A stretch of 64,000 nt of DNA, from positions 1-64,000 of the forward strand of contig JAFWLS010000018.1 of the NCBI GenBank assembly GCA_017514045.1, in the 5' to 3' direction. This stretch comes from Candidatus Saccharimonadota bacterium (lineage in GTDB: Bacteria > Patescibacteriota > Saccharimonadia > Saccharimonadales > Saccharimonadaceae). Shown one piece after another: positions 1 through 64,000 of this stretch. Position numbers and translations under genes: made by a program. The notes below the pieces were generated by a model. The model was not told the DNA's origin. It did not search any database and was given only the letters and a program-made list of their open reading frames with translations. Position 1 is the first letter of the stretch. Every line of letters begins with the position of its first letter.

Positions 1-288
1 CAGTTCGGTTTATATCCGGCATGATCGTTAGGAATCTTGAGGAGATCTGCCCCTAGTACGAGAGGACCAGGGTGGACGAATCTCTAGTGTATCGGTTGTA
101 GCCACCTGCTGCATTGCCGAGTAGCTATGTTCGGAAGGGATAAGCGCTGAAAGCATATTAAGCGCGAAGCCCACTCCAAGATAAGGATTCCCCATGAGAC
201 CCCAGAAAGAAGATCTGGTTGATAGGCGCAAGATGGAAGCACGGCAACGTGTGGAGTCGAAGCGTACTAATCGGTCCATCGCCTTTTT
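1..288 (+). rRNA. rrl: 23S rRNA, 3' end (partial)
   Basis: The window opens inside the 3' domain of 23S rRNA. The sarcin-ricin loop is visible around 54-66 (core AGTACGAGAGGACC), followed by the domain VI helices. The last conserved element is GTACTAAT at about 264-271. The mature 3' end is estimated near 288 by comparison with the known length after that element, so it is good to a few bases. The open frame on the opposite strand here is a shadow of the rRNA. Confidence 0.95.
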
Positions 289-360
289 ATGTCCTGCACT
301 TAGTCTAGCAATCGGCGCTCGATACGCCGAAGTCAATTAAAATCTGCATCTAATAGATGT

Positions 361-393
361 CAAGGCAAACGACGTAAAGCGTCGCTTGCCTTG
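361..393 (+). other. Processing-type hairpin overlapping the 5S 5' end
   Basis: A 13-bp inverted repeat with one mismatch pairs 361-373 with 381-393 around a 7-nt loop. Its 3' arm contains the first bases of 5S rRNA, so it competes with 5S helix I. It may be a precursor processing stem or a folding switch during 5S maturation. Confidence 0.6.
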
Positions 394-498
394 GCGTCCA
401 TACCGCCAGGGAAATACCTGTTCTCATTCCGAACACAGAAGTCAAGCCTGGTAGGGGCGATTATACTGCGATAGCGGGAAACTAGCAAGATGCCAATT
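388..498 (+). rRNA. rrf: 5S rRNA
   Basis: The conserved 5S core ATTCCGAACACAGAAGTCAAG lies at about 425-444. Helix I pairs TTGGCGTC (391-398) with GATGCCAA (489-496). The length of about 110 nt is normal. It lies about 100 nt after 23S rRNA in the usual order, with no tRNA between, and a terminator follows at once. The exact ends are estimated from the helix. Confidence 0.93.
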
Positions 499-504
499 TA
501 TGGG

Positions 505-533
505 AAAGCTCTCCTTCACGGAGAGCTTTTTCT
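505..533 (+). terminator. Rho-independent terminator of the rRNA operon
   Basis: AAAGCTCTCC pairs with GGAGAGCTTT around a small loop and a T-rich run follows. The -35 of the next gene begins at the last bases of this element. Confidence 0.85.
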
Positions 534-561
534 TGACTTTTTATACTACTTATGCTATAAT
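533..561 (+). promoter_or_regulatory. Promoter of the 615 gene
   Basis: TTGACT (533-538), 17-bp spacer, TATAAT (556-561) with an upstream TATGC extended -10. Expected leader about 46 nt. Confidence 0.8.
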
Positions 562-614
562 AAACAAAGTATATATACAAAGTGTATGTTGCACATTAAG
601 AAAGGGGAAGCACT

Positions 615-875
615 ATGTTCGAGAAGCATCGTAGAATACGCATCTGCCGCGCAATCAATACCTATTCCTTGGTCCCTGGAGCAATCTTAAGTTGGGTCGC
701 CAAGCCTCTTACGCCACTACACTGCGTCATTATAGCCATCGTATTCCTCGCTTCACTGAATCTCTGCGTCATCGACAAATCGAAAAAATGGAGCATTCTC
801 TACTTGATAATAGCAATTCTCGCTCTCGCCTCATTGCTCGTAGAGCTTATCCTCACCAATCTGCCGCCCCGCTAA
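615..875 (+). CDS. Small two-helix membrane protein, unknown function
   Basis: An 86-residue protein I do not recognise. A basic N-terminus (about residues 1-14) is followed by a hydrophobic stretch at about 17-55, and a second hydrophobic helix lies at about 60-80, so it is probably a two-pass inner-membrane protein. The ATG follows an AAAGGGG Shine-Dalgarno site with 7-nt spacing. It is a stand-alone unit with its own promoter and terminator. The stop codon lies inside the terminator stem, an unusually tight fit. An overlapping frame at 692-895 lacks a ribosome site and is rejected. Confidence 0.7.
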   Translation: MFEKHRRIRICRAINTYSLVPGAILSWVAKPLTPLHCVIIAIVFLASLNLCVIDKSKKWSILYLIIAILALASLLVELILTNLPPR

Positions 876-890
876 AAAGCGGGGCATTTT
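866..890 (+). terminator. Terminator of the 615 gene
   Basis: GCCCCGCT and AGCGGGGC form a perfect 8-bp stem with an AAAA loop and a T-rich tail. It overlaps the stop codon. Confidence 0.85.
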
Positions 891-891
891 A

Positions 892-920
892 TTGACAATA
901 CATAAGAATTATTGTATAAT
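892..920 (+). promoter_or_regulatory. Promoter of the 976 gene
   Basis: Consensus TTGACA (892-897), 17-bp spacer, TATAAT (915-920). The -35 starts directly after the upstream terminator. Confidence 0.85.
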
Positions 921-975
921 GATAAATAATCATTATCTAGCCATAATATGGTAGCACTTTGAAAGGAGTATTGTC

Positions 976-1449
976 GTGAAAAGAGGGAATATTTATTTCG
1001 AACTGCCCGGTAAATTCGGATTCTACGGAAGTTTCGGATCCCCCCTTTATCGTGGAGGTTGGGCCGTCACAGATGATATGCTAAGTTTGTGTGGAGCCAG
1101 ATTAGGATTTCTCACTCAACCACTGAATTATGTGGACAGCAACGGTCAGATTCCGACAATGTCTGCAGTCGAGTCAAAATGCGATCTTGTCGACGCAATT
1201 CTGAAGCAGTTGGCTAGCATCGAAACCGGCACGGTCACTCATATTCAGGTACCACCAAACCTCGCAGTAGCCCTCTGCTTGTCTGGACTTATAACTGAGT
1301 CAAACGTCAAAAACGCACAAGAATCCGAGGATTGTATCGAAATACCCGAAGTCAAAATCCAAGGCAGAGTATACACAATCTACATAGTGGACGGAGAATT
1401 CAAACACAAGCTCATCGGTCCTGCCGGAATAATCAATATTGCCGCGTAA
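976..1449 (+). CDS. Orphan protein, 157 aa, GTG start
   Basis: No family recognised. The GTG start is chosen because AAAGGAG (962-968) lies 7 nt upstream and no ATG is better placed. The protein looks soluble: a Gly/aromatic-rich N-terminus (about residues 8-30), a mixed middle part with a helix ending near residue 85, and a strand-rich C-terminal half. There is no signal peptide or membrane helix. It is a single-gene unit with its own promoter and a 9-bp-stem terminator. Confidence 0.65.
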   Translation: MKRGNIYFELPGKFGFYGSFGSPLYRGGWAVTDDMLSLCGARLGFLTQPLNYVDSNGQIPTMSAVESKCDLVDAILKQLASIETGTVTHIQVPPNLAVALCLSGLITESNVKNAQESEDCIEIPEVKIQGRVYTIYIVDGEFKHKLIGPAGIINIAA

Positions 1450-1455
1450 CTCCTA

Positions 1456-1485
1456 CCCCAGCGTAAACACAACGCTGGGGTTTTC
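1456..1485 (+). terminator. Terminator of the 976 gene
   Basis: CCCCAGCGT and ACGCTGGGG form a 9-bp stem followed by TTTT. Confidence 0.85.
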
Positions 1486-1497
1486 TATCTACCGATA

Positions 1498-1526
1498 TTG
1501 ACGATGCATAGTTCTTATTGTATAAT
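1498..1526 (+). promoter_or_regulatory. Promoter of the 1571 gene
   Basis: TTGACG (1498-1503), 17-bp spacer, TATAAT (1521-1526). The leader after the -10 is nearly the same as that of the 2141 gene. Confidence 0.8.
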
Positions 1527-1570
1527 ATATGAATAGCTTTTGACTATGTACTTTAAAAGGAGTGACCTAT

Positions 1571-2029
1571 ATGACATTTCAGTCCCTGTCTGAAATACGC
1601 GAATTTAAAAGCACAGGATATGAACGTACGGAAGCCGACATCTTGAGATTTAAAAACGGCAACAAAGAGCTTCAGGGCCAGCCAACATCAATAAACGGCT
1701 CCCTCGCCAAAGCCGAAGACAGACTCAACAGCATAATAAAGAACAGCAAGTGTGCCATCCTTATTCGTAAAGACGCTCAGTCCAAGATATACTATTTACT
1801 CGATCTAGACGTAATAGCGACAGTCCCGGTTGATAAGAGTAATGTCGCACCCTACAGAAATGCCCTTGACCTAACAAATGTTTCCTCCTTCGAAACCCTC
1901 ACAAATCGCCAGATAGCAAAAGAAATCAGTGTGATCTTCGATATCATCGATCTATGGCATAGACCAAAAGCCTGGAAGGAAGTCAGAAGTAAAATTGGAA
2001 GTCATTATAAGAGCCAAAGAGATGGTTAA
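1571..2029 (+). CDS. Orphan protein, paralogue of the 2141 gene (copy A)
   Basis: A 152-residue protein of unknown function. The ATG at 1571 is preferred over the in-frame GTG at 1562, because AAAAGGAG (1555-1562) lies 8 nt upstream of the ATG and overlaps the GTG. The C-terminal half shares a module with the next gene: an ILI strand, IYYLLDLD, then DLTNV, and a late Trp-containing helix (P-x-x-W). The N-terminal part is unlike its neighbour. No membrane helix or signal peptide. The shared promoter-leader sequence points to tandem duplication followed by divergence. Confidence 0.7.
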   Translation: MTFQSLSEIREFKSTGYERTEADILRFKNGNKELQGQPTSINGSLAKAEDRLNSIIKNSKCAILIRKDAQSKIYYLLDLDVIATVPVDKSNVAPYRNALDLTNVSSFETLTNRQIAKEISVIFDIIDLWHRPKAWKEVRSKIGSHYKSQRDG

Positions 2030-2044
2030 CTCCCTTCATTTTAT

Positions 2045-2066
2045 AGCCCCCACGCGGGGCTTTTTC
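2045..2066 (+). terminator. Terminator of the 1571 gene
   Basis: AGCCCC and GGGGCT stem, 5-nt loop, TTTTT tail. Confidence 0.8.
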
Positions 2067-2095
2067 TTGCATCACCATAATATTTATGTTATAAT
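2067..2095 (+). promoter_or_regulatory. Promoter of the 2141 gene
   Basis: TTGCAT (2067-2072), 17-bp spacer, TATAAT (2090-2095), extended -10 TTATGT. The -35 starts one base after the upstream T-tract. Confidence 0.8.
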
Positions 2096-2140
2096 ATAAG
2101 AATAGCTTTCCGCTAAGTATCTTAAAAGGAGTGATTTTGA

Positions 2141-2644
2141 ATGAGTAGCGTCCCCAGGGTAGAGGGCATGAAAGCCAAAAGATACAAAGGTAAGGTAGAG
2201 TCGCGTAGGGCCATTAAGGAAAAGATCGCTGATCTTCAAAAACAGCTTAAAGACGCCGAATCCGAGTTAGCGCAAGCCGAATCCGACATTAAAACCATGG
2301 AAAATAATGGCAAATTCCCGATTCTTATCTACATGTCCACCGAAAATGTTAAAGCAGGGGGCCTCTGTAGCTTAACAACCAGTCGCACGCATTACATTTA
2401 TTATCTGCTCGACCTTGACACAACCATAGAATACGCATGGAAAGGCGACCACAGCGACAAACATCGCAAGAAGGGAACCTGTGATTTAACCAACGTAATA
2501 GCTTCCAACCCCTATACTAGAGTTGAAGCCATAGCCGAAATCAAGAAAGCCGCTGCTGATTTAATAAACCAGCACGCCCCCAGAACCTGGCCGCAGCTCA
2601 AAAAACTGCTCGAAGAACACTTTTCTAAAACATCAACCAACTAA
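2141..2644 (+). CDS. Coiled-coil orphan protein, paralogue of the 1571 gene (copy B)
   Basis: A 167-residue protein. Residues about 22-58 form a Lys/Glu/Ala-rich predicted coiled coil that copy A lacks. The C-terminal domain repeats the module of copy A (ILI strand, IYYLLDLD, DLTNV, then a helix with R-T-W). The start is supported by AAAAGGAG at 2124-2131. The two copies share the promoter, the GAATAGCTTT leader element and the ribosome site, so the duplication covered the whole transcription unit. Function unknown; the shared domain suggests one binding fold joined to different N-termini. Confidence 0.72.
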   Translation: MSSVPRVEGMKAKRYKGKVESRRAIKEKIADLQKQLKDAESELAQAESDIKTMENNGKFPILIYMSTENVKAGGLCSLTTSRTHYIYYLLDLDTTIEYAWKGDHSDKHRKKGTCDLTNVIASNPYTRVEAIAEIKKAAADLINQHAPRTWPQLKKLLEEHFSKTSTN

Positions 2645-2666
2645 GTCATTCCTTTTTTACATTCTC

Positions 2667-2694
2667 ACCCCGTTCAACAAGGACGGGGTCTTTT
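2667..2694 (+). terminator. Terminator of the 2141 gene
   Basis: ACCCCGT and ACGGGGT stem with a 9-nt loop and TTTT. Confidence 0.8.
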
Positions 2695-2695
2695 C

Positions 2696-2724
2696 TTGTA
2701 TTAATCACGAAAATATGTTATAAT
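2696..2724 (+). promoter_or_regulatory. Promoter of the 2793 gene
   Basis: TTGTAT (2696-2701), 17-bp spacer, TATAAT (2719-2724) with extended TATGT. The leader is about 60 nt. Confidence 0.8.
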
Positions 2725-2792
2725 AGCAAAAGATTGCCTCACTCGCACCTTTACGCATTACTCTCAAAAAACAACAAAAAGGAGCTTGTTCT

Positions 2793-3206
2793 ATGAAAAA
2801 AGCAAAAGAACCCGCCCTCTTCGGCGACACTGTCGACGATCCCATTAAAATAGTCATCACTTCGCCTCATGAAATATGGGAAAGTCTCTCGTATGCTATC
2901 AAGTACAATCGCTTCTCCCTCTTTCTCACTCGTAGCGTGAGATATATAATTAATCGAGCCCGCTTCGGCCATCTTCTCAAAATCTATGAAGATCTTCCCG
3001 AATTGAAAGACATCTTCGATCGGAACCACGACAACGCGAAACTGTTTTTCGAAGAGAGTGTTCAATGGTGCGAATCAGAATGTAGTCTAGAGTATATTGA
3101 CAAAGGGTATATCAGTTTTTACCACAAGCACCCTTCCGCTAGCGCCAAAAAGCTCTATACATTGTTGCTATACCTAATTCTTAGGGATTTACCCCTTTTC
3201 GTATAG
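2793..3206 (+). CDS. Orphan protein, 137 aa
   Basis: No family recognised. The ATG follows AAAAAGGAG. The protein is rich in aromatic and basic residues (central segment about 40-62) with a Cys pair near residues 91 and 95. The last 18 residues are strongly hydrophobic (LLLYLI type), so it may carry a C-terminal membrane tail. Stand-alone unit with its own promoter and terminator. The opposite-strand frame at 2751-3065 has no ribosome site and is rejected. Confidence 0.65.
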   Translation: MKKAKEPALFGDTVDDPIKIVITSPHEIWESLSYAIKYNRFSLFLTRSVRYIINRARFGHLLKIYEDLPELKDIFDRNHDNAKLFFEESVQWCESECSLEYIDKGYISFYHKHPSASAKKLYTLLLYLILRDLPLFV

Positions 3207-3229
3207 CACTTCTAGCCCGCCAAGCCATC

Positions 3230-3253
3230 GCCCCGCTTTCGCGGGGCTTTTTC
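3230..3253 (+). terminator. Terminator of the 2793 gene
   Basis: GCCCCGC-TTTC-GCGGGGC followed by TTTTTCTT. Almost identical to the next terminator at 3697. Confidence 0.9.
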
Positions 3254-3282
3254 TTGCCAAAATATTAAAAATATGTTATACT
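3254..3282 (+). promoter_or_regulatory. Promoter of the 3348 gene
   Basis: TTGCCA (3254-3259), 17-bp spacer, TATACT (3277-3282), extended TATGT. Confidence 0.78.
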
Positions 3283-3347
3283 AGAACAATAGATTCGTCT
3301 ATGCACATTTATTTCCTAGCAGAAAGTGCTATAAAAGGAGGTAAAAT

Positions 3348-3692
3348 ATGGCTAGCACTGAGTGGTATGCCGTCATCCTTGTAACTACCACCGAAAATCC
3401 TTCGGAGCCACCAGAAAACCGTTATCTAACACATACCAAGACCCTTGCCATTCACAGTGACGAAATGATTGCCAAAGAGTATGCCTGTCAATTAAGCGAA
3501 GACTACGGTTTTCCTTACTGGGCAGCCAGTATCAAGGACCTTATTGACGACCCTCATGATTATGCCGGTCGCATGGTCCTCGCTACTGACATGTTTAACC
3601 TCGATCCAACGGTAGTCGAAAATTACGCAAAACAACACCGCATTCTCGGCAAACCCAATTTTAAGCTCAAAATACCGAAATCGATGCCGTAA
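3348..3692 (+). CDS. Orphan protein, 114 aa
   Basis: No family recognised. The ATG follows a full AAAAGGAGGT site (3333-3342) with short spacing. A strand-rich N-terminus (WYAVILVTTTE) is followed by a helical middle section containing EYACQLSEDYG; acidic overall, no membrane segment. It is one of the strongest translation-initiation sites in the array, suggesting high expression when transcribed. Single-gene unit. Confidence 0.65.
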   Translation: MASTEWYAVILVTTTENPSEPPENRYLTHTKTLAIHSDEMIAKEYACQLSEDYGFPYWAASIKDLIDDPHDYAGRMVLATDMFNLDPTVVENYAKQHRILGKPNFKLKIPKSMP

Positions 3693-3696
3693 CCTA

Positions 3697-3719
3697 CCCC
3701 GCTTTCGCGGGGCTTTTTC
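3697..3719 (+). terminator. Terminator of the 3348 gene
   Basis: CCCCGC-TTTC-GCGGGG stem and TTTTT tail; near copy of the 3230 terminator including the following CTTG. Confidence 0.9.
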
Positions 3720-3748
3720 TTGTCAAAATTAGTGAATAATTATATAAT
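3720..3748 (+). promoter_or_regulatory. Promoter of the 3777 gene
   Basis: TTGTCA (3720-3725), 17-bp spacer, TATAAT (3743-3748). Leader only about 22 nt. Confidence 0.78.
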
Positions 3749-3776
3749 ATAAATATCATAATCGGGGAGGGATCAT

Positions 3777-4178
3777 ATGCGCACATTAGAAGAAATCAAA
3801 TCCGAACTTGACCTCATTGATGATAGTCTACAAAGTATTGCCTCAATCGTTAACAAGACTGGTCCTTATATATCATACGATATATCAACCTGGAACGCTA
3901 TTGTTCCGACGACAGCCGGACGAATCAACACTCTACAGCAAGATATTATAGATGCGGCTAACTCCGTCGCAGGCTACATAAAAAACGTAGCAGCAGAACT
4001 CTACATTGGAAGACGTTCTCAACCCAACGCTAAGCACGAATCTTCTCGTTCCACCGAAATTATCCAAGCTCTTTCTATTTATGCAGACGCTGTCGACGCA
4101 CAGGCAGACCGCCTTAACGACTATCAAACAAGGTTCATAGAACGCGCCAAAAGGCAAGGAGCAGAGACAATTGAATAA
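3777..4178 (+). CDS. Helical orphan protein, 133 aa
   Basis: Mostly alpha-helical by composition: heptad-like Leu/Ile at about residues 4-26 and 44-80, and another helix at about 90-120. No Cys, no membrane segment. GGGGAGGG precedes the ATG. The 3' end overlaps a short downstream frame by 8 nt, suggesting translational coupling. Unknown function; an adaptor-like helical bundle would fit but cannot be shown. Confidence 0.65.
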   Translation: MRTLEEIKSELDLIDDSLQSIASIVNKTGPYISYDISTWNAIVPTTAGRINTLQQDIIDAANSVAGYIKNVAAELYIGRRSQPNAKHESSRSTEIIQALSIYADAVDAQADRLNDYQTRFIERAKRQGAETIE

Positions 4179-4260
4179 AGAAATCCACGTTCTACGGGCC
4201 ATTGTCGACCAGATCGACGTCCACGTAGAAACCATTAATGTCTGCCTTAATCTCTGCTGA
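4171..4260 (+). CDS. Possible 29-aa coupled small protein, TTG start
   Basis: A TTG codon at 4171 sits 9 nt after AAGGAG (4156-4161), which lies inside the 3' end of the preceding gene. The frame runs 29 codons to TGA and overlaps that gene by 8 nt. The peptide is amphipathic (EIHVLRAIVDQID...) and resembles the first helix of the upstream protein (EEIKSELDLIDD). It is too short for statistical support, so it is a candidate only; the coupling geometry is the main evidence. Confidence 0.35.
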   Translation: MNKEIHVLRAIVDQIDVHVETINVCLNLC

Positions 4261-4292
4261 AGGCATATTTAACATCTTCGGATCGTTTTCTC

Positions 4293-4317
4293 GCCCCGCT
4301 CTCGCGGGGCTTCTTCT
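4293..4317 (+). terminator. Terminator of the 3777 unit
   Basis: GCCCCGC-TCTC-GCGGGGC stem with a TTCTTCTT tail. Confidence 0.85.
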
Positions 4318-4351
4318 TACTCAATTCACAAATTATTTTTAAATAAACCTA

Positions 4352-4380
4352 TTGACTTTATAATGCTTATGTGATATAAT
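4352..4380 (+). promoter_or_regulatory. Promoter of the unassigned 4387-4962 RNA unit
   Basis: TTGACT (4352-4357), 17-bp spacer, TATAAT (4375-4380), extended -10 TATGTGA. Confidence 0.8.
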
Positions 4381-4698
4381 CAAAGGATAGTCGCCAAAGC
4401 CCGCGAAACCGGCTGCGACTAAATACATTAACAGAAGGAGGGCCCGCCCCAGATGTCCGCTAAATGGATTGAAATATCTGGGTATGCTTAGACAATCTCG
4501 CCTCTCACACTCAAATATGATCGCGTGAGGGCCACTAGCCGCCACAGTAACTGCATGCGCGGCCAACACTGGCCAGAAGGTGAGGATCCTGTGAAAGAAT
4601 ACTATAGTGGATTCACTTAGCGTACCCCTCGGGACCTCTAGTATGGTAGTCAGAACTGGAAGCTCTCTGGGAGCTGACGCCGGTGGCATAGGCACAGA

Positions 4699-4739
4699 AC
4701 AGTAAACGCTGTTGATGTTGCCACGACAGCGTTTACTGT
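4699..4739 (+). repeat. Perfect 14-bp inverted repeat
   Basis: ACAGTAAACGCTGT (4699-4712) and ACAGCGTTTACTGT (4726-4739) with a 13-nt loop. No T-tract follows, so it is not a simple terminator. It is the strongest hairpin of the unassigned RNA unit. Confidence 0.8.
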
Positions 4740-4935
4740 CACCCCGGCATCGGCCGCATAACGACGAGAACTGGTTGTGCGGTCAAGCCTATAATGGCCG
4801 TCAAACCACAATCTGCACTACCGTAAAGGATCTGTACAGGAAGCCGATTAGGGGAGCGTTCAACGCCACCCCGTGCTTATCCAGAAGCTACGCTTCATCC
4901 TTGGCCACTCTACCGTAGGCCAGAAAGTACACCCC

Positions 4936-4962
4936 AGCCCCGTTCCCAGAACGGGGCTTTTC
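4936..4962 (+). terminator. Terminator of the 4387 RNA unit
   Basis: AGCCCCGTTC and GAACGGGGCT, 10-bp stem, TTTT tail. Confidence 0.85.
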
Positions 4963-4970
4963 CATACCCA

Positions 4971-4999
4971 TTGCAAAAATAAGCATTTTATGGTATAAT
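4971..4999 (+). promoter_or_regulatory. Promoter of the 5053 gene
   Basis: TTGCAA (4971-4976), 17-bp spacer, TATAAT (4994-4999), extended TATGG. Confidence 0.8.
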
Positions 5000-5052
5000 C
5001 AAAGAATATATACTCTATTTAAATCATATATCGAACATTAAGGAGGGGGAAC

Positions 5053-5730
5053 ATGTTACATAAACTGGATCCGTTTATTCGTTTCGCGAGCGACCTTTTC
5101 GGTGTCTCTTATAAAGAAGGCGAGAGAACGTTCCAAATCAAAGACAAGCATTTTATTATTGCGATCCTAGGCATCAGAGAAGAAAAACCCAGAAAAGAAT
5201 ACATCGACCAGTGTACGTTTAGCCATCTTTTCCCGCGTAACGGTGAGGCAATCATCTATAAACACGAAGCTACCAGTCTCGACAAATATTATCGCCTTAC
5301 TGATCATCTTGATGGTAAATGCCCGTTTTTAAAGGTCGCCGACAAGACTTATATGGACAGTCATCACGTCAATATCCCTAGAGGGATTGCAAAAACGCTT
5401 GAAAAGCTTTTAAAAAACGAAGGTTTCGTCTTTCTCTTCGGGCACGATTACGAGGACCGTAGAACAGTTCTTAAATACATTCAGGACGCATATAATGATC
5501 TCAAAGAAGAGCTTAAATCTGGTCCAGCCGCTACAGACTTCGGCATCTTGGCCGCAATGCGTGACTTCCTACCACAATTCGTCAACAATTCTTCTGATAT
5601 AGAGGAAAAGCGCGAGCTTAAAAGCATCATGGATAAATTGGCCATAATCGAAGAATACCAGAAAGCAATACAAGACCTTATCCGTGAAATGGGATTCCTA
5701 ATACCTTATATGGTGAAAGAAGAATCGTAA
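5053..5730 (+). CDS. Orphan protein, 225 aa
   Basis: No family recognised. The ATG follows AAGGAGGGGG. The first half (about 1-110) is mixed alpha/beta with many basic and aromatic residues; a hydrophobic strand FVFLFGHDYEDRR lies near residues 126-138; the C-terminal 90 residues look helical (KRELKSIMDKLAIIEEYQKAIQDLI). No signal peptide. It is the last unit before the ribosomal operon and has its own terminator, so it is not part of that operon. Confidence 0.68.
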   Translation: MLHKLDPFIRFASDLFGVSYKEGERTFQIKDKHFIIAILGIREEKPRKEYIDQCTFSHLFPRNGEAIIYKHEATSLDKYYRLTDHLDGKCPFLKVADKTYMDSHHVNIPRGIAKTLEKLLKNEGFVFLFGHDYEDRRTVLKYIQDAYNDLKEELKSGPAATDFGILAAMRDFLPQFVNNSSDIEEKRELKSIMDKLAIIEEYQKAIQDLIREMGFLIPYMVKEES

Positions 5731-5741
5731 CATTATCCTCC

Positions 5742-5770
5742 GCCCCGTCTTTCAAGACGGGGCTTTTTCT
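5742..5770 (+). terminator. Terminator of the 5053 gene
   Basis: GCCCCGTCT and AGACGGGGC stem followed by TTTTTCT. Confidence 0.88.
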
Positions 5771-5773
5771 CTC

Positions 5774-5802
5774 TTGCAATCTCTTGAAAAGTTTGCTATA
5801 AT
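5774..5802 (+). promoter_or_regulatory. Ribosomal-protein operon promoter
   Basis: TTGCAA (5774-5779), 17-bp spacer, TATAAT (5797-5802), extended TTTGC. The expected transcript has a leader of about 95 nt. Confidence 0.85.
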
Positions 5803-5821
5803 GATATACGTATTTCTATAC

Positions 5822-5870
5822 CTAGACGAAAAGGTAGGTCCTGTAATAGGGATACCGCCTAAAAGTCTAG
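5822..5870 (+). promoter_or_regulatory. Structured leader of the ribosomal operon
   Basis: CTAGAC (5822-5827) pairs with GTCTAG (5865-5870) around an inner stem GGTA/TACC and a further CCT/AGG tip. The position just upstream of the first gene fits an autogenous ribosomal-protein regulatory leader. This is inferred from position and folding only; it does not match a leader I recognise. Confidence 0.45.
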
Positions 5871-5904
5871 ATTTAATAATGTTAAATTTAAGGGAAAGGA
5901 AAGA

Positions 5905-6522
5905 ATGAAAGTCATTCTCGGCACCAAAATTGGTATGACCCAAATCATCGGTTCCGATGGCGTGGTAACACCTGTTACTATCATCGAAGCCGGCCCGGCG
6001 ACAGTGACTCAGATTAAAACCGTCGAAACAGATGGTTATAACGCTGTCCAGCTTGGGTTTGGTAAGGGTAAGAATCTGAGCAAGTCGGTTTCCGGCCACG
6101 TTAAGAAGGCTGGAGAAAACATCAACCCTAAAGTTCTTAAAGAGTTCCGCCGCGACGATATCGCCGACGTAAAACTCGGTGACACTATCACCGTCGAAGC
6201 GTTCGAACTCGGCGACAAAGTTGCCGTCACTGGCATCTCTAAGGGTAAAGGCTTTGCTGGTACAGTAAAGCGCTGGAACTTCCAGGAATCCCGTAATACC
6301 CACGGCTTCAAGGGGGACATTAGAAAGGTCGGTTCTATCGGCTCTATGTACCCACAAAAAGTCTTCAAGGGTAAACGCATGCCAGGTCGCATGGGTCATG
6401 ATCAAGTGACCGTTAAGAACCTCGTTGTCGCCTATATCGACAAAGAAAACAACCTTCTAGGCCTCAAGGGCGCAGTCCCTGGTCCAAAGAAGGGTAATCT
6501 CACCATCGAGGGAAAGGAATAA
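5905..6522 (+). CDS. rplC: Ribosomal protein uL3
   Basis: 205 residues, a normal bacterial length. Large-subunit assembly protein whose central extension reaches towards the peptidyl-transferase centre. Recognised by the MKVILGTKIGMTQI start, the GKGFAGTVKRWNF segment, and FKGKRMPGRMGHDQVT at about residues 154-169. The ATG is preceded by AAAGGAAAG. It is the first gene of the operon; the usual preceding rpsJ (S10) is absent because an unrelated unit with a terminator lies upstream. L4 follows after 1 nt. Confidence 0.97.
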   Translation: MKVILGTKIGMTQIIGSDGVVTPVTIIEAGPATVTQIKTVETDGYNAVQLGFGKGKNLSKSVSGHVKKAGENINPKVLKEFRRDDIADVKLGDTITVEAFELGDKVAVTGISKGKGFAGTVKRWNFQESRNTHGFKGDIRKVGSIGSMYPQKVFKGKRMPGRMGHDQVTVKNLVVAYIDKENNLLGLKGAVPGPKKGNLTIEGKE

Positions 6523-6523
6523 T

Positions 6524-7150
6524 ATGGCCGAAACAGTTAAACTCAACAAAGAAATCTTCAAATTAGATGTTGAAAATCACGAACTTTTAAAGCTCGCCTA
6601 CGATTCCTATCTTGCCAACTCTCGTTCTTCACACGCCAAGACTTTGAAACGCGGTGAGGTTAGTGGTGGTGGCAAAAAACCTTGGAAGCAAAAAGGCACT
6701 GGTCGTGCTCGCTTTGGCTCCACTCGTAACCCAATCTGGCGTCACGGTGGTGTAGCCTTCGGTCGCACTGGTGAAGAAAACTTCACAAAGAAGCTCGCCA
6801 AAAGCTCCAAGAAGCTTGCTGTTCGTCAAGCTCTAAGCCTACAAAACAAGGATAAGAAGATCACCATCATCGATACTTTCTCCTGCCCGAAGGGCAAGAC
6901 CAAAGAAACGCTTGAAATGTTCGCCAAGAACAAAATCAAGAACGAAGGTTGTATTCTTCTAGTCGTCTCTGAAAAAGATGAGCTTGTTATCCGCGCCACG
7001 AGCAACCTCAACAATCTTAAGGTCGTTCGCCCAACCTACTTAAATGTCTTTGACATCTTAAGCGCCGATCAAATCATTATCACCGAGAAATCTCTACCGA
7101 TGATGGAAGCCTGGCTCCTCGACAAAACCGAAGAAGGGAAGGAGAAATAA
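6524..7150 (+). CDS. rplD: Ribosomal protein uL4
   Basis: 208 residues. Lines the exit tunnel and is an assembly initiator; in several bacteria it is the autogenous repressor of this operon, so it is the natural candidate for acting on the structured leader (inference). The long basic loop is clear at about residues 38-82 (GGGKKPWKQKGTGRARFGS, then WRHGGVAFG). Normal length and position. Confidence 0.97.
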   Translation: MAETVKLNKEIFKLDVENHELLKLAYDSYLANSRSSHAKTLKRGEVSGGGKKPWKQKGTGRARFGSTRNPIWRHGGVAFGRTGEENFTKKLAKSSKKLAVRQALSLQNKDKKITIIDTFSCPKGKTKETLEMFAKNKIKNEGCILLVVSEKDELVIRATSNLNNLKVVRPTYLNVFDILSADQIIITEKSLPMMEAWLLDKTEEGKEK

Positions 7151-7152
7151 TC

Positions 7153-7620
7153 ATGGCCAAAGACACAACCATTAAAACTACCGTCAAGACAGACAAAGCT
7201 GATAAGAAAGCCAAGAAAGAGTCTAAGGGCAGCAAAATCGTCCTTAATCTCCTCCAACCTCGTGCTACCGAGAAAACCTATCTCGAACAAGCCAAGCGCA
7301 CTTATGCCTTCTTCGTGACCGAAGAGACCTCTAAGCAAGCCGTCAAGGCGCGCGTTGAAAAAGATTATAACGTTAAAGTCACTGACGTCCGTATTCTTAC
7401 CCGAAAGGGCAAGAAATGTCGCTTCTCTCGTGGCAAGCATGCCTATCCTGGCACCGCCTTCCGCCGCGATCGCAAGCTAGCCTACGTCACACTCGCTGAG
7501 GGGAATTCAATCAAGGTTTTCGAGACTCCGGAAGATAAAAAAGCGGAGACAAAGAAAGCAAAAGTCAGCGCAAAGGAAGCCAAAAAGGCTGACAAGAAAG
7601 CAGACAAGGAGAATAAATAA
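7153..7620 (+). CDS. rplW: Ribosomal protein uL23 with Lys-rich tails
   Basis: 155 residues against about 95-100 in most bacteria. The core (about residues 33-125, from LLQPRATEKTYLEQ) is normal: it sits at the tunnel exit and normally docks SRP and trigger factor. The extra length is a Lys/Thr-rich N-terminal tail (about 1-30) and a Lys/Ala/Glu-rich C-terminal tail (about 128-155). Its stop overlaps the L2 start by one base (TAATG). Confidence 0.96.
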   Translation: MAKDTTIKTTVKTDKADKKAKKESKGSKIVLNLLQPRATEKTYLEQAKRTYAFFVTEETSKQAVKARVEKDYNVKVTDVRILTRKGKKCRFSRGKHAYPGTAFRRDRKLAYVTLAEGNSIKVFETPEDKKAETKKAKVSAKEAKKADKKADKENK

Positions 7621-8456
7621 TGTCTATTAAAGCTTATCGCCCGACCACTCCGGCGCAGCGCCAAAAGACGACTCAAGACTTCGATCAAATCACTACAAAG
7701 AAGCCGATGAAGTCTCTAACGCTCGCTAAGAAGCAACAGGCCGGCAAAAACAACCAAGGCCGTATCACCGTTCGCCATCGTGGCGGCGGGGTCAAGCGCC
7801 ACTACCGTTTACTCACTCATAATCTCCCAGATGGTCTTAAACTTACCGTCGAAGAAATTGAGTACGATCCAAACCGCTCAGCGCGCATCGCTCGCGTCAA
7901 AGATCAAGACGGTAATTACTATTATGTAATCGCTAATACCGAAATGACCAAAGGCACTACCTTCGAAACTGGCGAAAACGCACCGGTAGAAACATCTAAC
8001 CGCCTACCACTCGCCAAGATTCCAGTTGGTACTTTCGTCTACGGTATCGAAATTACTCCCGGCAAAGGCGCCCAAATGGTTCGCTCCGCTGGTTCTTCCG
8101 CTCAGCTTATGGCTCGTGAAGATGGCTACGCCACTCTTCGCATGCCTTCTGGAGAAGTTCGCAAAGTCCTCGAGACCTGCGAAGCAAGCATCGGCACAGT
8201 CGGAAATATCCAGCATCAGAACGTCAAGAAAGGTTCCGCTGGACGCAATCGTCGCAAAGGCATTCGTCCAACCGTTCGTGGTGTCGTCATGAACGCTACC
8301 GACCACCCACACGGTGGTGGTGATGGCGGCCGTCACGGTTCTGGCAAAGCTCCACGCAGCCCGTGGGGTCAGCTAACCCTAGGTTACCGTACTCGTCATA
8401 ATAAGAAAACTAATAAAATGATCGTGCGTAGTCGTCACGAAGGAAAGAGGAAATAA
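7620..8456 (+). CDS. rplB: Ribosomal protein uL2
   Basis: 278 residues, full length. Needed for subunit association and peptidyl transfer. Conserved features: [12 protein letters not shown] near residue 55, the RNA-binding OB fold, and the C-terminal [20 protein letters not shown] loop at about residues 224-243 that contains the functionally important His. One-base TAATG overlaps on both sides indicate translational coupling. Confidence 0.98.
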
Positions 8457-8764
8457 TGTCTCGTAGTTTGAAAAAAGGTCCTTTCGTGGACTACAAGCTA
8501 GAAAAGAAGATTAAGGCCCTCTCCCTTGAAGACCGTACCGTTATCAAGACTTGGGCTCGTCAATCTACTATCTCCCCAGAGATGGTTGGTCGCACCATTG
8601 CCGTTCATAACGGCAAGACCCATGTCCCAGTTCTCGTTAGTGAGAACATGGTTGGTCATAAACTCGGAGAGTTTGCGCCTACTCGCAAGTTCAAACGCCA
8701 TGGTGGCAAGAAAGCCGCTGAGGCTGCCGCTGCTGCTGCCGATTCTGGGAAAGGAGCTGCATAA
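8456..8764 (+). CDS. rpsS: Ribosomal protein uS19
   Basis: 102 residues. Begins [10 protein letters not shown] and contains [15 protein letters not shown] and [12 protein letters not shown], the classic S19 signatures; it sits in the 30S head near the A-site finger. The last 20 residues are an added Ala-rich low-complexity tail. Coupled by one-base overlaps to L2 and L22. Confidence 0.97.
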
Positions 8765-9180
8765 TGTCTACCCAGTTCGCTCACGCATATATTAAAGGCG
8801 TAGATTCTATGCCAAGAAAAACAGGCGTCGTCGCATCGCTCGTCCGCGATCGCTATGTTTCCGACGCTGTCGTAATTCTTGAACACACTCCACGCCGTGC
8901 AGCTCGTGCCGTTCTAAAGGCCGTCGAGTCTGCTAATGCCAACTTATTAAATAAGTATCCATCTATCGATACTAAAACTGTTCGCATTGCACGCATTTCG
9001 GTCACTGCCGGTACTCGCATCCGTCGCTACGTCCCAGCCTCTCGTGGTCGCGCTCTTCCGTTTGAAAAGATCTCTTCCAACATCTTTGTCGAAGTTGCTG
9101 GTGAAGAAAAAGAGAAGAAAGCGAAAGCAGAGTCAGACAAAAAAGCTGACAATAAAAAAGAAGATAAGGAGAAAAAGTAA
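8764..9180 (+). CDS. rplV: Ribosomal protein uL22 with Lys/Glu tail
   Basis: 138 residues. The core carries VRDRYVSDAVVILEHTPRR and the beta-hairpin with TAGTRIRRYVPASRGRA that reaches into the exit tunnel. The C-terminal 25 residues are an added Lys/Glu/Asp low-complexity tail. Together with L23 it gives this ribosome charged extensions near the tunnel exit. Confidence 0.96.
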   Translation: MSTQFAHAYIKGVDSMPRKTGVVASLVRDRYVSDAVVILEHTPRRAARAVLKAVESANANLLNKYPSIDTKTVRIARISVTAGTRIRRYVPASRGRALPFEKISSNIFVEVAGEEKEKKAKAESDKKADNKKEDKEKK

Positions 9181-9806
9181 TGGGACAAAAAGTTAACCCA
9201 ATTTCCTATCGTCTCCAAGTCAGCAAGGATTGGTCGTCCAAATGGTATTCACGCAAGACCGACTTTAAGAATTGGCTGATTGAAGACATCAAGATTCGCG
9301 AATATGTCGAGGATCGCTTTAAGACCCGTCCGACTATCGCCAAAGTCAACATTGAACGTTCTGCGAATCTCACTACCATCACGATTCTCACCGCCAAAGC
9401 TGGCGCCGTTATCGGTAAGCAAGGTGCTGGGATTAACGAGATGAAGAAAGATCTCGAGAAACTCATCTCTGGTCCAATTCGCATTAACGTAGAAGAAGTT
9501 AAGAAACCAGAACTCAACGCCAAGCTCGTTGCGGAAAACATTGGCTTCCAACTCGGCAAACGCATGAATTTCCGCCGTGCCGTCAAAATGGCTTGCCAAT
9601 CTACTATGTCTGCCGGTGCACAAGGTGTTCGTATCGAAGTTTCTGGCCGTCTCAATGGCGCAGAAATGTCTCGCCGCGAGAAGTTTATTGAAGGCTCCGT
9701 GCCTCTTCATACTCTCCGTGCTGACATCGATTTCTATTGCCATCACGCCCAGACCATCGCCGGCATCGTTGGTGTTAAGGTTTGGATTTACAAAGGGGAG
9801 AAATAG
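9180..9806 (+). CDS. rpsC: Ribosomal protein uS3
   Basis: 208 residues. Begins GQKVNPISYRL. The KH domain carries GAVIGKQGAGINEMKK at about 76-91, and the C-terminal domain has RIEVSGRLNGAEMSR. Helps form the mRNA entry channel. Slightly short at the C-terminus compared with many S3 proteins but otherwise complete. Confidence 0.97.
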   Translation: MGQKVNPISYRLQVSKDWSSKWYSRKTDFKNWLIEDIKIREYVEDRFKTRPTIAKVNIERSANLTTITILTAKAGAVIGKQGAGINEMKKDLEKLISGPIRINVEEVKKPELNAKLVAENIGFQLGKRMNFRRAVKMACQSTMSAGAQGVRIEVSGRLNGAEMSRREKFIEGSVPLHTLRADIDFYCHHAQTIAGIVGVKVWIYKGEK

Positions 9807-9808
9807 TC

Positions 9809-10228
9809 ATGGCAATACTTTTACCTAAGAAAACCGCTCACCGCAAAGTTCGCAAGGGCAAAAACGAGGGTGTTGCCACTCGTTGTAACACCGTAGCCTT
9901 CGGCGATTACGGTTTGATGGCTCTCCAAAACGAACGTGTTACCTCCCGTCAAATCGAGGCCGCGCGTCAAGCTATCACTCGCTACATCAAGCGTGGTGGT
10001 AAAATCTGGATTCGCATTTTCCCACACACTCCGGTTACAAAGAAACCGCTCGATGTGAAAATGGGTAGTGGTAAGGGCGAACCTCAATATTTCGTAGCCA
10101 AGGTCAAAGCTGGCACCATTATGTTTGAGATCGCTGACGTCACCGATGAGCAAGCAAAAGAAGCTCTTCGCCTGGCTGGCCACAAACTTCCGGTTCGTAC
10201 AAAAATTATTAAGAAAGAGGAGTTCTAA
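9809..10228 (+). CDS. rplP: Ribosomal protein uL16
   Basis: 139 residues. The ATG at 9809 is chosen over the in-frame 9782 codon because it restores the canonical N-terminus ([17 protein letters not shown]) and is preceded by AAAGGGGAG; the upstream extension lies within S3. [12 protein letters not shown] and [15 protein letters not shown] are diagnostic. Normally L29 would follow; here S17 starts 2 nt after the stop. Confidence 0.97.
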
Positions 10229-10230
10229 TT

Positions 10231-10551
10231 ATGGCACACACATTAGTCGGGATCGTTTCCTCCGATAAACGTGACAAGACCATTACCGTCTCCATCGAAA
10301 ATCGCGAAACCCACCCACTCTATCGCAAGCAGTACACTAAAACTCGTAAATATACTGCCCACGACGAGAAAAATGAAGCTCATCTTGGTGATAAGGTCGA
10401 AATCGCCCCATGCCGCCCGCTTTCTAAGACTAAGTCTTTCAAACTAGTCAAGGTCCTAGAACGCTCCCACGGCTCAGTCGAGCTCAAAGAAGACGTCACT
10501 GATGTTCTCGGAGAAAACAAACCCGCAGAAGACAGTGAAGGAGATAAATAA
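10231..10551 (+). CDS. rpsQ: Ribosomal protein uS17
   Basis: 106 residues; the OB-fold core (about 1-85) includes [10 protein letters not shown] and [14 protein letters not shown], plus an acidic C-terminal tail of about 20 residues. Binds the 5' domain of 16S rRNA. It directly follows L16 because rpmC (L29) is missing from this locus. Confidence 0.96.
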
Positions 10552-10919
10552 TGATTCAACAAGAAACAAGACTAAAGGTTGCCGACAATAGTGGCGCCAA
10601 AGAGCTCGGAGTTATTCGTGTTCTCGGTGGCACTCGCGCCCGCTATGCCCGTGTCGGTGATATTGTCACCTGCTCGGTCAAGGACGCTTCTCCGACCGGC
10701 GCTGTCAAGAAAAAGGCAGTCGTTCGCGCCGTGATTGTTCGCACTCGCCAACAGATTCGTCGTCCAGATGGTTCGACCATTCGCTTCGACGACAACGCTG
10801 CTGTACTCGTCAATGATGACAAGACCCCACGTGGTACTCGCGTATTTGGCCCAGTCCCACGTGAGTTACGCGATCTTGGCTTCAATAAAATTATCAGCTT
10901 AGCACCGGAGGTACTATAA
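10551..10919 (+). CDS. rplN: Ribosomal protein uL14
   Basis: 122 residues, canonical. Begins [37 protein letters not shown] and [10 protein letters not shown] are conserved. Forms an intersubunit bridge. L5 starts 1 nt after the stop, leaving no room for rplX (L24). Confidence 0.98.
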
Positions 10920-10920
10920 T

Positions 10921-11508
10921 ATGGCTACCAAGAAAACTACTGATACTAAATATATTCCACGCCTCAAAGAACTCTACAATACAGAGCTCAAGAAGAAGCT
11001 CCAGAAAGAGTTAGGCCTCGGGAATATTAATGAAGTCCCAAGTCTAAGCAAAGTCATCGTTTCTGCCGGTGTCGGCAAGAAACGCGAAGATAAACGCTTC
11101 ACTGAAACTGTCGAGCTAACCCTCGAAAAAATTACTGGTCAAGCCCCAACTTCCCGTCTGGCGAAGAAATCCATCGCGACCTTCAAAATCCGCAAAGGCA
11201 TGGGCGCTCCAGTTGGTTACCTCGTCACCCTCAGAAACGATAAAATGTACGAATTCGTTGATCGCCTATTGAATATCGCGCTTCCACACGTCCGCGACTT
11301 CCACGGCGTTCCAACCACTTCATTTGACAAACAAGGTAACTACTCTCTTGGCCTTCGCGAGCAGACTGTCTTCCCAGAAATCACTTTCGAGGACTCTGCT
11401 GTTCTCCATGGTCTAGAAATCACCTTTATCATTAAAAACGGTTCTAAAGAAGGAAGCAAAAAGTTGTTAGAAATGCTCGGTATGCCGTTTGAGAAAGGAG
11501 CAAAGTAA
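10921..11508 (+). CDS. rplE: Ribosomal protein uL5
   Basis: 195 residues, slightly long because of a short N-terminal extension before [10 protein letters not shown]. Contacts 5S rRNA and the P-site tRNA. Conserved segments: [33 protein letters not shown] and the C-terminal FPEITFE. The normal upstream neighbour L24 is absent. Confidence 0.97.
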
Positions 11509-11777
11509 TGGCTAAAAAATCTGCTGTGCTCCGCGATCAAAAACGCGCACGAATGTATGAAAAATATAAAGCGAAACACGACGCTCTCAAAGCTGCTGGC
11601 GATCTTGAAGGTCTTCAGAAGCTCCCAAGGAACGCCTCTGTCACTCGCCTCAAAAACCGCGATATGCTAGATGGTCGTCCTCGCGGATACATGCGCCGTT
11701 TCGGTATGAGCCGTATTACCTTCCGTGAAAAAGCCTCTAAGGGAGAAATCCCAGGCGTAACAAAGAGTAGCTGGTAG
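11508..11777 (+). CDS. rpsN: Ribosomal protein uS14, zinc-free long form
   Basis: 89 residues with no Cys, so this is the long C-minus form rather than the 61-residue zinc-binding form. The C-terminal signature [18 protein letters not shown] is clear. Small-subunit head protein. Overlaps the L5 stop by one base (TAATG). Confidence 0.97.
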
Positions 11778-11792
11778 GAGAAAGGAAAAGAT

Positions 11793-12194
11793 ATGTCTAT
11801 TCAATCAACCGATCAAATTGCAGATCTCTTAACCCGTATTCGCAACTGTCTAATGGTAGGGAAGAACGAGGTTTATCTACCAACTAGCAAGCTCAAAGTC
11901 GCTGTTGTCGAAGCGCTCAAGAATTCTGGCTACATCGCCGACTACGAACTCGTCGATAACGAGCCAAGAAACATTCTCCATATTACAATCACTGAATCCG
12001 GCAAAGTTCCTGCCATTCATGAAATCGAGAAGGTTTCCAAGCCTGGTCGTCGCGTCTACGTATCCGCTGATGAGATTCCAAAAGTCAAATCCGGTCGCGG
12101 GCTCGTCCTTATCTCTACATCGAAAGGTGTTATGACCGGTCGTGATGCGGTTAAGTCACGCCTTGGTGGTGAGATTCTCGTAAGAGTCTGGTAA
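11793..12194 (+). CDS. rpsH: Ribosomal protein uS8, last gene of the operon
   Basis: 133 residues. Begins with STDQIADLLTRIRN and ends with the conserved GVMTGRDAVKSRLGGEILVRVW type C-terminus. Central 16S rRNA-binding protein. In most bacteria L6, L18, S5, L15 and SecY follow; here a strong terminator comes 20 nt after the stop, so the remaining spc-type genes must lie elsewhere if present. Confidence 0.97.
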   Translation: MSIQSTDQIADLLTRIRNCLMVGKNEVYLPTSKLKVAVVEALKNSGYIADYELVDNEPRNILHITITESGKVPAIHEIEKVSKPGRRVYVSADEIPKVKSGRGLVLISTSKGVMTGRDAVKSRLGGEILVRVW

Positions 12195-12213
12195 TCTGTA
12201 CCAATCTGATAGA

Positions 12214-12244
12214 AGTCACCTCTGTTAAACAGGGGTGACTTTTT
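12214..12244 (+). terminator. Terminator of the ribosomal operon
   Basis: AGTCACCTCTG pairs with CAGGGGTGACT (one G-T pair) with a TTTTT tail. Confidence 0.9.
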
Positions 12245-12255
12245 GCACTAGAATA

Positions 12256-12284
12256 TTGACTTTTTATCGCGCTTATGATATAAT
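12256..12284 (+). promoter_or_regulatory. Promoter of the 12352 gene
   Basis: TTGACT (12256-12261), 17-bp spacer, TATAAT (12279-12284), extended TTATGA. Confidence 0.82.
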
Positions 12285-12292
12285 TAAGACAG

Positions 12293-12332
12293 AGTTTGGC
12301 TACGGTATCAACCGTAAAATCCAAGCCAAACT
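12293..12332 (+). promoter_or_regulatory. Structured 5' leader
   Basis: A perfect 9-bp outer stem AGTTTGGCT/AGCCAAACT (12293-12301/12324-12332) encloses a perfect 5-bp hairpin ACGGT-ATCA-ACCGT. It starts at the predicted transcript 5' end and stops just before the ribosome site, so it could stabilise the mRNA or regulate initiation. Confidence 0.6.
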
Positions 12333-12351
12333 AGTAGAATGGGAGGGTAAA

Positions 12352-12933
12352 ATGGTTAAAATCTTTAAACTCATCCAGGGAGGCCTGGAAGAAGCAGTGT
12401 ATAGCATCAAGCACCACGAAATCAGAGCCCAATGGCATCATCTGTCTTCCAGATGGCATGCCTATCGGGAAATCGTCCTGAGTCTCCCCGACGAGACAAC
12501 GGAACGTGATGTTCGCCGAGCAAGGTCCTTGCGCAGATATTACGATGACGTCTGCGGCCACGATGTATTCTGCTTCATGACACACCTTTGCGCGTATGTC
12601 TTTCTCTTCTTTGTCCTCTGGGCGGCTATCGCCTACGGTATCTACATTGCTGGTCTCAACGTCGTCTACACCCCTGCAGAAGCTGGCCTTATCGGAACGG
12701 CAATCGTGGCTTTTGTCCTGGCATTATCCCTCGGCACAAAGTTACTGGACCTGCTCGCCGATAAGGTGATTTTACCTTACCGGATTAAGAGGCTCGACTC
12801 CTGGATCCAGAGAGCGCCCGAGTTCAAAGGCAAGAAGCCCGGTGGCTCCAAGCCGAGTGAACCAATACAACCTGTCATCGCGATCGATCCGGCCGTAAAT
12901 ACCACCACGAGTTTAAGCATTCAACCAGGTTAA
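12352..12933 (+). CDS. Two-helix membrane protein, unknown
   Basis: 193 residues from the ATG at 12352, chosen over the in-frame 12235 codon because GGGAGGG precedes it and the upstream codons lie in the promoter and structured leader. An N-terminal helical basic domain (about 1-75) is followed by two strong membrane helices (about 77-102 and 111-131), a short amphipathic segment, and a Pro/Ser/Thr-rich C-terminal tail. Own promoter and terminator. No family recognised. Confidence 0.68.
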   Translation: MVKIFKLIQGGLEEAVYSIKHHEIRAQWHHLSSRWHAYREIVLSLPDETTERDVRRARSLRRYYDDVCGHDVFCFMTHLCAYVFLFFVLWAAIAYGIYIAGLNVVYTPAEAGLIGTAIVAFVLALSLGTKLLDLLADKVILPYRIKRLDSWIQRAPEFKGKKPGGSKPSEPIQPVIAIDPAVNTTTSLSIQPG

Positions 12934-12947
12934 TCTGTTTACCCCCA

Positions 12948-12975
12948 GCCCCGCTTTACAAGCGGGGCCTTTTTA
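12948..12975 (+). terminator. Terminator of the 12352 gene
   Basis: GCCCCGCT and AGCGGGGC stem followed by CTTTTT. Confidence 0.88.
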
Positions 12976-13007
12976 TCCCAAAAAATAGCCTTAGAGTCTT
13001 ACCCGTT

Positions 13008-13036
13008 TTGACTTCTGAGAGAACTTATGCTATAAT
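13008..13036 (+). promoter_or_regulatory. Promoter of the 13105 gene
   Basis: TTGACT (13008-13013), 17-bp spacer, TATAAT (13031-13036), extended TTATGC. Leader about 62 nt. Confidence 0.82.
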
Positions 13037-13094
13037 ATATTAATCTTTATCAAACTCGTTTAAATGAGACTTAGAGAAGAACATTTATAAGGAG

Positions 13095-13110
13095 GTGCAA
13101 ATCATTGCAC
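13095..13110 (+). promoter_or_regulatory. Hairpin sequestering the TTG start codon
   Basis: GTGCAA (13095-13100) pairs perfectly with TTGCAC (13105-13110) around ATCA. The 5' arm begins at the end of AAGGAGGT and the 3' arm starts with the initiation codon, so folding would hide the start. Confidence 0.6.
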
Positions 13111-13719
13111 GCGTTCAAAGCAATAGGCCATGAAACAATTTCGATTGGCCAGAGCAAGAGACAAAAAGATAAGAAACAACTCAGCCTCTTTATTAACCGC
13201 GATATCGAACTCTGCTATTCCAACGTTGGTAAGACCGAAACGGCCGTAGCGGTTTTCCGAACGCCAGAATCACTTTACCCGATCGTATGTAAACGCACAG
13301 AAGGGGCTAATCCGAGCAGACAGTTCGTTGTAGCTTTGGAGCCAGATCTCTGTGTATTCAAAATGGATGATGATGGCTTCTCGATACTGCCCACTTTCAG
13401 CGATAAGCATGTCATTATTGACTTCAGCAAGTCAAAGTCCAGGTACCAGCTCATCAGTTGCGCCACTCGCACAATACTTTATGTACTGGACCTTCAAGGG
13501 AACCACCCATCACTCTCACGGTATTATCTCAGAAATGATTCCGATTATGGCCACAGGTACCAACAACTAGCTCACAATTGCGGCTTACCAAAGCTTAACC
13601 ATGACGGCGTCTCCAGACAGTGGCGTATGCGCCGCACGGGTTTCGTAGATATTAAGGACAAGTTGAACGAGCAGCATAATGAACAACTGCTAAAACAGGA
13701 CCGTTTTGTCCTTTGCTAA
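13105..13719 (+). CDS. Orphan protein, 204 aa, TTG start
   Basis: The TTG at 13105 is the only start with correct spacing from the strong AAGGAGGT (13089-13096). No family recognised. A strand-rich middle region (about 30-140) contains ISCATRTILYVLDLQG, faintly like the IYYLLDLD module of the 1571/2141 pair; the C-terminal 60 residues are basic and helical. No membrane segment. Single-gene unit. The relation to the paralogue pair is only a weak impression. Confidence 0.65.
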   Translation: MHAFKAIGHETISIGQSKRQKDKKQLSLFINRDIELCYSNVGKTETAVAVFRTPESLYPIVCKRTEGANPSRQFVVALEPDLCVFKMDDDGFSILPTFSDKHVIIDFSKSKSRYQLISCATRTILYVLDLQGNHPSLSRYYLRNDSDYGHRYQQLAHNCGLPKLNHDGVSRQWRMRRTGFVDIKDKLNEQHNEQLLKQDRFVLC

Positions 13720-13741
13720 CTGCATCCCCATAAGCCACCTC

Positions 13742-13776
13742 CAAAAAAATAAGCCCCATTTCGATGGGGCTTTTTA
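13742..13776. terminator. Bidirectional terminator with UUCG tetraloop
   Basis: AAGCCCCAT-TTCG-ATGGGGCTT with an A-rich run before and TTTTT after, so it can end the plus-strand 13105 unit and the minus-strand 13781 unit. Confidence 0.88.
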
Positions 13777-13780
13777 AAAA

Positions 13781-14029
13781 TTAAGCGGATGGGCCGTATG
13801 AATCTGGATCGCCCGGCGCCTTGGGCTTATGTTTCTCCCGTGGACTGATCTTATTCAACATTTCTCTAAATGTTAAGAAAGCACAGACCAAAACACCAAT
13901 AGCTACCAGTCCCCAGACGATGCTGTTATCGATATTGCCGAGCGCCGCATTCAGCCCAGTCATCACCGAGCTTACTACCAATATCGACAACTGGATCCAG
14001 GACAGGAAATAAACTGTTACTCTGGACAT
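13781..14029 (-). CDS. Small two-helix membrane protein
   Basis: 82 residues from the ATG at 14029, preferred over the 14059 start because a purine-rich ribosome site (AAAGGGGTGAGAAGG) precedes it. Two membrane helices (about 5-25 and 35-54) and a basic Pro-rich tail. A minus-strand TATAAT at 14070-14075 lies in the end of the upstream gene. Function unknown. Confidence 0.62.
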   Translation of the reverse strand: MSRVTVYFLSWIQLSILVVSSVMTGLNAALGNIDNSIVWGLVAIGVLVCAFLTFREMLNKISPREKHKPKAPGDPDSYGPSA

Positions 14030-14081
14030 CCTTCTCACCCCTTTACAAAAAAGTACCAAATCTCTCCAAATTATATCACAT

Positions 14082-15653
14082 CTAATTAATTCGTTCTCGC
14101 ACTAATACTTCTCTCATACCATCTTCCGTATTTTTCGTCGCATCGCTAAAGTAATACAAATAGCGACCATTTCCGGAGATAGCTACTACACGACCACTCA
14201 TTACCTTCGATTTCACTAGCACTCGCTCGTTTAAGCCATCATAGTCTAATACGCTTAACTTTCCATCAATCAACCGAAAACGCATAAATTCATCAATCCA
14301 TCCAGTGTCTTTTGTGTCAACTCTCGCAGTAGCCATGGCCTCAATATCAAACACCACAGTATCTCCGTCACTCCCCACCATTTCAAATACCATACCTTTA
14401 CCACGTTTTCTAATTTTAGCTATATCAAAACTTTCTTTTTCGCTAAAAACTTTTTCCATTTCATCATCACTAGTCATCCAGCCTGTCTTGCTATACACTT
14501 CAAAATCAACACCGTGCGCTATACCAACATATCCTTCCTGAAAATACCGCATAGTAGCTACTCTCACGCTGCCAAGCTCTTCACCTTGCTCCAATTCAAA
14601 ACGCCTTATCACGTAACTCTCGCTATCACCAACACGGTACGCGCGCACTTGCCACTCCGAGTCTCTAGGGGTCGACTCACCCGCTAAGACATTCTCCCTC
14701 GTTTCAGAGTTAAATTTCGTCAGATATACTACTCTATCTCCATCATTATCAAACTTATCAACACCGTCCACCAATACCTCACTTAACTTGCCGTCCTTAA
14801 TATTTAGCTCCACTAACTCTCCGGCCGTATTAAGTATTAGTAGCCTATCGCCAATCTCGCTTTCGAATTTAATATCGCGTATATCGTTTTTCTTAATCAC
14901 TTTATTGACCCAAAAAGTATCCTTCGAGTCGCGCACGTTCAAAACCGCCCATTCGCCATTTATTAAAGCCAACATTCGTTCACTATTGCCGCTCCACTCT
15001 GCTGATTCTATCGTCGCAACCTTCACGATATCAACGCTATCCATATTTGGGATTTCCAAAGTCTTAAGCGCCGGCTTGTTGTCATTCAAGTTCATCAAAT
15101 AAAGCATTCCATCCAGCATTATGAGCATACGTTCGTTGTTGGGTGACACACGTACGAAGCTTATCTTGCCAGCATACGTCTTCACCGCATCTTCCTCGTC
15201 CGTCTTGTCTATTCTGTCTTCTGCTTTAGCCGGTTTATAAAAACGCATCACCTCTTCCGTTTCGCGCTCTTCTTTGAAAAGCCTCGGGTAATTGAGCCGA
15301 TACATCATCCCTTCAGTTACTCTGATCGTCTTCTTCCAACCATCAAAGCCACCCTTCGCGAGACTGATTTCGTGCTCGCCCGCGAGCATCGTCCGGCTTG
15401 CATTCGTCGACAACAAAAGTGGAGCCTCGCCATCAATATATATTGTTGCTCCTGTCGGCAACGAAGAGATTTGCACCAATCCGGAACGCTCAAGCACCTC
15501 ACCAGAACCACCAAGTTCTCTAAGATTAAAAGAATACCCCATCACTATGAGTGTCAAAAAGCCCACCAAGAAAAGCACCGCCAAAAACATCAAAGCTTCT
15601 GTTATGATTAGGCGAATGTGTGCACGTCTTTCGATTTTTTCTTGCTCGTCCAT
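14082..15653 (-). CDS. Membrane-anchored PEGA-domain beta-propeller-like protein
   Basis: 523 residues. One N-terminal membrane helix (about 17-42) with a basic cytoplasmic start, then a PEGA-type domain (about 58-112: VQISSLPTGATIYIDGE, LLAGEHEISL-like strand pattern, GFDGWKKTI), then about 370 residues of repeated strands such as KISFVRVSPNNERMLIM and ISGNGRYLYYFS that look like a beta-propeller. Probably a cell-surface protein exposed outside the membrane. The ATG has no clear ribosome site; a TATAAT at 15682-15687 (minus) leaves a short leader. PEGA proteins are common surface proteins; the ligand is unknown. Confidence 0.75.
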   Translation of the reverse strand: MDEQEKIERRAHIRLIITEALMFLAVLFLVGFLTLIVMGYSFNLRELGGSGEVLERSGLVQISSLPTGATIYIDGEAPLLLSTNASRTMLAGEHEISLAKGGFDGWKKTIRVTEGMMYRLNYPRLFKEERETEEVMRFYKPAKAEDRIDKTDEEDAVKTYAGKISFVRVSPNNERMLIMLDGMLYLMNLNDNKPALKTLEIPNMDSVDIVKVATIESAEWSGNSERMLALINGEWAVLNVRDSKDTFWVNKVIKKNDIRDIKFESEIGDRLLILNTAGELVELNIKDGKLSEVLVDGVDKFDNDGDRVVYLTKFNSETRENVLAGESTPRDSEWQVRAYRVGDSESYVIRRFELEQGEELGSVRVATMRYFQEGYVGIAHGVDFEVYSKTGWMTSDDEMEKVFSEKESFDIAKIRKRGKGMVFEMVGSDGDTVVFDIEAMATARVDTKDTGWIDEFMRFRLIDGKLSVLDYDGLNERVLVKSKVMSGRVVAISGNGRYLYYFSDATKNTEDGMREVLVRERIN

Positions 15654-15784
15654 ATTTAGAACGTATTAATATACCTTAGCAATTATAACATAAATAATTT
15701 AGAAAAATAGCTCTTGCTTTTCCAAACCGCTTAACTTATTATAGATATAAGAACTATCATCAAGCGAGGTTATATATTCATATT

Positions 15785-16669
15785 ATGGACAAAGATCAAA
15801 GCGTCAACCGCACCAGTATCTCAAGTTCCGCGTCTCATCGTCGCACTCAACGTTCAACGACCTTGAATAGAAAATACGTCAAGAGACCAGAAAAAGTCGC
15901 CGCCATTGATTCTGTGGCTAAGCGTCACGCCGACGATCTTAAACGTCGTCAGGCACTAGCCGACAGAATTAACCGTGAACGTCTGGCAGCACTCAAAGCT
16001 GGAAAAACCATCCGTGAGGCTAACGCCACCCCACCTGCTACATCGCCTAAAACTCAAACTTTACCAGTCGACATCGAAAAGACACTAATCGCTTCGCCAA
16101 AAACTGAAAAAGCTAAGGCCGTCAAAGACAACGCCGTCAAGTCAGCACTCAAATCTGTTGCTACCATGGAAGATGATAAGCCCGTGCAAACAATCACCAG
16201 CAAACGTTCCATCGGCACCAAGAAACTGCTCCTCGCCTTTGGTTGTGCCGCACTAGCAGTTGGTATAATTGGCTACTTTGTTTCTAGAAATACTCCCGAT
16301 ATTTCTGTTCGTGTTGCGGCTATGCAGACCGGCATCGATGCTACCTACCCCACTTACATTCCTCGAGGCTACTCTCTTTCCGACATTGTTTCTGAAGACA
16401 AAAAGATATCTATGACTTTCACCGATGCAGAAAGCAGCGCATTTACTATATCTGAAGAAAAGACTTCATGGGACAATGAGACCCTAGAAGCTTCTTACGT
16501 CAAAACATCTTGGGGCAATAATTATACTTCCGTCCGTGAGCAAGGGATCACCATCTTCATCGCAGGCAGCAATGCCACTTGGATTAACGGGAACATTCTT
16601 TACAAAATTAATGCCTCCAGCAATAACCTCACCAAAAAACAAATCAAATCTATTGTCACTTCATTATAA
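15785..16669 (+). CDS. Membrane-anchored DUF4367-like surface protein
   Basis: 294 residues. Lys/Arg/Thr-rich disordered N-terminus (about 1-140), one membrane helix (about 149-167), and an external domain of about 125 residues starting TYIPRGYSLSDIV and ending with WINGNILYKINASS...IKSIVTSL, a layout I associate with DUF4367/anti-sigma-associated domains. No ribosome site; TATATT at 15773-15778 ends 6 nt before the ATG, so the mRNA should be leaderless. The role is inferred only as membrane attachment and surface sensing or binding. Confidence 0.72.
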   Translation: MDKDQSVNRTSISSSASHRRTQRSTTLNRKYVKRPEKVAAIDSVAKRHADDLKRRQALADRINRERLAALKAGKTIREANATPPATSPKTQTLPVDIEKTLIASPKTEKAKAVKDNAVKSALKSVATMEDDKPVQTITSKRSIGTKKLLLAFGCAALAVGIIGYFVSRNTPDISVRVAAMQTGIDATYPTYIPRGYSLSDIVSEDKKISMTFTDAESSAFTISEEKTSWDNETLEASYVKTSWGNNYTSVREQGITIFIAGSNATWINGNILYKINASSNNLTKKQIKSIVTSL

Positions 16670-16676
16670 AAACCAT

Positions 16677-16704
16677 AAGACCAGTTTACTACTGGTCTTT
16701 TTTA
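16677..16704 (+). terminator. Terminator of the 15785 gene, overlapping the gltX promoter
   Basis: AAGACCAGT and ACTGGTCTT stem with a TTTTTT tail. The loop carries the gltX -35 (TTTACT, 16685-16690). Confidence 0.85.
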
Positions 16705-16713
16705 TTGTATAAT
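16685..16713 (+). promoter_or_regulatory. Leaderless promoter of gltX
   Basis: TTTACT (16685-16690), 17-bp spacer, TATAAT (16708-16713); ATG at 16721 after 7 nt. Confidence 0.75.
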
Positions 16714-16720
16714 TAATTTC

Positions 16721-18178
16721 ATGAAAAAGATCGTCACTCGTTTTGCGCCATCGCCGACAGGCTACATACATATCGGTAACGTTAGAAGCGCTATTTATCC
16801 TTATCTAGCCGCACGTCAATCTGGTGGAACCTTTATCCTTCGCATCGAAGATACCGACCAGGCTCGCTATGTCGAAGGGGCAACCGATCTTATCATGGAT
16901 ACCCTTAAATGGCTCGGACTCGACTGGGACGAAGGACCAGAAGTCGGTGGTCCGAATGCTCCTTATTTCCAAACTCAACGCAAAAACCTTTATCTACAGT
17001 GGGCTAAGAAGCTAATCGCTAATGGTCGTGCCTATGCCGACCCTACAGATTCAAACACCATTCAGGGTTATCGTGATTCCGACAATGCCAAGAAAATACC
17101 TTATTTATATCGCAATCATCGTCCAGAAATCACTCCCGAGTGGCAACCGGGCATGCCAATCCGCTTCAAGGCCGACCCAAAACCAAGGAAATGGCACGAT
17201 GAAGTTATGGGTGATCTTTCTGCTGGCCCAGAGGTCCAAGACGATATAATACTCATCAAAAAAGATGGGCTTCCGACTTATAATTTCGCTCACATCGTCG
17301 ACGACTTTTTAATGAATGTCAACATGGTTGCTCGTGGTGTAGAGTATTTATCTAGCACGCCAAATTATCTTGCTCTTTACGAAGCATTCGGTATCGATCA
17401 ACCACTTCTTGTTTCGCTTCCGCACATCCTTGCTCCACAGGGCAACAAAAAATTAGGCAAACGCGATGGTGCTAAGTCAGCCACCGAATATCGCGATGAT
17501 GGTATTCTTCCCGAAGCTATGCTTAACTATCTTGCTTGTCTCGGGTGGAATGATGGCACTGAACAAGAAATTTATACAAAAGAAGAGCTAATAAAAAACT
17601 TCTCACTTGATCATATTCAGAACTCCGGTGCGCGCTACGATGAAGTAAAACTACTTTGGATGAACGGACAATGGATTAGAAAACTCGTCAGCGAACAGGG
17701 GATCGACAAATTCTACGTCAGGACAGTAGATTTTTGGCCCAACTCCGCTGAAAACTTTGACGATAATTACAAAAAACGTGTGCTCTCTATTATTTATGAT
17801 CGTCTCAAGACGCTCTCCGATCTCCGCGAAATGACTACTTATTTCTTCGAAGATCCAAAATTCGATATAGAACAACTCCTCGCTAACAAATTCGTCAAAA
17901 AATTCTCCGAGCAGGAACTCTTCTCGATGCTGGAAGCCACAATTGTAAAGCTATCTAGCATAAACAATTGGAACGAAGAGAATCTCAAAATCGCCCTAAA
18001 CGAGTTGCTTGAAACTACAGGCAAGAAACCGGCCGAGCTATTCAGCCTCATCCGCATCTCTGTTTCTTTTGCCCCCTTCTCACCAGCCCTCGATCTCACA
18101 TTGAATGTTCTGGGCAAGGAAACAACCCTATCGAGACTAAATAAAGTCAAAACAGCCCTCGTCCTCGATCAACAATAG
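16721..18178 (+). CDS. gltX: Glutamyl-tRNA synthetase
   Basis: 485 residues, class I synthetase that charges tRNA with glutamate. The HIGH motif appears as HIGN in RFAPSPTGYIHIGNVRSA (about 17-20); the KMSKS equivalent is KLGKR in GNKKLGKRDGAKS (about 244-248). Full length with an alpha-helical anticodon-binding C-terminus. Leaderless. In CPR it is often non-discriminating and works with the amidotransferase GatCAB, which cannot be tested here. Two tRNA-Glu genes lie 3.6 and 4.5 kb downstream. Confidence 0.97.
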   Translation: MKKIVTRFAPSPTGYIHIGNVRSAIYPYLAARQSGGTFILRIEDTDQARYVEGATDLIMDTLKWLGLDWDEGPEVGGPNAPYFQTQRKNLYLQWAKKLIANGRAYADPTDSNTIQGYRDSDNAKKIPYLYRNHRPEITPEWQPGMPIRFKADPKPRKWHDEVMGDLSAGPEVQDDIILIKKDGLPTYNFAHIVDDFLMNVNMVARGVEYLSSTPNYLALYEAFGIDQPLLVSLPHILAPQGNKKLGKRDGAKSATEYRDDGILPEAMLNYLACLGWNDGTEQEIYTKEELIKNFSLDHIQNSGARYDEVKLLWMNGQWIRKLVSEQGIDKFYVRTVDFWPNSAENFDDNYKKRVLSIIYDRLKTLSDLREMTTYFFEDPKFDIEQLLANKFVKKFSEQELFSMLEATIVKLSSINNWNEENLKIALNELLETTGKKPAELFSLIRISVSFAPFSPALDLTLNVLGKETTLSRLNKVKTALVLDQQ

Positions 18179-18232
18179 TCCATAGAACATGCTAAGCTTA
18201 GACAAGCTGTCGACCGCAAGCAACCATTGTGC

Positions 18233-18238
18233 TATAAT
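18233..18238 (+). promoter_or_regulatory. -10 of a leaderless promoter (18245 gene)
   Basis: GTGCTATAAT; the hexamer ends 6 nt before the ATG at 18245. The -35 is weak. Confidence 0.75.
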
Positions 18239-18244
18239 AAGCGT

Positions 18245-19696
18245 ATGCAAGATGCTTATCCTTTGCCTAATTCTGCTCCCGACATTGCGCCGGAAACTTC
18301 AGAAAATCCTCCAATCCCAGTCGAGTCCACCCCAACGCTAACTCCAGAATCCAACGAAAGCAAAACCGCCACCGAAGAAGGCGCAGAAGACGACGAAACA
18401 ACTAACCTGGCCAGGAAACTTGCAAAAGAACGCGTCAAGAATCTCAAGCTACCAAAAGAATCGCCAGAAGAAAAAAAATCCAAAAAAACTCTAGCCATTG
18501 TACTGTCTTCCGCTAGTGCTCTCATTATCATTGGGCTAATCGTCGTATTTTTCGTAGTCTTTCACGGTAGCATTGACGAGCTTACTGGTAAAGCCCCAGT
18601 TGAAGAAAACAAAACAGAAGAAGAAGTAGTCACTGTTCCAGAAAAGACCGAAGAGGAACCAGATGTACCACATTATTATTCACGTCTTTCCGGTCTAGAA
18701 ATAGATTCTGAAGAAATCAATTCCCACCCAACGTTCTGCGTTCAGATTCCTAATGGAGTCGATGGTGCTCGTCCTCAAGCCGGTCTTCAAGACGCACAAG
18801 TCGTATTCGAAGCCATTGCCGAATCTGGCATTACGCGCTTTGCAGCCATTTATCAAGATCCACCCGCCGTAATTGGTCCTATTCGCTCACTCAGACTCTA
18901 TTATCTTCAATGGGATCTTCCTTTTGATTGTACGGTTGTACATGCTGGCGGCTCCGTCGAAGCATTAAATGCCGTTAAGAGCTATGGCGTCCGCGACTTA
19001 TCAGAAGATTATCACCACATGTGGCGTTCATCCACCAATTATACTGTTCAACGTTTATGGAACAATCTCTTTACCTCGAATGAGTATCTGAATGGCTACA
19101 ACAAACTCAATGGTTATCTCTCGTCCGACATTAAATCGTTTGCCAGACTTACACCACCAGAAGCGGCGCGAAATAAAATTGACGTTCAAGTCAAAGAAAA
19201 ACTTAAAATCGATCAACCATCAGCTAGTGACGCCGAGACACTTACTCCATCTGCCACACATATAACTATGCGTATCGGGGCGATGCCCAATTTCAATCCA
19301 GTTTACGATTACGACGCAGCAACGAATACTTATAAGCGCTCATACGAAACCGGTCAACCGCACACGAGTTACGATTGTACCGGTAAGACCGAAGAGGTCA
19401 CACCAGAATTAGTCTGCGAAGAGGTTCAGATAACCGCTAACGTAGTCATTGGTATGCTGGTTCAGGAGCGCAAGGCCTCTTATGATAATTACCATGAAGA
19501 CATCTCCGTCATCGGAGCCGGCGATGTCTACATTTTCCAAAACGGTAACGTCATCAAAGGCACGTGGGAAAAACCCTCTAAAGAATCTCAGATTGTTTTT
19601 CGTAATGGAGAAGGGAAGGATATCAAACTAGTACCGGGCAAAACCTGGATCTCCGCCATCCCTCAATCCTACGGAGGATCAGTTAACTATCAATAA
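18245..19696 (+). CDS. Membrane-anchored DUF3048 (YerB-like) protein
   Basis: 483 residues from the ATG at 18245; the upstream in-frame TTG at 18227 lies inside the -10 region and is rejected. An acidic disordered N-terminus (about 1-75) is followed by a membrane helix (about 82-105) and an external DUF3048-type domain: HPTFCVQIPNGVDGARPQAG, VVFEAIAESGITRFAAIYQ and IGPIRSLRLYYLQWD. The C-terminal part matches the second half of this family. YerB-like proteins are secreted or membrane-bound with poorly known roles at the envelope. Leaderless mRNA predicted. Confidence 0.85.
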   Translation: MQDAYPLPNSAPDIAPETSENPPIPVESTPTLTPESNESKTATEEGAEDDETTNLARKLAKERVKNLKLPKESPEEKKSKKTLAIVLSSASALIIIGLIVVFFVVFHGSIDELTGKAPVEENKTEEEVVTVPEKTEEEPDVPHYYSRLSGLEIDSEEINSHPTFCVQIPNGVDGARPQAGLQDAQVVFEAIAESGITRFAAIYQDPPAVIGPIRSLRLYYLQWDLPFDCTVVHAGGSVEALNAVKSYGVRDLSEDYHHMWRSSTNYTVQRLWNNLFTSNEYLNGYNKLNGYLSSDIKSFARLTPPEAARNKIDVQVKEKLKIDQPSASDAETLTPSATHITMRIGAMPNFNPVYDYDAATNTYKRSYETGQPHTSYDCTGKTEEVTPELVCEEVQITANVVIGMLVQERKASYDNYHEDISVIGAGDVYIFQNGNVIKGTWEKPSKESQIVFRNGEGKDIKLVPGKTWISAIPQSYGGSVNYQ

Positions 19697-19813
19697 AAAC
19701 AAAATGTTTTTCTTTAAAAACCGCCATATTACTCAGGCAGATCTATTTTGTATTGAATTATTTGAGAACAAACGTCTCAGCCACTTTTAATTCTTTAACG
19801 ACTTTGTCTTCTA

Positions 19814-19842
19814 TTGACATAGATACTAAAATGTGTTATACT
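19814..19842 (+). promoter_or_regulatory. Promoter of the 19901 gene
   Basis: TTGACA (19814-19819), 17-bp spacer, TATACT (19837-19842), extended TGTGT. Confidence 0.82.
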
Positions 19843-19900
19843 AAAACAATTATGCTCACATAAATCGCAGAGCAAAGTTCTTTAGAAAAGAGGTAGCTAG

Positions 19901-20245
19901 ATGAACCGCAGCAGAAAAATCCATTATGTCTATTTTGAACAGATAATTAATCTGACCAACAATCGCATCAACTTCTATGATTCAAACGGTAACATAGCTA
20001 TATGCAGTCCAAAATGTCATTCAGATCTACTATCCAATCATTTAAATCCAGATACAGCTGTAATAGTTAATGACAAGTCTGACGCCACTGCAAATAACAT
20101 ACCGGAAGACAATGCTTTCATTGCCTTAGTGAACGGCACGGGACGCAATGGCGACACCGTATATCGACTCATGCGAATACGCGATAACGCTATCGCTACC
20201 ATCAAAGCGCGGGATATGCCAAAAGGCGATGTGTATTACATCTAA
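19901..20245 (+). CDS. Orphan protein, 114 aa
   Basis: No family recognised. The ATG follows AAAAGAGGT. The protein looks like a small beta-rich domain (IHYVYFEQIINL, then AFIALVNGTGRNGDTVYRLMRI), with a Cys pair at about residues 38 and 42. No membrane helix. Own promoter and terminator, leader about 52 nt, so it belongs to the class of leadered orphan genes. Confidence 0.63.
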   Translation: MNRSRKIHYVYFEQIINLTNNRINFYDSNGNIAICSPKCHSDLLSNHLNPDTAVIVNDKSDATANNIPEDNAFIALVNGTGRNGDTVYRLMRIRDNAIATIKARDMPKGDVYYI

Positions 20246-20260
20246 TCTTGCCACTACCCT

Positions 20261-20282
20261 GCCCCCAATTGGGGGCTTTTCA
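20261..20282 (+). terminator. Terminator of the 19901 gene
   Basis: GCCCCC-AATT-GGGGGC stem and TTTT tail. Confidence 0.85.
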
Positions 20283-20283
20283 C

Positions 20284-20312
20284 TTGTCTTTTTTTATAAT
20301 ACTTGGTATAAT
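20284..20312 (+). promoter_or_regulatory. Promoter of tRNA-Glu(UUC)
   Basis: TTGTCT (20284-20289), 17-bp spacer, TATAAT (20307-20312). Confidence 0.75.
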
Positions 20313-20322
20313 AACTAAAGCC

Positions 20323-20397
20323 GGTCTCTTAGTATAACGGTTAGTACAACGGGTTTTCATCCCGTCAACGCGGGTTCGACTCCCGCAGAGATCACCA
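20323..20397 (+). tRNA. tRNA-Glu (anticodon UUC)
   Basis: Cloverleaf with acceptor GGTCTCT/AGAGATC, anticodon stem ACGGG/CCCGT around TTTTCAT (anticodon TTC), T-arm GCGGG-TTCGACT-CCCGC, and an encoded CCA (20395-20397). The D-loop keeps GG. Confidence 0.96.
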
Positions 20398-20407
20398 TTT
20401 GGGAATT

Positions 20408-20431
20408 AGAGTCTGAATCGGACTCTTTTTT
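20408..20431 (+). terminator. Terminator after tRNA-Glu(UUC)
   Basis: AGAGTC and GACTCT stem with a TTTTTT tail. Confidence 0.75.
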
Positions 20432-20508
20432 GTTGTTAATAACGGAGAAGAGCGGACTTAAATCGTCCGTTCCACACATTAATTTCCGAAACGTGCTATT
20501 ATATATCC

Positions 20509-21174
20509 ATGGAATCGGAGCTAGCCAAAATCAACCCTAAAATTCGACGATACGTCAAAACAGAAATTCTCCCTAAGTATCGCCAGCTCAAAGGACACAC
20601 CAGCTCTCATATTACCGATGTTATTTATCGCAGTCTCAAAATCGCCAAAGAAATAGACGGCGTCAACTTAGACATGGTATATATCATAGCCGCCTACCAT
20701 GATCTCGGCCGTCTCATAGATAACGAAACCCATCATTTAGAATCGGGTAAAATGCTTCGCAATGATGTGTTTCTCAAAACACTCTTTTCCGACGAAGAGA
20801 TAGAGACAATGGCCGAGGCCGTCGAAGATCACCGTGCCAGTCTAAAAGGCGACCCGCGCAATCTTTACGGCAAGATAGTTTCATCCGCTGATCGTTCTTG
20901 CGACATTACGGAGATCCTTGCCCGCGCCTACGATTACAACAAAACGCTCCATCCCGAGTTTTCCGAGCCAGAAATAATCGAAAATATCCGTACCGTGCTT
21001 CGCGGGAAATACATTCCCGGCGCATATGGTGATAAGAAAATGTACTTTCGAACACCAGAGTACGATGTATTCTTAAAGAAGGTCGAGGAAATCACCTCCA
21101 CTCCAGAAGGTTTCTTTAAAATACAAACCGAGTTTAATAAGAAACGATTCGGCAATCTAGAAACCATTAGCTAG
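20509..21174 (+). CDS. HD-domain metal-dependent phosphohydrolase
   Basis: 221 residues. The HD superfamily metal site is visible: an early His in LKGHTSSHITDV (about 29-34), the HD pair in IIAAYHDLGRLID (about 62-75), a later His (HHLESGKML) and a final DHR/Asp (AVEDHRAS, then SSADRSCDI). These proteins hydrolyse phosphate esters or nucleotides; the substrate is not evident. TATTAT at 20497-20502 ends 6 nt before the ATG, so the mRNA is predicted leaderless. Confidence 0.85.
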   Translation: MESELAKINPKIRRYVKTEILPKYRQLKGHTSSHITDVIYRSLKIAKEIDGVNLDMVYIIAAYHDLGRLIDNETHHLESGKMLRNDVFLKTLFSDEEIETMAEAVEDHRASLKGDPRNLYGKIVSSADRSCDITEILARAYDYNKTLHPEFSEPEIIENIRTVLRGKYIPGAYGDKKMYFRTPEYDVFLKKVEEITSTPEGFFKIQTEFNKKRFGNLETIS

Positions 21175-21222
21175 GTCAACCGTTCTAGACTTTATCCTAG
21201 TTATATGATAAAATATCCGTAC

Positions 21223-21299
21223 GGTTCCGTCGTCTAGTGGTCTAGGACGTCTGGTTCTCATCCAGAAAATCGCGGGTTCGACTCCCGCCGGAATCACCA
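21223..21299 (+). tRNA. tRNA-Glu (anticodon CUC)
   Basis: Acceptor GGTTCCG/CGGAATC, anticodon stem TCTGG/CCAGA around TTCTCAT (anticodon CTC), T-loop TTCGACT, CCA encoded at 21297-21299. A TAAAAT at 21209-21214 may be its -10. Confidence 0.95.
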
Positions 21300-21308
21300 A
21301 AAACCAAA

Positions 21309-21332
21309 GAGATCTTAGGGTCTTTTTTTTAT
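21309..21332 (+). terminator. Terminator after tRNA-Glu(CUC)
   Basis: Short stem AGATC/GGTCT (with G-T) and a TTTTTTTT tail. Confidence 0.65.
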
Positions 21333-21402
21333 TAAAATCCTATAGAATAAAAGCTTCTGTTCTAACTCAGAAAACCACTAGGAAAGACGGCTACCCGCCA
21401 AA

Positions 21403-21431
21403 TTGACTTGCATCAAACATCATGGTATAAT
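21403..21431 (+). promoter_or_regulatory. Promoter of the 21507 gene
   Basis: TTGACT (21403-21408), 17-bp spacer, TATAAT (21426-21431), extended CATGG. Confidence 0.82.
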
Positions 21432-21506
21432 AAAATATCTTTAATTTAACTATTCGCGGCATCCAGTAGGTGCCTCGATAATCAAATTAAGGGGGCGCAC
21501 ATTGAT

Positions 21507-21917
21507 ATGAAAAAGTATGTTTTTACTGGCAAAACCAGGCCATCCGCTTCCGGCGGTCTCTTACACCAAATCCGGGCCGTTCACGACATCCCATCCATTC
21601 TTGTCAAAGCGGGCGACCTTGGAGGTTGGATCGAAAACGAAGACAACCTTTCGCATAGCGGCGATTGCTGGGTCTTCCCAAACGCAGAAGTTTATGAAGA
21701 TGCTCGCGTATACGAAGATGCCAGCATTTACGAAGGTGCCGTCTCCGGACAAGCCAGGGTTCATGGCAACGCAAAACTCTACAAAAATGTAGCCGTCTAC
21801 GAATACGCCGATATTTCCGGCGATACCAAACTTATCGGGCCAATACACATCTATGGCGAAGCTAAACTCAATAATCCTGGTACTATCGATAAATCAATCC
21901 ATGGTTGCCCAGCATAA
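21507..21917 (+). CDS. Beta-solenoid repeat protein (YdcK / phage-repeat type)
   Basis: 136 residues. After an N-terminal lead ending in LVKAGDLGGWIENEDNLS (about 36-53) come hexapeptide-like repeats with a V-Y-x-D/G-A core: AEVYEDARVYEDASIYEGAV and NAKLYKNVAVYEYADISG (about 64-107). The GDLGGWIE-ENLS lead followed by such repeats is typical of YdcK-like and phage-associated beta-solenoid proteins. Small Rossmann-free structural protein; function unknown. Its phage-like character makes it a candidate for transfer. Confidence 0.78.
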   Translation: MKKYVFTGKTRPSASGGLLHQIRAVHDIPSILVKAGDLGGWIENEDNLSHSGDCWVFPNAEVYEDARVYEDASIYEGAVSGQARVHGNAKLYKNVAVYEYADISGDTKLIGPIHIYGEAKLNNPGTIDKSIHGCPA

Positions 21918-21936
21918 TCTCCACTTATACTTCTCC

Positions 21937-21961
21937 GCCACCCAAAACGGGTGGCTTTTTA
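21937..21961 (+). terminator. Terminator of the 21507 gene
   Basis: GCCACCC and GGGTGGC stem, AAAAC loop, TTTTT tail. Confidence 0.85.
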
Positions 21962-21987
21962 AATAAAAACGCCCTAAACAGGGCGTT
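21961..21987 (-). terminator. Terminator of the minus-strand 21995/22228 unit
   Basis: AACGCCCT and AGGGCGTT stem. On the minus strand it is followed by a T-rich run. It is back to back with the plus-strand terminator. Confidence 0.8.
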
Positions 21988-21994
21988 AATTCTC

Positions 21995-22222
21995 TTATTG
22001 GCGTTCTAACAAAGGGCTATAGGAAGATTCTGAAGGGAGAAGGCTCCCTCTCTCATCACTAATATCCCAAACCCCACGCTCACACGGAAGATGATAGTCA
22101 GTGTATCCTACCTCCACAGTACGCACGCATGTCCGTGCCCAATCCGAGATCGCTTCTTCGTTTTCATGGGTATCACCAAGTTCCTCAGGCCATTTTTTCG
22201 CATTTATTTCGGCTATAGTCAC
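21995..22222 (-). CDS. Small acidic orphan protein, GTG start
   Basis: 75 residues from the GTG at 22222, which is 8 nt from AAAGGAG in the end of the upstream gene; the in-frame GTG at 22231 overlaps the ribosome site itself and is rejected. Contains AEINAKKWPEELGDTHENEEAISDW-like helices, then a Cys-containing strand region. It starts within 6 nt of the stop of the 22228 gene, so the two are translationally coupled. Function unknown. Confidence 0.6.
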   Translation of the reverse strand: MTIAEINAKKWPEELGDTHENEEAISDWARTCVRTVEVGYTDYHLPCERGVWDISDERGSLLPSESSYSPLLERQ

Positions 22223-22227
22223 GTAGC

Positions 22228-22425
22228 TCACTCCTTTCGTCCATACCTATTCGGATCGAGAAATAGCTCATAGTACGTAAAATGATCGTCCTCCTCCTTC
22301 TTTGATCTTCTCGCACATTGTGGGAACACGTCCGAACCGAGGAATAACGCTTCGCTCTCGTCGTCCGCGTGAATCTTGTTATACGGACAGCCAACATATT
22401 CGCATTCTTCTGCGCAATAATTCAT
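22228..22425 (-). CDS. Small Cys-rich protein, possible zinc binder
   Basis: 65 residues. Cysteines at about 4, 8, 13 and 37 (CAEECEYVGC, then FPQCARR) could form a small metal site, but the spacing does not match a family I know. ATG preceded by AAGGTGAG. First gene of a two-gene minus-strand unit ended by the 21961 terminator. Its 3' end holds the ribosome site of the next gene. Confidence 0.58.
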   Translation of the reverse strand: MNYCAEECEYVGCPYNKIHADDESEALFLGSDVFPQCARRSKKEEDDHFTYYELFLDPNRYGRKE

Positions 22426-22503
22426 CTAGTCTCACCTTCCTCACGCCAATCTTTAAAGAACTCTCCTCGAACCATTAATAATATAACATATTTCTAAGCA
22501 TAG

Positions 22504-22527
22504 AAAAGCGCCCCCTGGGGCGCTTTT
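22504..22527. terminator. Bidirectional hairpin terminator
   Basis: AAAAGCGCCCC and GGGGCGCTTTT, 11-bp perfect stem with a tiny loop. Ends the minus-strand 22557 gene. Confidence 0.85.
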
Positions 22528-22556
22528 GAATAAACAAGATATTCCACTTAGCAGAA

Positions 22557-22841
22557 TCATGTGCCGGCAGACGTCTCCTCATCAGGCTGAATCTCGGTCT
22601 CCGCATAGTTAGCAGACAAAACTACGCCGCATTTAGGACAAATCAAGAAAGCTCTGCTCCCATTATCTTCTGCGTAACGCTCAAACGGCTTCTGATTCTG
22701 TCTTTCATACCGAAAATAATAGTGTGTCTTCCACGTGCTATATGTCTGGAGGTAGTTATGTTCCAACAAGTAGACTTCCTCGGTGTGGTACTGACACACA
22801 GGGCAATGATGAACAAAAACCTTCTCTTCTTTACTGTTCAT
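22557..22841 (-). CDS. Small zinc-ribbon protein
   Basis: 94 residues from the ATG at 22841, chosen over 22886 because GGGGAGGAG precedes it. Two CPxC knuckles (HHCPVCQ near residue 14 and LICPKCGVVL near residue 71), separated by an aromatic-rich helix, form a zinc-ribbon pattern. Acidic tail. It follows the 22890 gene by 48 nt and is probably cotranscribed. Nucleic-acid or protein binding is possible, but no target is visible. Confidence 0.68.
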   Translation of the reverse strand: MNSKEEKVFVHHCPVCQYHTEEVYLLEHNYLQTYSTWKTHYYFRYERQNQKPFERYAEDNGSRAFLICPKCGVVLSANYAETEIQPDEETSAGT

Positions 22842-22889
22842 AATTTGCTTTCTCCTCCCCAATACAAAATGATTCGTATTTTCCAACCA

Positions 22890-23405
22890 TCATTTCTGCC
22901 CCAGCGCATATTCATGGACAATTGTGCCCTCAGGGACATAGAAGACATAGAAGGTTATGCCTCCTTCTTCCCCAAAAGACCAAAAGGTAGCAATTGGTTC
23001 TCGATAATACACGGTCATGCGTGGATTCTCGCACATCTTCTCTTCGATAATCGTCACATCACCTTTCCCGGAAACGGTTTTAGAAACATATGCCCTAGAC
23101 TCATCGGTCTTAAACTCAGAATCCACCTCAGTATAAAATGTATAGGTATTCTCCGCGCCAATGCTTACATAGAACACACTGCCGCCGCCTGAGGATGTAA
23201 TCCGGTCGGCAAGATTTTGTAACTCATACGTCTTAACCTCTTGGATCGGCCGATACCCGCCGGTATTCATGAGTATGCCCATTAGGAGACTCGTCAGGAA
23301 AATTATTAAACATAGCGGGGCTATAATGCTCCCGTCCCACTCAAAACGAGAGCTAAGAATCAAGATAACCACAATCAAAATAATACCAATCAGAATAATA
23401 CCCAT
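22890..23405 (-). CDS. Two-helix membrane protein with external domain
   Basis: 171 residues from the ATG at 23405; TTG and GTG codons up to 23417 are also in frame. Two strong membrane helices (about 2-20 and 30-48), then about 120 residues of beta-rich domain (SVFYVSIGAENTYTFYTEVD, MTVYYREPIATFW). A minus-strand TATAGT (23471-23476) with extended TATGT gives a leader. No family recognised. Confidence 0.63.
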   Translation of the reverse strand: MGIILIGIILIVVILILSSRFEWDGSIIAPLCLIIFLTSLLMGILMNTGGYRPIQEVKTYELQNLADRITSSGGGSVFYVSIGAENTYTFYTEVDSEFKTDESRAYVSKTVSGKGDVTIIEEKMCENPRMTVYYREPIATFWSFGEEGGITFYVFYVPEGTIVHEYALGQK

Positions 23406-23520
23406 GAAACTCACCAACCTTCCGTTAAAATATCTCGTTTTTAAAAGAACATTTTTAAAAAACTTTACATACTATAACATATTTATCAAAAAAACAACTA
23501 TCACCCCTGGATCACAACTC

Positions 23521-24018
23521 CTATCCCTCGGCTTCGCATTTATATTCGTAGGTCACAGTATAATCTGTTCGCCCATATGGTTCCACCGGATAGAATTTGG
23601 CGCTTGTCGCATTCTTGTCGCAGTTAAACCCGTCCTTTTCAAAATAACCCCTATAGTCCGAGTATTTACCATTTTGATACAACAGCAGTTGCCTTAGCAA
23701 TACGGGCTGGAACCCAGATTTTTCATAAGCCTTCATCTTTTCTTCGTAGACCTTAGAATCAATAGAATTCATGAACTTATCATAATAATACGTTTCGTAA
23801 TAGTTTTTCGCCAACTCTTCAAACTTGCGTTTACCCATCCGCTCAGGATTGAAGTAAAGCGATACGAACAATGACACTCCGACCATCAAAGCGGAGATAA
23901 TTACGCCCCAAGTCACAAATTTGCGAGCAAACACGGGATCATTGCCTTTGCGAATAGTTGAATCTAGCGAGGTAATTAGTTTGTTTTTATTTTTTACCCC
24001 CACCTTTCGTTTTTTCAT
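23521..24018 (-). CDS. Membrane-anchored protein, unknown
   Basis: 165 residues. Basic N-terminus (about 1-32), one membrane helix (about 37-56), and an external domain of about 105 residues with two Cys (FNCDK and YKCEAEG at the C-terminus) that could form a disulphide. TAAAAT (minus, 24025-24030) ends exactly 6 nt before the ATG, so the mRNA is leaderless. Divergent from pyk, whose own leaderless -10 is 33 bp away. Confidence 0.65.
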   Translation of the reverse strand: MKKRKVGVKNKNKLITSLDSTIRKGNDPVFARKFVTWGVIISALMVGVSLFVSLYFNPERMGKRKFEELAKNYYETYYYDKFMNSIDSKVYEEKMKAYEKSGFQPVLLRQLLLYQNGKYSDYRGYFEKDGFNCDKNATSAKFYPVEPYGRTDYTVTYEYKCEAEG

Positions 24019-24075
24019 ATCGTAATTTTAACATAACAGCTATAATTTTTACAAGTTACGTGCTAAACTTAAAAT

Positions 24076-25509
24076 ATGAGTAAGCTATTTAAACGTACCA
24101 AAATCTTGGCTACCATCGGCCCCGCCGTCATGTCCGAAGAAGCCATTACAGACCTTATCATGGCCGGCGTAAACGGTTGTCGCTTGAACTTTTCTCACGG
24201 TAATTACATGGAACGTGATGAACAAATCTCATGGATCCGTAATGCCGCCCTAAAGAAGGGCCGCTCGGTCGCCATCGTACAAGACCTTCAAGGGCCAAAA
24301 ATCCGTCTTGGCGAGCTGAAGAATAATCATCTTGACGTTCATACCGGAGATGAGCTTACCCTTGATTACGCTTGTGAAACCCACGACGGCGGCAAGACGC
24401 TTCCTGTTCAATATAATCTTGCCGACAAAGTCAAAATCGGTGAGCCACTCTTCATTTTCGACGGTAAAATCAAAACCGAAATTATAGATATACCTAGCAA
24501 AACTGCCATTAAAATTCGCGTTCAAAATGATGGCTATATCATGAGCAAAAAAGGCCTTAACTTACCGGATACCGATTTTGGTGGCGATATCATCACAGAT
24601 AAGGACATGGCAGATATCGAATTTGGCGCCTCGCGTGACTTTGACTATGTTGCGCTGTCCTTTGTCCAAACCGCTGCCGACATCGATAAACTTCGCCAGG
24701 TTTTACTTTCTCATGGTTCATCCGCTCGAATCATCGCCAAAATTGAAACCAAGAAAGCCATCGAAACCGACGAGAATCTCGAAGCCATAGTCGAAGCATC
24801 TGATGGAATCATGGTGGCCCGTGGCGACATGGCCGTTGAAGCCGGCGCCGAGGTCGTCCCGATTGTCCAACGCAAGCTAGTTAGCCTCTGTCGTAAACAT
24901 AGCAAACTTTGTATAGTCGCAACACAGATGATGGGCTCCATGGTAGAAAACCCCGAACCGACCCGCGCCGAGGTATCCGATGTTGCGAATGCGGTTATCC
25001 AAGGCGCCGACGCAGTTATGCTTTCTGATGAAACCGCCAATGGCAAATACCCATTAGAAGCCGTCAGGGCAATGAAAAAAGTTATCCTCTATACCCAGAA
25101 TCATACTCGTATTGCTCCCGCAGAAGAAGAGCCCACGACCGACGTCAAAATTTACGACGCCATCTCCAGCGCGGTTGCCCGCCTCGCCGAAAGAATCGAA
25201 GCGGACGTCATCATTTGCCAAACTCATAGCGGTGCCACAGCTGAAGCCCTCGCCGCAGAACGCCCTAACGTTCCAATTATATCTGTAACATCAAACTCGC
25301 GCGTGGCTTCACAGCTCGCATTGACCTACGCTAATGCATCGTTTGTACGCCCATACTCTGACGATTATGGCATTGACCTCGCCCGTGAGCTCAAAAACTC
25401 CGGCTACCTCAAACCAGACGATGGAAAGAACGAGCTTCTCGCCGTCATTATTTCTGGCGCTCATGGCGTCGATCATGGCACCGATACAATCAAAATCCGC
25501 TACATTTAA
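24076..25509 (+). CDS. pyk: Pyruvate kinase
   Basis: 477 residues. Transfers phosphate from phosphoenolpyruvate to ADP, the last ATP-yielding glycolysis step. Recognised by TKILATIGPA at the start, CRLNFSHGNY, DLQGPKIRLGEL, the catalytic KIETKKAIE (Lys near residue 225), and GDMAVEAGAEVVPIVQ. A C-terminal regulatory domain is present (QTHSGATAEALAAERPNVPIISV). Leaderless: TAAACT at 24064-24069 is 6 nt from the ATG. Forms an operon with pgk. Confidence 0.96.
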   Translation: MSKLFKRTKILATIGPAVMSEEAITDLIMAGVNGCRLNFSHGNYMERDEQISWIRNAALKKGRSVAIVQDLQGPKIRLGELKNNHLDVHTGDELTLDYACETHDGGKTLPVQYNLADKVKIGEPLFIFDGKIKTEIIDIPSKTAIKIRVQNDGYIMSKKGLNLPDTDFGGDIITDKDMADIEFGASRDFDYVALSFVQTAADIDKLRQVLLSHGSSARIIAKIETKKAIETDENLEAIVEASDGIMVARGDMAVEAGAEVVPIVQRKLVSLCRKHSKLCIVATQMMGSMVENPEPTRAEVSDVANAVIQGADAVMLSDETANGKYPLEAVRAMKKVILYTQNHTRIAPAEEEPTTDVKIYDAISSAVARLAERIEADVIICQTHSGATAEALAAERPNVPIISVTSNSRVASQLALTYANASFVRPYSDDYGIDLARELKNSGYLKPDDGKNELLAVIISGAHGVDHGTDTIKIRYI

Positions 25510-25526
25510 TCAGAAAGGTACAGTTT

Positions 25527-26600
25527 ATGCAGAACAAATTAACCATCAAAGACATTAAAGTCAAAAATCAGATCGTCTTAGTCCGCACAGACTACAATGT
25601 ACCACTAAAAGACGGCTCTGTCGCAAGTGATTTTCGTATCCGTGCATCACTTCCGACCATTAATTACCTTCGAGAACACGGAGCCAAAAAAATCATCCTC
25701 ATTTCTCACCTCGGTCGTCCAGATGGGAAGAAGGTAAAAGAATTATCCCTAAAACCAGTTGCGCTAAAACTCGCTGAACTTTTGCCAGGCGTACCAGTAA
25801 ACTTCGTCGATGACGTTTCCGGACCAGATGTCGAAGATGCGGTGTCGCACCTAGGGAATGGCGGCGTTCTACTACTAGAAAACCTTCGTTTCTACCCAGG
25901 AGAAGAGAAGAACAGTGAAGATTTCATCCGCGAAATCATCGATTCTACTGGCGCAAATATCTATGTTCAAGATGGTTTCGCCGTGATTCACCGCGCGCAT
26001 GCTTCCACCTCCGCCGTCACTAAGAACTTACCAGTCTATGCCGGTCTACTCCTAGAAAAAGAAATATCCTCGCTCGAAAAGATCACAAAGTCCCCTGATA
26101 GGCCCCTCATGTTAATGCTTGGCGGTTCTAAAGTTGATGATAAAGCTCCGCTAATTGAAGCCTTTAAAGACAAAGCCGACTCTATTTGCATCGGCGGCAA
26201 GATCGCAGCCGATGGAGCTGTTTCCCCCGCCGATAAGATTTATATCGCCGAAGACTTCGACGAGGACGCAGAAGGGAACAAACTCGATTGTGGACCAGTT
26301 TCTACTGCGCATTTCGTAGAGACCGCCAAGAAAAGTAAAACTGTTGTCTGGAACGGCCTTCTAGGCAAGGCCGAAGATGTCGCGTTTGCAACCAGTTCAA
26401 CCATCTTTCTGAAAACTCTCGGAGAGTCGCCAGAAATTGAGTCCATCATTCTTGGAGGTGACACTACTGCCTTCGCCGAAGAATTAATGGAAGAAGACGA
26501 CAAACTTCATTTTACGCTTCTCTCTACTGGCGGTGGCGCTGCTCTCGAATTTCTAGGCGGCAATAGCCTTCCTGGTCTAGAAGCCATTGAAAACAAATAA
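25527..26600 (+). CDS. pgk: Phosphoglycerate kinase
   Basis: 357 residues, shorter than the usual 390-400 because several surface loops are reduced. Conserved segments: VRTDYNVPL (normally RVDFNVP), ILISHLGRPDG, LLLENLRFYPGEE, MLMLGGSKVDDK and TLLSTGGGAALEFLGG. Produces ATP from 1,3-bisphosphoglycerate. Starts 17 nt after pyk with an AAAGGT ribosome site, so the two ATP-producing glycolytic steps are co-expressed. Confidence 0.95.
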   Translation: MQNKLTIKDIKVKNQIVLVRTDYNVPLKDGSVASDFRIRASLPTINYLREHGAKKIILISHLGRPDGKKVKELSLKPVALKLAELLPGVPVNFVDDVSGPDVEDAVSHLGNGGVLLLENLRFYPGEEKNSEDFIREIIDSTGANIYVQDGFAVIHRAHASTSAVTKNLPVYAGLLLEKEISSLEKITKSPDRPLMLMLGGSKVDDKAPLIEAFKDKADSICIGGKIAADGAVSPADKIYIAEDFDEDAEGNKLDCGPVSTAHFVETAKKSKTVVWNGLLGKAEDVAFATSSTIFLKTLGESPEIESIILGGDTTAFAEELMEEDDKLHFTLLSTGGGAALEFLGGNSLPGLEAIENK

Positions 26601-26659
26601 TAAATTTCGTAGTCTTAACTTATCTCTATTTTCCTCTTTATTATTTTATCGATTTATGC

Positions 26660-26665
26660 TATGAT
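26660..26665 (+). promoter_or_regulatory. -10 of the fusA promoter
   Basis: TTATGCTATGAT; leader about 44 nt, ribosome site AAGGAAG. Confidence 0.6.
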
Positions 26666-26715
26666 AGTTCTTGAACTTTATTTTTTAACGTCTATAAAAT
26701 TAATCAAGGAAGCAT

Positions 26716-28815
26716 ATGGCTCAAGAAGTCAAAGACCTATCAAAGTTCCGCAACATCGGTATCATCGCCCATATCGACGCCGGAAAGACCACAACCAGTG
26801 AGGCTATCCTCTACCGTACTGGCCTAAAACACAAAATCGATCTAGTTAAGGGCGACACCGGCGGTGCAACCACCGACTGGATGGAACAGGAAAAGGAACG
26901 TGGTATTACTATTACCTCCGCTGCCGTTACCGCCTACTGGAAGGGCCACAAAATCAACATTATCGATACTCCAGGTCACATCGACTTTACTGCCGAAGTT
27001 GAACGCTCTCTTCGCGTTCTAGATGGTGCCGTCGTCGTGTTCGATGGCAAGATGGGTGTCGAAGCTCAATCCGAAACCGTTTGGCGTCAAGCTACTAAAT
27101 ATGGCGTTCCCCGCATTTGTTTCGTCAACAAAATCAACCAAATCGGTGGCGATTTCTACAAATCCCTTGATTCTATTCATAAACGCCTCTCCAAAAATGC
27201 CGTTGCAATTCATCTACCAATTGGTTTCGAAAAAGACATCTGCGGCGTAGTCGATCTAGTCGACATGAAAGCATACACCTATAAAGATTATGCTGATCAT
27301 GAGCTCACTGTAGGCGATATCCCTGCCGATATGCTTGAAAAAGCTAAGAACGCTCGTGCCGTACTCGTTGAAGAAGCTGTTTCTTCAGATGAAAAACTCA
27401 TGGAAAAGTTCTTCGAGGGCGGAGAAGAAGCAATTACCGTCGACGAACTTAAGAGCGCTCTCAGAAAGCGCGTCCTTGATGGCGACTTTTATCTAGTTAC
27501 AGGCGGCGATGGTCGTGGTGTAATTGTCGAGAAAGTTCTTGACCTCGTTGCTGACTATCTACCTTCTCCTCTTGATCGTGACCAGGGCCAAACCGTCGGT
27601 CATTCGCCAAAGACAGGTGACGAAGAGGTCCGTAAAGCCGATGACAAGGAACCACTCTGTGCTCTCGCATTTAAGATTGCTACAGACCCATTTGTCGGAA
27701 AACTTATTTTCATCCGCGTCTACTCAGGCAAGCTTGAAACTGGTGCGTTCATTCTCAACGCCTCCACCGGAAACAAAGAGCGCGTAGGACGTATTGTCCG
27801 TATGTTCGCTGACAAGCGTGAGGAAATCACCTCTGTTGGTGCTGGCGATATCGCGGCTGTTGTTGGCCTCAAAGATTGTACTACTGGTACAACCATCTGT
27901 GATCCAGCTCATCCAATCCGTCTCGAATCTATTGAATTCCCAGATCCACCTGTTTCCATTGCCGTCGAGCCAAAGACTAAAGCTGATCAAGAAAAAATGG
28001 GTATCGGTCTCGCAAAAATGGCCGAAGAAGATCCAACCTTCCGCGTCCATACTGATGAAGAAACCGGCCAGACAATCATCTCTGGTATGGGTGAGCTTCA
28101 CCTCGAAATTATCATTGACCGCTTGAAGCGCGAACATGGTGTAGAAGCCAACACTGGTGCTCCACAAGTTGCCTATCGTGAAACTATCCGTGGCACTGCC
28201 GAGGCGCAAGGTAAGCATATTAAGCAATCTGGTGGTCGCGGCCAATACGGTGACGTTTGGGTTAAATTTGAGCCAAACGAACCAGGCAAAGGTTTCGAGT
28301 TTATCGATCAAATTAAAGGTGGTGTCGTCCCTCAAGAGTATCGCAAGCCGGTCCAAAAAGGTATCGAAGATACATTGAACGGCGGTGTTATCGCTGGTTA
28401 TCCAGTTGTAGACGTCAAAGCCACCCTCTATGACGGTTCTTATCACGATGTCGACTCTTCAGAACTAGCCTTCACCCTTGCCGGCGCTCTCGCTACTCGC
28501 GAAGGCATTAAGAAAGCCAATCCAGTGCTTCTCGAGCCAGTCATGAAGATGGAGATTACCACCCCTGAAGACTTCATGGGCGACGTCATTGGCGATATTA
28601 ACTCTCGCCGTGGTCGCATTGATGAAATGGAAGATCTTCCTGGTGGCACTAAGGTCATACGTGCCTTCTGTCCACTTGCTAACCTCTTCGGTTACACTAG
28701 CGATCTTCGTTCTATGAGCCAAGGTCGCGCTGCCTCCACGATGGAACTCTTTGCTTACGAAGAAGTTCCACCTAACGTCGCTGCAGAGATCATCGAAAAA
28801 CGAAACTCGAAGTAA
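26716..28815 (+). CDS. fusA: Elongation factor G with altered G4 and G5 motifs
   Basis: 699 residues, full domain set I-V. Catalyses ribosomal translocation. G1 (AHIDAGKTT, about 17-25), switch I ([10 protein letters not shown]) and G3 (DTPGH) are normal. The guanine-recognition motif NKxD is NKIN in [14 protein letters not shown], and the G5 region where GSAFKNKG is usual reads [10 protein letters not shown]. Domain IV ([15 protein letters not shown]) and domain V look functional. The Asp-to-Asn change is clear in the codons (aac aaa atc aac). It may be the main EF-G or a paralogue; no second copy is in the window. Confidence 0.93.
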
Positions 28816-28830
28816 AATTCGAAAAAGCAA

Positions 28831-28863
28831 AAATGCCTCTCTCTTTAATGGGAGGCATTTTTA
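28831..28863 (+). terminator. fusA terminator
   Basis: AAATGCCTC and GAGGCATTT stem with a TTTTT tail. Confidence 0.85.
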
Positions 28864-28873
28864 CACCATATTC

Positions 28874-28902
28874 TTGACATTTTATCCCGTTTGTGCTATA
28901 AT
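28874..28902 (+). promoter_or_regulatory. Promoter of the 28971-30151 operon
   Basis: TTGACA (28874-28879), 17-bp spacer, TATAAT (28897-28902), extended TGTGC: a near-consensus promoter. Confidence 0.87.
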
Positions 28903-28970
28903 AGACGCAGTATCTGGTCTCTGGGAGGGGAATCAGCTACAGAACATTTAGAATATGGGAGGATTATGGT

Positions 28971-29321
28971 ATGAGTATCGCTGCAATTATTAAACCCGTG
29001 AGCGACGCAGAAATGCTTGAAGATGAAATGGAAAAGGCGTTCAGGCGTCTCGATAAGCACATACAGGCCGTACCACTTACGGCCGATGATGTGGTTATTG
29101 ACCACGCTGAAAAGGACGCCGCACGTATCCTGGAAGGCACGTCTACCTACACCGCTACGGCGCCGATGAGAAACATTCTGGAATCAGGAAATGCAAATCC
29201 TGGCTCTGCGTACTATCAGAGAGGGAAGAAATACTACTCCCTCTACTGTGAAACCGTAGAGAAAACCGTCAAGGCCTCCAATCCAAATCGAAAGCTCAGC
29301 TTCCCGATATGGAGAGACTAA
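28971..29321 (+). CDS. Orphan protein, 116 aa
   Basis: No family recognised. Helical acidic N-terminus (about 1-50, AEMLEDEMEKAFRRLDKHI), then a basic Tyr-rich C-terminal half (SAYYQRGKKYYSLYCETVEKTV). ATG after GGGAGG. First gene of a two-gene operon; the second starts 23 nt later with a very strong ribosome site. Confidence 0.65.
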   Translation: MSIAAIIKPVSDAEMLEDEMEKAFRRLDKHIQAVPLTADDVVIDHAEKDAARILEGTSTYTATAPMRNILESGNANPGSAYYQRGKKYYSLYCETVEKTVKASNPNRKLSFPIWRD

Positions 29322-29344
29322 AAAAACTAAAAGGAGGTCCCACC

Positions 29345-30151
29345 ATGGCAAAGAAGAATTTTCGAGAACAGGATAATCCAGTCTTACGCACGAATGAGCA
29401 GGACGAGATCATCTGCCGTATGGCAGACGCTTTCCCTGAAGAAGAAAGCCCATCGCGCGAAGAGACTATATATCAACTCCTTGCAATCGAGGAAATGCCA
29501 GAAGAGATCGTTGATCTCTACCGCATTTTTCACACTTTTGCGCCGACAAACGGCAACTCCATGGTACGAACTAACAACCGGGAAATCCTGAACGGATTCC
29601 TCATCACCGATCAAACGGAAGAGGAGGAGAGCAATATGCCCCTTAATGCCACACAAGAACTGGAAAAAAAGATACCCGGAAGGAAACGGGTCTTCATCGC
29701 AAAAGAGCCCGACAAAAACGGCGACATCGAAGTCGTCATGACCGAGAATGGATCTACGCATAGTTTCATCGTAACTGGTGAAGCCATTAGTGGGTTCTTC
29801 TACGCACACCCTATATACGGTAGGTATAATATGCCTGCGGTCGTCAGGACAATCAGCAGAGATATCAGTGATTTCTGTCGTGAGTCAATTGAAGACACAC
29901 AGCTGATTCAGAGGAGTCGCTGCCGCGAAACCATCAAAGCTGTGTATATCTTCGGAGATGGATCAGAAAAAACCTGGAGCTTCCGCTCTGAAACAGACGG
30001 CTCCGGTGACGTCATTGCCAGTAGCTACGGCGACCATGTGCGTTACGTAGCATTCATGGTTGCTTTCCTGAAAGCCGCTTTCGGCGACGCTACCCGCGGC
30101 GGCGTATATGAATGGTTATACAAAGCCATTTGTTATGGCCCCGCCGCATAA
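29345..30151 (+). CDS. Orphan protein, 268 aa
   Basis: The ATG at 29345 is chosen because AAAAGGAGGT precedes it; the in-frame 29309 start lies in the upstream gene. An acidic N-terminal region (about 1-100) is followed by a strand-rich domain (RKRVFIAKEPDKNGDIEVVM, HSFIVTGEAISGFFYAHPIYG) and a C-terminal part with IKAVYIFGDGSEKTWSF. No signal peptide or membrane helix. Unknown; probably works with the preceding small protein. Confidence 0.66.
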   Translation: MAKKNFREQDNPVLRTNEQDEIICRMADAFPEEESPSREETIYQLLAIEEMPEEIVDLYRIFHTFAPTNGNSMVRTNNREILNGFLITDQTEEEESNMPLNATQELEKKIPGRKRVFIAKEPDKNGDIEVVMTENGSTHSFIVTGEAISGFFYAHPIYGRYNMPAVVRTISRDISDFCRESIEDTQLIQRSRCRETIKAVYIFGDGSEKTWSFRSETDGSGDVIASSYGDHVRYVAFMVAFLKAAFGDATRGGVYEWLYKAICYGPAA

Positions 30152-30164
30152 CCACCCCTCCCCC

Positions 30165-30197
30165 GCCCCGCTCTCACCGGAGAACGGGGCATTTTTT
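30165..30197 (+). terminator. Terminator of the 28971 operon
   Basis: GCCCCG...CGGGGC stem (partly imperfect) with a TTTTTT tail. Confidence 0.8.
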
Positions 30198-30223
30198 ATG
30201 CTTAAACTAGTATTTTAGCACTC

Positions 30224-30252
30224 TTGACTTGTGACTGCTAATTATATATAAT
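30224..30252 (+). promoter_or_regulatory. clpC promoter
   Basis: TTGACT (30224-30229), 17-bp spacer, TATAAT (30247-30252). ATG 9 nt later, so the mRNA has at most 2-3 leader bases. No CtsR- or CIRCE-like operator seen. Confidence 0.8.
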
Positions 30253-30261
30253 ACATACCAT

Positions 30262-32745
30262 ATGCAAGACGAATTCTCCGAAATCATGAATCATTTGTCC
30301 GAGAACGCTCGTTTCTCGCTCCAGAAAGCCGATTTTTATTCTAAAAAATACAACAAAGGCTACATGGGCACCGAATATTTACTTCTAGGCATTCTTGCTA
30401 TGGACGCCAGCGAAGGTGCTAAGCTCCTATTTAATTGGCATGTGACTCTAGAAGACGCCGAAAAAGCCCTCGGCAAACCGGCCATTGATAACACCCAAGA
30501 GAGCCAAATGGCCATGATGTCTTTGTCTGAATCCACAATTTTAACCTTGCAGATGGCTCGTAATTTTGTCCGCGACCAAGGGCTCGAAACTATCGGCACT
30601 GAACATCTTCTCTACGCACTCATCAATCAGGGAAATTCTAACGCCGCCTCGCTTCTCAAGAAACTCAGCGTCAACCTCGACGAACTAGCTGATGAAATCG
30701 AAAAACTCGTCGATCGCCAAGCTGAGGCCGCCAAATTCTCTAAAGAAAAGCAAAAATACGCTCGTAAAACCCCCCTTCGTTGGCTCTCGCGCTTCGGCAC
30801 AGACCTTACTGAAATGGCCCGCACCGGCAAGCTAGATAACGTCATTGGTCGCGATCAGGAAATTGAGCGCACCGTTACTGTCCTTTGCCGCCGCACCAAA
30901 TCTAATCCCGTCTTAATTGGCGAAGCGGGTGTAGGCAAAACCGCTATTGTCGAAGGTTTGGCCCAAAAAATTGTCAAAAACGAAGTCCCTAGTCTTCTTA
31001 TTGGTAAACATATCTATCAAGTAGACCTCAGCTCTCTCCTTGCCGGCACTAAATACCGTGGCGAGTTCGAAGAGCGCATCAAGGGCATCATAGACGAAGC
31101 GTCTTCAGACGACTCAATTCTTCTCTTTATCGATGAGCTACACCTACTATCTGGAGCTGGATCATCTGAAGGCACTATGGATGCTGCCAACATCTTAAAA
31201 CCTGCCCTAGCTCGCGGTAAAATCCGTCTAATTGGCGCTACTACCCTCGACGAATACCGCAAGTCCATCGAAAAGGACAAGGCTCTCTCTCGTCGCTTTC
31301 AAACCGTCCTTGTCGAAGAGCCTGCACCAGGCGTCACGCTACGTATCTTGAAAGGGATTAAATCTCATTATGAGAAACACCATGGCGTCACCATCCCTGA
31401 CGAAATCCTAGAGACCGTCATCAACATGTCTAGTCGCTACATCAACGATCGCTTCATGCCAGATAAAGCTATCGACGTGATCGATGAAGCATCCGCTATC
31501 GCTAAGGTCGAGGCCGACAAAAAAGGCGGTGGTGAACTAAAGAAACTCAAAATCGAACTCGGGACCTTAGAAGACAAAATGGAAGCCTCGGCAGAAAAAG
31601 ACGATTATCAGTCTGCCGCCGAATTCAAAACCAAAGTCGAACAGACCAAAGCCAAAATCAAAGAACTCGAAAAGAAAGGCGTCAAAGAAGAAGACATACC
31701 CGTTCTTACCGAAGAAAACCTTGCTACTGCAATATCCCTCAAAACAGGCATCCCTGTCTCCAAAGTGCACGGTGACGAAATGGAGCTTCTCGCAAATCTT
31801 GAAACTCATCTTAAGAAATCTATTATCGGCCAAGACGAAGCCGTAAGCTCTGTCTCCAAGGCTATTCGCCGTGGTCGTTCAGGGATCACTAATGCCTCTC
31901 GTCCTATTGGCTCCTTCCTATTTATGGGCCCGACCGGTGTTGGCAAAACCGAGCTAGCGCGTGTTATTGCTCGTGAAGTATTCGGCGGCGATAACGCGCT
32001 TATCAAAATAGACATGTCTGAATTCGGCGAAAAACACAATGTTTCGCGTCTTGTCGGCGCACCTGCAGGCTACGTCGGTTACGACGATGGTGGCAAGCTT
32101 ACCGAAGCCGTCCGCCGTCACCCATATTCTGTTGTACTTTTTGACGAAATCGAAAAAGCCCACCCAGATGTCTTTAATATGCTTCTTCAGATACTTGAAG
32201 ATGGTATTCTGACTGATGGTCAGGGCAATAAAATCAAGTTCAACAATACCATCGTCATCTTAACGTCAAATCTCGGCGCCAACGAAGCTTACAGCGACGA
32301 TTCTTTCGGTTTCGCCGAAAAAACCAACGGCAAAAAGACTAAAAAAGAGCTCGACCGCGAATACGAAGAGTCAAAAGAGTACGCTCTAAAAGCACTCAAG
32401 AAGGCTATGCGCCCAGAGCTCATCAATCGCCTCGACTCTATACTCGTTTTCCGCCCACTTACCGAGGCTAACGTCGAACGCATCTTCGATAACCTTATTT
32501 CTGACCTCAAGAAACGCCTCGCCACCAAGAACCTCGGCCTTCGTATCGATGACAAAGTCAAAAAATACCTCATCAATCGCGGTTTTGACCCCAAAAATGG
32601 CGCCCGTCCACTTCGCCGTGCCATCGAGGATAACCTCGAGTCGCTCATCTCTGAAGCAATTATTAAAGGGCAGCTTAAAAAAGGTGATGTCGCAGTCGTC
32701 ACAGTAAACAAAAACCAACTAAAATTAGGAGTAGAACATGATTGA
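30262..32745 (+). CDS. clpC: ClpC-type AAA+ unfoldase
   Basis: 827 residues. N-terminal Clp repeat domain (about 1-150), first AAA+ module with GEAGVGKT (about 223-230) and [10 protein letters not shown], a UVR-like coiled segment (about 430-475, [20 protein letters not shown]), and a second AAA+ module with GPTGVGKT (about 556-563), [14 protein letters not shown] and the arginine finger/sensor region [14 protein letters not shown]. Feeds proteins to ClpP for ATP-dependent degradation. It overlaps the next gene by 8 nt, and clpP follows, so the protease is built from one operon. Confidence 0.95.
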
Positions 32746-33832
32746 TGTAGTTCCAGACATCAACAATAATAAACAGTCGAATGGACTGCAAGAATCTCCT
32801 CAAATTATTCCCCAAAATCTTCCTCCAGAACCAATGAACGAAGCGCGGTCGGAAAATGCGACAAAAAAACACTATTATCGGATTATTACTCCTGTAGTTC
32901 TCCTCCTTCTGCTCATTACTTTTCTGGTCTTCCGCACACCAATTATTGATGCCTTCAAGGGTATCGGTTACAACCCTACGCCAGACATGTTAGCAGTACG
33001 CGATTCTCTCCATTTAACAACTGATGGCGCACGCATCTTTAACGCCACCCGCCCCCTTCTCGCCTCCCGCGACGACTTCAATATGTCCTGCGAATCACAC
33101 GACGAAGCCGTTTCGGTCCTCGGTTGCTACACCAATGACCGCGTCTACATCTACAACGTTGACGACCCATCTCTCCCCGGCATCCGTGAGTCCACTGCTG
33201 CCCACGAGTTCCTCCACGCTGTCTGGACTCGCCTCACTGGCGCCGAAAAAGCCGATCTCGTCCCCGCTCTAGAAGAAGTTTACTCCAAGCATTCCGACGA
33301 GCTCAAAGAAACCATTGAATCCTATCCGACCGAAGAGAAAATCGGCGAAATCTACGTCCGTTCCGCCACTCAGATCGCCGACCTTCCCGAGCTCTTAGAG
33401 GCGCACTACGCTAAATATTTCACCGACCAAGATTCCATCGCTTCCTTTTACGCCTCTTATATCGCCCCCTTTAATGAGCTCAAAAAGCAGATCGCGAAGC
33501 TCCAAACTGAACTAGAAACCATCGAAAAAGAGATTAACAGTAGGACTGCCGCCCTCGACGAGCGCGCCTCTAAGTTCGATGCCGCCGTCGCCGAATTCAA
33601 TGCCTGTGCCAATAAGCAAGGTTGTTTCACTTCATCTTACATTTTCTACACCCGACGCGCCGAGCTCGTTGCGGAACAGCAAGCTATCAATGCCGAAAAC
33701 AACGCGATAAACGACCTTATCAACAAGTACAACACCAAGGCCGAAACCTACAACTCTTCCGTTCTTCGCTCTTCCGAGCTCCAGAGCATCATCAATTCTA
33801 ATTCGCCAACCACCGAAATCGAAGAAGAATAA
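32738..33832 (+). CDS. Membrane-anchored HExxH metallopeptidase-like protein
   Basis: 364 residues. A cytoplasmic N-terminus (about 1-46), one membrane helix (about 48-67), then an external domain with the zinc motif HEFLH in [12 protein letters not shown] (about 156-160) and a likely third ligand in the following helices ([11 protein letters not shown]). The C-terminal third (about 250-340) is a long coiled coil with CANKQGCF. Inserted between clpC and clpP and overlapping clpC, so co-expression with the Clp protease is certain in outline; the functional link is not known. Confidence 0.8.
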
Positions 33833-33855
33833 CCCTTAAAGAAAGGAATTACAAA

Positions 33856-34470
33856 ATGAACAAAAAATTTATACAGCCAACTTCCAAGAACATAGACTAC
33901 CTCGTACCAACCGTCGTTGAAGAGACTAATCGTGGCGAACGCGCCTACGATATCTATTCTCGTTTACTCACCGACCGCATTATCTTTATCGGCGAGGAAA
34001 TCAATTCCCACACCGCCAATCTCGTCGTCGCCCAGCTCCTCTTCCTAGCACATGAAGATCCTAAGAAGCCGATCAAGCTCTATATCAACTCTCCTGGCGG
34101 CTCCGTCTATGATGGCCTCGCCATCATCGATACCATCAATTACATCGAGCCAGACGTCGAAACTATTGGCATTGGTTTGCAGGCTTCCATGGGCGCTATG
34201 CTCCTAAGCTCCGGCGCCAAAGGCCATCGTTATTGCCTACCAAATTCGCGCATCATGATCCATCAACCATCTTCTGGCACAGAAGGGAAGATCACCGACC
34301 AGGAAATCATGCTCCGTGAAGGCGTCTTCCTGAAGAAACGCCTCGCCGAAATCTTCGCCAAGAACACCGGCAAGAAGCTCGAACAAGTCGAGAAAGACAT
34401 GGACCGCGACCATTGGATGTCCGCCGAAGAAGCTCTCTCCTACGGCATCATCGACAAAATCATCAAATAG
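33856..34470 (+). CDS. clpP: ClpP serine protease subunit
   Basis: 204 residues. The catalytic triad is visible: Ser in [12 protein letters not shown] (about 114), His in IMIHQPSSG (about 139) and Asp in [14 protein letters not shown] (about 188). Tetradecameric protease chamber that partners ClpC. ATG after AAAGAAAGG. Last gene of the clpC operon; no terminator follows immediately, and the next gene is convergent with its stop only 6 bp away. Confidence 0.96.
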
Positions 34471-34475
34471 CCTAT

Positions 34476-34805
34476 CTACAATACTACAAACCAACCAATA
34501 ACCAAAAATACAGCGAATATAATGTAGCTGACAACTTTTCTCGCTGCGCTAATTCTCGCGCCCTTAGAAATTTCATATCTATGTTCTAATAGAGCAAACG
34601 CCAATACCAATGTCGTCGTTAGTGCTATCCTAGTTAACATGAATAATATTGGATTCACTGTCGGCAAACAATCCATTTCTCTTAATGCACATTCTTGCCG
34701 ATGAAAATCATACCGAAGCCACGCATACGAAATAATTGTTAAAACCGCCGAAACACCAGTCCATATTAAAAGATTCCTACTAGTTTTGTCTTGCTTCTTT
34801 ACCAT
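34476..34805 (-). CDS. Small multi-pass membrane protein
   Basis: 109 residues with three hydrophobic helices (about 10-29, 50-71 and 90-108) and a Cys pair (QECALREMDCLP) in the first loop. TAAAAT (minus, 34812-34817) ends 6 nt before the ATG, so the mRNA is leaderless. Convergent with clpP and divergent from 34866. Unknown function. Confidence 0.62.
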   Translation of the reverse strand: MVKKQDKTSRNLLIWTGVSAVLTIISYAWLRYDFHRQECALREMDCLPTVNPILFMLTRIALTTTLVLAFALLEHRYEISKGARISAARKVVSYIIFAVFLVIGWFVVL

Positions 34806-34833
34806 GTCTTCATTTTATCATAAGTATGCTAAA

Positions 34834-34861
34834 ATATCCTTAAGCGTAATCTTAAGGATAT
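34834..34861 (+). promoter_or_regulatory. Perfect 11-bp inverted repeat at the 34866 promoter
   Basis: ATATCCTTAAG (34834-34844) and CTTAAGGATAT (34851-34861). It overlaps the plus-strand -10 (TAAAAT, 34830-34835) and the expected start site and is followed by TTTTT and the ATG. It could be an operator, or a terminator for clpP read-through. Confidence 0.6.
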
Positions 34862-34865
34862 TTTT

Positions 34866-35588
34866 ATGGATGATCAATCGCTCCCTCAGCAAAACATAGA
34901 ACCAACAATGCCAACAAACGAACCAGTCTCATCACCAACTGAATCTCTTCAATCAGAACCGCAAGTACAGCCGCAGCCAGAGAAAAAGCCTAGTTTGCTC
35001 ATTGCTATAGCTCTCATAGTTACAGGAATCATCGCTCTAGCCATTACTTGCTATTTTGTCTTTCTTGCTCCAAAACCAACACAAGATAGCTCCACGCAGG
35101 ATGATTCAGGCGTAGCTCAAGATGAACCTTCCGAACAAACCAATGATGATAATCTTCCATCCTTAATGCCTGATGGTAAGTGGAAAATATCTTTTCCGTC
35201 CGAGCAATCGAACGAAGCAAAAACCTTCGAATTTACTCTACCCTCCGAAATAACCGATATTCAATCAACTATCAATAAACAACTATATCCGTACTATGGC
35301 CACGAAATTATTTCTTTAGTTACCGAGACTGAAACATATAACTACAAAACACTCTGTGATTCGACCGATGCTCTAGGTATATTCGCTGGCGTCTATCGTG
35401 TTCCTCACGGTGAAGCTAGAGAGAGCGCAGACGGAACAGAGTATTACTTAATCTCGGAAGACGACATTTACGACTATTATGCCGAGATTGGACCTGACGG
35501 TTATCGTACCTGTTTAGGATTCAACTCCACAAAATTTGAAGAAGCCAAAAAACTGCTCAAAGAATTATTCAACATCTCTCAAATGTAG
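34866..35588 (+). CDS. Membrane-anchored lipoprotein-like or surface protein, unknown
   Basis: 240 residues. Pro/Gln/Ser-rich N-terminus (about 1-42), one membrane helix (about 45-67), a Ser/Asp/Gln-rich linker, and an external domain (about 98-238) with WKISFPSEQSNEAKTFEFTL and YGHEIISLVTETETYNYKTL, plus two Cys that could pair. No lipobox is seen, so the helix is the likely anchor. No family recognised. Confidence 0.65.
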   Translation: MDDQSLPQQNIEPTMPTNEPVSSPTESLQSEPQVQPQPEKKPSLLIAIALIVTGIIALAITCYFVFLAPKPTQDSSTQDDSGVAQDEPSEQTNDDNLPSLMPDGKWKISFPSEQSNEAKTFEFTLPSEITDIQSTINKQLYPYYGHEIISLVTETETYNYKTLCDSTDALGIFAGVYRVPHGEARESADGTEYYLISEDDIYDYYAEIGPDGYRTCLGFNSTKFEEAKKLLKELFNISQM

Positions 35589-35627
35589 TTACTACTCCTA
35601 AACTGTACCTCACGCAACAACCTGTGC

Positions 35628-35633
35628 TATAAT
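35628..35633 (+). promoter_or_regulatory. -10 of a leaderless promoter (histidine kinase)
   Basis: GTGCTATAAT; 6 nt to the ATG at 35640. Confidence 0.78.
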
Positions 35634-35639
35634 ATACCC

Positions 35640-36338
35640 ATGCAATCGGAGGTAAACGGTATTTTTGTCACGGCGCACGAACTCAAGGCGCCACTATCTC
35701 TCATGCGCCAACTCGCCCTTTCTCTCGACCCAAACGACCCAGCCGAGACTAGGGAATACCAGGCTAGAATGGTCTCTGTCTCCGAACGTGCACTTCGGCA
35801 AGTTTCTGACCTCTCCAAAGTAGCTAGGCTCGAAGAAGGTTTATTCACCATGGAACCAGTCGCCGTGCGCGGCGTTTGCGACGAAGTCGCTTCCGAGTTG
35901 CAATATCTCTTTCGCTTCAACAGCAAGAAGCTTCATGTCAAATACTCTAACCGTCACAAACTCGTCATCGCCAACCGCGATCTTCTCCATTCAGTAGTCT
36001 ATAATTTCTGCGTTAATGCTATCAAATATTCCAATTCCTCTACCGCCTCGACATTAACTGTTTCCGATCACAAATCAGACAATATTCAGTCCGTCCGTAT
36101 CGTCATCCGCGATTTCGGCCCAAGTCTGCCAATGGACATCTATCAAAAACTCGCCAAGAACCAACTCGACGCCCCCACCGGCATCTCCTTCCGCCCCGAC
36201 TCTTCTGGTCTCGGCCTCTACATCGCGACCAAATTCTCTCGCTTCATGAATGCCAACGTCGGAGCTATCCGCCATCGCGACGGCACATCCTTCTTCGTTG
36301 AACTCCCGGTATCTAATCAAGGCACTCTTTTCGCATGA
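35640..36338 (+). CDS. Soluble histidine kinase without a sensor domain
   Basis: 232 residues. The phospho-acceptor His is His13 in FVTAHELKAPLSL, so nothing precedes the dimerisation domain: no membrane helix, PAS or GAF. The ATP-binding domain has an N-box (YNFCVNAIKYS), a G1-like RDFGPSLP in which one Gly is Ser, and G2 SSGLGLYIATKF. It overlaps the response regulator by 4 nt. Any signal must come through a partner protein or the dimer itself. Confidence 0.85.
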   Translation: MQSEVNGIFVTAHELKAPLSLMRQLALSLDPNDPAETREYQARMVSVSERALRQVSDLSKVARLEEGLFTMEPVAVRGVCDEVASELQYLFRFNSKKLHVKYSNRHKLVIANRDLLHSVVYNFCVNAIKYSNSSTASTLTVSDHKSDNIQSVRIVIRDFGPSLPMDIYQKLAKNQLDAPTGISFRPDSSGLGLYIATKFSRFMNANVGAIRHRDGTSFFVELPVSNQGTLFA

Positions 36339-36712
36339 GCCATAGATCCCCCCTTATTTTCGTCATCGACGACGACGAGCTCTTCGCCGACTGTCTTGTT
36401 TCTGCCATCAAGAAGGGAAACAAATCCGTCAAAATCGAAACCTTCAAAAACGCCATCGACGCTATGAACGCCATGGGGGACCCATTGCCGAGCCTCATCT
36501 TTCTAGATATCCTTTTACCCGGCCCCGACGGCTTCACTTTTTTAAACGAGATTACTTCCTATATCGACACTGCAAAGATTCCTATCGTCCTTGTTACTTC
36601 GCTCGAATTACCAGAAACTGATTTGTCAATTTATAACATCCAGGGTATACTGAATAAAGAAAGGATGAAACCTTCGGAGGTTACTGACTATGTCAAACGA
36701 TATACGAACTAA
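36335..36712 (+). CDS. Single-domain response regulator
   Basis: 125 residues: a receiver domain only. Acidic cluster DDD (12-14), phospho-acceptor Asp58 in FLDILLPGPDGF, switch Thr in VLVTSLE and Lys in GILNKERM. No DNA-binding output domain. Coupled to the kinase through an ATGA overlap and overlapping recO by 23 nt. A single-domain regulator like CheY/Spo0F would act by protein contact; the target is unknown. Confidence 0.88.
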   Translation: MSHRSPLIFVIDDDELFADCLVSAIKKGNKSVKIETFKNAIDAMNAMGDPLPSLIFLDILLPGPDGFTFLNEITSYIDTAKIPIVLVTSLELPETDLSIYNIQGILNKERMKPSEVTDYVKRYTN

Positions 36713-37367
36713 AGCGCTCGTCCTGCGTCGCACTAATTTCGGCGAAGCCGATCGAATTATCAATTTTCTCACTGAGCAGGGAATTATCTCTGCCATCGCC
36801 AAAGGCGTGCGAAAGGAAAAATCTAAGCTCGCCGGCTCAGTAGAACTCTTTACTGTTTCCGACATCACCCTCCACAAAGGTCTTAACAACAAGCTTTGCG
36901 TCCTGACCTCTGCCAAGACTCTTGAGCATTACGACCAAATCCCTTACAAGCTAGCTGAACTCGAACTGGCCGGCCTTATTATGAAGCAAATTGCCAAATA
37001 CGCCGAAAACTCCACCGGCCCAGAATACTTCGATCTTCTAAAACAGATTCTCTCTGCCCTTAATGCTGGTGTCAACCCAGAGCTCGTAGAAACCTGGTTC
37101 TGGTTCAATCTTGCTAAAATAAACGGGGAACAAATCAATTTAGTCAAAGACGTCGACGGTCACAAGCTCGACGCTTTCAAAGCATATGTTTGGGACTCCA
37201 CCGAATCAGCGCTCAAAGAACAGCTCGGCGGCAACGTCGGCGCCGAAGAAATCAAGCTCATGCGCCTCATGCTCTCAAATAACCTCAAGACCACATCACG
37301 CGTCAAAGACATCACCCCTAAACTTCCAACCATCCTCTACATCGCCAAGATTATCAACAAGCAATAG
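36690..37367 (+). CDS. recO: DNA repair protein RecO
   Basis: 225 residues. The N-terminal OB fold has the RTKALVLRRTNFGEADRII start and a GVRKEKSKLAGSVELF segment typical of RecO; a helical C-terminal domain follows. Loads RecA on SSB-coated DNA with RecR. The zinc-finger Cys set of some RecO proteins is absent. GGAGG lies 9 nt before the ATG, inside the response regulator gene, so translation is coupled to it. Confidence 0.9.
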   Translation: MSNDIRTKALVLRRTNFGEADRIINFLTEQGIISAIAKGVRKEKSKLAGSVELFTVSDITLHKGLNNKLCVLTSAKTLEHYDQIPYKLAELELAGLIMKQIAKYAENSTGPEYFDLLKQILSALNAGVNPELVETWFWFNLAKINGEQINLVKDVDGHKLDAFKAYVWDSTESALKEQLGGNVGAEEIKLMRLMLSNNLKTTSRVKDITPKLPTILYIAKIINKQ

Positions 37368-37373
37368 TCGTGT

Positions 37374-37379
37374 TATAAT
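37374..37379 (+). promoter_or_regulatory. -10 of the leaderless glyS promoter
   Basis: GTGTTATAAT starting 6 nt after the recO stop and ending 6 nt before the ATG. Confidence 0.8.
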
Positions 37380-37385
37380 AGCGAT

Positions 37386-38690
37386 ATGACAAATCTCGAT
37401 TCTATTGTTAGTTTATGTAAGCGTCGCGGATTTATTTTTCCAGGTAGCGACGTTTATGGTGGTTTCGCCGGCACTTGGGACTTTGGTCCACTCGGCGTTA
37501 TGCTCAAGAAAAACATCATTGATACCTGGTGGAACTACTGGGTTGAGAAGCGCGATGATATTTATGGCGTCGACGCCGACATCATCATGAACCCACGCAC
37601 CTGGCTCGCTTCCGGCCATACCGCAACTTTTGCCGATCCTCTTGTCGAGTGCAAAGCTTGCCACGGTCGTTTTCGTGCTGACAAACTCGCCAGCGGCCTA
37701 AATGAACACGTGACCAATGATGAATTTAGCAGGCTAAATATTAAGTGCCCAACCTGCGGCTCAAATGCTTGGGGCGATATCCGCATGTTCAATATGATGT
37801 TTAAAACTCATGTCGGTCCGGTTGATGGCGACGAATCTCTAGCTTATCTTAGGCCAGAGACCGCACAAGGTATCTTTGTAAATTATAAAAACATCGTCGA
37901 CTCGTGTTATCCGGATATCCCTTTCGGAATAGCTCAACAGGGGAAAGCCTTCAGAAACGAAATTTCTCCACGAGATTTCATCCTCCGCGATCGCGAATGC
38001 AACCAAATGGAAATCGAATATTTCGTTCACCCAGATACATGGGAGACTGAATTCGATCAACTGCTCAAAGAAACCGATATCTTCCTGGAAAAAGAAATGG
38101 GGCTTCCTGTCGAAAAAATAAACCACATTGAAGTCGCCGCCGAAGACCGCGCACACTATTCCAAGCGCACAGTGGATTTCATGTTCAATTACCCGAACGG
38201 CGAAGAGGAGCTCATGGGGCTAGCTTACCGTACTGATTTTGATCTAAAGAACATCGAGCGTGAATCTGGTAAATCTATGGCTTATCGCGACAAAGTTACC
38301 GGAGAAACATTTGTTCCACATGTTATCGAGCCGTCCATTGGCGTCGAGCGTCTGTTCTTGGCTGTTTTATCAAATTCTTGGGATGAAGAAAAAGGCATTC
38401 TAAGATTACCAGATAATCTCGCACCATACAAATTCTGCGTCTCTCCACTACTTAAAAACAAGCCAGAACTTGTTGACAAAGCTCGCGAAGTTTACAAGCT
38501 TCTGAAAGACAAATACACTTTCGTCACGTGGGACGATTCCGGTAATATCGGAAAACGCTATAAAAAACAGGACGAGATCGGCACTCCTAAATGTGTCGTT
38601 ATAGACTTTGATACTCTAGAAGACGACACTGTCACCGTACGCAACCGCGACACTTCCGAGCAAATCCGCATCAAACCCGAAGAACTCTAA
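37386..38690 (+). CDS. glyS: Glycyl-tRNA synthetase, single-chain class II
   Basis: 434 residues, the alpha2-type GlyRS rather than the bacterial alpha2beta2 form. Class II features: GFAGTWDFGPLGVMLKKN at the start, ARG-type motif 2 around FRNEISPRDFILRDRECNQMEIE, and the C-terminal anticodon-binding domain. A zinc-like insertion has ECKACHGR and KCPTCGSNAW. Leaderless. Operon with the 38703 gene (12-nt gap). Confidence 0.96.
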   Translation: MTNLDSIVSLCKRRGFIFPGSDVYGGFAGTWDFGPLGVMLKKNIIDTWWNYWVEKRDDIYGVDADIIMNPRTWLASGHTATFADPLVECKACHGRFRADKLASGLNEHVTNDEFSRLNIKCPTCGSNAWGDIRMFNMMFKTHVGPVDGDESLAYLRPETAQGIFVNYKNIVDSCYPDIPFGIAQQGKAFRNEISPRDFILRDRECNQMEIEYFVHPDTWETEFDQLLKETDIFLEKEMGLPVEKINHIEVAAEDRAHYSKRTVDFMFNYPNGEEELMGLAYRTDFDLKNIERESGKSMAYRDKVTGETFVPHVIEPSIGVERLFLAVLSNSWDEEKGILRLPDNLAPYKFCVSPLLKNKPELVDKAREVYKLLKDKYTFVTWDDSGNIGKRYKKQDEIGTPKCVVIDFDTLEDDTVTVRNRDTSEQIRIKPEEL

Positions 38691-38702
38691 AAGGAGGAAA
38701 CA

Positions 38703-40619
38703 ATGGCTGGGGAAAACCTTGAAAAAAGTGCTGAAGGCCACAATTCTTGGGAAGATTTAGCAGAAGAACCATCTTTTGACGAACGATTTTCAGATGAAGA
38801 GCCTATTTCTAAAGAACCACATATTGAAAAACCCGAGGAAAAACGAGCTAGGTACGAGGCGGAAGTTCTTAAGGAATGGGACGAGGTAATCGAAAGACAA
38901 AAAAAATACTCGTCGAGACCAATAGAATTCCCCGAACTCTCCGAAGAGCGAAAACGCCAATCTGCTCTTCTCTGGGATTACTCCGGCCAGTCAATCACCC
39001 CGCTCTCGCTTATGGAAATGAGCGACGAAAGAGAATCCCAGATTTATGATTTTGTAGAAAACCATCTTCTTGACGAACTTCTACTTGCTGCTGCCGACGT
39101 TCCAGCAAATTATCCGGACAATAGTTATTTATACTTCCTAATAGACCGCATCGTTAGAGATTCAATCACATACTACAATCCAGACCATTTCGACGAGAAG
39201 TTTGCCAAAGCTCTCAGGGACGGACTTCAAGAATATTGCGACTATGCTCTAGAAAAGAAAGAGCCAAAAAACGGAGAGGACCATGCAATCGAAACTTCCT
39301 TACGAAGCGCCATCAAGGTTGCTTCGCAAAAAAGCACCAACCCCGATCTCATTCCAACCTACATAGAAGAAAGTGTCGCTCTTCACACCGAGTTCTTCGG
39401 CGTCAGGGAAATGTGGGGCTCTCATGAAAGAAAAACCGCCGTAGAAAAAATGACTATGTTTCAAAACTACTGCGAGATTCATGGCCTAGATGAAGAACGA
39501 CTCAAGGGTTTCCGTGAGAGTCTTTTTCCGCAGCTAGAAGACATAAACAGTCCAATCCGTCCAGCTCTCAATGTTGACACGAATTATGGTTCGTCCGAAC
39601 AGGATTTTGGCTCCACTGACTTCATCGTCCACGCCCTAGTGCAAAAAGTCTCTCCTCGCATGACTTCCGAGCTCATCGCCATATCGAGAGAACTTCCGAC
39701 CACCGATATTCATCGCCTCTCTGAGAATCGTCAAGATGCTCTCTCGCTCAGTCATACGCTTTGGCGAAGTCGCGACTTCGTTCATAACGAACGTCCAGGC
39801 CTCCACGAGCTCTTCTCCGCAATGGTCGATTATTACGATACAAAAGACAATCCAGAGATGCACGAATCTGCCGAATCACGACTCCGTGCAATCATTGAAG
39901 AACGAGAGAATCCCGAAAACGGCTATGAGTACGATGGTTTCGATGGACAAATGGCGCTATCCTTAGAAAACTATGACAAAATAGCCACTGCTCACTACAG
40001 CAACGTCTCCGAACCCGCAATTGACATTCTCCGTCGCATGAAAGAAAACACCGAACCAGTCCTTTTAACTCCCCTAAAAGTTGAAGATGCTAAGCTCCAA
40101 AAACTCCTAGATTTAATCGCTCCCGCCCAAAACGAAACCACCGGAGAAGTTAATGTCGATTTCAAAAAAGTCACCGAACTTATCGACTACCTAAACTTTA
40201 TTCTAGAATCAAAGCAAGGGAAATACGGTCTAGAGCCATCCCTTATCTCCGCTCTAAACTACGCGGAGCGTATGGCAACATTCGCAATCCGCAGTATCGA
40301 TAAAAAAGACTACCAAGAACTCGGTTTTGATCCGGGACTAAAAGAGCTCGTTAAATTCAACGAACTCACTTGCTCCGACAGACCTTTCGATGCCGCTGAA
40401 TTTGAGCAATTCTGGAGCTCGTTTACTCGAGAATTTGGCAAAGATTGGGACGAAGACGCCGACGTTACAGAACGCTACCAAAAGCTCTCAACCCGCGTCA
40501 TTGGTCATGTCGAAGGTCTTGCCGAAAGCCTCCGTAAAGCAGGAGCGCCATCCCGTCGCATCGATGGGCTCTGGTCCGGCAATCTTACCCGCGAACTCAT
40601 TGCCCTCCCATCCAGATAA
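38703..40619 (+). CDS. Large acidic helical orphan protein, 638 aa
   Basis: No family recognised. Almost entirely helical by composition, acidic N-terminus (about 1-60), many Glu/Lys/Asp repeats, no membrane helix and no signal peptide. It might be a scaffold of helical repeats. ATG after AAAAGGAGGA. It follows glyS after 12 nt and is probably cotranscribed with it. Codon use and composition look like the neighbouring housekeeping genes. Confidence 0.78.
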   Translation: MAGENLEKSAEGHNSWEDLAEEPSFDERFSDEEPISKEPHIEKPEEKRARYEAEVLKEWDEVIERQKKYSSRPIEFPELSEERKRQSALLWDYSGQSITPLSLMEMSDERESQIYDFVENHLLDELLLAAADVPANYPDNSYLYFLIDRIVRDSITYYNPDHFDEKFAKALRDGLQEYCDYALEKKEPKNGEDHAIETSLRSAIKVASQKSTNPDLIPTYIEESVALHTEFFGVREMWGSHERKTAVEKMTMFQNYCEIHGLDEERLKGFRESLFPQLEDINSPIRPALNVDTNYGSSEQDFGSTDFIVHALVQKVSPRMTSELIAISRELPTTDIHRLSENRQDALSLSHTLWRSRDFVHNERPGLHELFSAMVDYYDTKDNPEMHESAESRLRAIIEERENPENGYEYDGFDGQMALSLENYDKIATAHYSNVSEPAIDILRRMKENTEPVLLTPLKVEDAKLQKLLDLIAPAQNETTGEVNVDFKKVTELIDYLNFILESKQGKYGLEPSLISALNYAERMATFAIRSIDKKDYQELGFDPGLKELVKFNELTCSDRPFDAAEFEQFWSSFTREFGKDWDEDADVTERYQKLSTRVIGHVEGLAESLRKAGAPSRRIDGLWSGNLTRELIALPSR

Positions 40620-40672
40620 AACCGGTATCTCTAGTGAGCCAAAGATAAAAAAATTTTAATAGTACAATGTGA

Positions 40673-40678
40673 TATAAT
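40673..40678 (+). promoter_or_regulatory. -10 of the ppa promoter
   Basis: TGTGATATAAT with a weak -35; leader about 19 nt and a strong AAAAGGAG. Confidence 0.7.
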
Positions 40679-40703
40679 ATATAGATAATTAAAAGGAGTT
40701 ATT

Positions 40704-41345
40704 ATGGCAGATTTTAATAAAGTGCTTACGCCTGGCGACTACGAAAAAGGCGAACTCAATGTCGTAATCGAAATCCCTACAGGATCTAACCACAAAATCG
40801 AATGGGATCGCGAGCACGCTTGTTTTATGCTTGACCGCGTTGAACCTATAGCCTTCGCGAAGCCTTGTAACTATGGTTTTATTCCACAGACCATCGACGA
40901 AGATGGGGATGAGCTAGACGCACTTGTTATTACTGACCAACCGTTAACTACCGGCATCTGGCTAAAAACCCGCGTTCTTGGTGTTATGAAGTTCGTAGAT
41001 GGTGGCGAAGTTGATGATAAAATCATTGTTGTTCCGGAAGACGATCGCAATAACGGTGATAAATACCAAACTCTCGAAGATCTTCCAAAACAGCTCATCG
41101 AGCAAATTCGCTTCCACTTCAATCATTACAAAGACCTAAAGAAGCCAGGCTCAACTGAGGTTAGAGAATTCGCAGGCATCGATGTAGCCAAAAAAGTAAT
41201 CGCTGATTCTATTGATCGCTATATAGACGCTCATCCCGAACTAAAAGCCAAAGAAGAGCTTAAAGATATCGCTTCCGATGCCAAAGCCGCTGCTAAAAAT
41301 CTAGCCAAAGAAGCTAAAAGAGCTTGGAAGAACGCCACTAAATAA
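40704..41345 (+). CDS. ppa: Soluble inorganic pyrophosphatase
   Basis: 213 residues, family I. Active-site acidic cluster DEDGDELDALVI (about 71-82, normally D-x-D-G-D-x-x-D), an earlier NYGFIPQT, and the later PEDDRNNGDKY. Hydrolyses pyrophosphate to drive biosynthesis. The last 40 residues are an added Ala/Lys-rich helical tail. A membrane pyrophosphatase gene also starts at 63515, so the cell has both ways to use PPi. Confidence 0.95.
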   Translation: MADFNKVLTPGDYEKGELNVVIEIPTGSNHKIEWDREHACFMLDRVEPIAFAKPCNYGFIPQTIDEDGDELDALVITDQPLTTGIWLKTRVLGVMKFVDGGEVDDKIIVVPEDDRNNGDKYQTLEDLPKQLIEQIRFHFNHYKDLKKPGSTEVREFAGIDVAKKVIADSIDRYIDAHPELKAKEELKDIASDAKAAAKNLAKEAKRAWKNATK

Positions 41346-41353
41346 ACACAACT

Positions 41354-41387
41354 AAAAAATAGACCTGCAAAAACAGGTCTATTTTTT
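41354..41387. terminator. Bidirectional terminator between ppa and rarA
   Basis: AAAAAATAGACCTG and CAGGTCTATTTTTT, a 14-bp perfect stem that serves both convergent genes and overlaps the rarA stop. Confidence 0.9.
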
Positions 41388-42573
41388 ACATCGTGTTCTT
41401 AAAGATTTTTTCGTTCATGATCTCGTCGGGCAAATAATTCTTATCCAGATGAAAACCAGACTCCCATTTTTGCCCCTTCCCAAACTCCAGTTCCTTCATT
41501 AGTTTCGTCGGAGCATTACGTAGCCAAATCGGGACCGGGAGCCCCATAGATTTCCTCGCTAAATCCTGTGCCGCATACCACGCATCTGCACAATCGCGGT
41601 TCTTCTTCGACTTAGCCAAGGCTACAGTCGTATGTGCCAAAATTAGCCCACTCTCTGGCATTCCAACTCGTTCTACAGCCTGGAAACAAGCCGTGGCGAG
41701 GCCTAAGGCTCCGTTTCCGGCTAGTCCAATATCTTCAGAAGCAAATATTACCATTCTTCTCGCAATAAACTTTGGGTCTTCGCCCGCTTCCACCATCCTA
41801 GCTAAATAATACAACGCCGCATCTACGTCACTACCGCGCATCGACTTAATAAATGCCGAGATATTATCATAATGAGCATCGCCCTTCTTGTCATAACCAG
41901 GGACTTTCTTGCCGGCCGCCGTTTTAACAGTCTCGATGTCTATTTTTCCACGAGCCAAACTAATTGCAAGTTCCAAATCTCCAAGCGCAGACCTGGCATC
42001 GCCTCCAGATAGTTCCGCCAAATAATCGATGGCCTCTTTAGTTATTTTCTTTTCCACGCCTTCTTCTTTAACGGCCCGCTTAATGACCTTTTTTATTGCT
42101 TCTTTATCGAGAGGGGAAACTACTACAACTCTACTCCTCGACAAAAGCGGCGATATTACTTCGAAACTTGGATTCTCTGTCGTAGCGCCGATTAAGATTA
42201 TTAGACCAGACTCCACGTGCGGCAAGAACGCGTCCTGCTGCGCTTTATTGAAACGATGTATTTCGTCCACGAATAGGACAGTCCGGATCTTTAGATTCCA
42301 ATTCACCTTAGCTCGCTCTACGACTTGCTCTATATCCTTTTTCCCACTCGTCACAGCCGATATTTCAACAAAATCAGCATTGTATTCCTTCGCCAAAATT
42401 TTTGCCATCGTCGTTTTACCTGTACCTGGTGGCCCCCAAAAAATCAGATTTACCGGCTCACCTTTTTTTACAATCTCGGTCAAAATCTTCCCGGGCCCAA
42501 TAATATCATCCTGTCCTACCACATCACTCAATTTTTGTGGCCTCATCCTCTCAGCCAATGGCACTCTATTCAT
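41386..42573 (-). CDS. rarA: RarA/MgsA replication-recombination AAA+ ATPase
   Basis: 395 residues. AAA+ motor related to clamp-loader subunits that acts at stalled forks. Walker A FWGPPGTGKTTMAK (about 47-55), Walker B VLFVDEIHRFNKAQQDAF, sensor 1 IGATTENPSFEV, then the MgsA C-terminal tetramerisation domain (RMVIFASEDIGLAG, MGLPVPIWLRNAPTKLMKELEFG). Leaderless minus-strand promoter with TATAAT (42580-42585) 6 nt from the ATG, interlocked with the pth promoter. Confidence 0.94.
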   Translation of the reverse strand: MNRVPLAERMRPQKLSDVVGQDDIIGPGKILTEIVKKGEPVNLIFWGPPGTGKTTMAKILAKEYNADFVEISAVTSGKKDIEQVVERAKVNWNLKIRTVLFVDEIHRFNKAQQDAFLPHVESGLIILIGATTENPSFEVISPLLSRSRVVVVSPLDKEAIKKVIKRAVKEEGVEKKITKEAIDYLAELSGGDARSALGDLELAISLARGKIDIETVKTAAGKKVPGYDKKGDAHYDNISAFIKSMRGSDVDAALYYLARMVEAGEDPKFIARRMVIFASEDIGLAGNGALGLATACFQAVERVGMPESGLILAHTTVALAKSKKNRDCADAWYAAQDLARKSMGLPVPIWLRNAPTKLMKELEFGKGQKWESGFHLDKNYLPDEIMNEKIFKNTM

Positions 42574-42577
42574 ACTC

Positions 42578-42608
42578 TTATTATATCATAGCCTCTGTGA
42601 TATAATCT
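42578..42608. promoter_or_regulatory. Interlocked divergent promoters of rarA and pth
   Basis: Minus-strand TATAAT at 42580-42585 and plus-strand TATAAT at 42601-42606. With 17-bp spacers, each -35 coincides with the other promoter's -10, so both cannot be occupied at once. Both ATGs are 6 nt from their -10. Confidence 0.75.
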
Positions 42609-42612
42609 TCTT

Positions 42613-43131
42613 ATGAAACTTATCGTCGCCTTTGGCAATCCGGGATCCGAATATAACTTTACTCGGCATAATTATGGCTTTTTGGCGCTTGATTTTTATC
42701 TTAAAGTTAATAACCTTGAGTGGGAACCACACGAGAAGTTTAATGCTATCTGGAAAAAACAAGGAGACTCTATTATCATCAAGCCCCAGACTTTCTACAA
42801 CGATATCGGTATATCTGTCCGAGCATTCGCCGATTTTTATAAAATCCCACCAGAGAATATTTTTGTTGTTTGCGATGATTTCAATCTAAAGTTTGGCGAA
42901 ATACGCGAGCGCACCCACGGCTCCGCCGGTGGAAACAATGGGCTCAAATCCGTCATTCAACACTTAGGCACTGAGAATTTCCCAAGACTTCGTCTTGGGA
43001 CAGGGAACGACGCTCTTCGAGAGAAACTCGGCGATGTCGATTTTGTCCTCTCTAAATTTACTGAAAGTGAGAAAACGCAGCTTCCTAGTCTTCTCAAGAA
43101 TATCTCTGCGCGTCTCGAATCGATTATTTGA
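42613..43131 (+). CDS. pth: Peptidyl-tRNA hydrolase
   Basis: 172 residues. Cleaves peptidyl-tRNA released by stalled ribosomes. Catalytic His in FTRHNYGFLALD (about 20), substrate-binding FGNPGSEYN at the start, Asp in CDDFNLKFGEIR (about 92), and the conserved HGSAGGNNGLKS segment. The C-terminus is short. Leaderless. Confidence 0.95.
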   Translation: MKLIVAFGNPGSEYNFTRHNYGFLALDFYLKVNNLEWEPHEKFNAIWKKQGDSIIIKPQTFYNDIGISVRAFADFYKIPPENIFVVCDDFNLKFGEIRERTHGSAGGNNGLKSVIQHLGTENFPRLRLGTGNDALREKLGDVDFVLSKFTESEKTQLPSLLKNISARLESII

Positions 43132-43140
43132 CTGAAAAAC

Positions 43141-43208
43141 AAAAAAGCTCCACGGTGTAGGATAGGTAAGGGTGGGCATCACCTATCCTACACTGTAGAG
43201 CCTTTTTT
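43141..43208. terminator. Long bidirectional terminator after pth and after the minus-strand RNA
   Basis: GTGTAGGATAGGT (43155-43167) pairs with ACCTATCCTACAC (43181-43193), extended outward to GCTC/GAGC, with an A-run before and a T-run after. The 13-bp core and 13-nt loop are unusually long. Confidence 0.88.
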
Positions 43209-43477
43209 GGCACCCCACAACGCTTCGATTTGATACCGGGGAAGCCCCGGAAGCGCGACCCACCTCACACAAAATTGGGGCCCGCCGGTTATGGGGGTTG
43301 CTATGCCTTCGAAAATCCTCTCAAAGTGGAGGTAATACTTATAAGACTTAAAACCATTGAAGAAGAAATTAAAAGTCCGAGGGGTTTCAAAAGCATGCAA
43401 CATCTGTTACACTTAGAGCGTAACATCTGTTATAGTTTATTTAGGTACAGTTTAGGGCTTAGTATAAGCTCTAACTT
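43203..43477 (-). ncRNA. Candidate minus-strand small RNA
   Basis: A near-consensus minus-strand promoter fires into a segment that ends at the long terminator. The predicted RNA has two copies of TAACAGATGTT near its 5' end and a strongly folded 3' half: CGCTTC/GAAGCG with an inner CCGGGG-CTT-CCCCGG hairpin, and a possible GGCA..CCCC/GGGG..TGCC closure. A 71-codon frame (43188-43403) has no ribosome site and runs into the terminator stem, so RNA is the better reading. I see no match to SRP, RNase P, tmRNA or 6S features. Confidence 0.45.
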
Positions 43478-43483
43478 ACGACC

Positions 43484-43512
43484 ATTATACCACACTAGTA
43501 TATAAATGTCAA
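43484..43512 (-). promoter_or_regulatory. Near-consensus minus-strand promoter
   Basis: TTGACA (complement of 43507-43512), 17-bp spacer, TATAAT (complement of 43484-43489). It has no protein gene with a ribosome site downstream. It overlaps the dprA upstream region. Confidence 0.8.
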
Positions 43513-43531
43513 CACCTTTTTCACATTTTTT

Positions 43532-44413
43532 ATGAAAATCAACGAAATCCGGCCCCAAGACAGCAAATATCTTCAGGGATTGGATTCTATTGCGCTTAAG
43601 CATAATTTATTGTATTACTATGGAGAATGGCCTGAGAAACGCATAAAAACCGTCGCCATCGTCGGAGCCCGCAAGAACACCAAATACGGGGAAGAAATCG
43701 CTTACAAGCTCGCCCATGCCCTAGGGGAGCGGGGAATTATTGTAATTTCTGGGCTTGCCTATGGCATCGATTCTATTGCGGCTAAAGGCTGCCTCGATGG
43801 AGGAGGCAAGACCATTGCTATCTTAGGTACTGAAATCGAACGCATCTATCCCACCGAGCATATTGCTCTTGCCGAAAAAATAGTCAATGCAGGAGGCGCC
43901 GTAGCTAGTGAATATCGTCTAGGCGACGATCTAGGCAATCATCGCGCCAGCTTCCTTTTTCGAAACCGCATCATATCCGCCCTTGCTGACATTGTCGTAG
44001 TAGTAGAAGCTAGAGAAAAATCCGGATCCCTCAATACTGCATCTCATGCGATCGCTCAAGGAAAGGACCTCTTTGCAGTTCCTGGCGACATCAATAGACA
44101 GACAAGCCAGGGATGCAATCGCCTTATTATGAGTGGAGCCAACCCTCTCCTTAGCGTAGATGATTTTATAAAGTATCTATTTCCTAGCAACAAGACGCGT
44201 TCCAAGAAAGCCAAAGAAGATCAAATCTCGCTATTTGCTAGTAATAACGAAGAGCGTGCCATCATGAAACTTCTCGCCGAAGACATACGCGACGGAGATA
44301 TTATAATGGAAAAGTTAGGTATGGACGCCATGGTTTTCAACCAGACGATCACTATGCTAGAAATCAAAGGCGCTGTCCGCTCTCTAGGTGCCAATTATTG
44401 GACTTTAGCTTGA
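43532..44413 (+). CDS. dprA: DNA processing protein DprA
   Basis: 293 residues. Binds incoming single-stranded DNA and loads RecA in natural transformation. The Rossmann core is typical: KTVAIVGARKNTKYGEE, VISGLAYGIDSIAAKGCLD, TIAILGTEIERIYP, FLFRNRIISALAD and EAREKSGSLNTASHAIAQGKD. A C-terminal winged-helix-like domain is present (about 235-293). ATG without a ribosome site. The gene runs without a gap of note into topA (22 nt), which has its own leaderless promoter. Confidence 0.95.
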   Translation: MKINEIRPQDSKYLQGLDSIALKHNLLYYYGEWPEKRIKTVAIVGARKNTKYGEEIAYKLAHALGERGIIVISGLAYGIDSIAAKGCLDGGGKTIAILGTEIERIYPTEHIALAEKIVNAGGAVASEYRLGDDLGNHRASFLFRNRIISALADIVVVVEAREKSGSLNTASHAIAQGKDLFAVPGDINRQTSQGCNRLIMSGANPLLSVDDFIKYLFPSNKTRSKKAKEDQISLFASNNEERAIMKLLAEDIRDGDIIMEKLGMDAMVFNQTITMLEIKGAVRSLGANYWTLA

Positions 44414-44422
44414 CAAGTATGC

Positions 44423-44428
44423 TAATAT
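44423..44428 (+). promoter_or_regulatory. -10 of the leaderless topA promoter
   Basis: TATGCTAATAT; 7 nt to the ATG at 44436. Confidence 0.65.
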
Positions 44429-44435
44429 AGTAGGT

Positions 44436-46772
44436 ATGTCAAAGAACTTAGTAATTGTTGAGTCTCCGGCCAAAGCCAAAACTATCGAGAAATATCTCGG
44501 TCGTGATTTTCGTGTATTATCAAGCGTTGGCCATATTCGCAAAGATACTAAAGTCGATGTAAAGAACGATTTTGCTGTTACCTACGAAATAGATCCAGGA
44601 CATGCCAAAGTCGTCTCCGAACTCAAAAAAGCCGTTAAAGCCGCCGACACTATCTGGCTAGCGACCGATGAAGACCGCGAAGGCGAATCTATCTCTTGGC
44701 ATCTTCTCGAAGTCCTTAAACTGCCGAGAAACACCCATCGCATCACCTTTCATGAAATAACTAGGCCAGCCCTAGAAGCCGCCATCAAATCTCCTAGGAC
44801 TGTCGATATGGCCATGGTATCCTCTCAGCAAGCACGTCAAACTCTCGACATGCTAGTCGGCTTCGATCTTTCTGGCGTCGTTCGTAAAAAAGTACCGGGT
44901 GCAATCTCTGCCGGGCGTGTGCAATCGCCAGCACTTAGATTAGTCGTCGAAAAAGAACGCGAAATCGAGCACGCTAAAGAAAAATACTCTTTCAAAGTAA
45001 CTGGCAGCTTTATTAGTAAAAACAAACAGCCCTTTACTGGAACTCTCGAAAAAGACGCACCAACCACCGAAGAAAATGCCGAAAAGCTGCTGGAATCACT
45101 CGCTGGAGCGAGCTATACTGTCTCTAGTATAAACAAAACTGAGGGGACCAAGCCCAATCCAGTCCCTTTTGCTACTGCTGCCCTCCAAATAGAAGCAAAC
45201 AGTAGGCTCGGCTTTTCATCTAGTACCACAATGCGCGCCGCGCAAGGGCTTTATCAATCTGGACACATCACTTACCACCGTACCGATTCTCTCAATCTCT
45301 CCAAGCAAGCTATCGGTTCTATAGCACACTACATTGAGACCAATTACGGCAAAGAGTATCTCCACATTCGTCACTTTAAAACAAAATCTGCCGGTGCTCA
45401 GGAGGCTCACGAAGCCATCCGCCCGACACATATCGAAATAGAATCTATTGGGTCCAATGAATATGAACGCAAGCTCTACAAGCTCATACGCGCCCGTACT
45501 CTTGCGACTCAGATGGCAAATGCCAAAGTCGCAAAGACCACCATCTCACTTAAACCAGATCGCGCTCCTACCAAAATTTTCGTTGCAAATGGCGAAGTTG
45601 TTATCTTCGACGGTTTTCTCAAAGTCTACGGCAAATCTAAAGATCTCGAGTTGCCAGATCTAAGGAAGGGAGATTCAGTCACTGCTGTTAAGGTTTCCGC
45701 TCGTCAAACCTTCACGAAACCACCAGCCAGATATACCGAAGGATCACTCGTTAAAAAACTCGAGGAGCTCGGCATCGGTCGTCCGTCTACCTATGCATCT
45801 ATAATGACAGCAATCCAGACTCGCGGGTATGTTAAAAAAGGCGACTCTGACGGCAAAGACCGTAAGGTAATCGAGCTAGTTTTAGAAAACTCCAATATTA
45901 GCAAAACCACCGTCTCTGAAAAGACCGGAGCTACTAAAGGCAAACTTGTCCCTACCCCAATCGGTGAACTCGTCTCTGATTTTCTAACTGACAACTTCGA
46001 CCAGATAGTCGATTATGGTTTTACCGCTGACGTCGAACAAAAACTAGACCTTATCGCAGAGGAAAAACTCGAACGCGTCAAGATGCTTCGCGATTTTTAC
46101 ACTCCATTCTCCAAACTAATAGACAACTCATCTTTCCTCGAACGCTACAATTCTGCCACAGAGTTGGGCGTCGATCCAAAAACCGGCAAAAAAGTCTACG
46201 CCAAAATTGGCAAGAACGGTGGCTTTATTCAACTAGGCGAAAACGAAAAAGAAACAGGCGAAAAACCACGTTTCGCGCCATTACCAAAAGGCAAGACTAT
46301 CAAAACTGTGACTTTAGAAGAGGCTATTAAACAACTAGCTTTGCCTACTCTACCAAGAACACTCGGCAAAGCTAAAGACGGCACCGAAATTATATCTGCC
46401 TCTGGACCATTTGGCCCATACCTCAAAGCAGGCAAATATAACATCACAATCAAAGGCAAAGACCCGTACAAAATCACTCTCGACGAAGCACTTGCATTCT
46501 ATGAAGAAAAATTGAAAAGTATTATAAAAGATTTTGAAAACGGCATCATGATTTTAAATGGCGCCTACGGGCCATATATCAAGGGATGTGGCAGACGAAA
46601 TAATCTTAAAATCCCGAAAGATTTAGATGCCAAAAAAATCACCAAGAGACAAGCAGAGGAAATGCTTCTCAAAAAGTATGGAACCAAGGCTCTACCAGGG
46701 AAAGAAGCCATCAAAAAAGTCACCAAGAAATCCATAAAATCTACTCGCAAAACCACAAGCAGAAAAGCATAA
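44436..46772 (+). CDS. topA: DNA topoisomerase I
   Basis: 778 residues, type IA. TOPRIM domain at the N-terminus (VIVESPAKAKTIEKYLG; acidic triad in ATDEDREGESISW), active-site Tyr in HITYHRTDSLNL (about 280), and C-terminal GPYLKAGKYN and YGPYIKG repeats. The C-terminal four-Cys zinc fingers found in many bacterial TopA proteins are missing, and it ends in a Lys/Arg/Thr-rich tail. Relaxes negative supercoils. Confidence 0.96.
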   Translation: MSKNLVIVESPAKAKTIEKYLGRDFRVLSSVGHIRKDTKVDVKNDFAVTYEIDPGHAKVVSELKKAVKAADTIWLATDEDREGESISWHLLEVLKLPRNTHRITFHEITRPALEAAIKSPRTVDMAMVSSQQARQTLDMLVGFDLSGVVRKKVPGAISAGRVQSPALRLVVEKEREIEHAKEKYSFKVTGSFISKNKQPFTGTLEKDAPTTEENAEKLLESLAGASYTVSSINKTEGTKPNPVPFATAALQIEANSRLGFSSSTTMRAAQGLYQSGHITYHRTDSLNLSKQAIGSIAHYIETNYGKEYLHIRHFKTKSAGAQEAHEAIRPTHIEIESIGSNEYERKLYKLIRARTLATQMANAKVAKTTISLKPDRAPTKIFVANGEVVIFDGFLKVYGKSKDLELPDLRKGDSVTAVKVSARQTFTKPPARYTEGSLVKKLEELGIGRPSTYASIMTAIQTRGYVKKGDSDGKDRKVIELVLENSNISKTTVSEKTGATKGKLVPTPIGELVSDFLTDNFDQIVDYGFTADVEQKLDLIAEEKLERVKMLRDFYTPFSKLIDNSSFLERYNSATELGVDPKTGKKVYAKIGKNGGFIQLGENEKETGEKPRFAPLPKGKTIKTVTLEEAIKQLALPTLPRTLGKAKDGTEIISASGPFGPYLKAGKYNITIKGKDPYKITLDEALAFYEEKLKSIIKDFENGIMILNGAYGPYIKGCGRRNNLKIPKDLDAKKITKRQAEEMLLKKYGTKALPGKEAIKKVTKKSIKSTRKTTSRKA

Positions 46773-46779
46773 TAAGCAT

Positions 46780-46796
46780 AAAAAGTAAACTTTTTT
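46780..46796 (+). terminator. Weak terminator after topA
   Basis: AAAAGT and ACTTTT short stem with TTTTTT. Confidence 0.45.
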
Positions 46797-46805
46797 ACAA
46801 TTTTC

Positions 46806-46835
46806 TTGCACATTTTGTAAAATTTGTGCTACAAT
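46806..46835 (+). promoter_or_regulatory. Upstream promoter of the sigma4/HARE-HTH gene
   Basis: TTGCAC (46806-46811), 18-bp spacer, TACAAT (46830-46835), extended TGTGC. Confidence 0.6.
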
Positions 46836-46879
46836 ATTCAAAAGATTACAACGCACCTTAAATAACAGCATAAAAGTAT

Positions 46880-46908
46880 TTGACGTAATAGCCATTTTAT
46901 GCTATATT
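46880..46908 (+). promoter_or_regulatory. Downstream promoter of the sigma4/HARE-HTH gene
   Basis: TTGACG (46880-46885), 17-bp spacer, TATATT (46903-46908), extended TATGC. Tandem promoters are rare in this window. Confidence 0.7.
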
Positions 46909-46958
46909 ATATTTTAAGTTTCAATATTATTAACAGGGTGGAAATAAGGAAATAACCA

Positions 46959-47999
46959 ATGGAACAAAACGCCGACCTGGTCGCAAAGGCGATCAAGGGC
47001 AGTCTCAGCATTATTGACCAAGATCGCGAGCGCAAAATCGTCGAGAAACGTTTTGGACTCGACGGTCAAAAGGAGACGCTCGAACAGATTGGGGAAACAC
47101 TCTCCGTCACCAGGGAACGCGTTCGTCAGTTGGAAAAAGTCATTCTTGTACGTCTCCGCATCGCTGCCAGTCAGGGCAAAATACCAGAGCTAGCTGGTGC
47201 AGAGAAAATCATCATCAGAAATCTTGCCGAAGTTGGACGCGTTGCCAGAGTAACTAAACTAGCCACTAAAATTTTTGGCACTACCGCTACTAACGCCAAT
47301 CGAGCCGCCCTTTGTTTTCTTGCCGATATTTCTGCGAATCTAACGGTAGTCAATGAAAACGATCATTACTTCAACGCCATAGCTATAGCTGATGCTGGTG
47401 ACGAAAAAACTATCCGCACCAAAGTTGACGCCATCGTCAAAATCATTAAAGATAATAAATCCCCTCTTACTCTTGACGACCTCGACAGCAAACTCTCTTA
47501 CGAACACCCTTCTCAAATTGCCGCCGTCGCTTCGGTATCCAAACAATTAGCTACTCTTAATGGGCTCTGGGGTCTGACTAAATGGCCTTCTGTCAATCCA
47601 AAAAACATCCGCGACAAAATCTATGTTATCTTAGAAACGAACAAAGAACCTATGCATTTTAACGACATTGCTGCTGCCATAGCTAGCAGTAATTTCAAAC
47701 GTAAAAATGTCACTACCCAGGCTATTCATAACGAGCTAATTAAAGATCAACGTTTTGTTCTTATCGGTCGCGGTATTTACGCGCTAGATAGCTGGGGCTA
47801 CAAGAAGGGAACCGTATCAGAAATCATCGCCGAAGCTCTAAAGAAAGCAGGCCGTCCGCTCTCCCGAGAGGAAATCGTTGCCGAAGTGATGAAGTCTCGC
47901 AAAGTCAAAGAAACGACCATTCTTCTCAATCTTCAAAACAAGAAATTGTTCGACAAAGTCGACAAAAACGCTTTCGTTGTCCACGAAGACAAAGCATAA
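46959..47999 (+). CDS. Sigma-region-4-like plus HARE-HTH transcription protein
   Basis: 346 residues. Residues about 18-65 read like sigma-70 region 4 (REKIVEKRFGLDG-type start, TLEQIGETLSVTRERVRQLEK), the part that reads the -35, but regions 2 and 3 are absent. The C-terminal half holds two HARE-HTH-like winged helices (about 215-275 with PMHFNDIAAAIASSNFKRK, and about 285-345 with RPLSREEIVAEVMKS). HARE-HTH occurs in RNA polymerase delta and chromatin-linked proteins. Probably an RNA-polymerase-associated factor. ATG with a weak AAGGA, after two promoters. Confidence 0.82.
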   Translation: MEQNADLVAKAIKGSLSIIDQDRERKIVEKRFGLDGQKETLEQIGETLSVTRERVRQLEKVILVRLRIAASQGKIPELAGAEKIIIRNLAEVGRVARVTKLATKIFGTTATNANRAALCFLADISANLTVVNENDHYFNAIAIADAGDEKTIRTKVDAIVKIIKDNKSPLTLDDLDSKLSYEHPSQIAAVASVSKQLATLNGLWGLTKWPSVNPKNIRDKIYVILETNKEPMHFNDIAAAIASSNFKRKNVTTQAIHNELIKDQRFVLIGRGIYALDSWGYKKGTVSEIIAEALKKAGRPLSREEIVAEVMKSRKVKETTILLNLQNKKLFDKVDKNAFVVHEDKA

Positions 48000-48026
48000 T
48001 CTTTGGCCTTTTCGACGAAAATATGG

Positions 48027-48032
48027 TAAAAT
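48027..48032 (+). promoter_or_regulatory. -10 of a near-leaderless promoter (VirD4-like gene)
   Basis: TATGGTAAAAT; 8 nt to the ATG at 48041. Confidence 0.6.
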
Positions 48033-48040
48033 AGTTATAA

Positions 48041-50971
48041 ATGTTGTCGTCGATTATTCACATTATTTTGTCCCCTATCGTTTGGATTCCACTCGTTGGC
48101 TTGTTCGCCTACCTTACTTATCGCAATTATAAACAATCTAATCGTCTCAAAGTCCTCAATATCGACTCTGTCCTTTTAATGCTCGAAATACCACGCACTA
48201 ACGACAAAAAGGAGCTTGCGGCCGAACAACTATTCGCCTCTCTACATGGCATTCTCCGTGACAAAAATGAACTCAAAACTTCAGGCGGAGTTCAAGAACA
48301 CCTCAGTTTCGAGATTGTATCAGCTAAAGGCCAAATTCGTTTTTACGTTTGGGTCCCCCGTATTTTACAAAGCTTTGTCGAAGGACAAATCTATTCTCAA
48401 TATCCTACTGTTCAAATCTACAAAATGGACGAAGACTATGTCGATAATCGTCACAAACACACCGTCGTCTATTCCAGTGAGCTTACCCTCACCGAAAACA
48501 GCGCCTTACCTATCAAAACTTTCGACTCGTTCGAGGTCGATCCACTTGCCGGTATCACTGGTACTCTAGCTAAACTCGACGTCGACCGCGGAGAAGAGCT
48601 CTGGATTCAAATTCTCACTCGCCCAATCGCCGACGATTGGCATAAAAGCACCACCGACAAATGGATTACTACGGTCAAAAATGGTGGACACGTAGGCTTT
48701 TTTGGAACAAATTTTGATCTACGTTGGATAGCTCAAGTCTTCGGTGCATTATGGAAGCCACCCGAAGGCGGCATCGGTGGCGACGTCAAAACCATAGAAA
48801 TATCCGAACGCGATAAAACCCGCATTTCAAAAGCCGAAGAAAAAGCAACTAAGCTCGGATATCAAGTAAAGATTCGCCTAGCCTACCTAGGTTCAGACGA
48901 CATTAACGCCAAGTTAAATATGCAAGCCCTCGTCGGTACCTTCAAGCAATTTAATTCCACTAACCTCAACGGTTTTAAGGTTTTAGGCTCCACATTTGAG
49001 CCAGAAGCACTTGACGCTTACAAGCTCCGCCAATTTACCGACGATGGCTTCATTCTTAACATTAGCGAACTTGCCTCTGTATATCACCTTCCGCACACAT
49101 CAGTCGAAACGCCGAATATCGTCTGGGCGGCCTCCAAGACCGCAGAACCACCCGCTAAACTGCCAGTCCTTACCGGCAACCTGGCTGAAGACGAAAATAT
49201 TTCTGCCTTCGGTCTCACTAATTTCCGCGGTATCAATCATCAATTTGGATTACTCCGTCGCGACCGTTCACGCCACGTCTATATCATAGGACAAACCGGA
49301 GCAGGTAAATCAGGACTACTTGAGTTGTTTGCTCTCTCGGATATTTTCTACAATCAGGGCTATTGTATCATTGATCCGCACGGCGACTTCGCTGTCAACA
49401 ACCTTCGTTTTATTCCAGAGTCTCGCATTAAAGACGTTGTCTACTTCAATCCAGCCGATACGGCCCATCCGGTTGCCTTTAACCCACTAGAACTATCCGA
49501 CCCAGCCCGCAAACCAAACGTTTCCTCTGAAGTCATTGGCGTACTAAAACGCATGTTTGGTGAGTCTTGGGGCCCCCGCCTTGAACATATTCTTCGCTAT
49601 ACCCTCCTTGCTCTTCTCGATCGACCAGAAACTACCCTTCTCGATATCTCTCGTATGCTAACCGACAAAGATTTCCGCAAAGAAACTCTTGATTATTGTA
49701 AAGATGTTACTGTTCTTCAATTCTGGAAACAGGAATTTGGGACTTGGGGCGATAAGCAAGTTACCGAATCTATCGCTCCAGTTCTTAACAAGGTAGGCGC
49801 CTTCACCGCCAATCCTATCATTCGCAACATCATTGGCCAACCTAAATCATCGTTTGATGTACGCAAAATAATGGATGAGGGTAAAATCCTTGTCGTCAAC
49901 TTATCCAAAGGCCTTATTGGCGAAGATAATGCTGGTATTCTGGGCGCCTTCCTTGTTACGAAAGTTCAACTTGCCGCAATGTCCCGCTCTGATATTCCAG
50001 ACGTGAAAGATCGCCGTCCGTTCTATTTATATGTCGACGAGTTCCAAAACTTTGCAACAGATTCGTTCGCCGTTATTCTCTCCGAAGCCCGCAAGTATGG
50101 CCTAAATCTCACCGTAGCAAATCAGTACATAGCCCAAATGACCGATTCTGTCCGAGATGCGGTCTTCGGCAACGTCGGTACCACAATTAGCTTCCGCGTC
50201 TCCGCCGATGACGCCCCACTCCTAGTTAAACAATTTGAGCCTACCTTTGACGCCTCAGATCTTATTCAAATGAACAACCGTCACTTTATTATCTCTATGA
50301 TTATTAATGGCGAAAAAGTGCCAGCCTTCTCCGCCACTACCCTATCTATCCCAGAGCCCCCTACCAATAACCTAGACGCTATTATTGAGTCATCTCGCGA
50401 GCAATACTCTCGCCCGCGCGCCGATGTCGAAGAAGAAATCCGCGAGACCATCGAAGCTTCCGAAAAATACAAAAAAGAACTATCCGATTCTGGACGTAAC
50501 ACCGGAGAGCATCGAACGCTAGACGACTATTCGCATGCACAGTTCATGTTCCAAAAACCAGCTAAAAAAGAGCAATTTGAACGCCCTGCATCTAGCGACT
50601 CTGAAAAACCCGTAAAACAAAACTACGAATACGACTCCGCCAAAATCCACGAATCGAAATCATTCAACCCAGCTCAAGCTAAGGAGAAATCTGCACAGAC
50701 CATTCACAAAACGTCATATGAAAACAATCTTACCAATATTGGCGAACAAAAAGAAAGCAGTCAAAATAATTCTAGACCCGAACAAAAACCGAACAGAAAG
50801 AAAAGAAACAAAAAGCATGCCAAAAGCAGCCCCAATAAGCAAACACCCCAGCAAGCTTTTCGGGACCTGAAAGTATCGCCAAATACAGCTGAAGAAAAAA
50901 CGGATCGCCCGGGGCTGAAAGACCTAAGCCGCCTTGTCGAAGAACAACAAAAGGGAATTAAAGAAGAATAA
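48041..50971 (+). CDS. Membrane VirD4/TraG-like ATPase
   Basis: 976 residues. N-terminal membrane helix (about 5-25), a large extra domain of about 370 residues, then a HerA/TraG-type motor: Walker A IIGQTGAGKSGLLEL (about 416-423), IIDPHGDF, Walker B FYLYVDEFQNFA (about 663-668) and sensor-like LTVANQYIAQM. The C-terminal 170 residues are disordered, Lys/Glu/Gln/Pro-rich. Coupling ATPases pump DNA or protein through type IV machines; no VirB-type partners occur in this window, so the cargo and partners are unknown. Nearly leaderless. Confidence 0.85.
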   Translation: MLSSIIHIILSPIVWIPLVGLFAYLTYRNYKQSNRLKVLNIDSVLLMLEIPRTNDKKELAAEQLFASLHGILRDKNELKTSGGVQEHLSFEIVSAKGQIRFYVWVPRILQSFVEGQIYSQYPTVQIYKMDEDYVDNRHKHTVVYSSELTLTENSALPIKTFDSFEVDPLAGITGTLAKLDVDRGEELWIQILTRPIADDWHKSTTDKWITTVKNGGHVGFFGTNFDLRWIAQVFGALWKPPEGGIGGDVKTIEISERDKTRISKAEEKATKLGYQVKIRLAYLGSDDINAKLNMQALVGTFKQFNSTNLNGFKVLGSTFEPEALDAYKLRQFTDDGFILNISELASVYHLPHTSVETPNIVWAASKTAEPPAKLPVLTGNLAEDENISAFGLTNFRGINHQFGLLRRDRSRHVYIIGQTGAGKSGLLELFALSDIFYNQGYCIIDPHGDFAVNNLRFIPESRIKDVVYFNPADTAHPVAFNPLELSDPARKPNVSSEVIGVLKRMFGESWGPRLEHILRYTLLALLDRPETTLLDISRMLTDKDFRKETLDYCKDVTVLQFWKQEFGTWGDKQVTESIAPVLNKVGAFTANPIIRNIIGQPKSSFDVRKIMDEGKILVVNLSKGLIGEDNAGILGAFLVTKVQLAAMSRSDIPDVKDRRPFYLYVDEFQNFATDSFAVILSEARKYGLNLTVANQYIAQMTDSVRDAVFGNVGTTISFRVSADDAPLLVKQFEPTFDASDLIQMNNRHFIISMIINGEKVPAFSATTLSIPEPPTNNLDAIIESSREQYSRPRADVEEEIRETIEASEKYKKELSDSGRNTGEHRTLDDYSHAQFMFQKPAKKEQFERPASSDSEKPVKQNYEYDSAKIHESKSFNPAQAKEKSAQTIHKTSYENNLTNIGEQKESSQNNSRPEQKPNRKKRNKKHAKSSPNKQTPQQAFRDLKVSPNTAEEKTDRPGLKDLSRLVEEQQKGIKEE
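50778..50794 (+). repeat. 17-bp repeat, copy 1
   Basis: CCGAACAAAAACCGAAC, itself a direct repeat of CCGAAC. Lies in the disordered tail of the VirD4-like gene. Copies 2 and 3 are at 52085 and 53723 in the same orientation. Confidence 0.85.
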
Positions 50972-51042
50972 TTTATAGAATCTATCTTCTGTGATATGAT
51001 TATTAGAAATGGGGGGAGCACTTTCAAAGGGGAGGTGTTTAC

Positions 51043-51234
51043 GTGAAAATGAAACTCATTCTCGAACGATTTCCTATGGACTCTCTCGAGCATATGAAAC
51101 ATGAACTTGCACGCCACGCAGAATGCGTCATCACTATTAATAAAAAAAGGACAGGTATTATAGTGTCTTGCGATGCAGATGTCGTAAAGTGTATGGAAGT
51201 TATAGCAATAGCAAATCTGTTTACCCCCAAATAG
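51043..51234 (+). CDS. Small orphan protein, 63 aa, GTG start
   Basis: The GTG at 51043 follows GGGGAGGT. One compact alpha/beta domain (MKLILERFPMDSLEHMKHEL, then CVITINKKRTGIIVSCDADVVKCMEVI), with three Cys. A -10-like TATGAT with extended TGTGA lies at 50995-51000. Unit closed by the 51253 terminator. No family recognised. Confidence 0.6.
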   Translation: MKMKLILERFPMDSLEHMKHELARHAECVITINKKRTGIIVSCDADVVKCMEVIAIANLFTPK

Positions 51235-51252
51235 TTAACACTCCCTTATGTC

Positions 51253-51280
51253 TAGAGCGCGAACCTTGCGCTCTATTTCT
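51253..51280 (+). terminator. Terminator of the 51043 gene
   Basis: TAGAGCGC and GCGCTCTA, 8-bp stem, followed by TTTCT. Confidence 0.8.
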
Positions 51281-51324
51281 ATACCATGCAAACCTAAAAC
51301 GAAAAGGGAAACATTAATTCCCTC

Positions 51325-51456
51325 ACCCCTGTTAAAGCAATTCTCTACCCCTGTTAATTCTATATAGACTATCGGCTCACTCATCTGTTCCACCTCTATC
51401 ATCTATCTGTTATAAGATTAAAGCCTGTCGACCCTACCTCTGTTGCACCCCTGTAA
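51325..51456 (+). repeat. Phased CTGTT repeats
   Basis: CTGTT/CTGTA cores start at 51329, 51351, 51385, 51407, 51440 and 51451. The intervals are 22, 34, 22, 33 and 11, close to multiples of 11. The first two copies are the longer ACCCCTGTTAA. Possible protein-binding iterons on one DNA face. Confidence 0.55.
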
Positions 51457-52084
51457 ATTATTTTTTTTAAAAAAATCAGAAAAGTTTAAAAATCAGCCAG
51501 TAATCACAACCAAGAATTAAAAAACATGCTCGAGCAGAGAACTAAACATAAAAAAACAACCACGCAGAGAAATCCGTCACAAACAAAAATCCGAAGCTCC
51601 ATCCACATTTCTCAACATGTCGAATGTCGCACAATAACTATTTTAAGACATTAAATATAGCCGATATAGACGATAACTTAATCGTCTACGGGGGGAAGTG
51701 TACATATTCCAACTAATTGTTTTGCTAATTTGCGCACTATTGTTCGCATGCCAATGTGCATATTTTATCTAATTTTCTAACAACAATTCCGCGAGATCAT
51801 TCTTGCCGTAAATTACAATAAAATGAATTATTACAAAGATATAATTATAAATTTATATATCACAATAACGTTATAGTCATTTCTCCATGCATCTTAAATA
51901 CTCGCTCGAATCACAGCCTCCCACGAAGCTACATTTGCATTTTTCGTAAATTTATGGTCTATTCTCGAATTGCCCTCCAAAAAATGGGCTTTTCGTTTTT
52001 CCCCATTTCCCTGCCCTTTTTTAGTATTTTTCCCCACAAAACCATTCTTATAGATTACACAACTACTCAAAATCCATTTATGTA

Positions 52085-52101
52085 CCGAACAAAAACCGAA
52101 C
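52085..52101 (+). repeat. 17-bp repeat, copy 2
   Basis: CCGAACAAAAACCGAAC, in non-coding sequence. Confidence 0.85.
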
Positions 52102-52118
52102 AAAGTAGGGAAACAAAT

Positions 52119-52147
52119 GGAATTAAAGACCGGGCCATCTGGCCCGG
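52119..52147 (-). terminator. Terminator of the 52179 gene
   Basis: CCGGGCC and GGCCCGG stem; the minus-strand 3' side is T-rich. Confidence 0.8.
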
Positions 52148-52178
52148 CTATCATCACATCGGCTAGCATCACAACTCA

Positions 52179-52517
52179 TCAACAGGCAAACCGCAATACG
52201 ATTGCTATTATTATTACCATAACAAACACAATAAACGACGCCGTTCGAATAGCGCGATTAATCTCGCCTAATTCTATACCAGACGCAGTCGCTTTCAATT
52301 CTCTTCTCTCTACATCGTCGTCTGAAGTTATACTGTCTCTTTTTCGTCCCAAGAAAGATGTAGCATTGTATCCCTCACGGGAACGCGCTTCGTTAAGCTC
52401 AACTTTAGATCTTGCTTTCAGCTCTTTCCTTAGCCCCAGTGTCACTAACATTAACAACACCCAAGTACTGACTCCACAACTTAGACCCGCAACTACAATC
52501 TTGAGAGTCACCGACAT
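52179..52517 (-). CDS. Two-helix membrane protein, unknown
   Basis: 112 residues. A membrane helix at each end (about 6-28 and 92-111) with a charged cytoplasmic middle (RSKVELNEARSREGYNATSFLGRKR). ATG after AGGAGGTGAG. Minus-strand -10 at 52572-52577 (TATACT). Its own terminator separates it from the gap; it lies just downstream of the division cluster on the same strand. Confidence 0.62.
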   Translation of the reverse strand: MSVTLKIVVAGLSCGVSTWVLLMLVTLGLRKELKARSKVELNEARSREGYNATSFLGRKRDSITSDDDVERRELKATASGIELGEINRAIRTASFIVFVMVIIIAIVLRFAC

Positions 52518-52591
52518 TCTATTCTCACCTCCTCTTAACTAGCCAATGTTAAAGAACAAAACACCGATATAAGTATAATATATCTAAGGCA

Positions 52592-53128
52592 CTATTTCCA
52601 ATAGGCTTTTCTCTCTATTCGAACATCAATATATCCACAGCCTTCGATCCCCTGTCCTACCAGATAATTCAGCATCCTTACCGCATCTTCCGCCGAGACT
52701 GCAGGATTTCGGTCTAAAGACACCTTAATTACTCCGGAAAAATCATCAACCTCTACATCTATCTCTCTAATCTTTCCTGCTGGAATGTGCGCCTTTTTTA
52801 TTTTGTGGCCCAGAACAACAAATTCTTCTTCGAGATTAGCGATATATTCCTTTACTCGCGAACTTAATTCCGCCTTTTTTCCGGTCGTCTCATCAATTAC
52901 TTCTATATTTGGTTCCCTCTCAACGATTATCGTCTCCTCTCGTGTCGAAACCCATTTTACCCACTCTTGAAACACTCTAAATGCTAAATAAAGTAAGGCT
53001 CCAGCCAATAAAATTACGACAAGTATTGCTACTATCTTTCTTTTTCGAAGTACTCTTCGAACTCTCTCTCGTTCCGAATCCGTCTCCAGACGTTCCCTTT
53101 TTGCCGCAATCGTTTTACCTGCCTGCAT
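52592..53128 (-). CDS. FtsQ/DivIB-like division protein (tentative)
   Basis: 178 residues: basic N-terminus (about 1-31), one membrane helix (about 33-51) and an external domain of about 125 residues. Position right after murG matches ftsQ in classic clusters, and the bitopic layout fits, but the POTRA and beta domains are not recognisable from sequence and the protein is short for FtsQ. It overlaps the murG 3' end by 14 nt, so expression is coupled. Confidence 0.5.
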   Translation of the reverse strand: MQAGKTIAAKRERLETDSERERVRRVLRKRKIVAILVVILLAGALLYLAFRVFQEWVKWVSTREETIIVEREPNIEVIDETTGKKAELSSRVKEYIANLEEEFVVLGHKIKKAHIPAGKIREIDVEVDDFSGVIKVSLDRNPAVSAEDAVRMLNYLVGQGIEGCGYIDVRIERKAYWK

Positions 53129-54422
53129 GCTCCGTCTCCACCTTCACAGATGCGCTCTTCAAGTCTTTCATTGCAACCTCAACTACAATTTCAGCTAATT
53201 TTTTCGCAGAGTCTAATTTAGCTTCCTCATGCAAAATAGCAGCCAATTTTGTTCTTTCGGCTGGCCTCCTTGCAAGCTCTCTTATTAACTCTAGCAGTTT
53301 TTTCGGATGAGCTACCATTTCCGCATCGTCAATACACTTGGCCGCACCAATCTCTGCAAGTCTCTCTGCATTCTTAGTCTGATGGGCACCGGGCAACTCT
53401 GAGAATGGTACCAAGATGACAGCCTTACCCAATCCCGCCAACTCTGCAATAGTCGTCGCTCCTGCCCTCGAGACCACTACGTCCGCTGCACCAAGAAGCT
53501 CCGCCATATTTGCATTAAACTCCCACATTCTGAACCCGCTCTTGAGCTTCCCGTCTTCCCAATCTTCATACTTCTTCAATTCCGTCATTTCCTCATAGTG
53601 CTTTCTACCAGCGACCAGTCCTACCTCGGCAAATTTTAGCACTTCGGGCAATATTTCCTTCATTACTTCATTGATATGGCGCGCCCCTTGGCTTCCTCCA
53701 GTTATTATAACCAAAGGCTTATCCGAACAAAAACCGAACGATTTCTTCAAATTCCCTTCTCGCGACATACTTACTTTCCTAAATTCTTCCGCAATCGGCG
53801 TACCAGTCCACACCCATTTTTCGCGTCCAGGTATCATTTCCTTCTTCATCTCTTTTGATCCATCCTCTTTCTCGACTTCCACATCATGCGTTGTTTCAAA
53901 TCTCGCCCCCATCGCTACTTTCTCCGCTCTCTTCATTAAAATACGGTTTGCCAATCCCGGCGCAACATCGCTTTCATGAATCACGTATGGTATTCTGAAC
54001 CACCATGCCACAATACCTACTGGCAAGCCGACAAATCCACCTTTCAAAAACACCACATCGGGACGATTTTTCTTAAGCACAAGCCTAAAAAAACTCTGTA
54101 TCACACCGGCTATAAACCCAAAAAAACCCAAAATATTTTTACAAACTAAATCAACCAGCGTCACTCTCCAAGCCGCAAAATAATCTTTCAGTTTCCAACC
54201 AGCATATCTCCGAAATTTTCCAGAGCAGATTTTCCTCACCTTCATATTCAAATCACCGCCAGCTTTTCCGAGTACAGTCAGCTTCAAAACATTCTTATAA
54301 TACTTTCTATCCGTCCAAAACTCTACGCGCGTTCGTGGGCGTTCAGACAATATTTCTCGCACTACCGCAATCGCCGGCGTAATATGACCACCGCTACCTC
54401 CTCCTACTACGAGAATCTTCAT
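53115..54422 (-). CDS. murG: MurG, lipid II-forming GlcNAc transferase
   Basis: 435 residues against about 355-370 in most bacteria. Adds GlcNAc to lipid I at the inner membrane face. Signature GGGSGGHITPAIAV at the start and the second GGSQGARHINE; the donor-site segment VVSRAGATTIAELAGLGKAVILVP is intact. Two insertions explain the length: about residues 62-105, with extra hydrophobic residues that may deepen membrane binding, and an acidic/basic stretch near 178-205. Overlaps ftsW by 29 nt. Confidence 0.93.
   Translation of the reverse strand: MKILVVGGGSGGHITPAIAVVREILSERPRTRVEFWTDRKYYKNVLKLTVLGKAGGDLNMKVRKICSGKFRRYAGWKLKDYFAAWRVTLVDLVCKNILGFFGFIAGVIQSFFRLVLKKNRPDVVFLKGGFVGLPVGIVAWWFRIPYVIHESDVAPGLANRILMKRAEKVAMGARFETTHDVEVEKEDGSKEMKKEMIPGREKWVWTGTPIAEEFRKVSMSREGNLKKSFGFCSDKPLVIITGGSQGARHINEVMKEILPEVLKFAEVGLVAGRKHYEEMTELKKYEDWEDGKLKSGFRMWEFNANMAELLGAADVVVSRAGATTIAELAGLGKAVILVPFSELPGAHQTKNAERLAEIGAAKCIDDAEMVAHPKKLLELIRELARRPAERTKLAAILHEEAKLDSAKKLAEIVVEVAMKDLKSASVKVETEHAGR
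53723..53739 (+). repeat. 17-bp repeat, copy 3
   Basis: CCGAACAAAAACCGAAC, inside murG (antisense to its coding strand). Confidence 0.85.
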
Positions 54423-55605
54423 TCAACCTCCTCTTTTTCAAATGCGAATTGCTGAATTTCGCTTGTTTCATTTCTTTTTCTCTCTTAGTATAACACGAAA
54501 GCTGAAAAGTAATCCCTAGCGCAACAGTTACAAACATCATGCTTGTTCCGCCATAACTAAGCAACGGCAACGTTATCCCAGTCAAGGGGATTAATCCAGT
54601 CATTGCCATTACGTTCACCGACATTTGAACCATTATCCAAGAAAAAACTCCGACAGCCATCAGTCTCTGCTCCATCCCGTCTGCCAATTCTGCTACACGC
54701 ATAACTCTGGTCAATAGTATTACGAATATCATTACTACCAATCCCAATCCTAAGAATCCGAACGTTTCGCCCATCACAGCAAAAACCGAATCATTAATAC
54801 TTTCCGGTAAATAGCCAGTTGCCTGCACGCTATTCCCTACTCCAACTCCAGTTAGTCCACCCGTACCAATTGCAATCATCGCATTTTCGATATGATAGGT
54901 ATCAGCACCATCGCCATTGAAAAATGTTTTTACGCGCTCTACGCGATGTGGACTCGTCACAATTACACCTACTCCAGCAATCAATATCGCACCAAGTACC
55001 AAAGCAAATCTCTTCAGCTCTACGCCGCTTGCAAAAATCGTGCCAAGTATAATCGCAATCAACACCACTCCAGTTCCTAAATCCTTTTGCACCACAATCA
55101 CAAAAAACAGCGATACTATAGAAGCAACACCAGCCGGCAACCAAAAATCGCTTTTGTTAATTGAACCTTCGGCCTTTCTACTTGCAGCCAACTGAGCGAG
55201 ATACATAAGAAGTCCTAGTTTTAAGAACTCCGCCGGCTGCAAGCTTCCAAAGCTTCCTATATTTATCCATCTACATGCGCCTAATTCACATTTAGCTAAT
55301 CCAGAGCCAACCTTAGCCAAGACCCATAGCCCCGCCGACAATACGATTCCAAGTATTAAAACCCATTTCCCCCATTTTCTCATTTTCTCATACGGTATTT
55401 TATAGGCTATAACAAAAGCCACAATAGACAAAATAACATTAATAAGTTGTCTAATGAAAAAATGATTCTCGGAAATATCGCCACCATATGTCGCATTCAA
55501 AAAATTCGCTCTCATCGGACCAATTGCGTAAATAATAATCAATCCAGCAAAAAGTAAGAGTAATGTCATAGCGACAATTATTCGGTCTCCTCGATGTCTT
55601 CGCAT
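54394..55605 (-). CDS. ftsW: FtsW/RodA SEDS glycosyltransferase
   Basis: 403 residues from the ATG at 55605, chosen over the GTG at 55617 because GGGTGGAG lies 6 nt before it. About ten membrane helices. SEDS features: LGTGVVLIAIILGT, the GNSVQATGYLPESINDSVFAVMGETFG-like segment between helices, and PLLSYGGTSMM near the end. Polymerises lipid II together with the class B PBP encoded upstream in the same cluster. Confidence 0.93.
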   Translation of the reverse strand: MRRHRGDRIIVAMTLLLLFAGLIIIYAIGPMRANFLNATYGGDISENHFFIRQLINVILSIVAFVIAYKIPYEKMRKWGKWVLILGIVLSAGLWVLAKVGSGLAKCELGACRWINIGSFGSLQPAEFLKLGLLMYLAQLAASRKAEGSINKSDFWLPAGVASIVSLFFVIVVQKDLGTGVVLIAIILGTIFASGVELKRFALVLGAILIAGVGVIVTSPHRVERVKTFFNGDGADTYHIENAMIAIGTGGLTGVGVGNSVQATGYLPESINDSVFAVMGETFGFLGLGLVVMIFVILLTRVMRVAELADGMEQRLMAVGVFSWIMVQMSVNVMAMTGLIPLTGITLPLLSYGGTSMMFVTVALGITFQLSCYTKREKEMKQAKFSNSHLKKRRLNEDSRSRRR

Positions 55606-55629
55606 CCTAGTCTCCACCCAAAATACGCA

Positions 55630-56661
55630 TTATGCTATCCCCGACGCACTTGCGATAAACAAACCCAGCACGGCTGCAATACCGGCAATTACCCAAAATC
55701 TCATTACTATCTTTGCTTCACCCCACCCCTTAGCCTCATAATGATGATGTATTGGCGCAGAAATGAAAATCTTTCGATGGAAAAACTTTTTAGAAGTCAT
55801 TTGTATTAACGACGAACCCGCCTCCACTACCAACATCACACCTATAATCGGCAAAAGTAAGAAAGCGTTGGTCATCATTGCGACCACCCCAAGGCCAGCG
55901 CCTAGAGCAAAGGATCCTGTATCTCCCATCATAAAACGTGCCGGTGGTACATTGAACCACACATACGATAGTAGCCAACCAACCACTGTAAAACAAAACC
56001 CAAAGAGCATCCACTGCCCCTGGAACAAAGCAATCACGCCATATGCGCCATACGCCATCATCATTAGCCCTCCCGCAAGTCCGTCCAATCCATCAGATAT
56101 ATTTACTGCATTTCCAGTCGCAACCACGGCAAAAGCAAACAGGATTATCATACCTGCCACACCAAGCTCTATGCTACCAACAAACGGCACCATCACAGCA
56201 GTCCATCCAAGTTTTACAGCAAAGAACCAACCGAGTGTCAACCCGACTAGTGAAATCAGAACCATCTTAGTTGGTGCACGCAAACCAGCTGCTCCTTCTC
56301 CGCTTCCAAACACATTTATTAAATCGTCAATGAACCCCACGCCAGCTCCTCCCAAGAACCCGGCAATTGGCAACCATGTCTGGCCTCTGTCTAAATTACA
56401 TATTAGTGTTACGGCAGTCACTACTACCACACCAATAATTCCAGCCATGGTTGGGAATTTACGCTTGAATTTATGCGCATGCAATTTCGTCATAATTGGA
56501 AGTGCATTCCCGTCGGCAGTCACTTTCTTTTGCTTTTTCCAGAACTTATATTTATACGCAAAATATGTATATACTGGCGTTAAAAACATTGCCAAAAGGA
56601 AAGCCCCAAGCGTTAGTATCAGCCCAAAGAACATTTCATTATTAATTTCTGTTTTCCACAT
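55630..56661 (-). CDS. mraY: MraY, phospho-MurNAc-pentapeptide transferase
   Basis: 343 residues, about ten membrane helices. Makes lipid I from UDP-MurNAc-pentapeptide. Diagnostic motifs: FIDDLINVFGSG (normally DDxxK), NISDGLDGLAGGL, PARFMMGDTGSFALG and APIHHHYE near the C-terminus. It has its own leaderless minus promoter: TAAAAT (56669-56674) is 7 nt from the ATG. Follows the PBP and precedes ftsW. Confidence 0.95.
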   Translation of the reverse strand: MWKTEINNEMFFGLILTLGAFLLAMFLTPVYTYFAYKYKFWKKQKKVTADGNALPIMTKLHAHKFKRKFPTMAGIIGVVVVTAVTLICNLDRGQTWLPIAGFLGGAGVGFIDDLINVFGSGEGAAGLRAPTKMVLISLVGLTLGWFFAVKLGWTAVMVPFVGSIELGVAGMIILFAFAVVATGNAVNISDGLDGLAGGLMMMAYGAYGVIALFQGQWMLFGFCFTVVGWLLSYVWFNVPPARFMMGDTGSFALGAGLGVVAMMTNAFLLLPIIGVMLVVEAGSSLIQMTSKKFFHRKIFISAPIHHHYEAKGWGEAKIVMRFWVIAGIAAVLGLFIASASGIA

Positions 56662-56694
56662 ATCCTATATTTTACTCCATAGCCCGTTCTAAGT

Positions 56695-58434
56695 CTACGC
56701 TCCGGGCTTAATTTTAAGATAGTCAATCAAATAGTTCGATATATCATTAAACACAGGCATGGCATATTGTTCCGCACCAGTTGTTTCTCCATCTTTCCAT
56801 ATCCTCACCATGACTAAATACTGCGGCATTTCTCCCGCTCTTCCGCCGAATCCGACATAGGTTGCAACCCATTCATCCATCGAATATGCCCCATCCCGAA
56901 TCACTTGAGCTGTCCCCGTCTTTCCACCGATATAATATCCATCTCTGTCTATGCCATACAATCGTTGTGACGCTCGTGTTCCCCACAACATTTCTCGCAT
57001 CTGCGCGCTCGTTTCTTCCTTGACCGCTCGTCGCACTGGACCTGCTGCTTCTTTCTCTATCAACACACCTTCATCCATATACCCCTTTACAATAGTCGGC
57101 GTGTAATACTCGCCACCATTTATAAGTGACGCATAGCCACTAGCTACCTGTATCATCGTCACCATTAAGTTTTGTCCAAACGTCATATTTGCGTACATCG
57201 AATCACGTCCGTCACCTTCCACCGGATCATTAATCAAACCTCTCGCTTCAAATAATTCTATTCCTGTCTCCTGGCCTAATCCAAAATGGTTTACAAAGTA
57301 ATCGTATAATGTTTTTCTTCCCTTTTCATTAATCTGCGTCGGGTCGCCGCCAATCGCTCTTAATGCGAACATACTACCAGTATTAAGACTCCAATTAAAT
57401 GCATCTTGAATCGTTCTAGTGCCAAGCAAATCCGACCTGCCATAAGTCGAGTTTCTGATCTGCCATCCGTCGACTATTTCATACCCATTATTATAGAAAG
57501 TGGTTTGCGCATTTAGTACACCCAAATCTATACCGGTCGCAAACGTGAATCCTTTGCATACACTCGCAGGCTCATACGGATCACTCGTCACTCGGTTTAC
57601 ATACACTTCCGCTCCGTCAACCTTCCCGTAATCGGCTGGATTGTATCCAGGCAGATTAACCATTGCGAGCACCTTTCCATTTCTCGGATCCATGACAAGC
57701 GCACTTGCCTGGTCCTTACCAAATTCCTCCATTTTTCGTGCCAGAATCTTCTCTACATTAGACTGGATATTTCGATCAACATTTAGCACCACGTTTTTAC
57801 CATCCTCGGCGGGTATTTTTACATTGTCGTTACCAATCGAAAGGGCCACATGGTTCACATCGGCCACAGTTTTTAACATTCCGTCTTTTCCGGATAATTC
57901 TTTATCCAATGAGCCTTCTACGCCATACTGTCCTTCTCCATCTTCATTTACGAACCCAAGCAATCTTGCGCCGAGTGATCCCTCCGGGTACACTCTCTTT
58001 GTCATTCCCTTTAGCCATACGCCCGTCGGATCCGCTTCTTCAATTTTTTTTGCTTGTTCCCTGCTCACATTCTTTGCTACTATCATATAGCGTCGTGATC
58101 TGTCCTCAGTCACATCGCTCATCTCGACTATCAGATTATCTTTTAGATCATCGGTAAATATTACTCTCTTCAATTCTTCTTCATCCACAGTCATTGGGTC
58201 CACTACAATAGTATAAACCTGCTCGTTCATCACTATCGCCACCGGTTCACTCCCATCCATCATATATATTTCACCACGCTTTGCTTTTATCGTGTTTTGC
58301 ATTGTATGTTGCGCCTCAGCTTTTGCCACCCAATCGTTCTTCTGAATGATTTGTATCACAAATAAACGTATTAAAATCACGCCCACCGCCGCATAAAGCA
58401 TTATCTTCAAAAACTTCAGACGTTTATCATTCAT
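56695..58434 (-). CDS. Class B penicillin-binding protein (FtsI/PBP2-like)
   Basis: 579 residues from the ATG at 58434; the longer frame to 58455 starts inside the -10 and is rejected. One N-terminal membrane helix (about 8-25), a dimerisation domain (about 55-200), and the transpeptidase: SxxK as PYEPASVCKGFTF, SxN as FNWSLNTGSMF, and KTG as YIGGKTGTAQVI. No PASTA repeats. Crosslinks peptidoglycan at division with FtsW. TATAAT (58444-58449, minus) is 9 nt from the ATG. Confidence 0.92.
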   Translation of the reverse strand: MNDKRLKFLKIMLYAAVGVILIRLFVIQIIQKNDWVAKAEAQHTMQNTIKAKRGEIYMMDGSEPVAIVMNEQVYTIVVDPMTVDEEELKRVIFTDDLKDNLIVEMSDVTEDRSRRYMIVAKNVSREQAKKIEEADPTGVWLKGMTKRVYPEGSLGARLLGFVNEDGEGQYGVEGSLDKELSGKDGMLKTVADVNHVALSIGNDNVKIPAEDGKNVVLNVDRNIQSNVEKILARKMEEFGKDQASALVMDPRNGKVLAMVNLPGYNPADYGKVDGAEVYVNRVTSDPYEPASVCKGFTFATGIDLGVLNAQTTFYNNGYEIVDGWQIRNSTYGRSDLLGTRTIQDAFNWSLNTGSMFALRAIGGDPTQINEKGRKTLYDYFVNHFGLGQETGIELFEARGLINDPVEGDGRDSMYANMTFGQNLMVTMIQVASGYASLINGGEYYTPTIVKGYMDEGVLIEKEAAGPVRRAVKEETSAQMREMLWGTRASQRLYGIDRDGYYIGGKTGTAQVIRDGAYSMDEWVATYVGFGGRAGEMPQYLVMVRIWKDGETTGAEQYAMPVFNDISNYLIDYLKIKPGA

Positions 58435-58482
58435 CTTATGCTTATTATACCACAATTTCCCCTATGGAGTAGAGAGAGGCAT

Positions 58483-60486
58483 CTATCGAATCAACTCTAA
58501 AAATTGCTTTTCATCAATCGTCGGAATACCAAACTTTCGCGCCTTTTCCAATTTACTCGCACCAGGTTTTTCGCCCACAATAAGCGCGGTGGTAGTCTTC
58601 GTTACCGAACCTGTTACTGTTGCGCCAAGATCTCTTAGCCTATTCTCTGCCTCTTCGCGCCCAAAACTATCCAATGTTCCAGAAATAATATAGCTCTTCC
58701 CTGCCAATTTTGCTTTAGATAAATCTTCAAAAACAGGCTCTACGCCTAACATTCTCAACTCATGAAGCATCTTTAAATTATCTTCATCAGCAAAATAAGC
58801 CAAAATCGATTCTGCCACTACTTCACCAATATCTGGAATAGCCGTCAAATCTTCTTTTTCAGCCTCGGCCAATCTTTCTATCGATCTAAAGTTATTTGCT
58901 AATACCACAGCTGTCTGCGAGCCAACATGGCGTATCCCGAGTGCTGTAATAAATTTAGCAAGTGCGGGGTGTTTTGACTTCTCTAAATTATTTACTAGTT
59001 TCTGTGCTGATACTTCTGCGAAACGCTCCAATTGCATTATTTTTTCTGGCGTCAATCTGTACAAATCAGGTAGGTTTTTTACAAGAGCAGCATCGACAAT
59101 CAATGCCACGTTTTTCTCACCCAAACCCTCAATATCCAACGCAGACTTCCCCGCATAATATTCTATCGCTCTTTTTAGAATAAAATCTGTCGTCTCCCCT
59201 TTTACTCTATATACCACCTCCCCAGTTGGTCTTTCAAACTCTAATTCCGGATACTGTTCGCTTAGTGCTTTTTCGTAATCAAACGGCACTGCTTCATCCG
59301 GCCTCAATCCAACCAGCACTTCCTTAACCTGCGGGATAATATCACCTGCTTTATAAACAATTACTGTATCGCCGATTCTTACGTCCAGCCTTGCAATCTC
59401 ATCTGCGTTATGCAACGATGCATGTCGGACTATTGAGCCAGCCACTTCCACTGGATCCAAAATCGCCACCGGTGTTGCAGCGCCAGTTCGACCTATCGAT
59501 ATCACAATATCTCGCACTTTAGTTGTCGATTCCTCTGCTGGGAATTTAAAAGCAACTGCCCCTCGCGGCGTCTTCCCAATAATTCCAAGCTCGTCGTAAA
59601 TCGATCTATCATTAATTTTTATTACCATGCCATCCGTATTAAACTTCAAGCTTTTACGGTATTCATCTAGATCACGAATGTATTCGAACATCCGATCAAG
59701 TTCTTCCCTCTTAAATATCCTATCTTCATTAGATGTACGAAAACCCATCTCGCGCAGTTTTTTATACGCTTGTGCATGCGTCGGCAAATTTGGTTTCACC
59801 AAATCATACGCCATAAATTTCAAATTTCGGCTTTCTGCTATTTTTGGATCCAGCTGTCTAATGGTCCCTGCTGCTAAATTCCGTGGGTTTGCAAATTCTT
59901 TCTCGCCCATTTTTCTCTGTTTTTCTTGAATTTCTTCAAAATCTTTCTTAAACAGAATAATCTCGCCACGCACTTCGACATCGCCCGGCTCTCGAATCCT
60001 GAGCGGTACATTTTGAATTGTTCGCACATTCATCGTAACGTCCTCGCCCACCATACCATCCCCTCGTGTCACAGCCTGTACAAACAATCCGTCTTTATAT
60101 TTTAGCGCACATGCTAATCCATCCATCTTAATATCCGTAAAGAATTCCTGTATCTTCCCGCCGGGTATCAACTTCTCGTTACGCGTAATCCAATCCCTTA
60201 TTTCTTCTTCGGAAAAAACATCCGCCAAACTAATCATTCGTTTTTCATGCCGCACCTTTACAAACTTGTCTAATGGTTTTCCCGCCACTCTCTGCGTCGG
60301 CGAATCCGGCGTGATCAAATCCGGATACATTTCTTCTAGCTGTGCAAGTTCGTGTTTCAACGAATCACCAGCAGCCTCGCTCATTATGCTCTCATCCAGC
60401 ACGTGATAATGATATCTGTAGTCATTAATTACTTCACGAAGTTTAACGACTCTTTTTTCTGCTTCTTCCCTACTTATCGTCTTCAT
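58483..60486 (-). CDS. ligA: NAD-dependent DNA ligase lacking zinc-finger cysteines
   Basis: 667 residues. Ia domain, adenylation domain with the nucleotidyl-acceptor Lys120 in DIKMDGLACALKYKDG, OB fold, HhH repeats (IEGLGEKNVALIV, LGIRHVGSQTAVVLANNF, IPDIGEVVAESI) and a C-terminal BRCT domain (about 590-667). The four-Cys zinc finger normally between the OB fold and HhH domain is gone: the stretch about 395-465 has no Cys at all. AGGAGG precedes the ATG inside the upstream gene, which it overlaps by 17 nt. Confidence 0.95.
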   Translation of the reverse strand: MKTISREEAEKRVVKLREVINDYRYHYHVLDESIMSEAAGDSLKHELAQLEEMYPDLITPDSPTQRVAGKPLDKFVKVRHEKRMISLADVFSEEEIRDWITRNEKLIPGGKIQEFFTDIKMDGLACALKYKDGLFVQAVTRGDGMVGEDVTMNVRTIQNVPLRIREPGDVEVRGEIILFKKDFEEIQEKQRKMGEKEFANPRNLAAGTIRQLDPKIAESRNLKFMAYDLVKPNLPTHAQAYKKLREMGFRTSNEDRIFKREELDRMFEYIRDLDEYRKSLKFNTDGMVIKINDRSIYDELGIIGKTPRGAVAFKFPAEESTTKVRDIVISIGRTGAATPVAILDPVEVAGSIVRHASLHNADEIARLDVRIGDTVIVYKAGDIIPQVKEVLVGLRPDEAVPFDYEKALSEQYPELEFERPTGEVVYRVKGETTDFILKRAIEYYAGKSALDIEGLGEKNVALIVDAALVKNLPDLYRLTPEKIMQLERFAEVSAQKLVNNLEKSKHPALAKFITALGIRHVGSQTAVVLANNFRSIERLAEAEKEDLTAIPDIGEVVAESILAYFADEDNLKMLHELRMLGVEPVFEDLSKAKLAGKSYIISGTLDSFGREEAENRLRDLGATVTGSVTKTTTALIVGEKPGASKLEKARKFGIPTIDEKQFLELIR

Positions 60487-61567
60487 ATGCTAGCAACCTC
60501 CTATAATACAAATATAAATACGCAGAAATATAGATAAACGTAAAACAAGTCATCACGAGCAACAATATTGGCACAAATGGCACGCCATTAAGCCAATCTA
60601 TCAGTCCTTTAAGCCATAAATCAATCGTCATCAGTGGGAGCATTACTACCACCCAGACTATAGCAAGCACAAAAATTAAAAATACCAGTCGTATTATAAA
60701 TCTTATCCTCCTTCCAGCCATTAAGTCAGATGCCGTTTTGAGTGCCGTCATCGGATATAAACCCGGTGCTGTTACTGCCACCAACGCTATAAGCGTACTC
60801 GATAACAAATACGCAGAAAGAGTCACCATAGCACCAGCGAACACAAAGAATATTAGTGCATAGAAAGGCGTGGATAAGAAATCAGTCTGAACTGCCGTCG
60901 AATACAAAAACACTGTTAGAAAAATCGGGATTGCCTGCAGTGTAGCCACGAAGAGCACAATAAAAGTCGAAACTAATGGACTGAACGCATTATACAAGCC
61001 ATCTCGTAGTTTGACCTTCTTCCCAGCCAATCTAAACCTTAATAAGTATATTGTCACCAACCAAATCAAAAGGAATATTATTACCGCGAAGATTGTCTGC
61101 GCCTCGCCCATGCCGCCGGTGAGTCCACCGGTCGTTACGGTAGATACCAAAAGTAATCCAGCTTTAGCAAAGTTACCAATTTCTCCGCCAGCAATACTTG
61201 CATTAGTATCTTCAAGCACCTCCTGAAATTTCACATAAGTATCTTCGCTCATCAGCCCTACTAGTACAACATTAAAAACGACTGCAAAAACTATTAACGG
61301 TAAAAATAATTTCCAGTTCTTAAAAATTGCCACGAATGTATCACCGGCATGGTGCAGTAACCCTGGCACAGATAACTTTCGCGCGTAGTCCTCACGGTAA
61401 CTGCGCTTAAAGCTCTGATGCAGCCTCACCCGTGCGCGTTTCTGCTTCCACATTCTCTCACGAGCTTTTTTATAGCTATCAAGAAATGCGGCCTTAAATG
61501 GCCCACACTCTTTTTTCATTAATTTTTTTTCAATCGATTTTTTTTTCTTAGAACTTGAATTTGGCAT
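60470..61567 (-). CDS. Multi-pass membrane protein with basic N-terminus, unknown
   Basis: 365 residues. A very Lys/Arg-rich N-terminal 75 residues precede about six membrane helices (from about 92 to 358). No catalytic motif recognised. It overlaps htpX upstream (20 nt) and ligA downstream (17 nt), so all three are translated from one message. A role in envelope biology is suggested only by its neighbours. Confidence 0.75.
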   Translation of the reverse strand: MPNSSSKKKKSIEKKLMKKECGPFKAAFLDSYKKARERMWKQKRARVRLHQSFKRSYREDYARKLSVPGLLHHAGDTFVAIFKNWKLFLPLIVFAVVFNVVLVGLMSEDTYVKFQEVLEDTNASIAGGEIGNFAKAGLLLVSTVTTGGLTGGMGEAQTIFAVIIFLLIWLVTIYLLRFRLAGKKVKLRDGLYNAFSPLVSTFIVLFVATLQAIPIFLTVFLYSTAVQTDFLSTPFYALIFFVFAGAMVTLSAYLLSSTLIALVAVTAPGLYPMTALKTASDLMAGRRIRFIIRLVFLIFVLAIVWVVVMLPLMTIDLWLKGLIDWLNGVPFVPILLLVMTCFTFIYISAYLYLYYRRLLAYEDDK

Positions 61568-62426
61568 TTTCTAGCCTTTCTATTCGCTTTTCAATCGGAG
61601 GATGCGTAGAAAATAGCCCATTAACGCCCTTCTTTTTCAGGGGATTAGCAATAAACATTGCTTCTGTCGCCGGATTCTGCTGTTGCATTGGCTGAGAATG
61701 AGTCTCCAGTTTTTTTAGCGCGTTTATCATTCCTTCTGGATATCTCGTCAGCATTACGGCCGATGAATCCGCAAGATATTCCCTCTGTCTAGAAACCGCC
61801 ATTTGTGCCAGCCCCGCCGCAATCGGCGCTATTACCATCGTTACGAGCAAAATTATCATTCCTACAGGACTTCCATCTTCGCTATTTCGTCGATTACTTC
61901 GCCATGCAATTCGCCAACCAATGTCCGCAATAAACCCAATCATACACACCAAACCGAACACAATAGTCGAAACCCGAATATCGTAATTCTTTACGTGCGA
62001 CACCTCATGCGCCATTACCGCAGTCAATTCTTTATCGTCCATTACGTCTAATAATCCAGTCGTCGCGCAGACCAATGCGTGATTAGGATCGCGTCCAGAC
62101 GCAAAAGCATTCGGAGCACAATCATTAATGATATACACTTCCGGCATCGGCAATCCCGCAGTCAATGTTAAATTTTCTACGATGTTATACAGTCTAGGAT
62201 TATCCTTTTTTTCAATTTTCTTTGCTCCCGTCATCGCTACGGTCAATTTACTTGCTGCAAAATATTGGAACAACGCATAAACCGCCGCTGCTCCCATTAC
62301 CCATGCTACAATCCACCAATCTTGGTAAGCGTAGGCAAAAAGAGCGCCAATCGCGGCCACAAGCAACACGAACCCCATCATAATAAAGACCGTATTACGC
62401 TTGTTAGCCGCGATGTTCTTGTACAT
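61548..62426 (-). CDS. htpX: HtpX-type membrane zinc metalloprotease
   Basis: 292 residues. M48 family membrane-quality-control protease. HExxH motif in AVMAHEVSHVKNYD (about 140-144), third ligand Glu in the ADSSAVMLTRYPEGMI helix after QREYLAD, N-terminal and middle membrane helices. The C-terminal THPPIEKRIERL is typical. Directly follows lemA, a common pairing. Confidence 0.93.
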   Translation of the reverse strand: MYKNIAANKRNTVFIMMGFVLLVAAIGALFAYAYQDWWIVAWVMGAAAVYALFQYFAASKLTVAMTGAKKIEKKDNPRLYNIVENLTLTAGLPMPEVYIINDCAPNAFASGRDPNHALVCATTGLLDVMDDKELTAVMAHEVSHVKNYDIRVSTIVFGLVCMIGFIADIGWRIAWRSNRRNSEDGSPVGMIILLVTMVIAPIAAGLAQMAVSRQREYLADSSAVMLTRYPEGMINALKKLETHSQPMQQQNPATEAMFIANPLKKKGVNGLFSTHPPIEKRIERLENAKFKF

Positions 62427-62439
62427 TTCTTACTCTAAC

Positions 62440-63018
62440 TTAAAACTTGACGTCTGGAGCAGATTCAATCTTCGCGCGTTCAGATTCGGCTACTTCAAAG
62501 TAATCGCGAATCTTGAAATGTCCTACAAACTTGTTGATGATATTAGTTGGGAAAGTCTTAATCTTCGTGTTAAGCTCCTTAGCGCCAGCATTGTAAAAAC
62601 GGCGAGAAGCTTGAATCTTATCCTCGACATCTTGCAATTGCTCTTGGAGTTTTTGGAAGTTAGTATTAGACTTTAACTCTGGATAAGCCTCAGCAATGGC
62701 AAATACTTTCGAGAGTGCATTTGTCATATCAGCTTCAGCTTTAGCTGCTGACTTAACCGTCTTTGCTCCCATCACAGCAGACCGAGCTTCAGTCACACCC
62801 TCAAAGACTTCCTTCTCATGTTTTGCATACCCCTTAACGGTCTCTACGACATTAGGGATGAGGTCGGCACGATACTTTAATTGGACAGTAATGTCCGACC
62901 AAGCCTCGTTTACGCGCTCATCGAGCTTAACCAATCCGTTATATGTCGACCACAAAGCCGCAATAAGCATTAATATAACAATTAATATAACAATTAGGAC
63001 AACAGTGCCTGTGTTCAT
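62440..63018 (-). CDS. lemA: LemA family protein
   Basis: 192 residues. N-terminal membrane helix (about 4-22) with an outward N-terminus, followed by a helical bundle: LVKLDERVNEAWSDITVQLKYR and RADLIPNVVETVKGYAKHEKE are the family signature. Often next to htpX, as here. First gene of the long minus-strand cluster. AAAAGGAG precedes the ATG and TATAAT (63042-63047, minus) provides the promoter. Confidence 0.93.
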   Translation of the reverse strand: MNTGTVVLIVILIVILMLIAALWSTYNGLVKLDERVNEAWSDITVQLKYRADLIPNVVETVKGYAKHEKEVFEGVTEARSAVMGAKTVKSAAKAEADMTNALSKVFAIAEAYPELKSNTNFQKLQEQLQDVEDKIQASRRFYNAGAKELNTKIKTFPTNIINKFVGHFKIRDYFEVAESERAKIESAPDVKF

Positions 63019-63071
63019 TTTTTTCTCCTTTTATAAGAATAATTATATATGAACGAGCAAAAAAGTAAAGC

Positions 63072-63100
63072 TTGTAAAAGCTCTCCCGGTTTGTTATAAT
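63072..63100 (+). promoter_or_regulatory. Promoter of tRNA-Gly
   Basis: TTGTAA (63072-63077), 17-bp spacer, TATAAT (63095-63100). Confidence 0.75.
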
Positions 63101-63117
63101 GGACGCACAAATAACGT

Positions 63118-63194
63118 GCGAATGTAGCTCAGTTGTTTAGAGCGCTTCCTTGCCAAGGAAGAGGTCGAGAGTTAGAGTCTCTTCATTCGCACCA
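63118..63194 (+). tRNA. tRNA-Gly (anticodon GCC) with non-canonical D/T-loop pair
   Basis: Acceptor GCGAATG/CATTCGC, D-stem GCTC/GAGC, anticodon stem CTTCC/GGAAG around TTGCCAA (GCC), T-stem GAGAG/CTCTT, CCA encoded. All stems pair. The T-loop is TTAGAGT instead of TTCGAGT (C56 to A), and the D-loop is AGTTGTTTA instead of AGTTGGTTA (G19 to T), replacing the G19-C56 tertiary pair by U19-A56. Confidence 0.93.
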
Positions 63195-63212
63195 TTTTGA
63201 AAGATAGAAAAA

Positions 63213-63237
63213 GAGCCTCCTTGCGGAGACCCTTTTA
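63213..63237 (+). terminator. Possible terminator after tRNA-Gly
   Basis: CTCC and GGAG stem with a TTTTATT tail; moderate. Confidence 0.5.
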
Positions 63238-63391
63238 TTATCTACAGAGCTGCCGGATTAATCTTTGGTTTCCAAGAGTTCTCGTAAACCCTTACGAAGA
63301 GCGTCCAGGTTTTTCCATTCGTCGCTACTTCCATCGCCCCCAAATACGTTCTTGAATAATGTTTAAGTTTTTAATATTCGCCTAAAAGTGT

Positions 63392-63397
63392 TATAAT
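63392..63397 (+). promoter_or_regulatory. -10 of the membrane pyrophosphatase promoter
   Basis: AGTGTTATAAT; leader about 110 nt containing a CTCTGA/TCAGAG hairpin (63459-63477) and a GGGGAGG site before short frames. Between 63238 and 63390 I see nothing else. Confidence 0.6.
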
Positions 63398-63514
63398 CTC
63401 TTACAATGCGCAACGGGGAGGATGTGCAAAAAAACGTGGGCAACAAAAAGCTCATTATCTCTGACTAGCAATCAGAGCGATCATTAATATCTTTGGAAGG
63501 GAGAGAAAAGCCTT

Positions 63515-64000
63515 ATGTCCTTGTTAAGCCCAATCTACTACGTGTCATTAATCACAATTGCATTCGTAGCGGTCTACATCATCCGTGAGTACAAAGGCGT
63601 CAAAGCCTTGAGCGAGGGACCGCCTGAGTGGGGCATGTCAGAGCTCGCCGGACGCATACGCAAAGGCTCTCAAGTTTTTATCAAGTCAATCTTCAAAGTA
63701 ATCATCCCGGTCGCCATTGGTATTGCGATCTTGCTTAGTCTGTTCGTGGAATCATTCGGCGGCCTAGCATTTCTTGCTGGTCTCGTCTGCACTTCAATCT
63801 CTGTCATCGTCGGTATGAGCGTCGGGACATATACCAATGTTCGCGCAGCCGCTACGGCTCTCGCTAATATCGATGAAGAAGAGAATGTCGCCACGACCAA
63901 CACCGTCAACACTACGATAAAAGGTGGTAAAATCTGTGGTCTCATCGTCCACGCATCTTCCGTCTTCGCGCTCATCATCATCATGATGCTAACCGGTACT
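63515..64000 (+). CDS. hppA: Membrane-bound (ion-pumping) pyrophosphatase, N-terminal part
   Basis: 162 codons run off the window end. Couples PPi hydrolysis to H+ or Na+ transport. Recognised by the helix order and segments such as MSELAGRIRKGSQVFI (family pattern I-x-x-G-A-x-x-F), VIVGMSVGTYTNVRAAATALAN (family GM-x-x-x-x-x-NVR) and TIKGGKICGLIVHASSVFAL (family F-x-GG-x-x-G). ATG at 63515 after GGAAGGGAG. The catalytic loops lie beyond the window, so ion type cannot be judged. Confidence 0.86.
   Translation, partial: MSLLSPIYYVSLITIAFVAVYIIREYKGVKALSEGPPEWGMSELAGRIRKGSQVFIKSIFKVIIPVAIGIAILLSLFVESFGGLAFLAGLVCTSISVIVGMSVGTYTNVRAAATALANIDEEENVATTNTVNTTIKGGKICGLIVHASSVFALIIIMMLTGT

Follow-up and report, generated by a model that had tools for sequence, protein, structure and literature searches.

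Structured RNAs of Saccharibacteria with peptide-conserved minigenes ending in S-G-F-x-UAG, a possible means of parking ribosomes

The window, a 64,000-nt stretch of Saccharibacteria DNA, contains a transcription unit that specifies an unassigned structured transcript, and seven relatives of this RNA were found. The members share one anatomy, recur in unrelated surroundings and carry very short reading frames (minigenes) that are conserved at the peptide level and restricted to the stop codon UAG. With a probability of about one half, we read them as freestanding ribosome-binding RNAs whose minigenes would delay RF1-dependent termination and thereby park ribosomes on the RNA, a reading based on sequence comparison. 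To judge by Rfam and the open literature, the family is undescribed; literature searches, with most subscription journals outside their reach, returned nothing on SGFT together with peptide and ribosome, and no such RNA in Saccharibacteria.

The source genome (845 kb, 98.6% complete) is that of a tiny gut bacterium, and its close relatives are MAGs from sheep, goat, roe deer and rumen. A sequence-only reading of this DNA had described the unit as the sole one in its array without a normal gene, bracketed by a strong promoter and a 10-bp terminator and containing a perfect 14-bp stem, all of which was borne out (Table 1). The longest plus-strand ORF has 68 codons, in keeping with the stated lack of any gene above that length, and a 118-codon minus-strand ORF over the unit has no Pfam match. 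The same reading had seen no ribosome site matched to a frame; this was mistaken, since AAGGAGG leads to an ATG at 4453 and AAGGTGAGG to a GTG at 4591. Because the minigenes have ribosome sites and peptide-level conservation, a purely non-coding picture of the RNA is wrong. These two are the only SD-led mini-ORFs ending in [ST]G[FY]x on either strand of the 64 kb. They are also the least typical of the family, with an SGYA ending and, at minigene 2, a GTG start and a weaker SD.

Table 1. Features of the window and minigenes of the related RNAs
Feature	Position	Strand	Remarks
23S rRNA 3' end	1-291		
5S rRNA	390-498		
Array of single-gene units	568-5770		between 5S rRNA and rplC; each unit with its own promoter and terminator
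S10 ribosomal-protein operon	from 5905		begins with rplC
Promoter	4352-4380	+	-35 TTGACT, 17-nt spacer, extended -10 (TG)TATAAT; 11/12 matches
Putative transcript, 576 nt	4387-4962	+	start put 7 nt past the -10
5' stem-loop TAGTCGC...GCGACTA	4388-4421	+	extreme 5' end; pair probability 0.98
SD of minigene 1, AAGGAGG	4435-4441	+	11 nt ahead of the ATG
Minigene 1, MSAKWIEISGYA	4453-4491	+	ATG...TAG, 12 codons
SD-like sequence of minigene 2, AAGGTGAGG	4577-4585	+	
Minigene 2, VKEYYSGFT	4591-4620	+	GTG...TAG, 9 codons
CGTACCCCTCGGGACCTCTA	4621-4640	+	directly after minigene 2; contains CCTCT, predicted anti-SD strand
Multibranch structured domain	4642-4825	+	closed by TATGGTAGT/ACTACCGTA
14-16 bp stem in multibranch domain	4699-4714/4724-4739	+	perfect 14 bp at 4699-4712/4726-4739; 16 pairs in fold
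3' domain, TACGCTTCATCC-(hairpin)-AAAGTACAC	4833-4932	+	exact match in G002 only
Intrinsic terminator	4936-4962	+	perfect 10-bp stem 4936-4945/4949-4958
G002 minigenes, MFTTGFT, VKYFSGFT			syntenic reading, before any motif search
G117 minigenes, MRFTSGFM, MFVSGFT			other species, other locus, behind rpoC
G495 minigenes, MYTSGFI, MFTSGFT			
G309 minigene, MFTSGFT			
G240 minigenes, MVYPSGFT, MKLIRWYLSGFK			
G500 minigenes, MEIWSGFT, MDWPSGFT, probably MRFPSEFY			weak SD at MEIWSGFT
G373 minigene, MVRSGFT			

The nucleotide search for relatives that the sequence-only reading had suggested was unproductive: blastn gave nothing meaningful in 174 genomes of the genus (173 others), 393 of the class, phages and plasmids, and weak matches to the 5' hairpin were discarded as lying inside protein genes, e.g. 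one encoding topoisomerase. A syntenic relative of the same genus, G002 (rplC 94% identical), holds a second such RNA between homologues of the window genes at 3348-3692 and 5053-5730; an intact homologous protein gene, which had been named as a sign against an RNA, is absent from this place. Its unit shows a near-identical promoter (34 of 42 positions from -35 to +13), the 5' stem-loop, the stretch GGATTCAC(T/C)TAGC that both RNAs have at minigene 2, the TACGCTTCATCC-hairpin-AAAGTACAC and a terminator, and the 5' halves of the two RNAs have in common ribosome sites followed by tiny frames. A terminator match in G117, seemingly trivial, led to the third member, which came up in a scan of loci for the pattern SD-start-GF(T)-TAG; ACCCCT-CTAG of the segment behind minigene 2 is common to the window RNA, G002 and G117, and the 5' stem-loop is present in G002, G309 and G117. 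When the same pattern was run over 394 genomes of the family, five more members from other genera were obtained.

The seven relatives are promoter-to-terminator transcripts of 388-771 nt without a normal gene, and the family RNAs carry one to three SD-led minigenes of 7-12 codons ending in [ST]-G-[FY]-x-UAG. Their shared plan is a promoter, a 5' stem-loop or closing stem, minigenes, a folded tail and a terminator. Members are rare, with 3 among the 174 genus genomes, and a class-level search returned no member outside the Saccharibacteria family. Relaxing the motif in a genus-wide scan added nothing but chance matches to the three known members; the strict 3' motif was found in the window and G002 only and is absent from viral contigs. 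The candidate MEKAREEVSGFT in G156 was rejected because it is antisense to a gene. In the window (4453-4620) and in G002 (L134:6048-6143), both minigenes are in the same frame, which stays open from the first to the second, so that UAG read-through would yield a 53- or 31-residue peptide; such a single-frame pair is absent from the remaining family members.

These relatives bear directly on the suggestion that the unit is a gene decayed by frameshifts. The unit matches no protein family and its conserved coding content consists of minigenes of 7-12 codons, and we regard a decayed gene as unlikely. Decay or chance intergenic sequence would be compatible with a hypervariable locus and with the lack of a nucleotide homologue in the 173 other genus genomes, but G002, where the promoter, the minigenes, the 3' motif and the terminator all recur, contradicts it, and taken together these two explanations are scarcely credible. 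The stretch from 5S rRNA to rplC is indeed hypervariable: the array proteins have no Pfam match at the cut-off, and tblastn placed their relatives in at most one other locus. G002 carries homologues of six array units in changed order. Two of the array units, at 1562 and 2141, appear paralogous and share a YYLLDLD motif. The structured 5' leaders of two adjacent G002 units (L134:2092-2210, 2838-2945) are nearly the same (GTAACC..GGTTACTGGGGATCATCCC...) and may represent a leader element common to array units.

The other suggestion of the sequence-only reading, a new structured RNA, was upheld, as no Rfam family matches and the seven relatives share the plan. No covariance-model match at gathering score was obtained for the Rfam 15 families (including GOLLD, ROOL, tmRNA, RNase P, 6S and SRP), and the scan of the unit yielded chance matches only (E up to 10), which agrees with the stated lack of an RNase P, tmRNA or SRP signature. 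Scanning the relatives against Rfam detected only rRNA and tRNA neighbours. RNase P lies elsewhere in the source genome, as do two tmRNA genes above the Rfam cut-off (C5:403-762, L298, and C17:9120-9476, L297), the tags of which read AKNTKATHVAYMPAYA and AENTIGKRVAYMPAYA; ARAGORN misses the tmRNAs of this genus. The family resembles tmRNA in being an RNA with a short reading frame, and in two members the ends pair, but the Saccharibacteria members lack a tRNA-like domain (acceptor/T-arm) and CCA.

Folding of the 576-nt RNA gave -220.7 kcal/mol with a z of -5.8, a value that varied from -4.2 to -6.9 with the shuffle sample, and none of 100 shuffles equalled it. With the terminator and the 14-bp stem removed, z was -3.9 on the plus strand versus -1.0 on the minus strand. 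The remaining array units ranged from -2.5 to +0.9; since the rplC coding sequence reached -4.0 by the same method, folding is supporting evidence and not decisive alone. All eight family RNAs fold better than their shuffles (z -2.2 to -9.5), and the antisense strands of several fold well too. G500 and G373, which are syntenic and of one genus, have in common a 13-bp end-joining helix, a long 5' hairpin and a GAGGGTAGCGC...GCGCTACCCTC hairpin. For this pair, covariation was judged from RNAalifold counts on the two sequences: of 141 predicted pairs, 26 retain pairing via two-sided changes, some of them weakly aligned. In the window RNA, part of SD1 (4437-4441) is predicted to pair with CCTCT at 4635-4639 behind minigene 2. 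By this prediction from one sequence, there could be a link between ribosome movement on minigene 2 and how accessible minigene 1 is.

What the minigenes conserve is seen in their codons. The shared Ser is encoded by all six of its codons (TCT, TCA, TCC, TCG, AGT, AGC), the shared Gly by all four (GGA, GGG, GGT, GGC) and Phe by both, and the use of all Ser and Gly codons indicates that the peptide is what is conserved. An aromatic residue precedes Ser by two positions in many of the bacterial copies, and T, I, M, K, A, V and G all occur at the C-terminus. The variety of codons bears on the idea that the SD-like and GGNTTYACNTAG segments are kept for base pairing within a structural RNA and not for translation. 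That idea draws on the good folding of all members, the predicted SD1/CCTCT pairing in the window RNA and, for G495 and G309, a predicted pairing of the SD with the end of its own mini-ORF. Pairing, however, would keep letters and not codons, and here Ser appears as both TCN and AGY and Gly in all four codons; moreover, an in-frame start always lies 4-14 nt behind the SD and an in-frame TAG follows. We give a purely structural role a slim chance.

The stop codon is equally constant. UAG ends all 12 high-confidence copies (those with a clear SD), whereas among 1000 long genes of the genus TAG is the stop codon of 181 (18%). The eight RNAs hold 12 such mini-ORFs in 4790 nt, all with TAG; the background, 80 unselected genus loci comprising 2.85 million strand-nt, holds four such SD mini-ORFs and none with TAG. 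Five of the eight members were found by a pattern that fixes G-F-T-UAG, and therefore only the pre-search copies and the extra copies are free of this bias. The former are the four minigenes of the window RNA and G002; the latter, not demanded by the pattern, are MRFTSGFM, MYTSGFI, MKLIRWYLSGFK and MEIWSGFT (in G117, G495, G240 and G500, respectively). All of these bias-free copies stop at TAG.

RF1 is the only release factor that reads UAG, and UAA is read by both factors. The conservation of UAG and of the internal S-G-F, together with a variable last residue, argues for a termination event and not a released peptide as the conserved function. We infer that the unit is transcribed and its minigenes translated. 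A ribosome would initiate on a minigene and synthesise its peptide; release by RF1 may then be hindered by the nascent S-G-F, together with the aromatic residue two positions upstream, so that the ribosome would park with UAG in the A site. No downstream regulated gene exists, as no further ORF lies between the minigenes and the terminator, which suggests that ribosomes, once parked, affect the RNA that carries them or are themselves the target. They could open or protect the fold and set the lifetime of the RNA, and/or the RNA could be a sink or sensor for ribosomes or RF1. Delayed termination, its presumed link to RF1 and a presumed use to the cell or a phage would make up this reading.

A different use of the peptides can be imagined, namely that they are secreted or modified, as signals or antimicrobial precursors of the microcin C kind, with tandem copies raising the dose and the RNA controlling translation. 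The precursor of microcin C has seven residues, and the minigenes are of similar length; their peptide-level conservation and the near-identical ends of tandem copies would suit such a product. Were the released peptide the product, conservation of a single stop codon would be unexpected; moreover, the C-terminal residue is variable versus the fixed C-terminal Asn of microcin C precursors, and the members occupy unrelated surroundings without a conserved modification or export gene adjoining. We consider peptide products unlikely. Dual-function sRNAs and type I toxin mRNAs (SgrS, RNAIII, hok) are likewise structured stand-alone RNAs that hold a small ORF, in some cases behind a sequestered SD. 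They have single ORFs of about 18-50 codons, and the type I toxins are hydrophobic; here, in contrast, the ORFs are tandem, of 7-12 codons, and their peptides have no hydrophobic span and are not membrane peptides.

For the parking of ribosomes at UAG, the nearest precedents are leaders that arrest termination: the six-residue MsrDL peptide (MYLIFM-UAA) blocks both RF1 and RF2 (PMC10314930), and TnaC inhibits termination (PMC8012679). As here, these leaders are very short SD-led ORFs with conserved residues near the stop. They differ in controlling a downstream gene and needing an inducer, whereas the RNAs described here have their own terminator with no further gene, and in the family the minigenes occur in tandem and the stop is always UAG.

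Viral contigs contain similar minigenes. SGFT-UAG occurred there in 16 in-frame matches, eight of them outside plausible genes, and five independent phage settings were distinguished (L193/L195/L204; L200; L211; L216; L218/L221). The controls, 11 matches to the permuted motif GSFT-UAG and 14 to SGFT-UAA/UGA, gave no comparable set; long overlapping ORFs account for all but one, which sits at the end of a contig and falls in the same overlapping-gene group. Minus-strand ORFs overlap L193 and L195/L204 (107-109 codons) and L218/L221 (62-84 codons); we took them to be spurious, as these stretches are part of a tRNA cluster or adjoin a tRNA. With a strict cut at 60 codons, no more than three SGFT-UAG matches of the 16 stay free of ORFs. 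Some phage matches (L200, L211, L333) may be due to chance, and MRPIGFT matches in marine phages were rejected as overlapping a long antisense ORF. The copies in L193, L195, L204, L216, L218 and L221 adjoin tRNA genes and keep a Tyr two residues ahead of Ser, which the first scans did not demand. On a 207-kb phage contig, MEYPSGFG (L331:668-694) lies directly upstream of a tRNA nucleotidyltransferase gene. In phage L347, 421 bp comprise a promoter, MFHSGFV-UAG, about 100 nt, MRFTTGFT-UAG, which the search had not selected, and a terminator. Such likeness in sequence suggests a shared trick on terminating ribosomes.

The phage setting also recalls lambda bar and axe-txe minigenes, which have a strong SD and a phage context and affect ribosomes and tRNAs (PMC8708949). 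By analogy, round after round of initiation and termination on minigenes with strong SDs, accompanied by drop-off of peptidyl-tRNA, might leave the cell starved of one tRNA or of peptidyl-tRNA hydrolase, so that the RNA would work as a brake or a toxin. Minigene toxicity via tRNA starvation is documented (PMC8708949), and the strong SDs, very short ORFs, tandem copies and phage copies beside tRNA genes or tRNA nucleotidyltransferase are in line with such a trap. However, that toxicity declines with length and peaks at two codons (PMC8708949); lambda bar-type minigenes are about two codons long and lack a conserved peptide motif, whereas the SD and start here lead into 7-12 codons with S-G-F and UAG in a structured RNA. 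Drop-off would, in addition, deplete the tRNA of the last sense codon, which is variable here, while the conserved S, G and F are internal. We find a drop-off trap rather improbable. GOLLD, another large RNA of phage tRNA islands, is bound by ribosomes in pull-downs, and no minigenes are described for GOLLD or ROOL in the text consulted (PMC12286853); neither gave an Rfam match in the window RNA or any relative scanned.

Extended to both hosts, the parking of ribosomes at UAG might define a class of freestanding ribosome-capturing RNAs in Saccharibacteria and tailed phages, in which [FYW]-x-[ST]-G-[FY]-x in tandem minigenes would block RF1 at UAG and serve to sense or titrate RF1 or to react to UAG suppression by phage tRNAs, and not for cis regulation; we offer this wider proposal tentatively, with the odds against it. 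Short arrest peptides and minigenes are already known kinds. If delayed termination at UAG is borne out, S-G-F-x-UAG would be among the shortest natural peptide motifs controlling translation termination and, to our knowledge, the first tied to a single stop codon; its carriers would be RNAs without a gene to regulate, and phages and ultrasmall epibiotic bacteria would hold ribosomes in a common way. Seemingly gene-less RNAs that nucleotide search and Rfam miss can be recognised via peptide-conserved minigenes.

Two related phages have, ahead of the tRNA cluster, a second conserved minigene with synonymous changes, MKIR(L/A)NVLAK-UGA (L195:4061-4093, L193:783-815), which precedes the SGFT minigene. 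Behind the minigenes of L195 lies a tmRNA-like 3' end (4366-4412; 30 bits to RF00023, below the cut-off). A tmRNA assignment for L195 was dropped, the supposed 5' half reading as the minigene MKIR(L/A)NVLAK.
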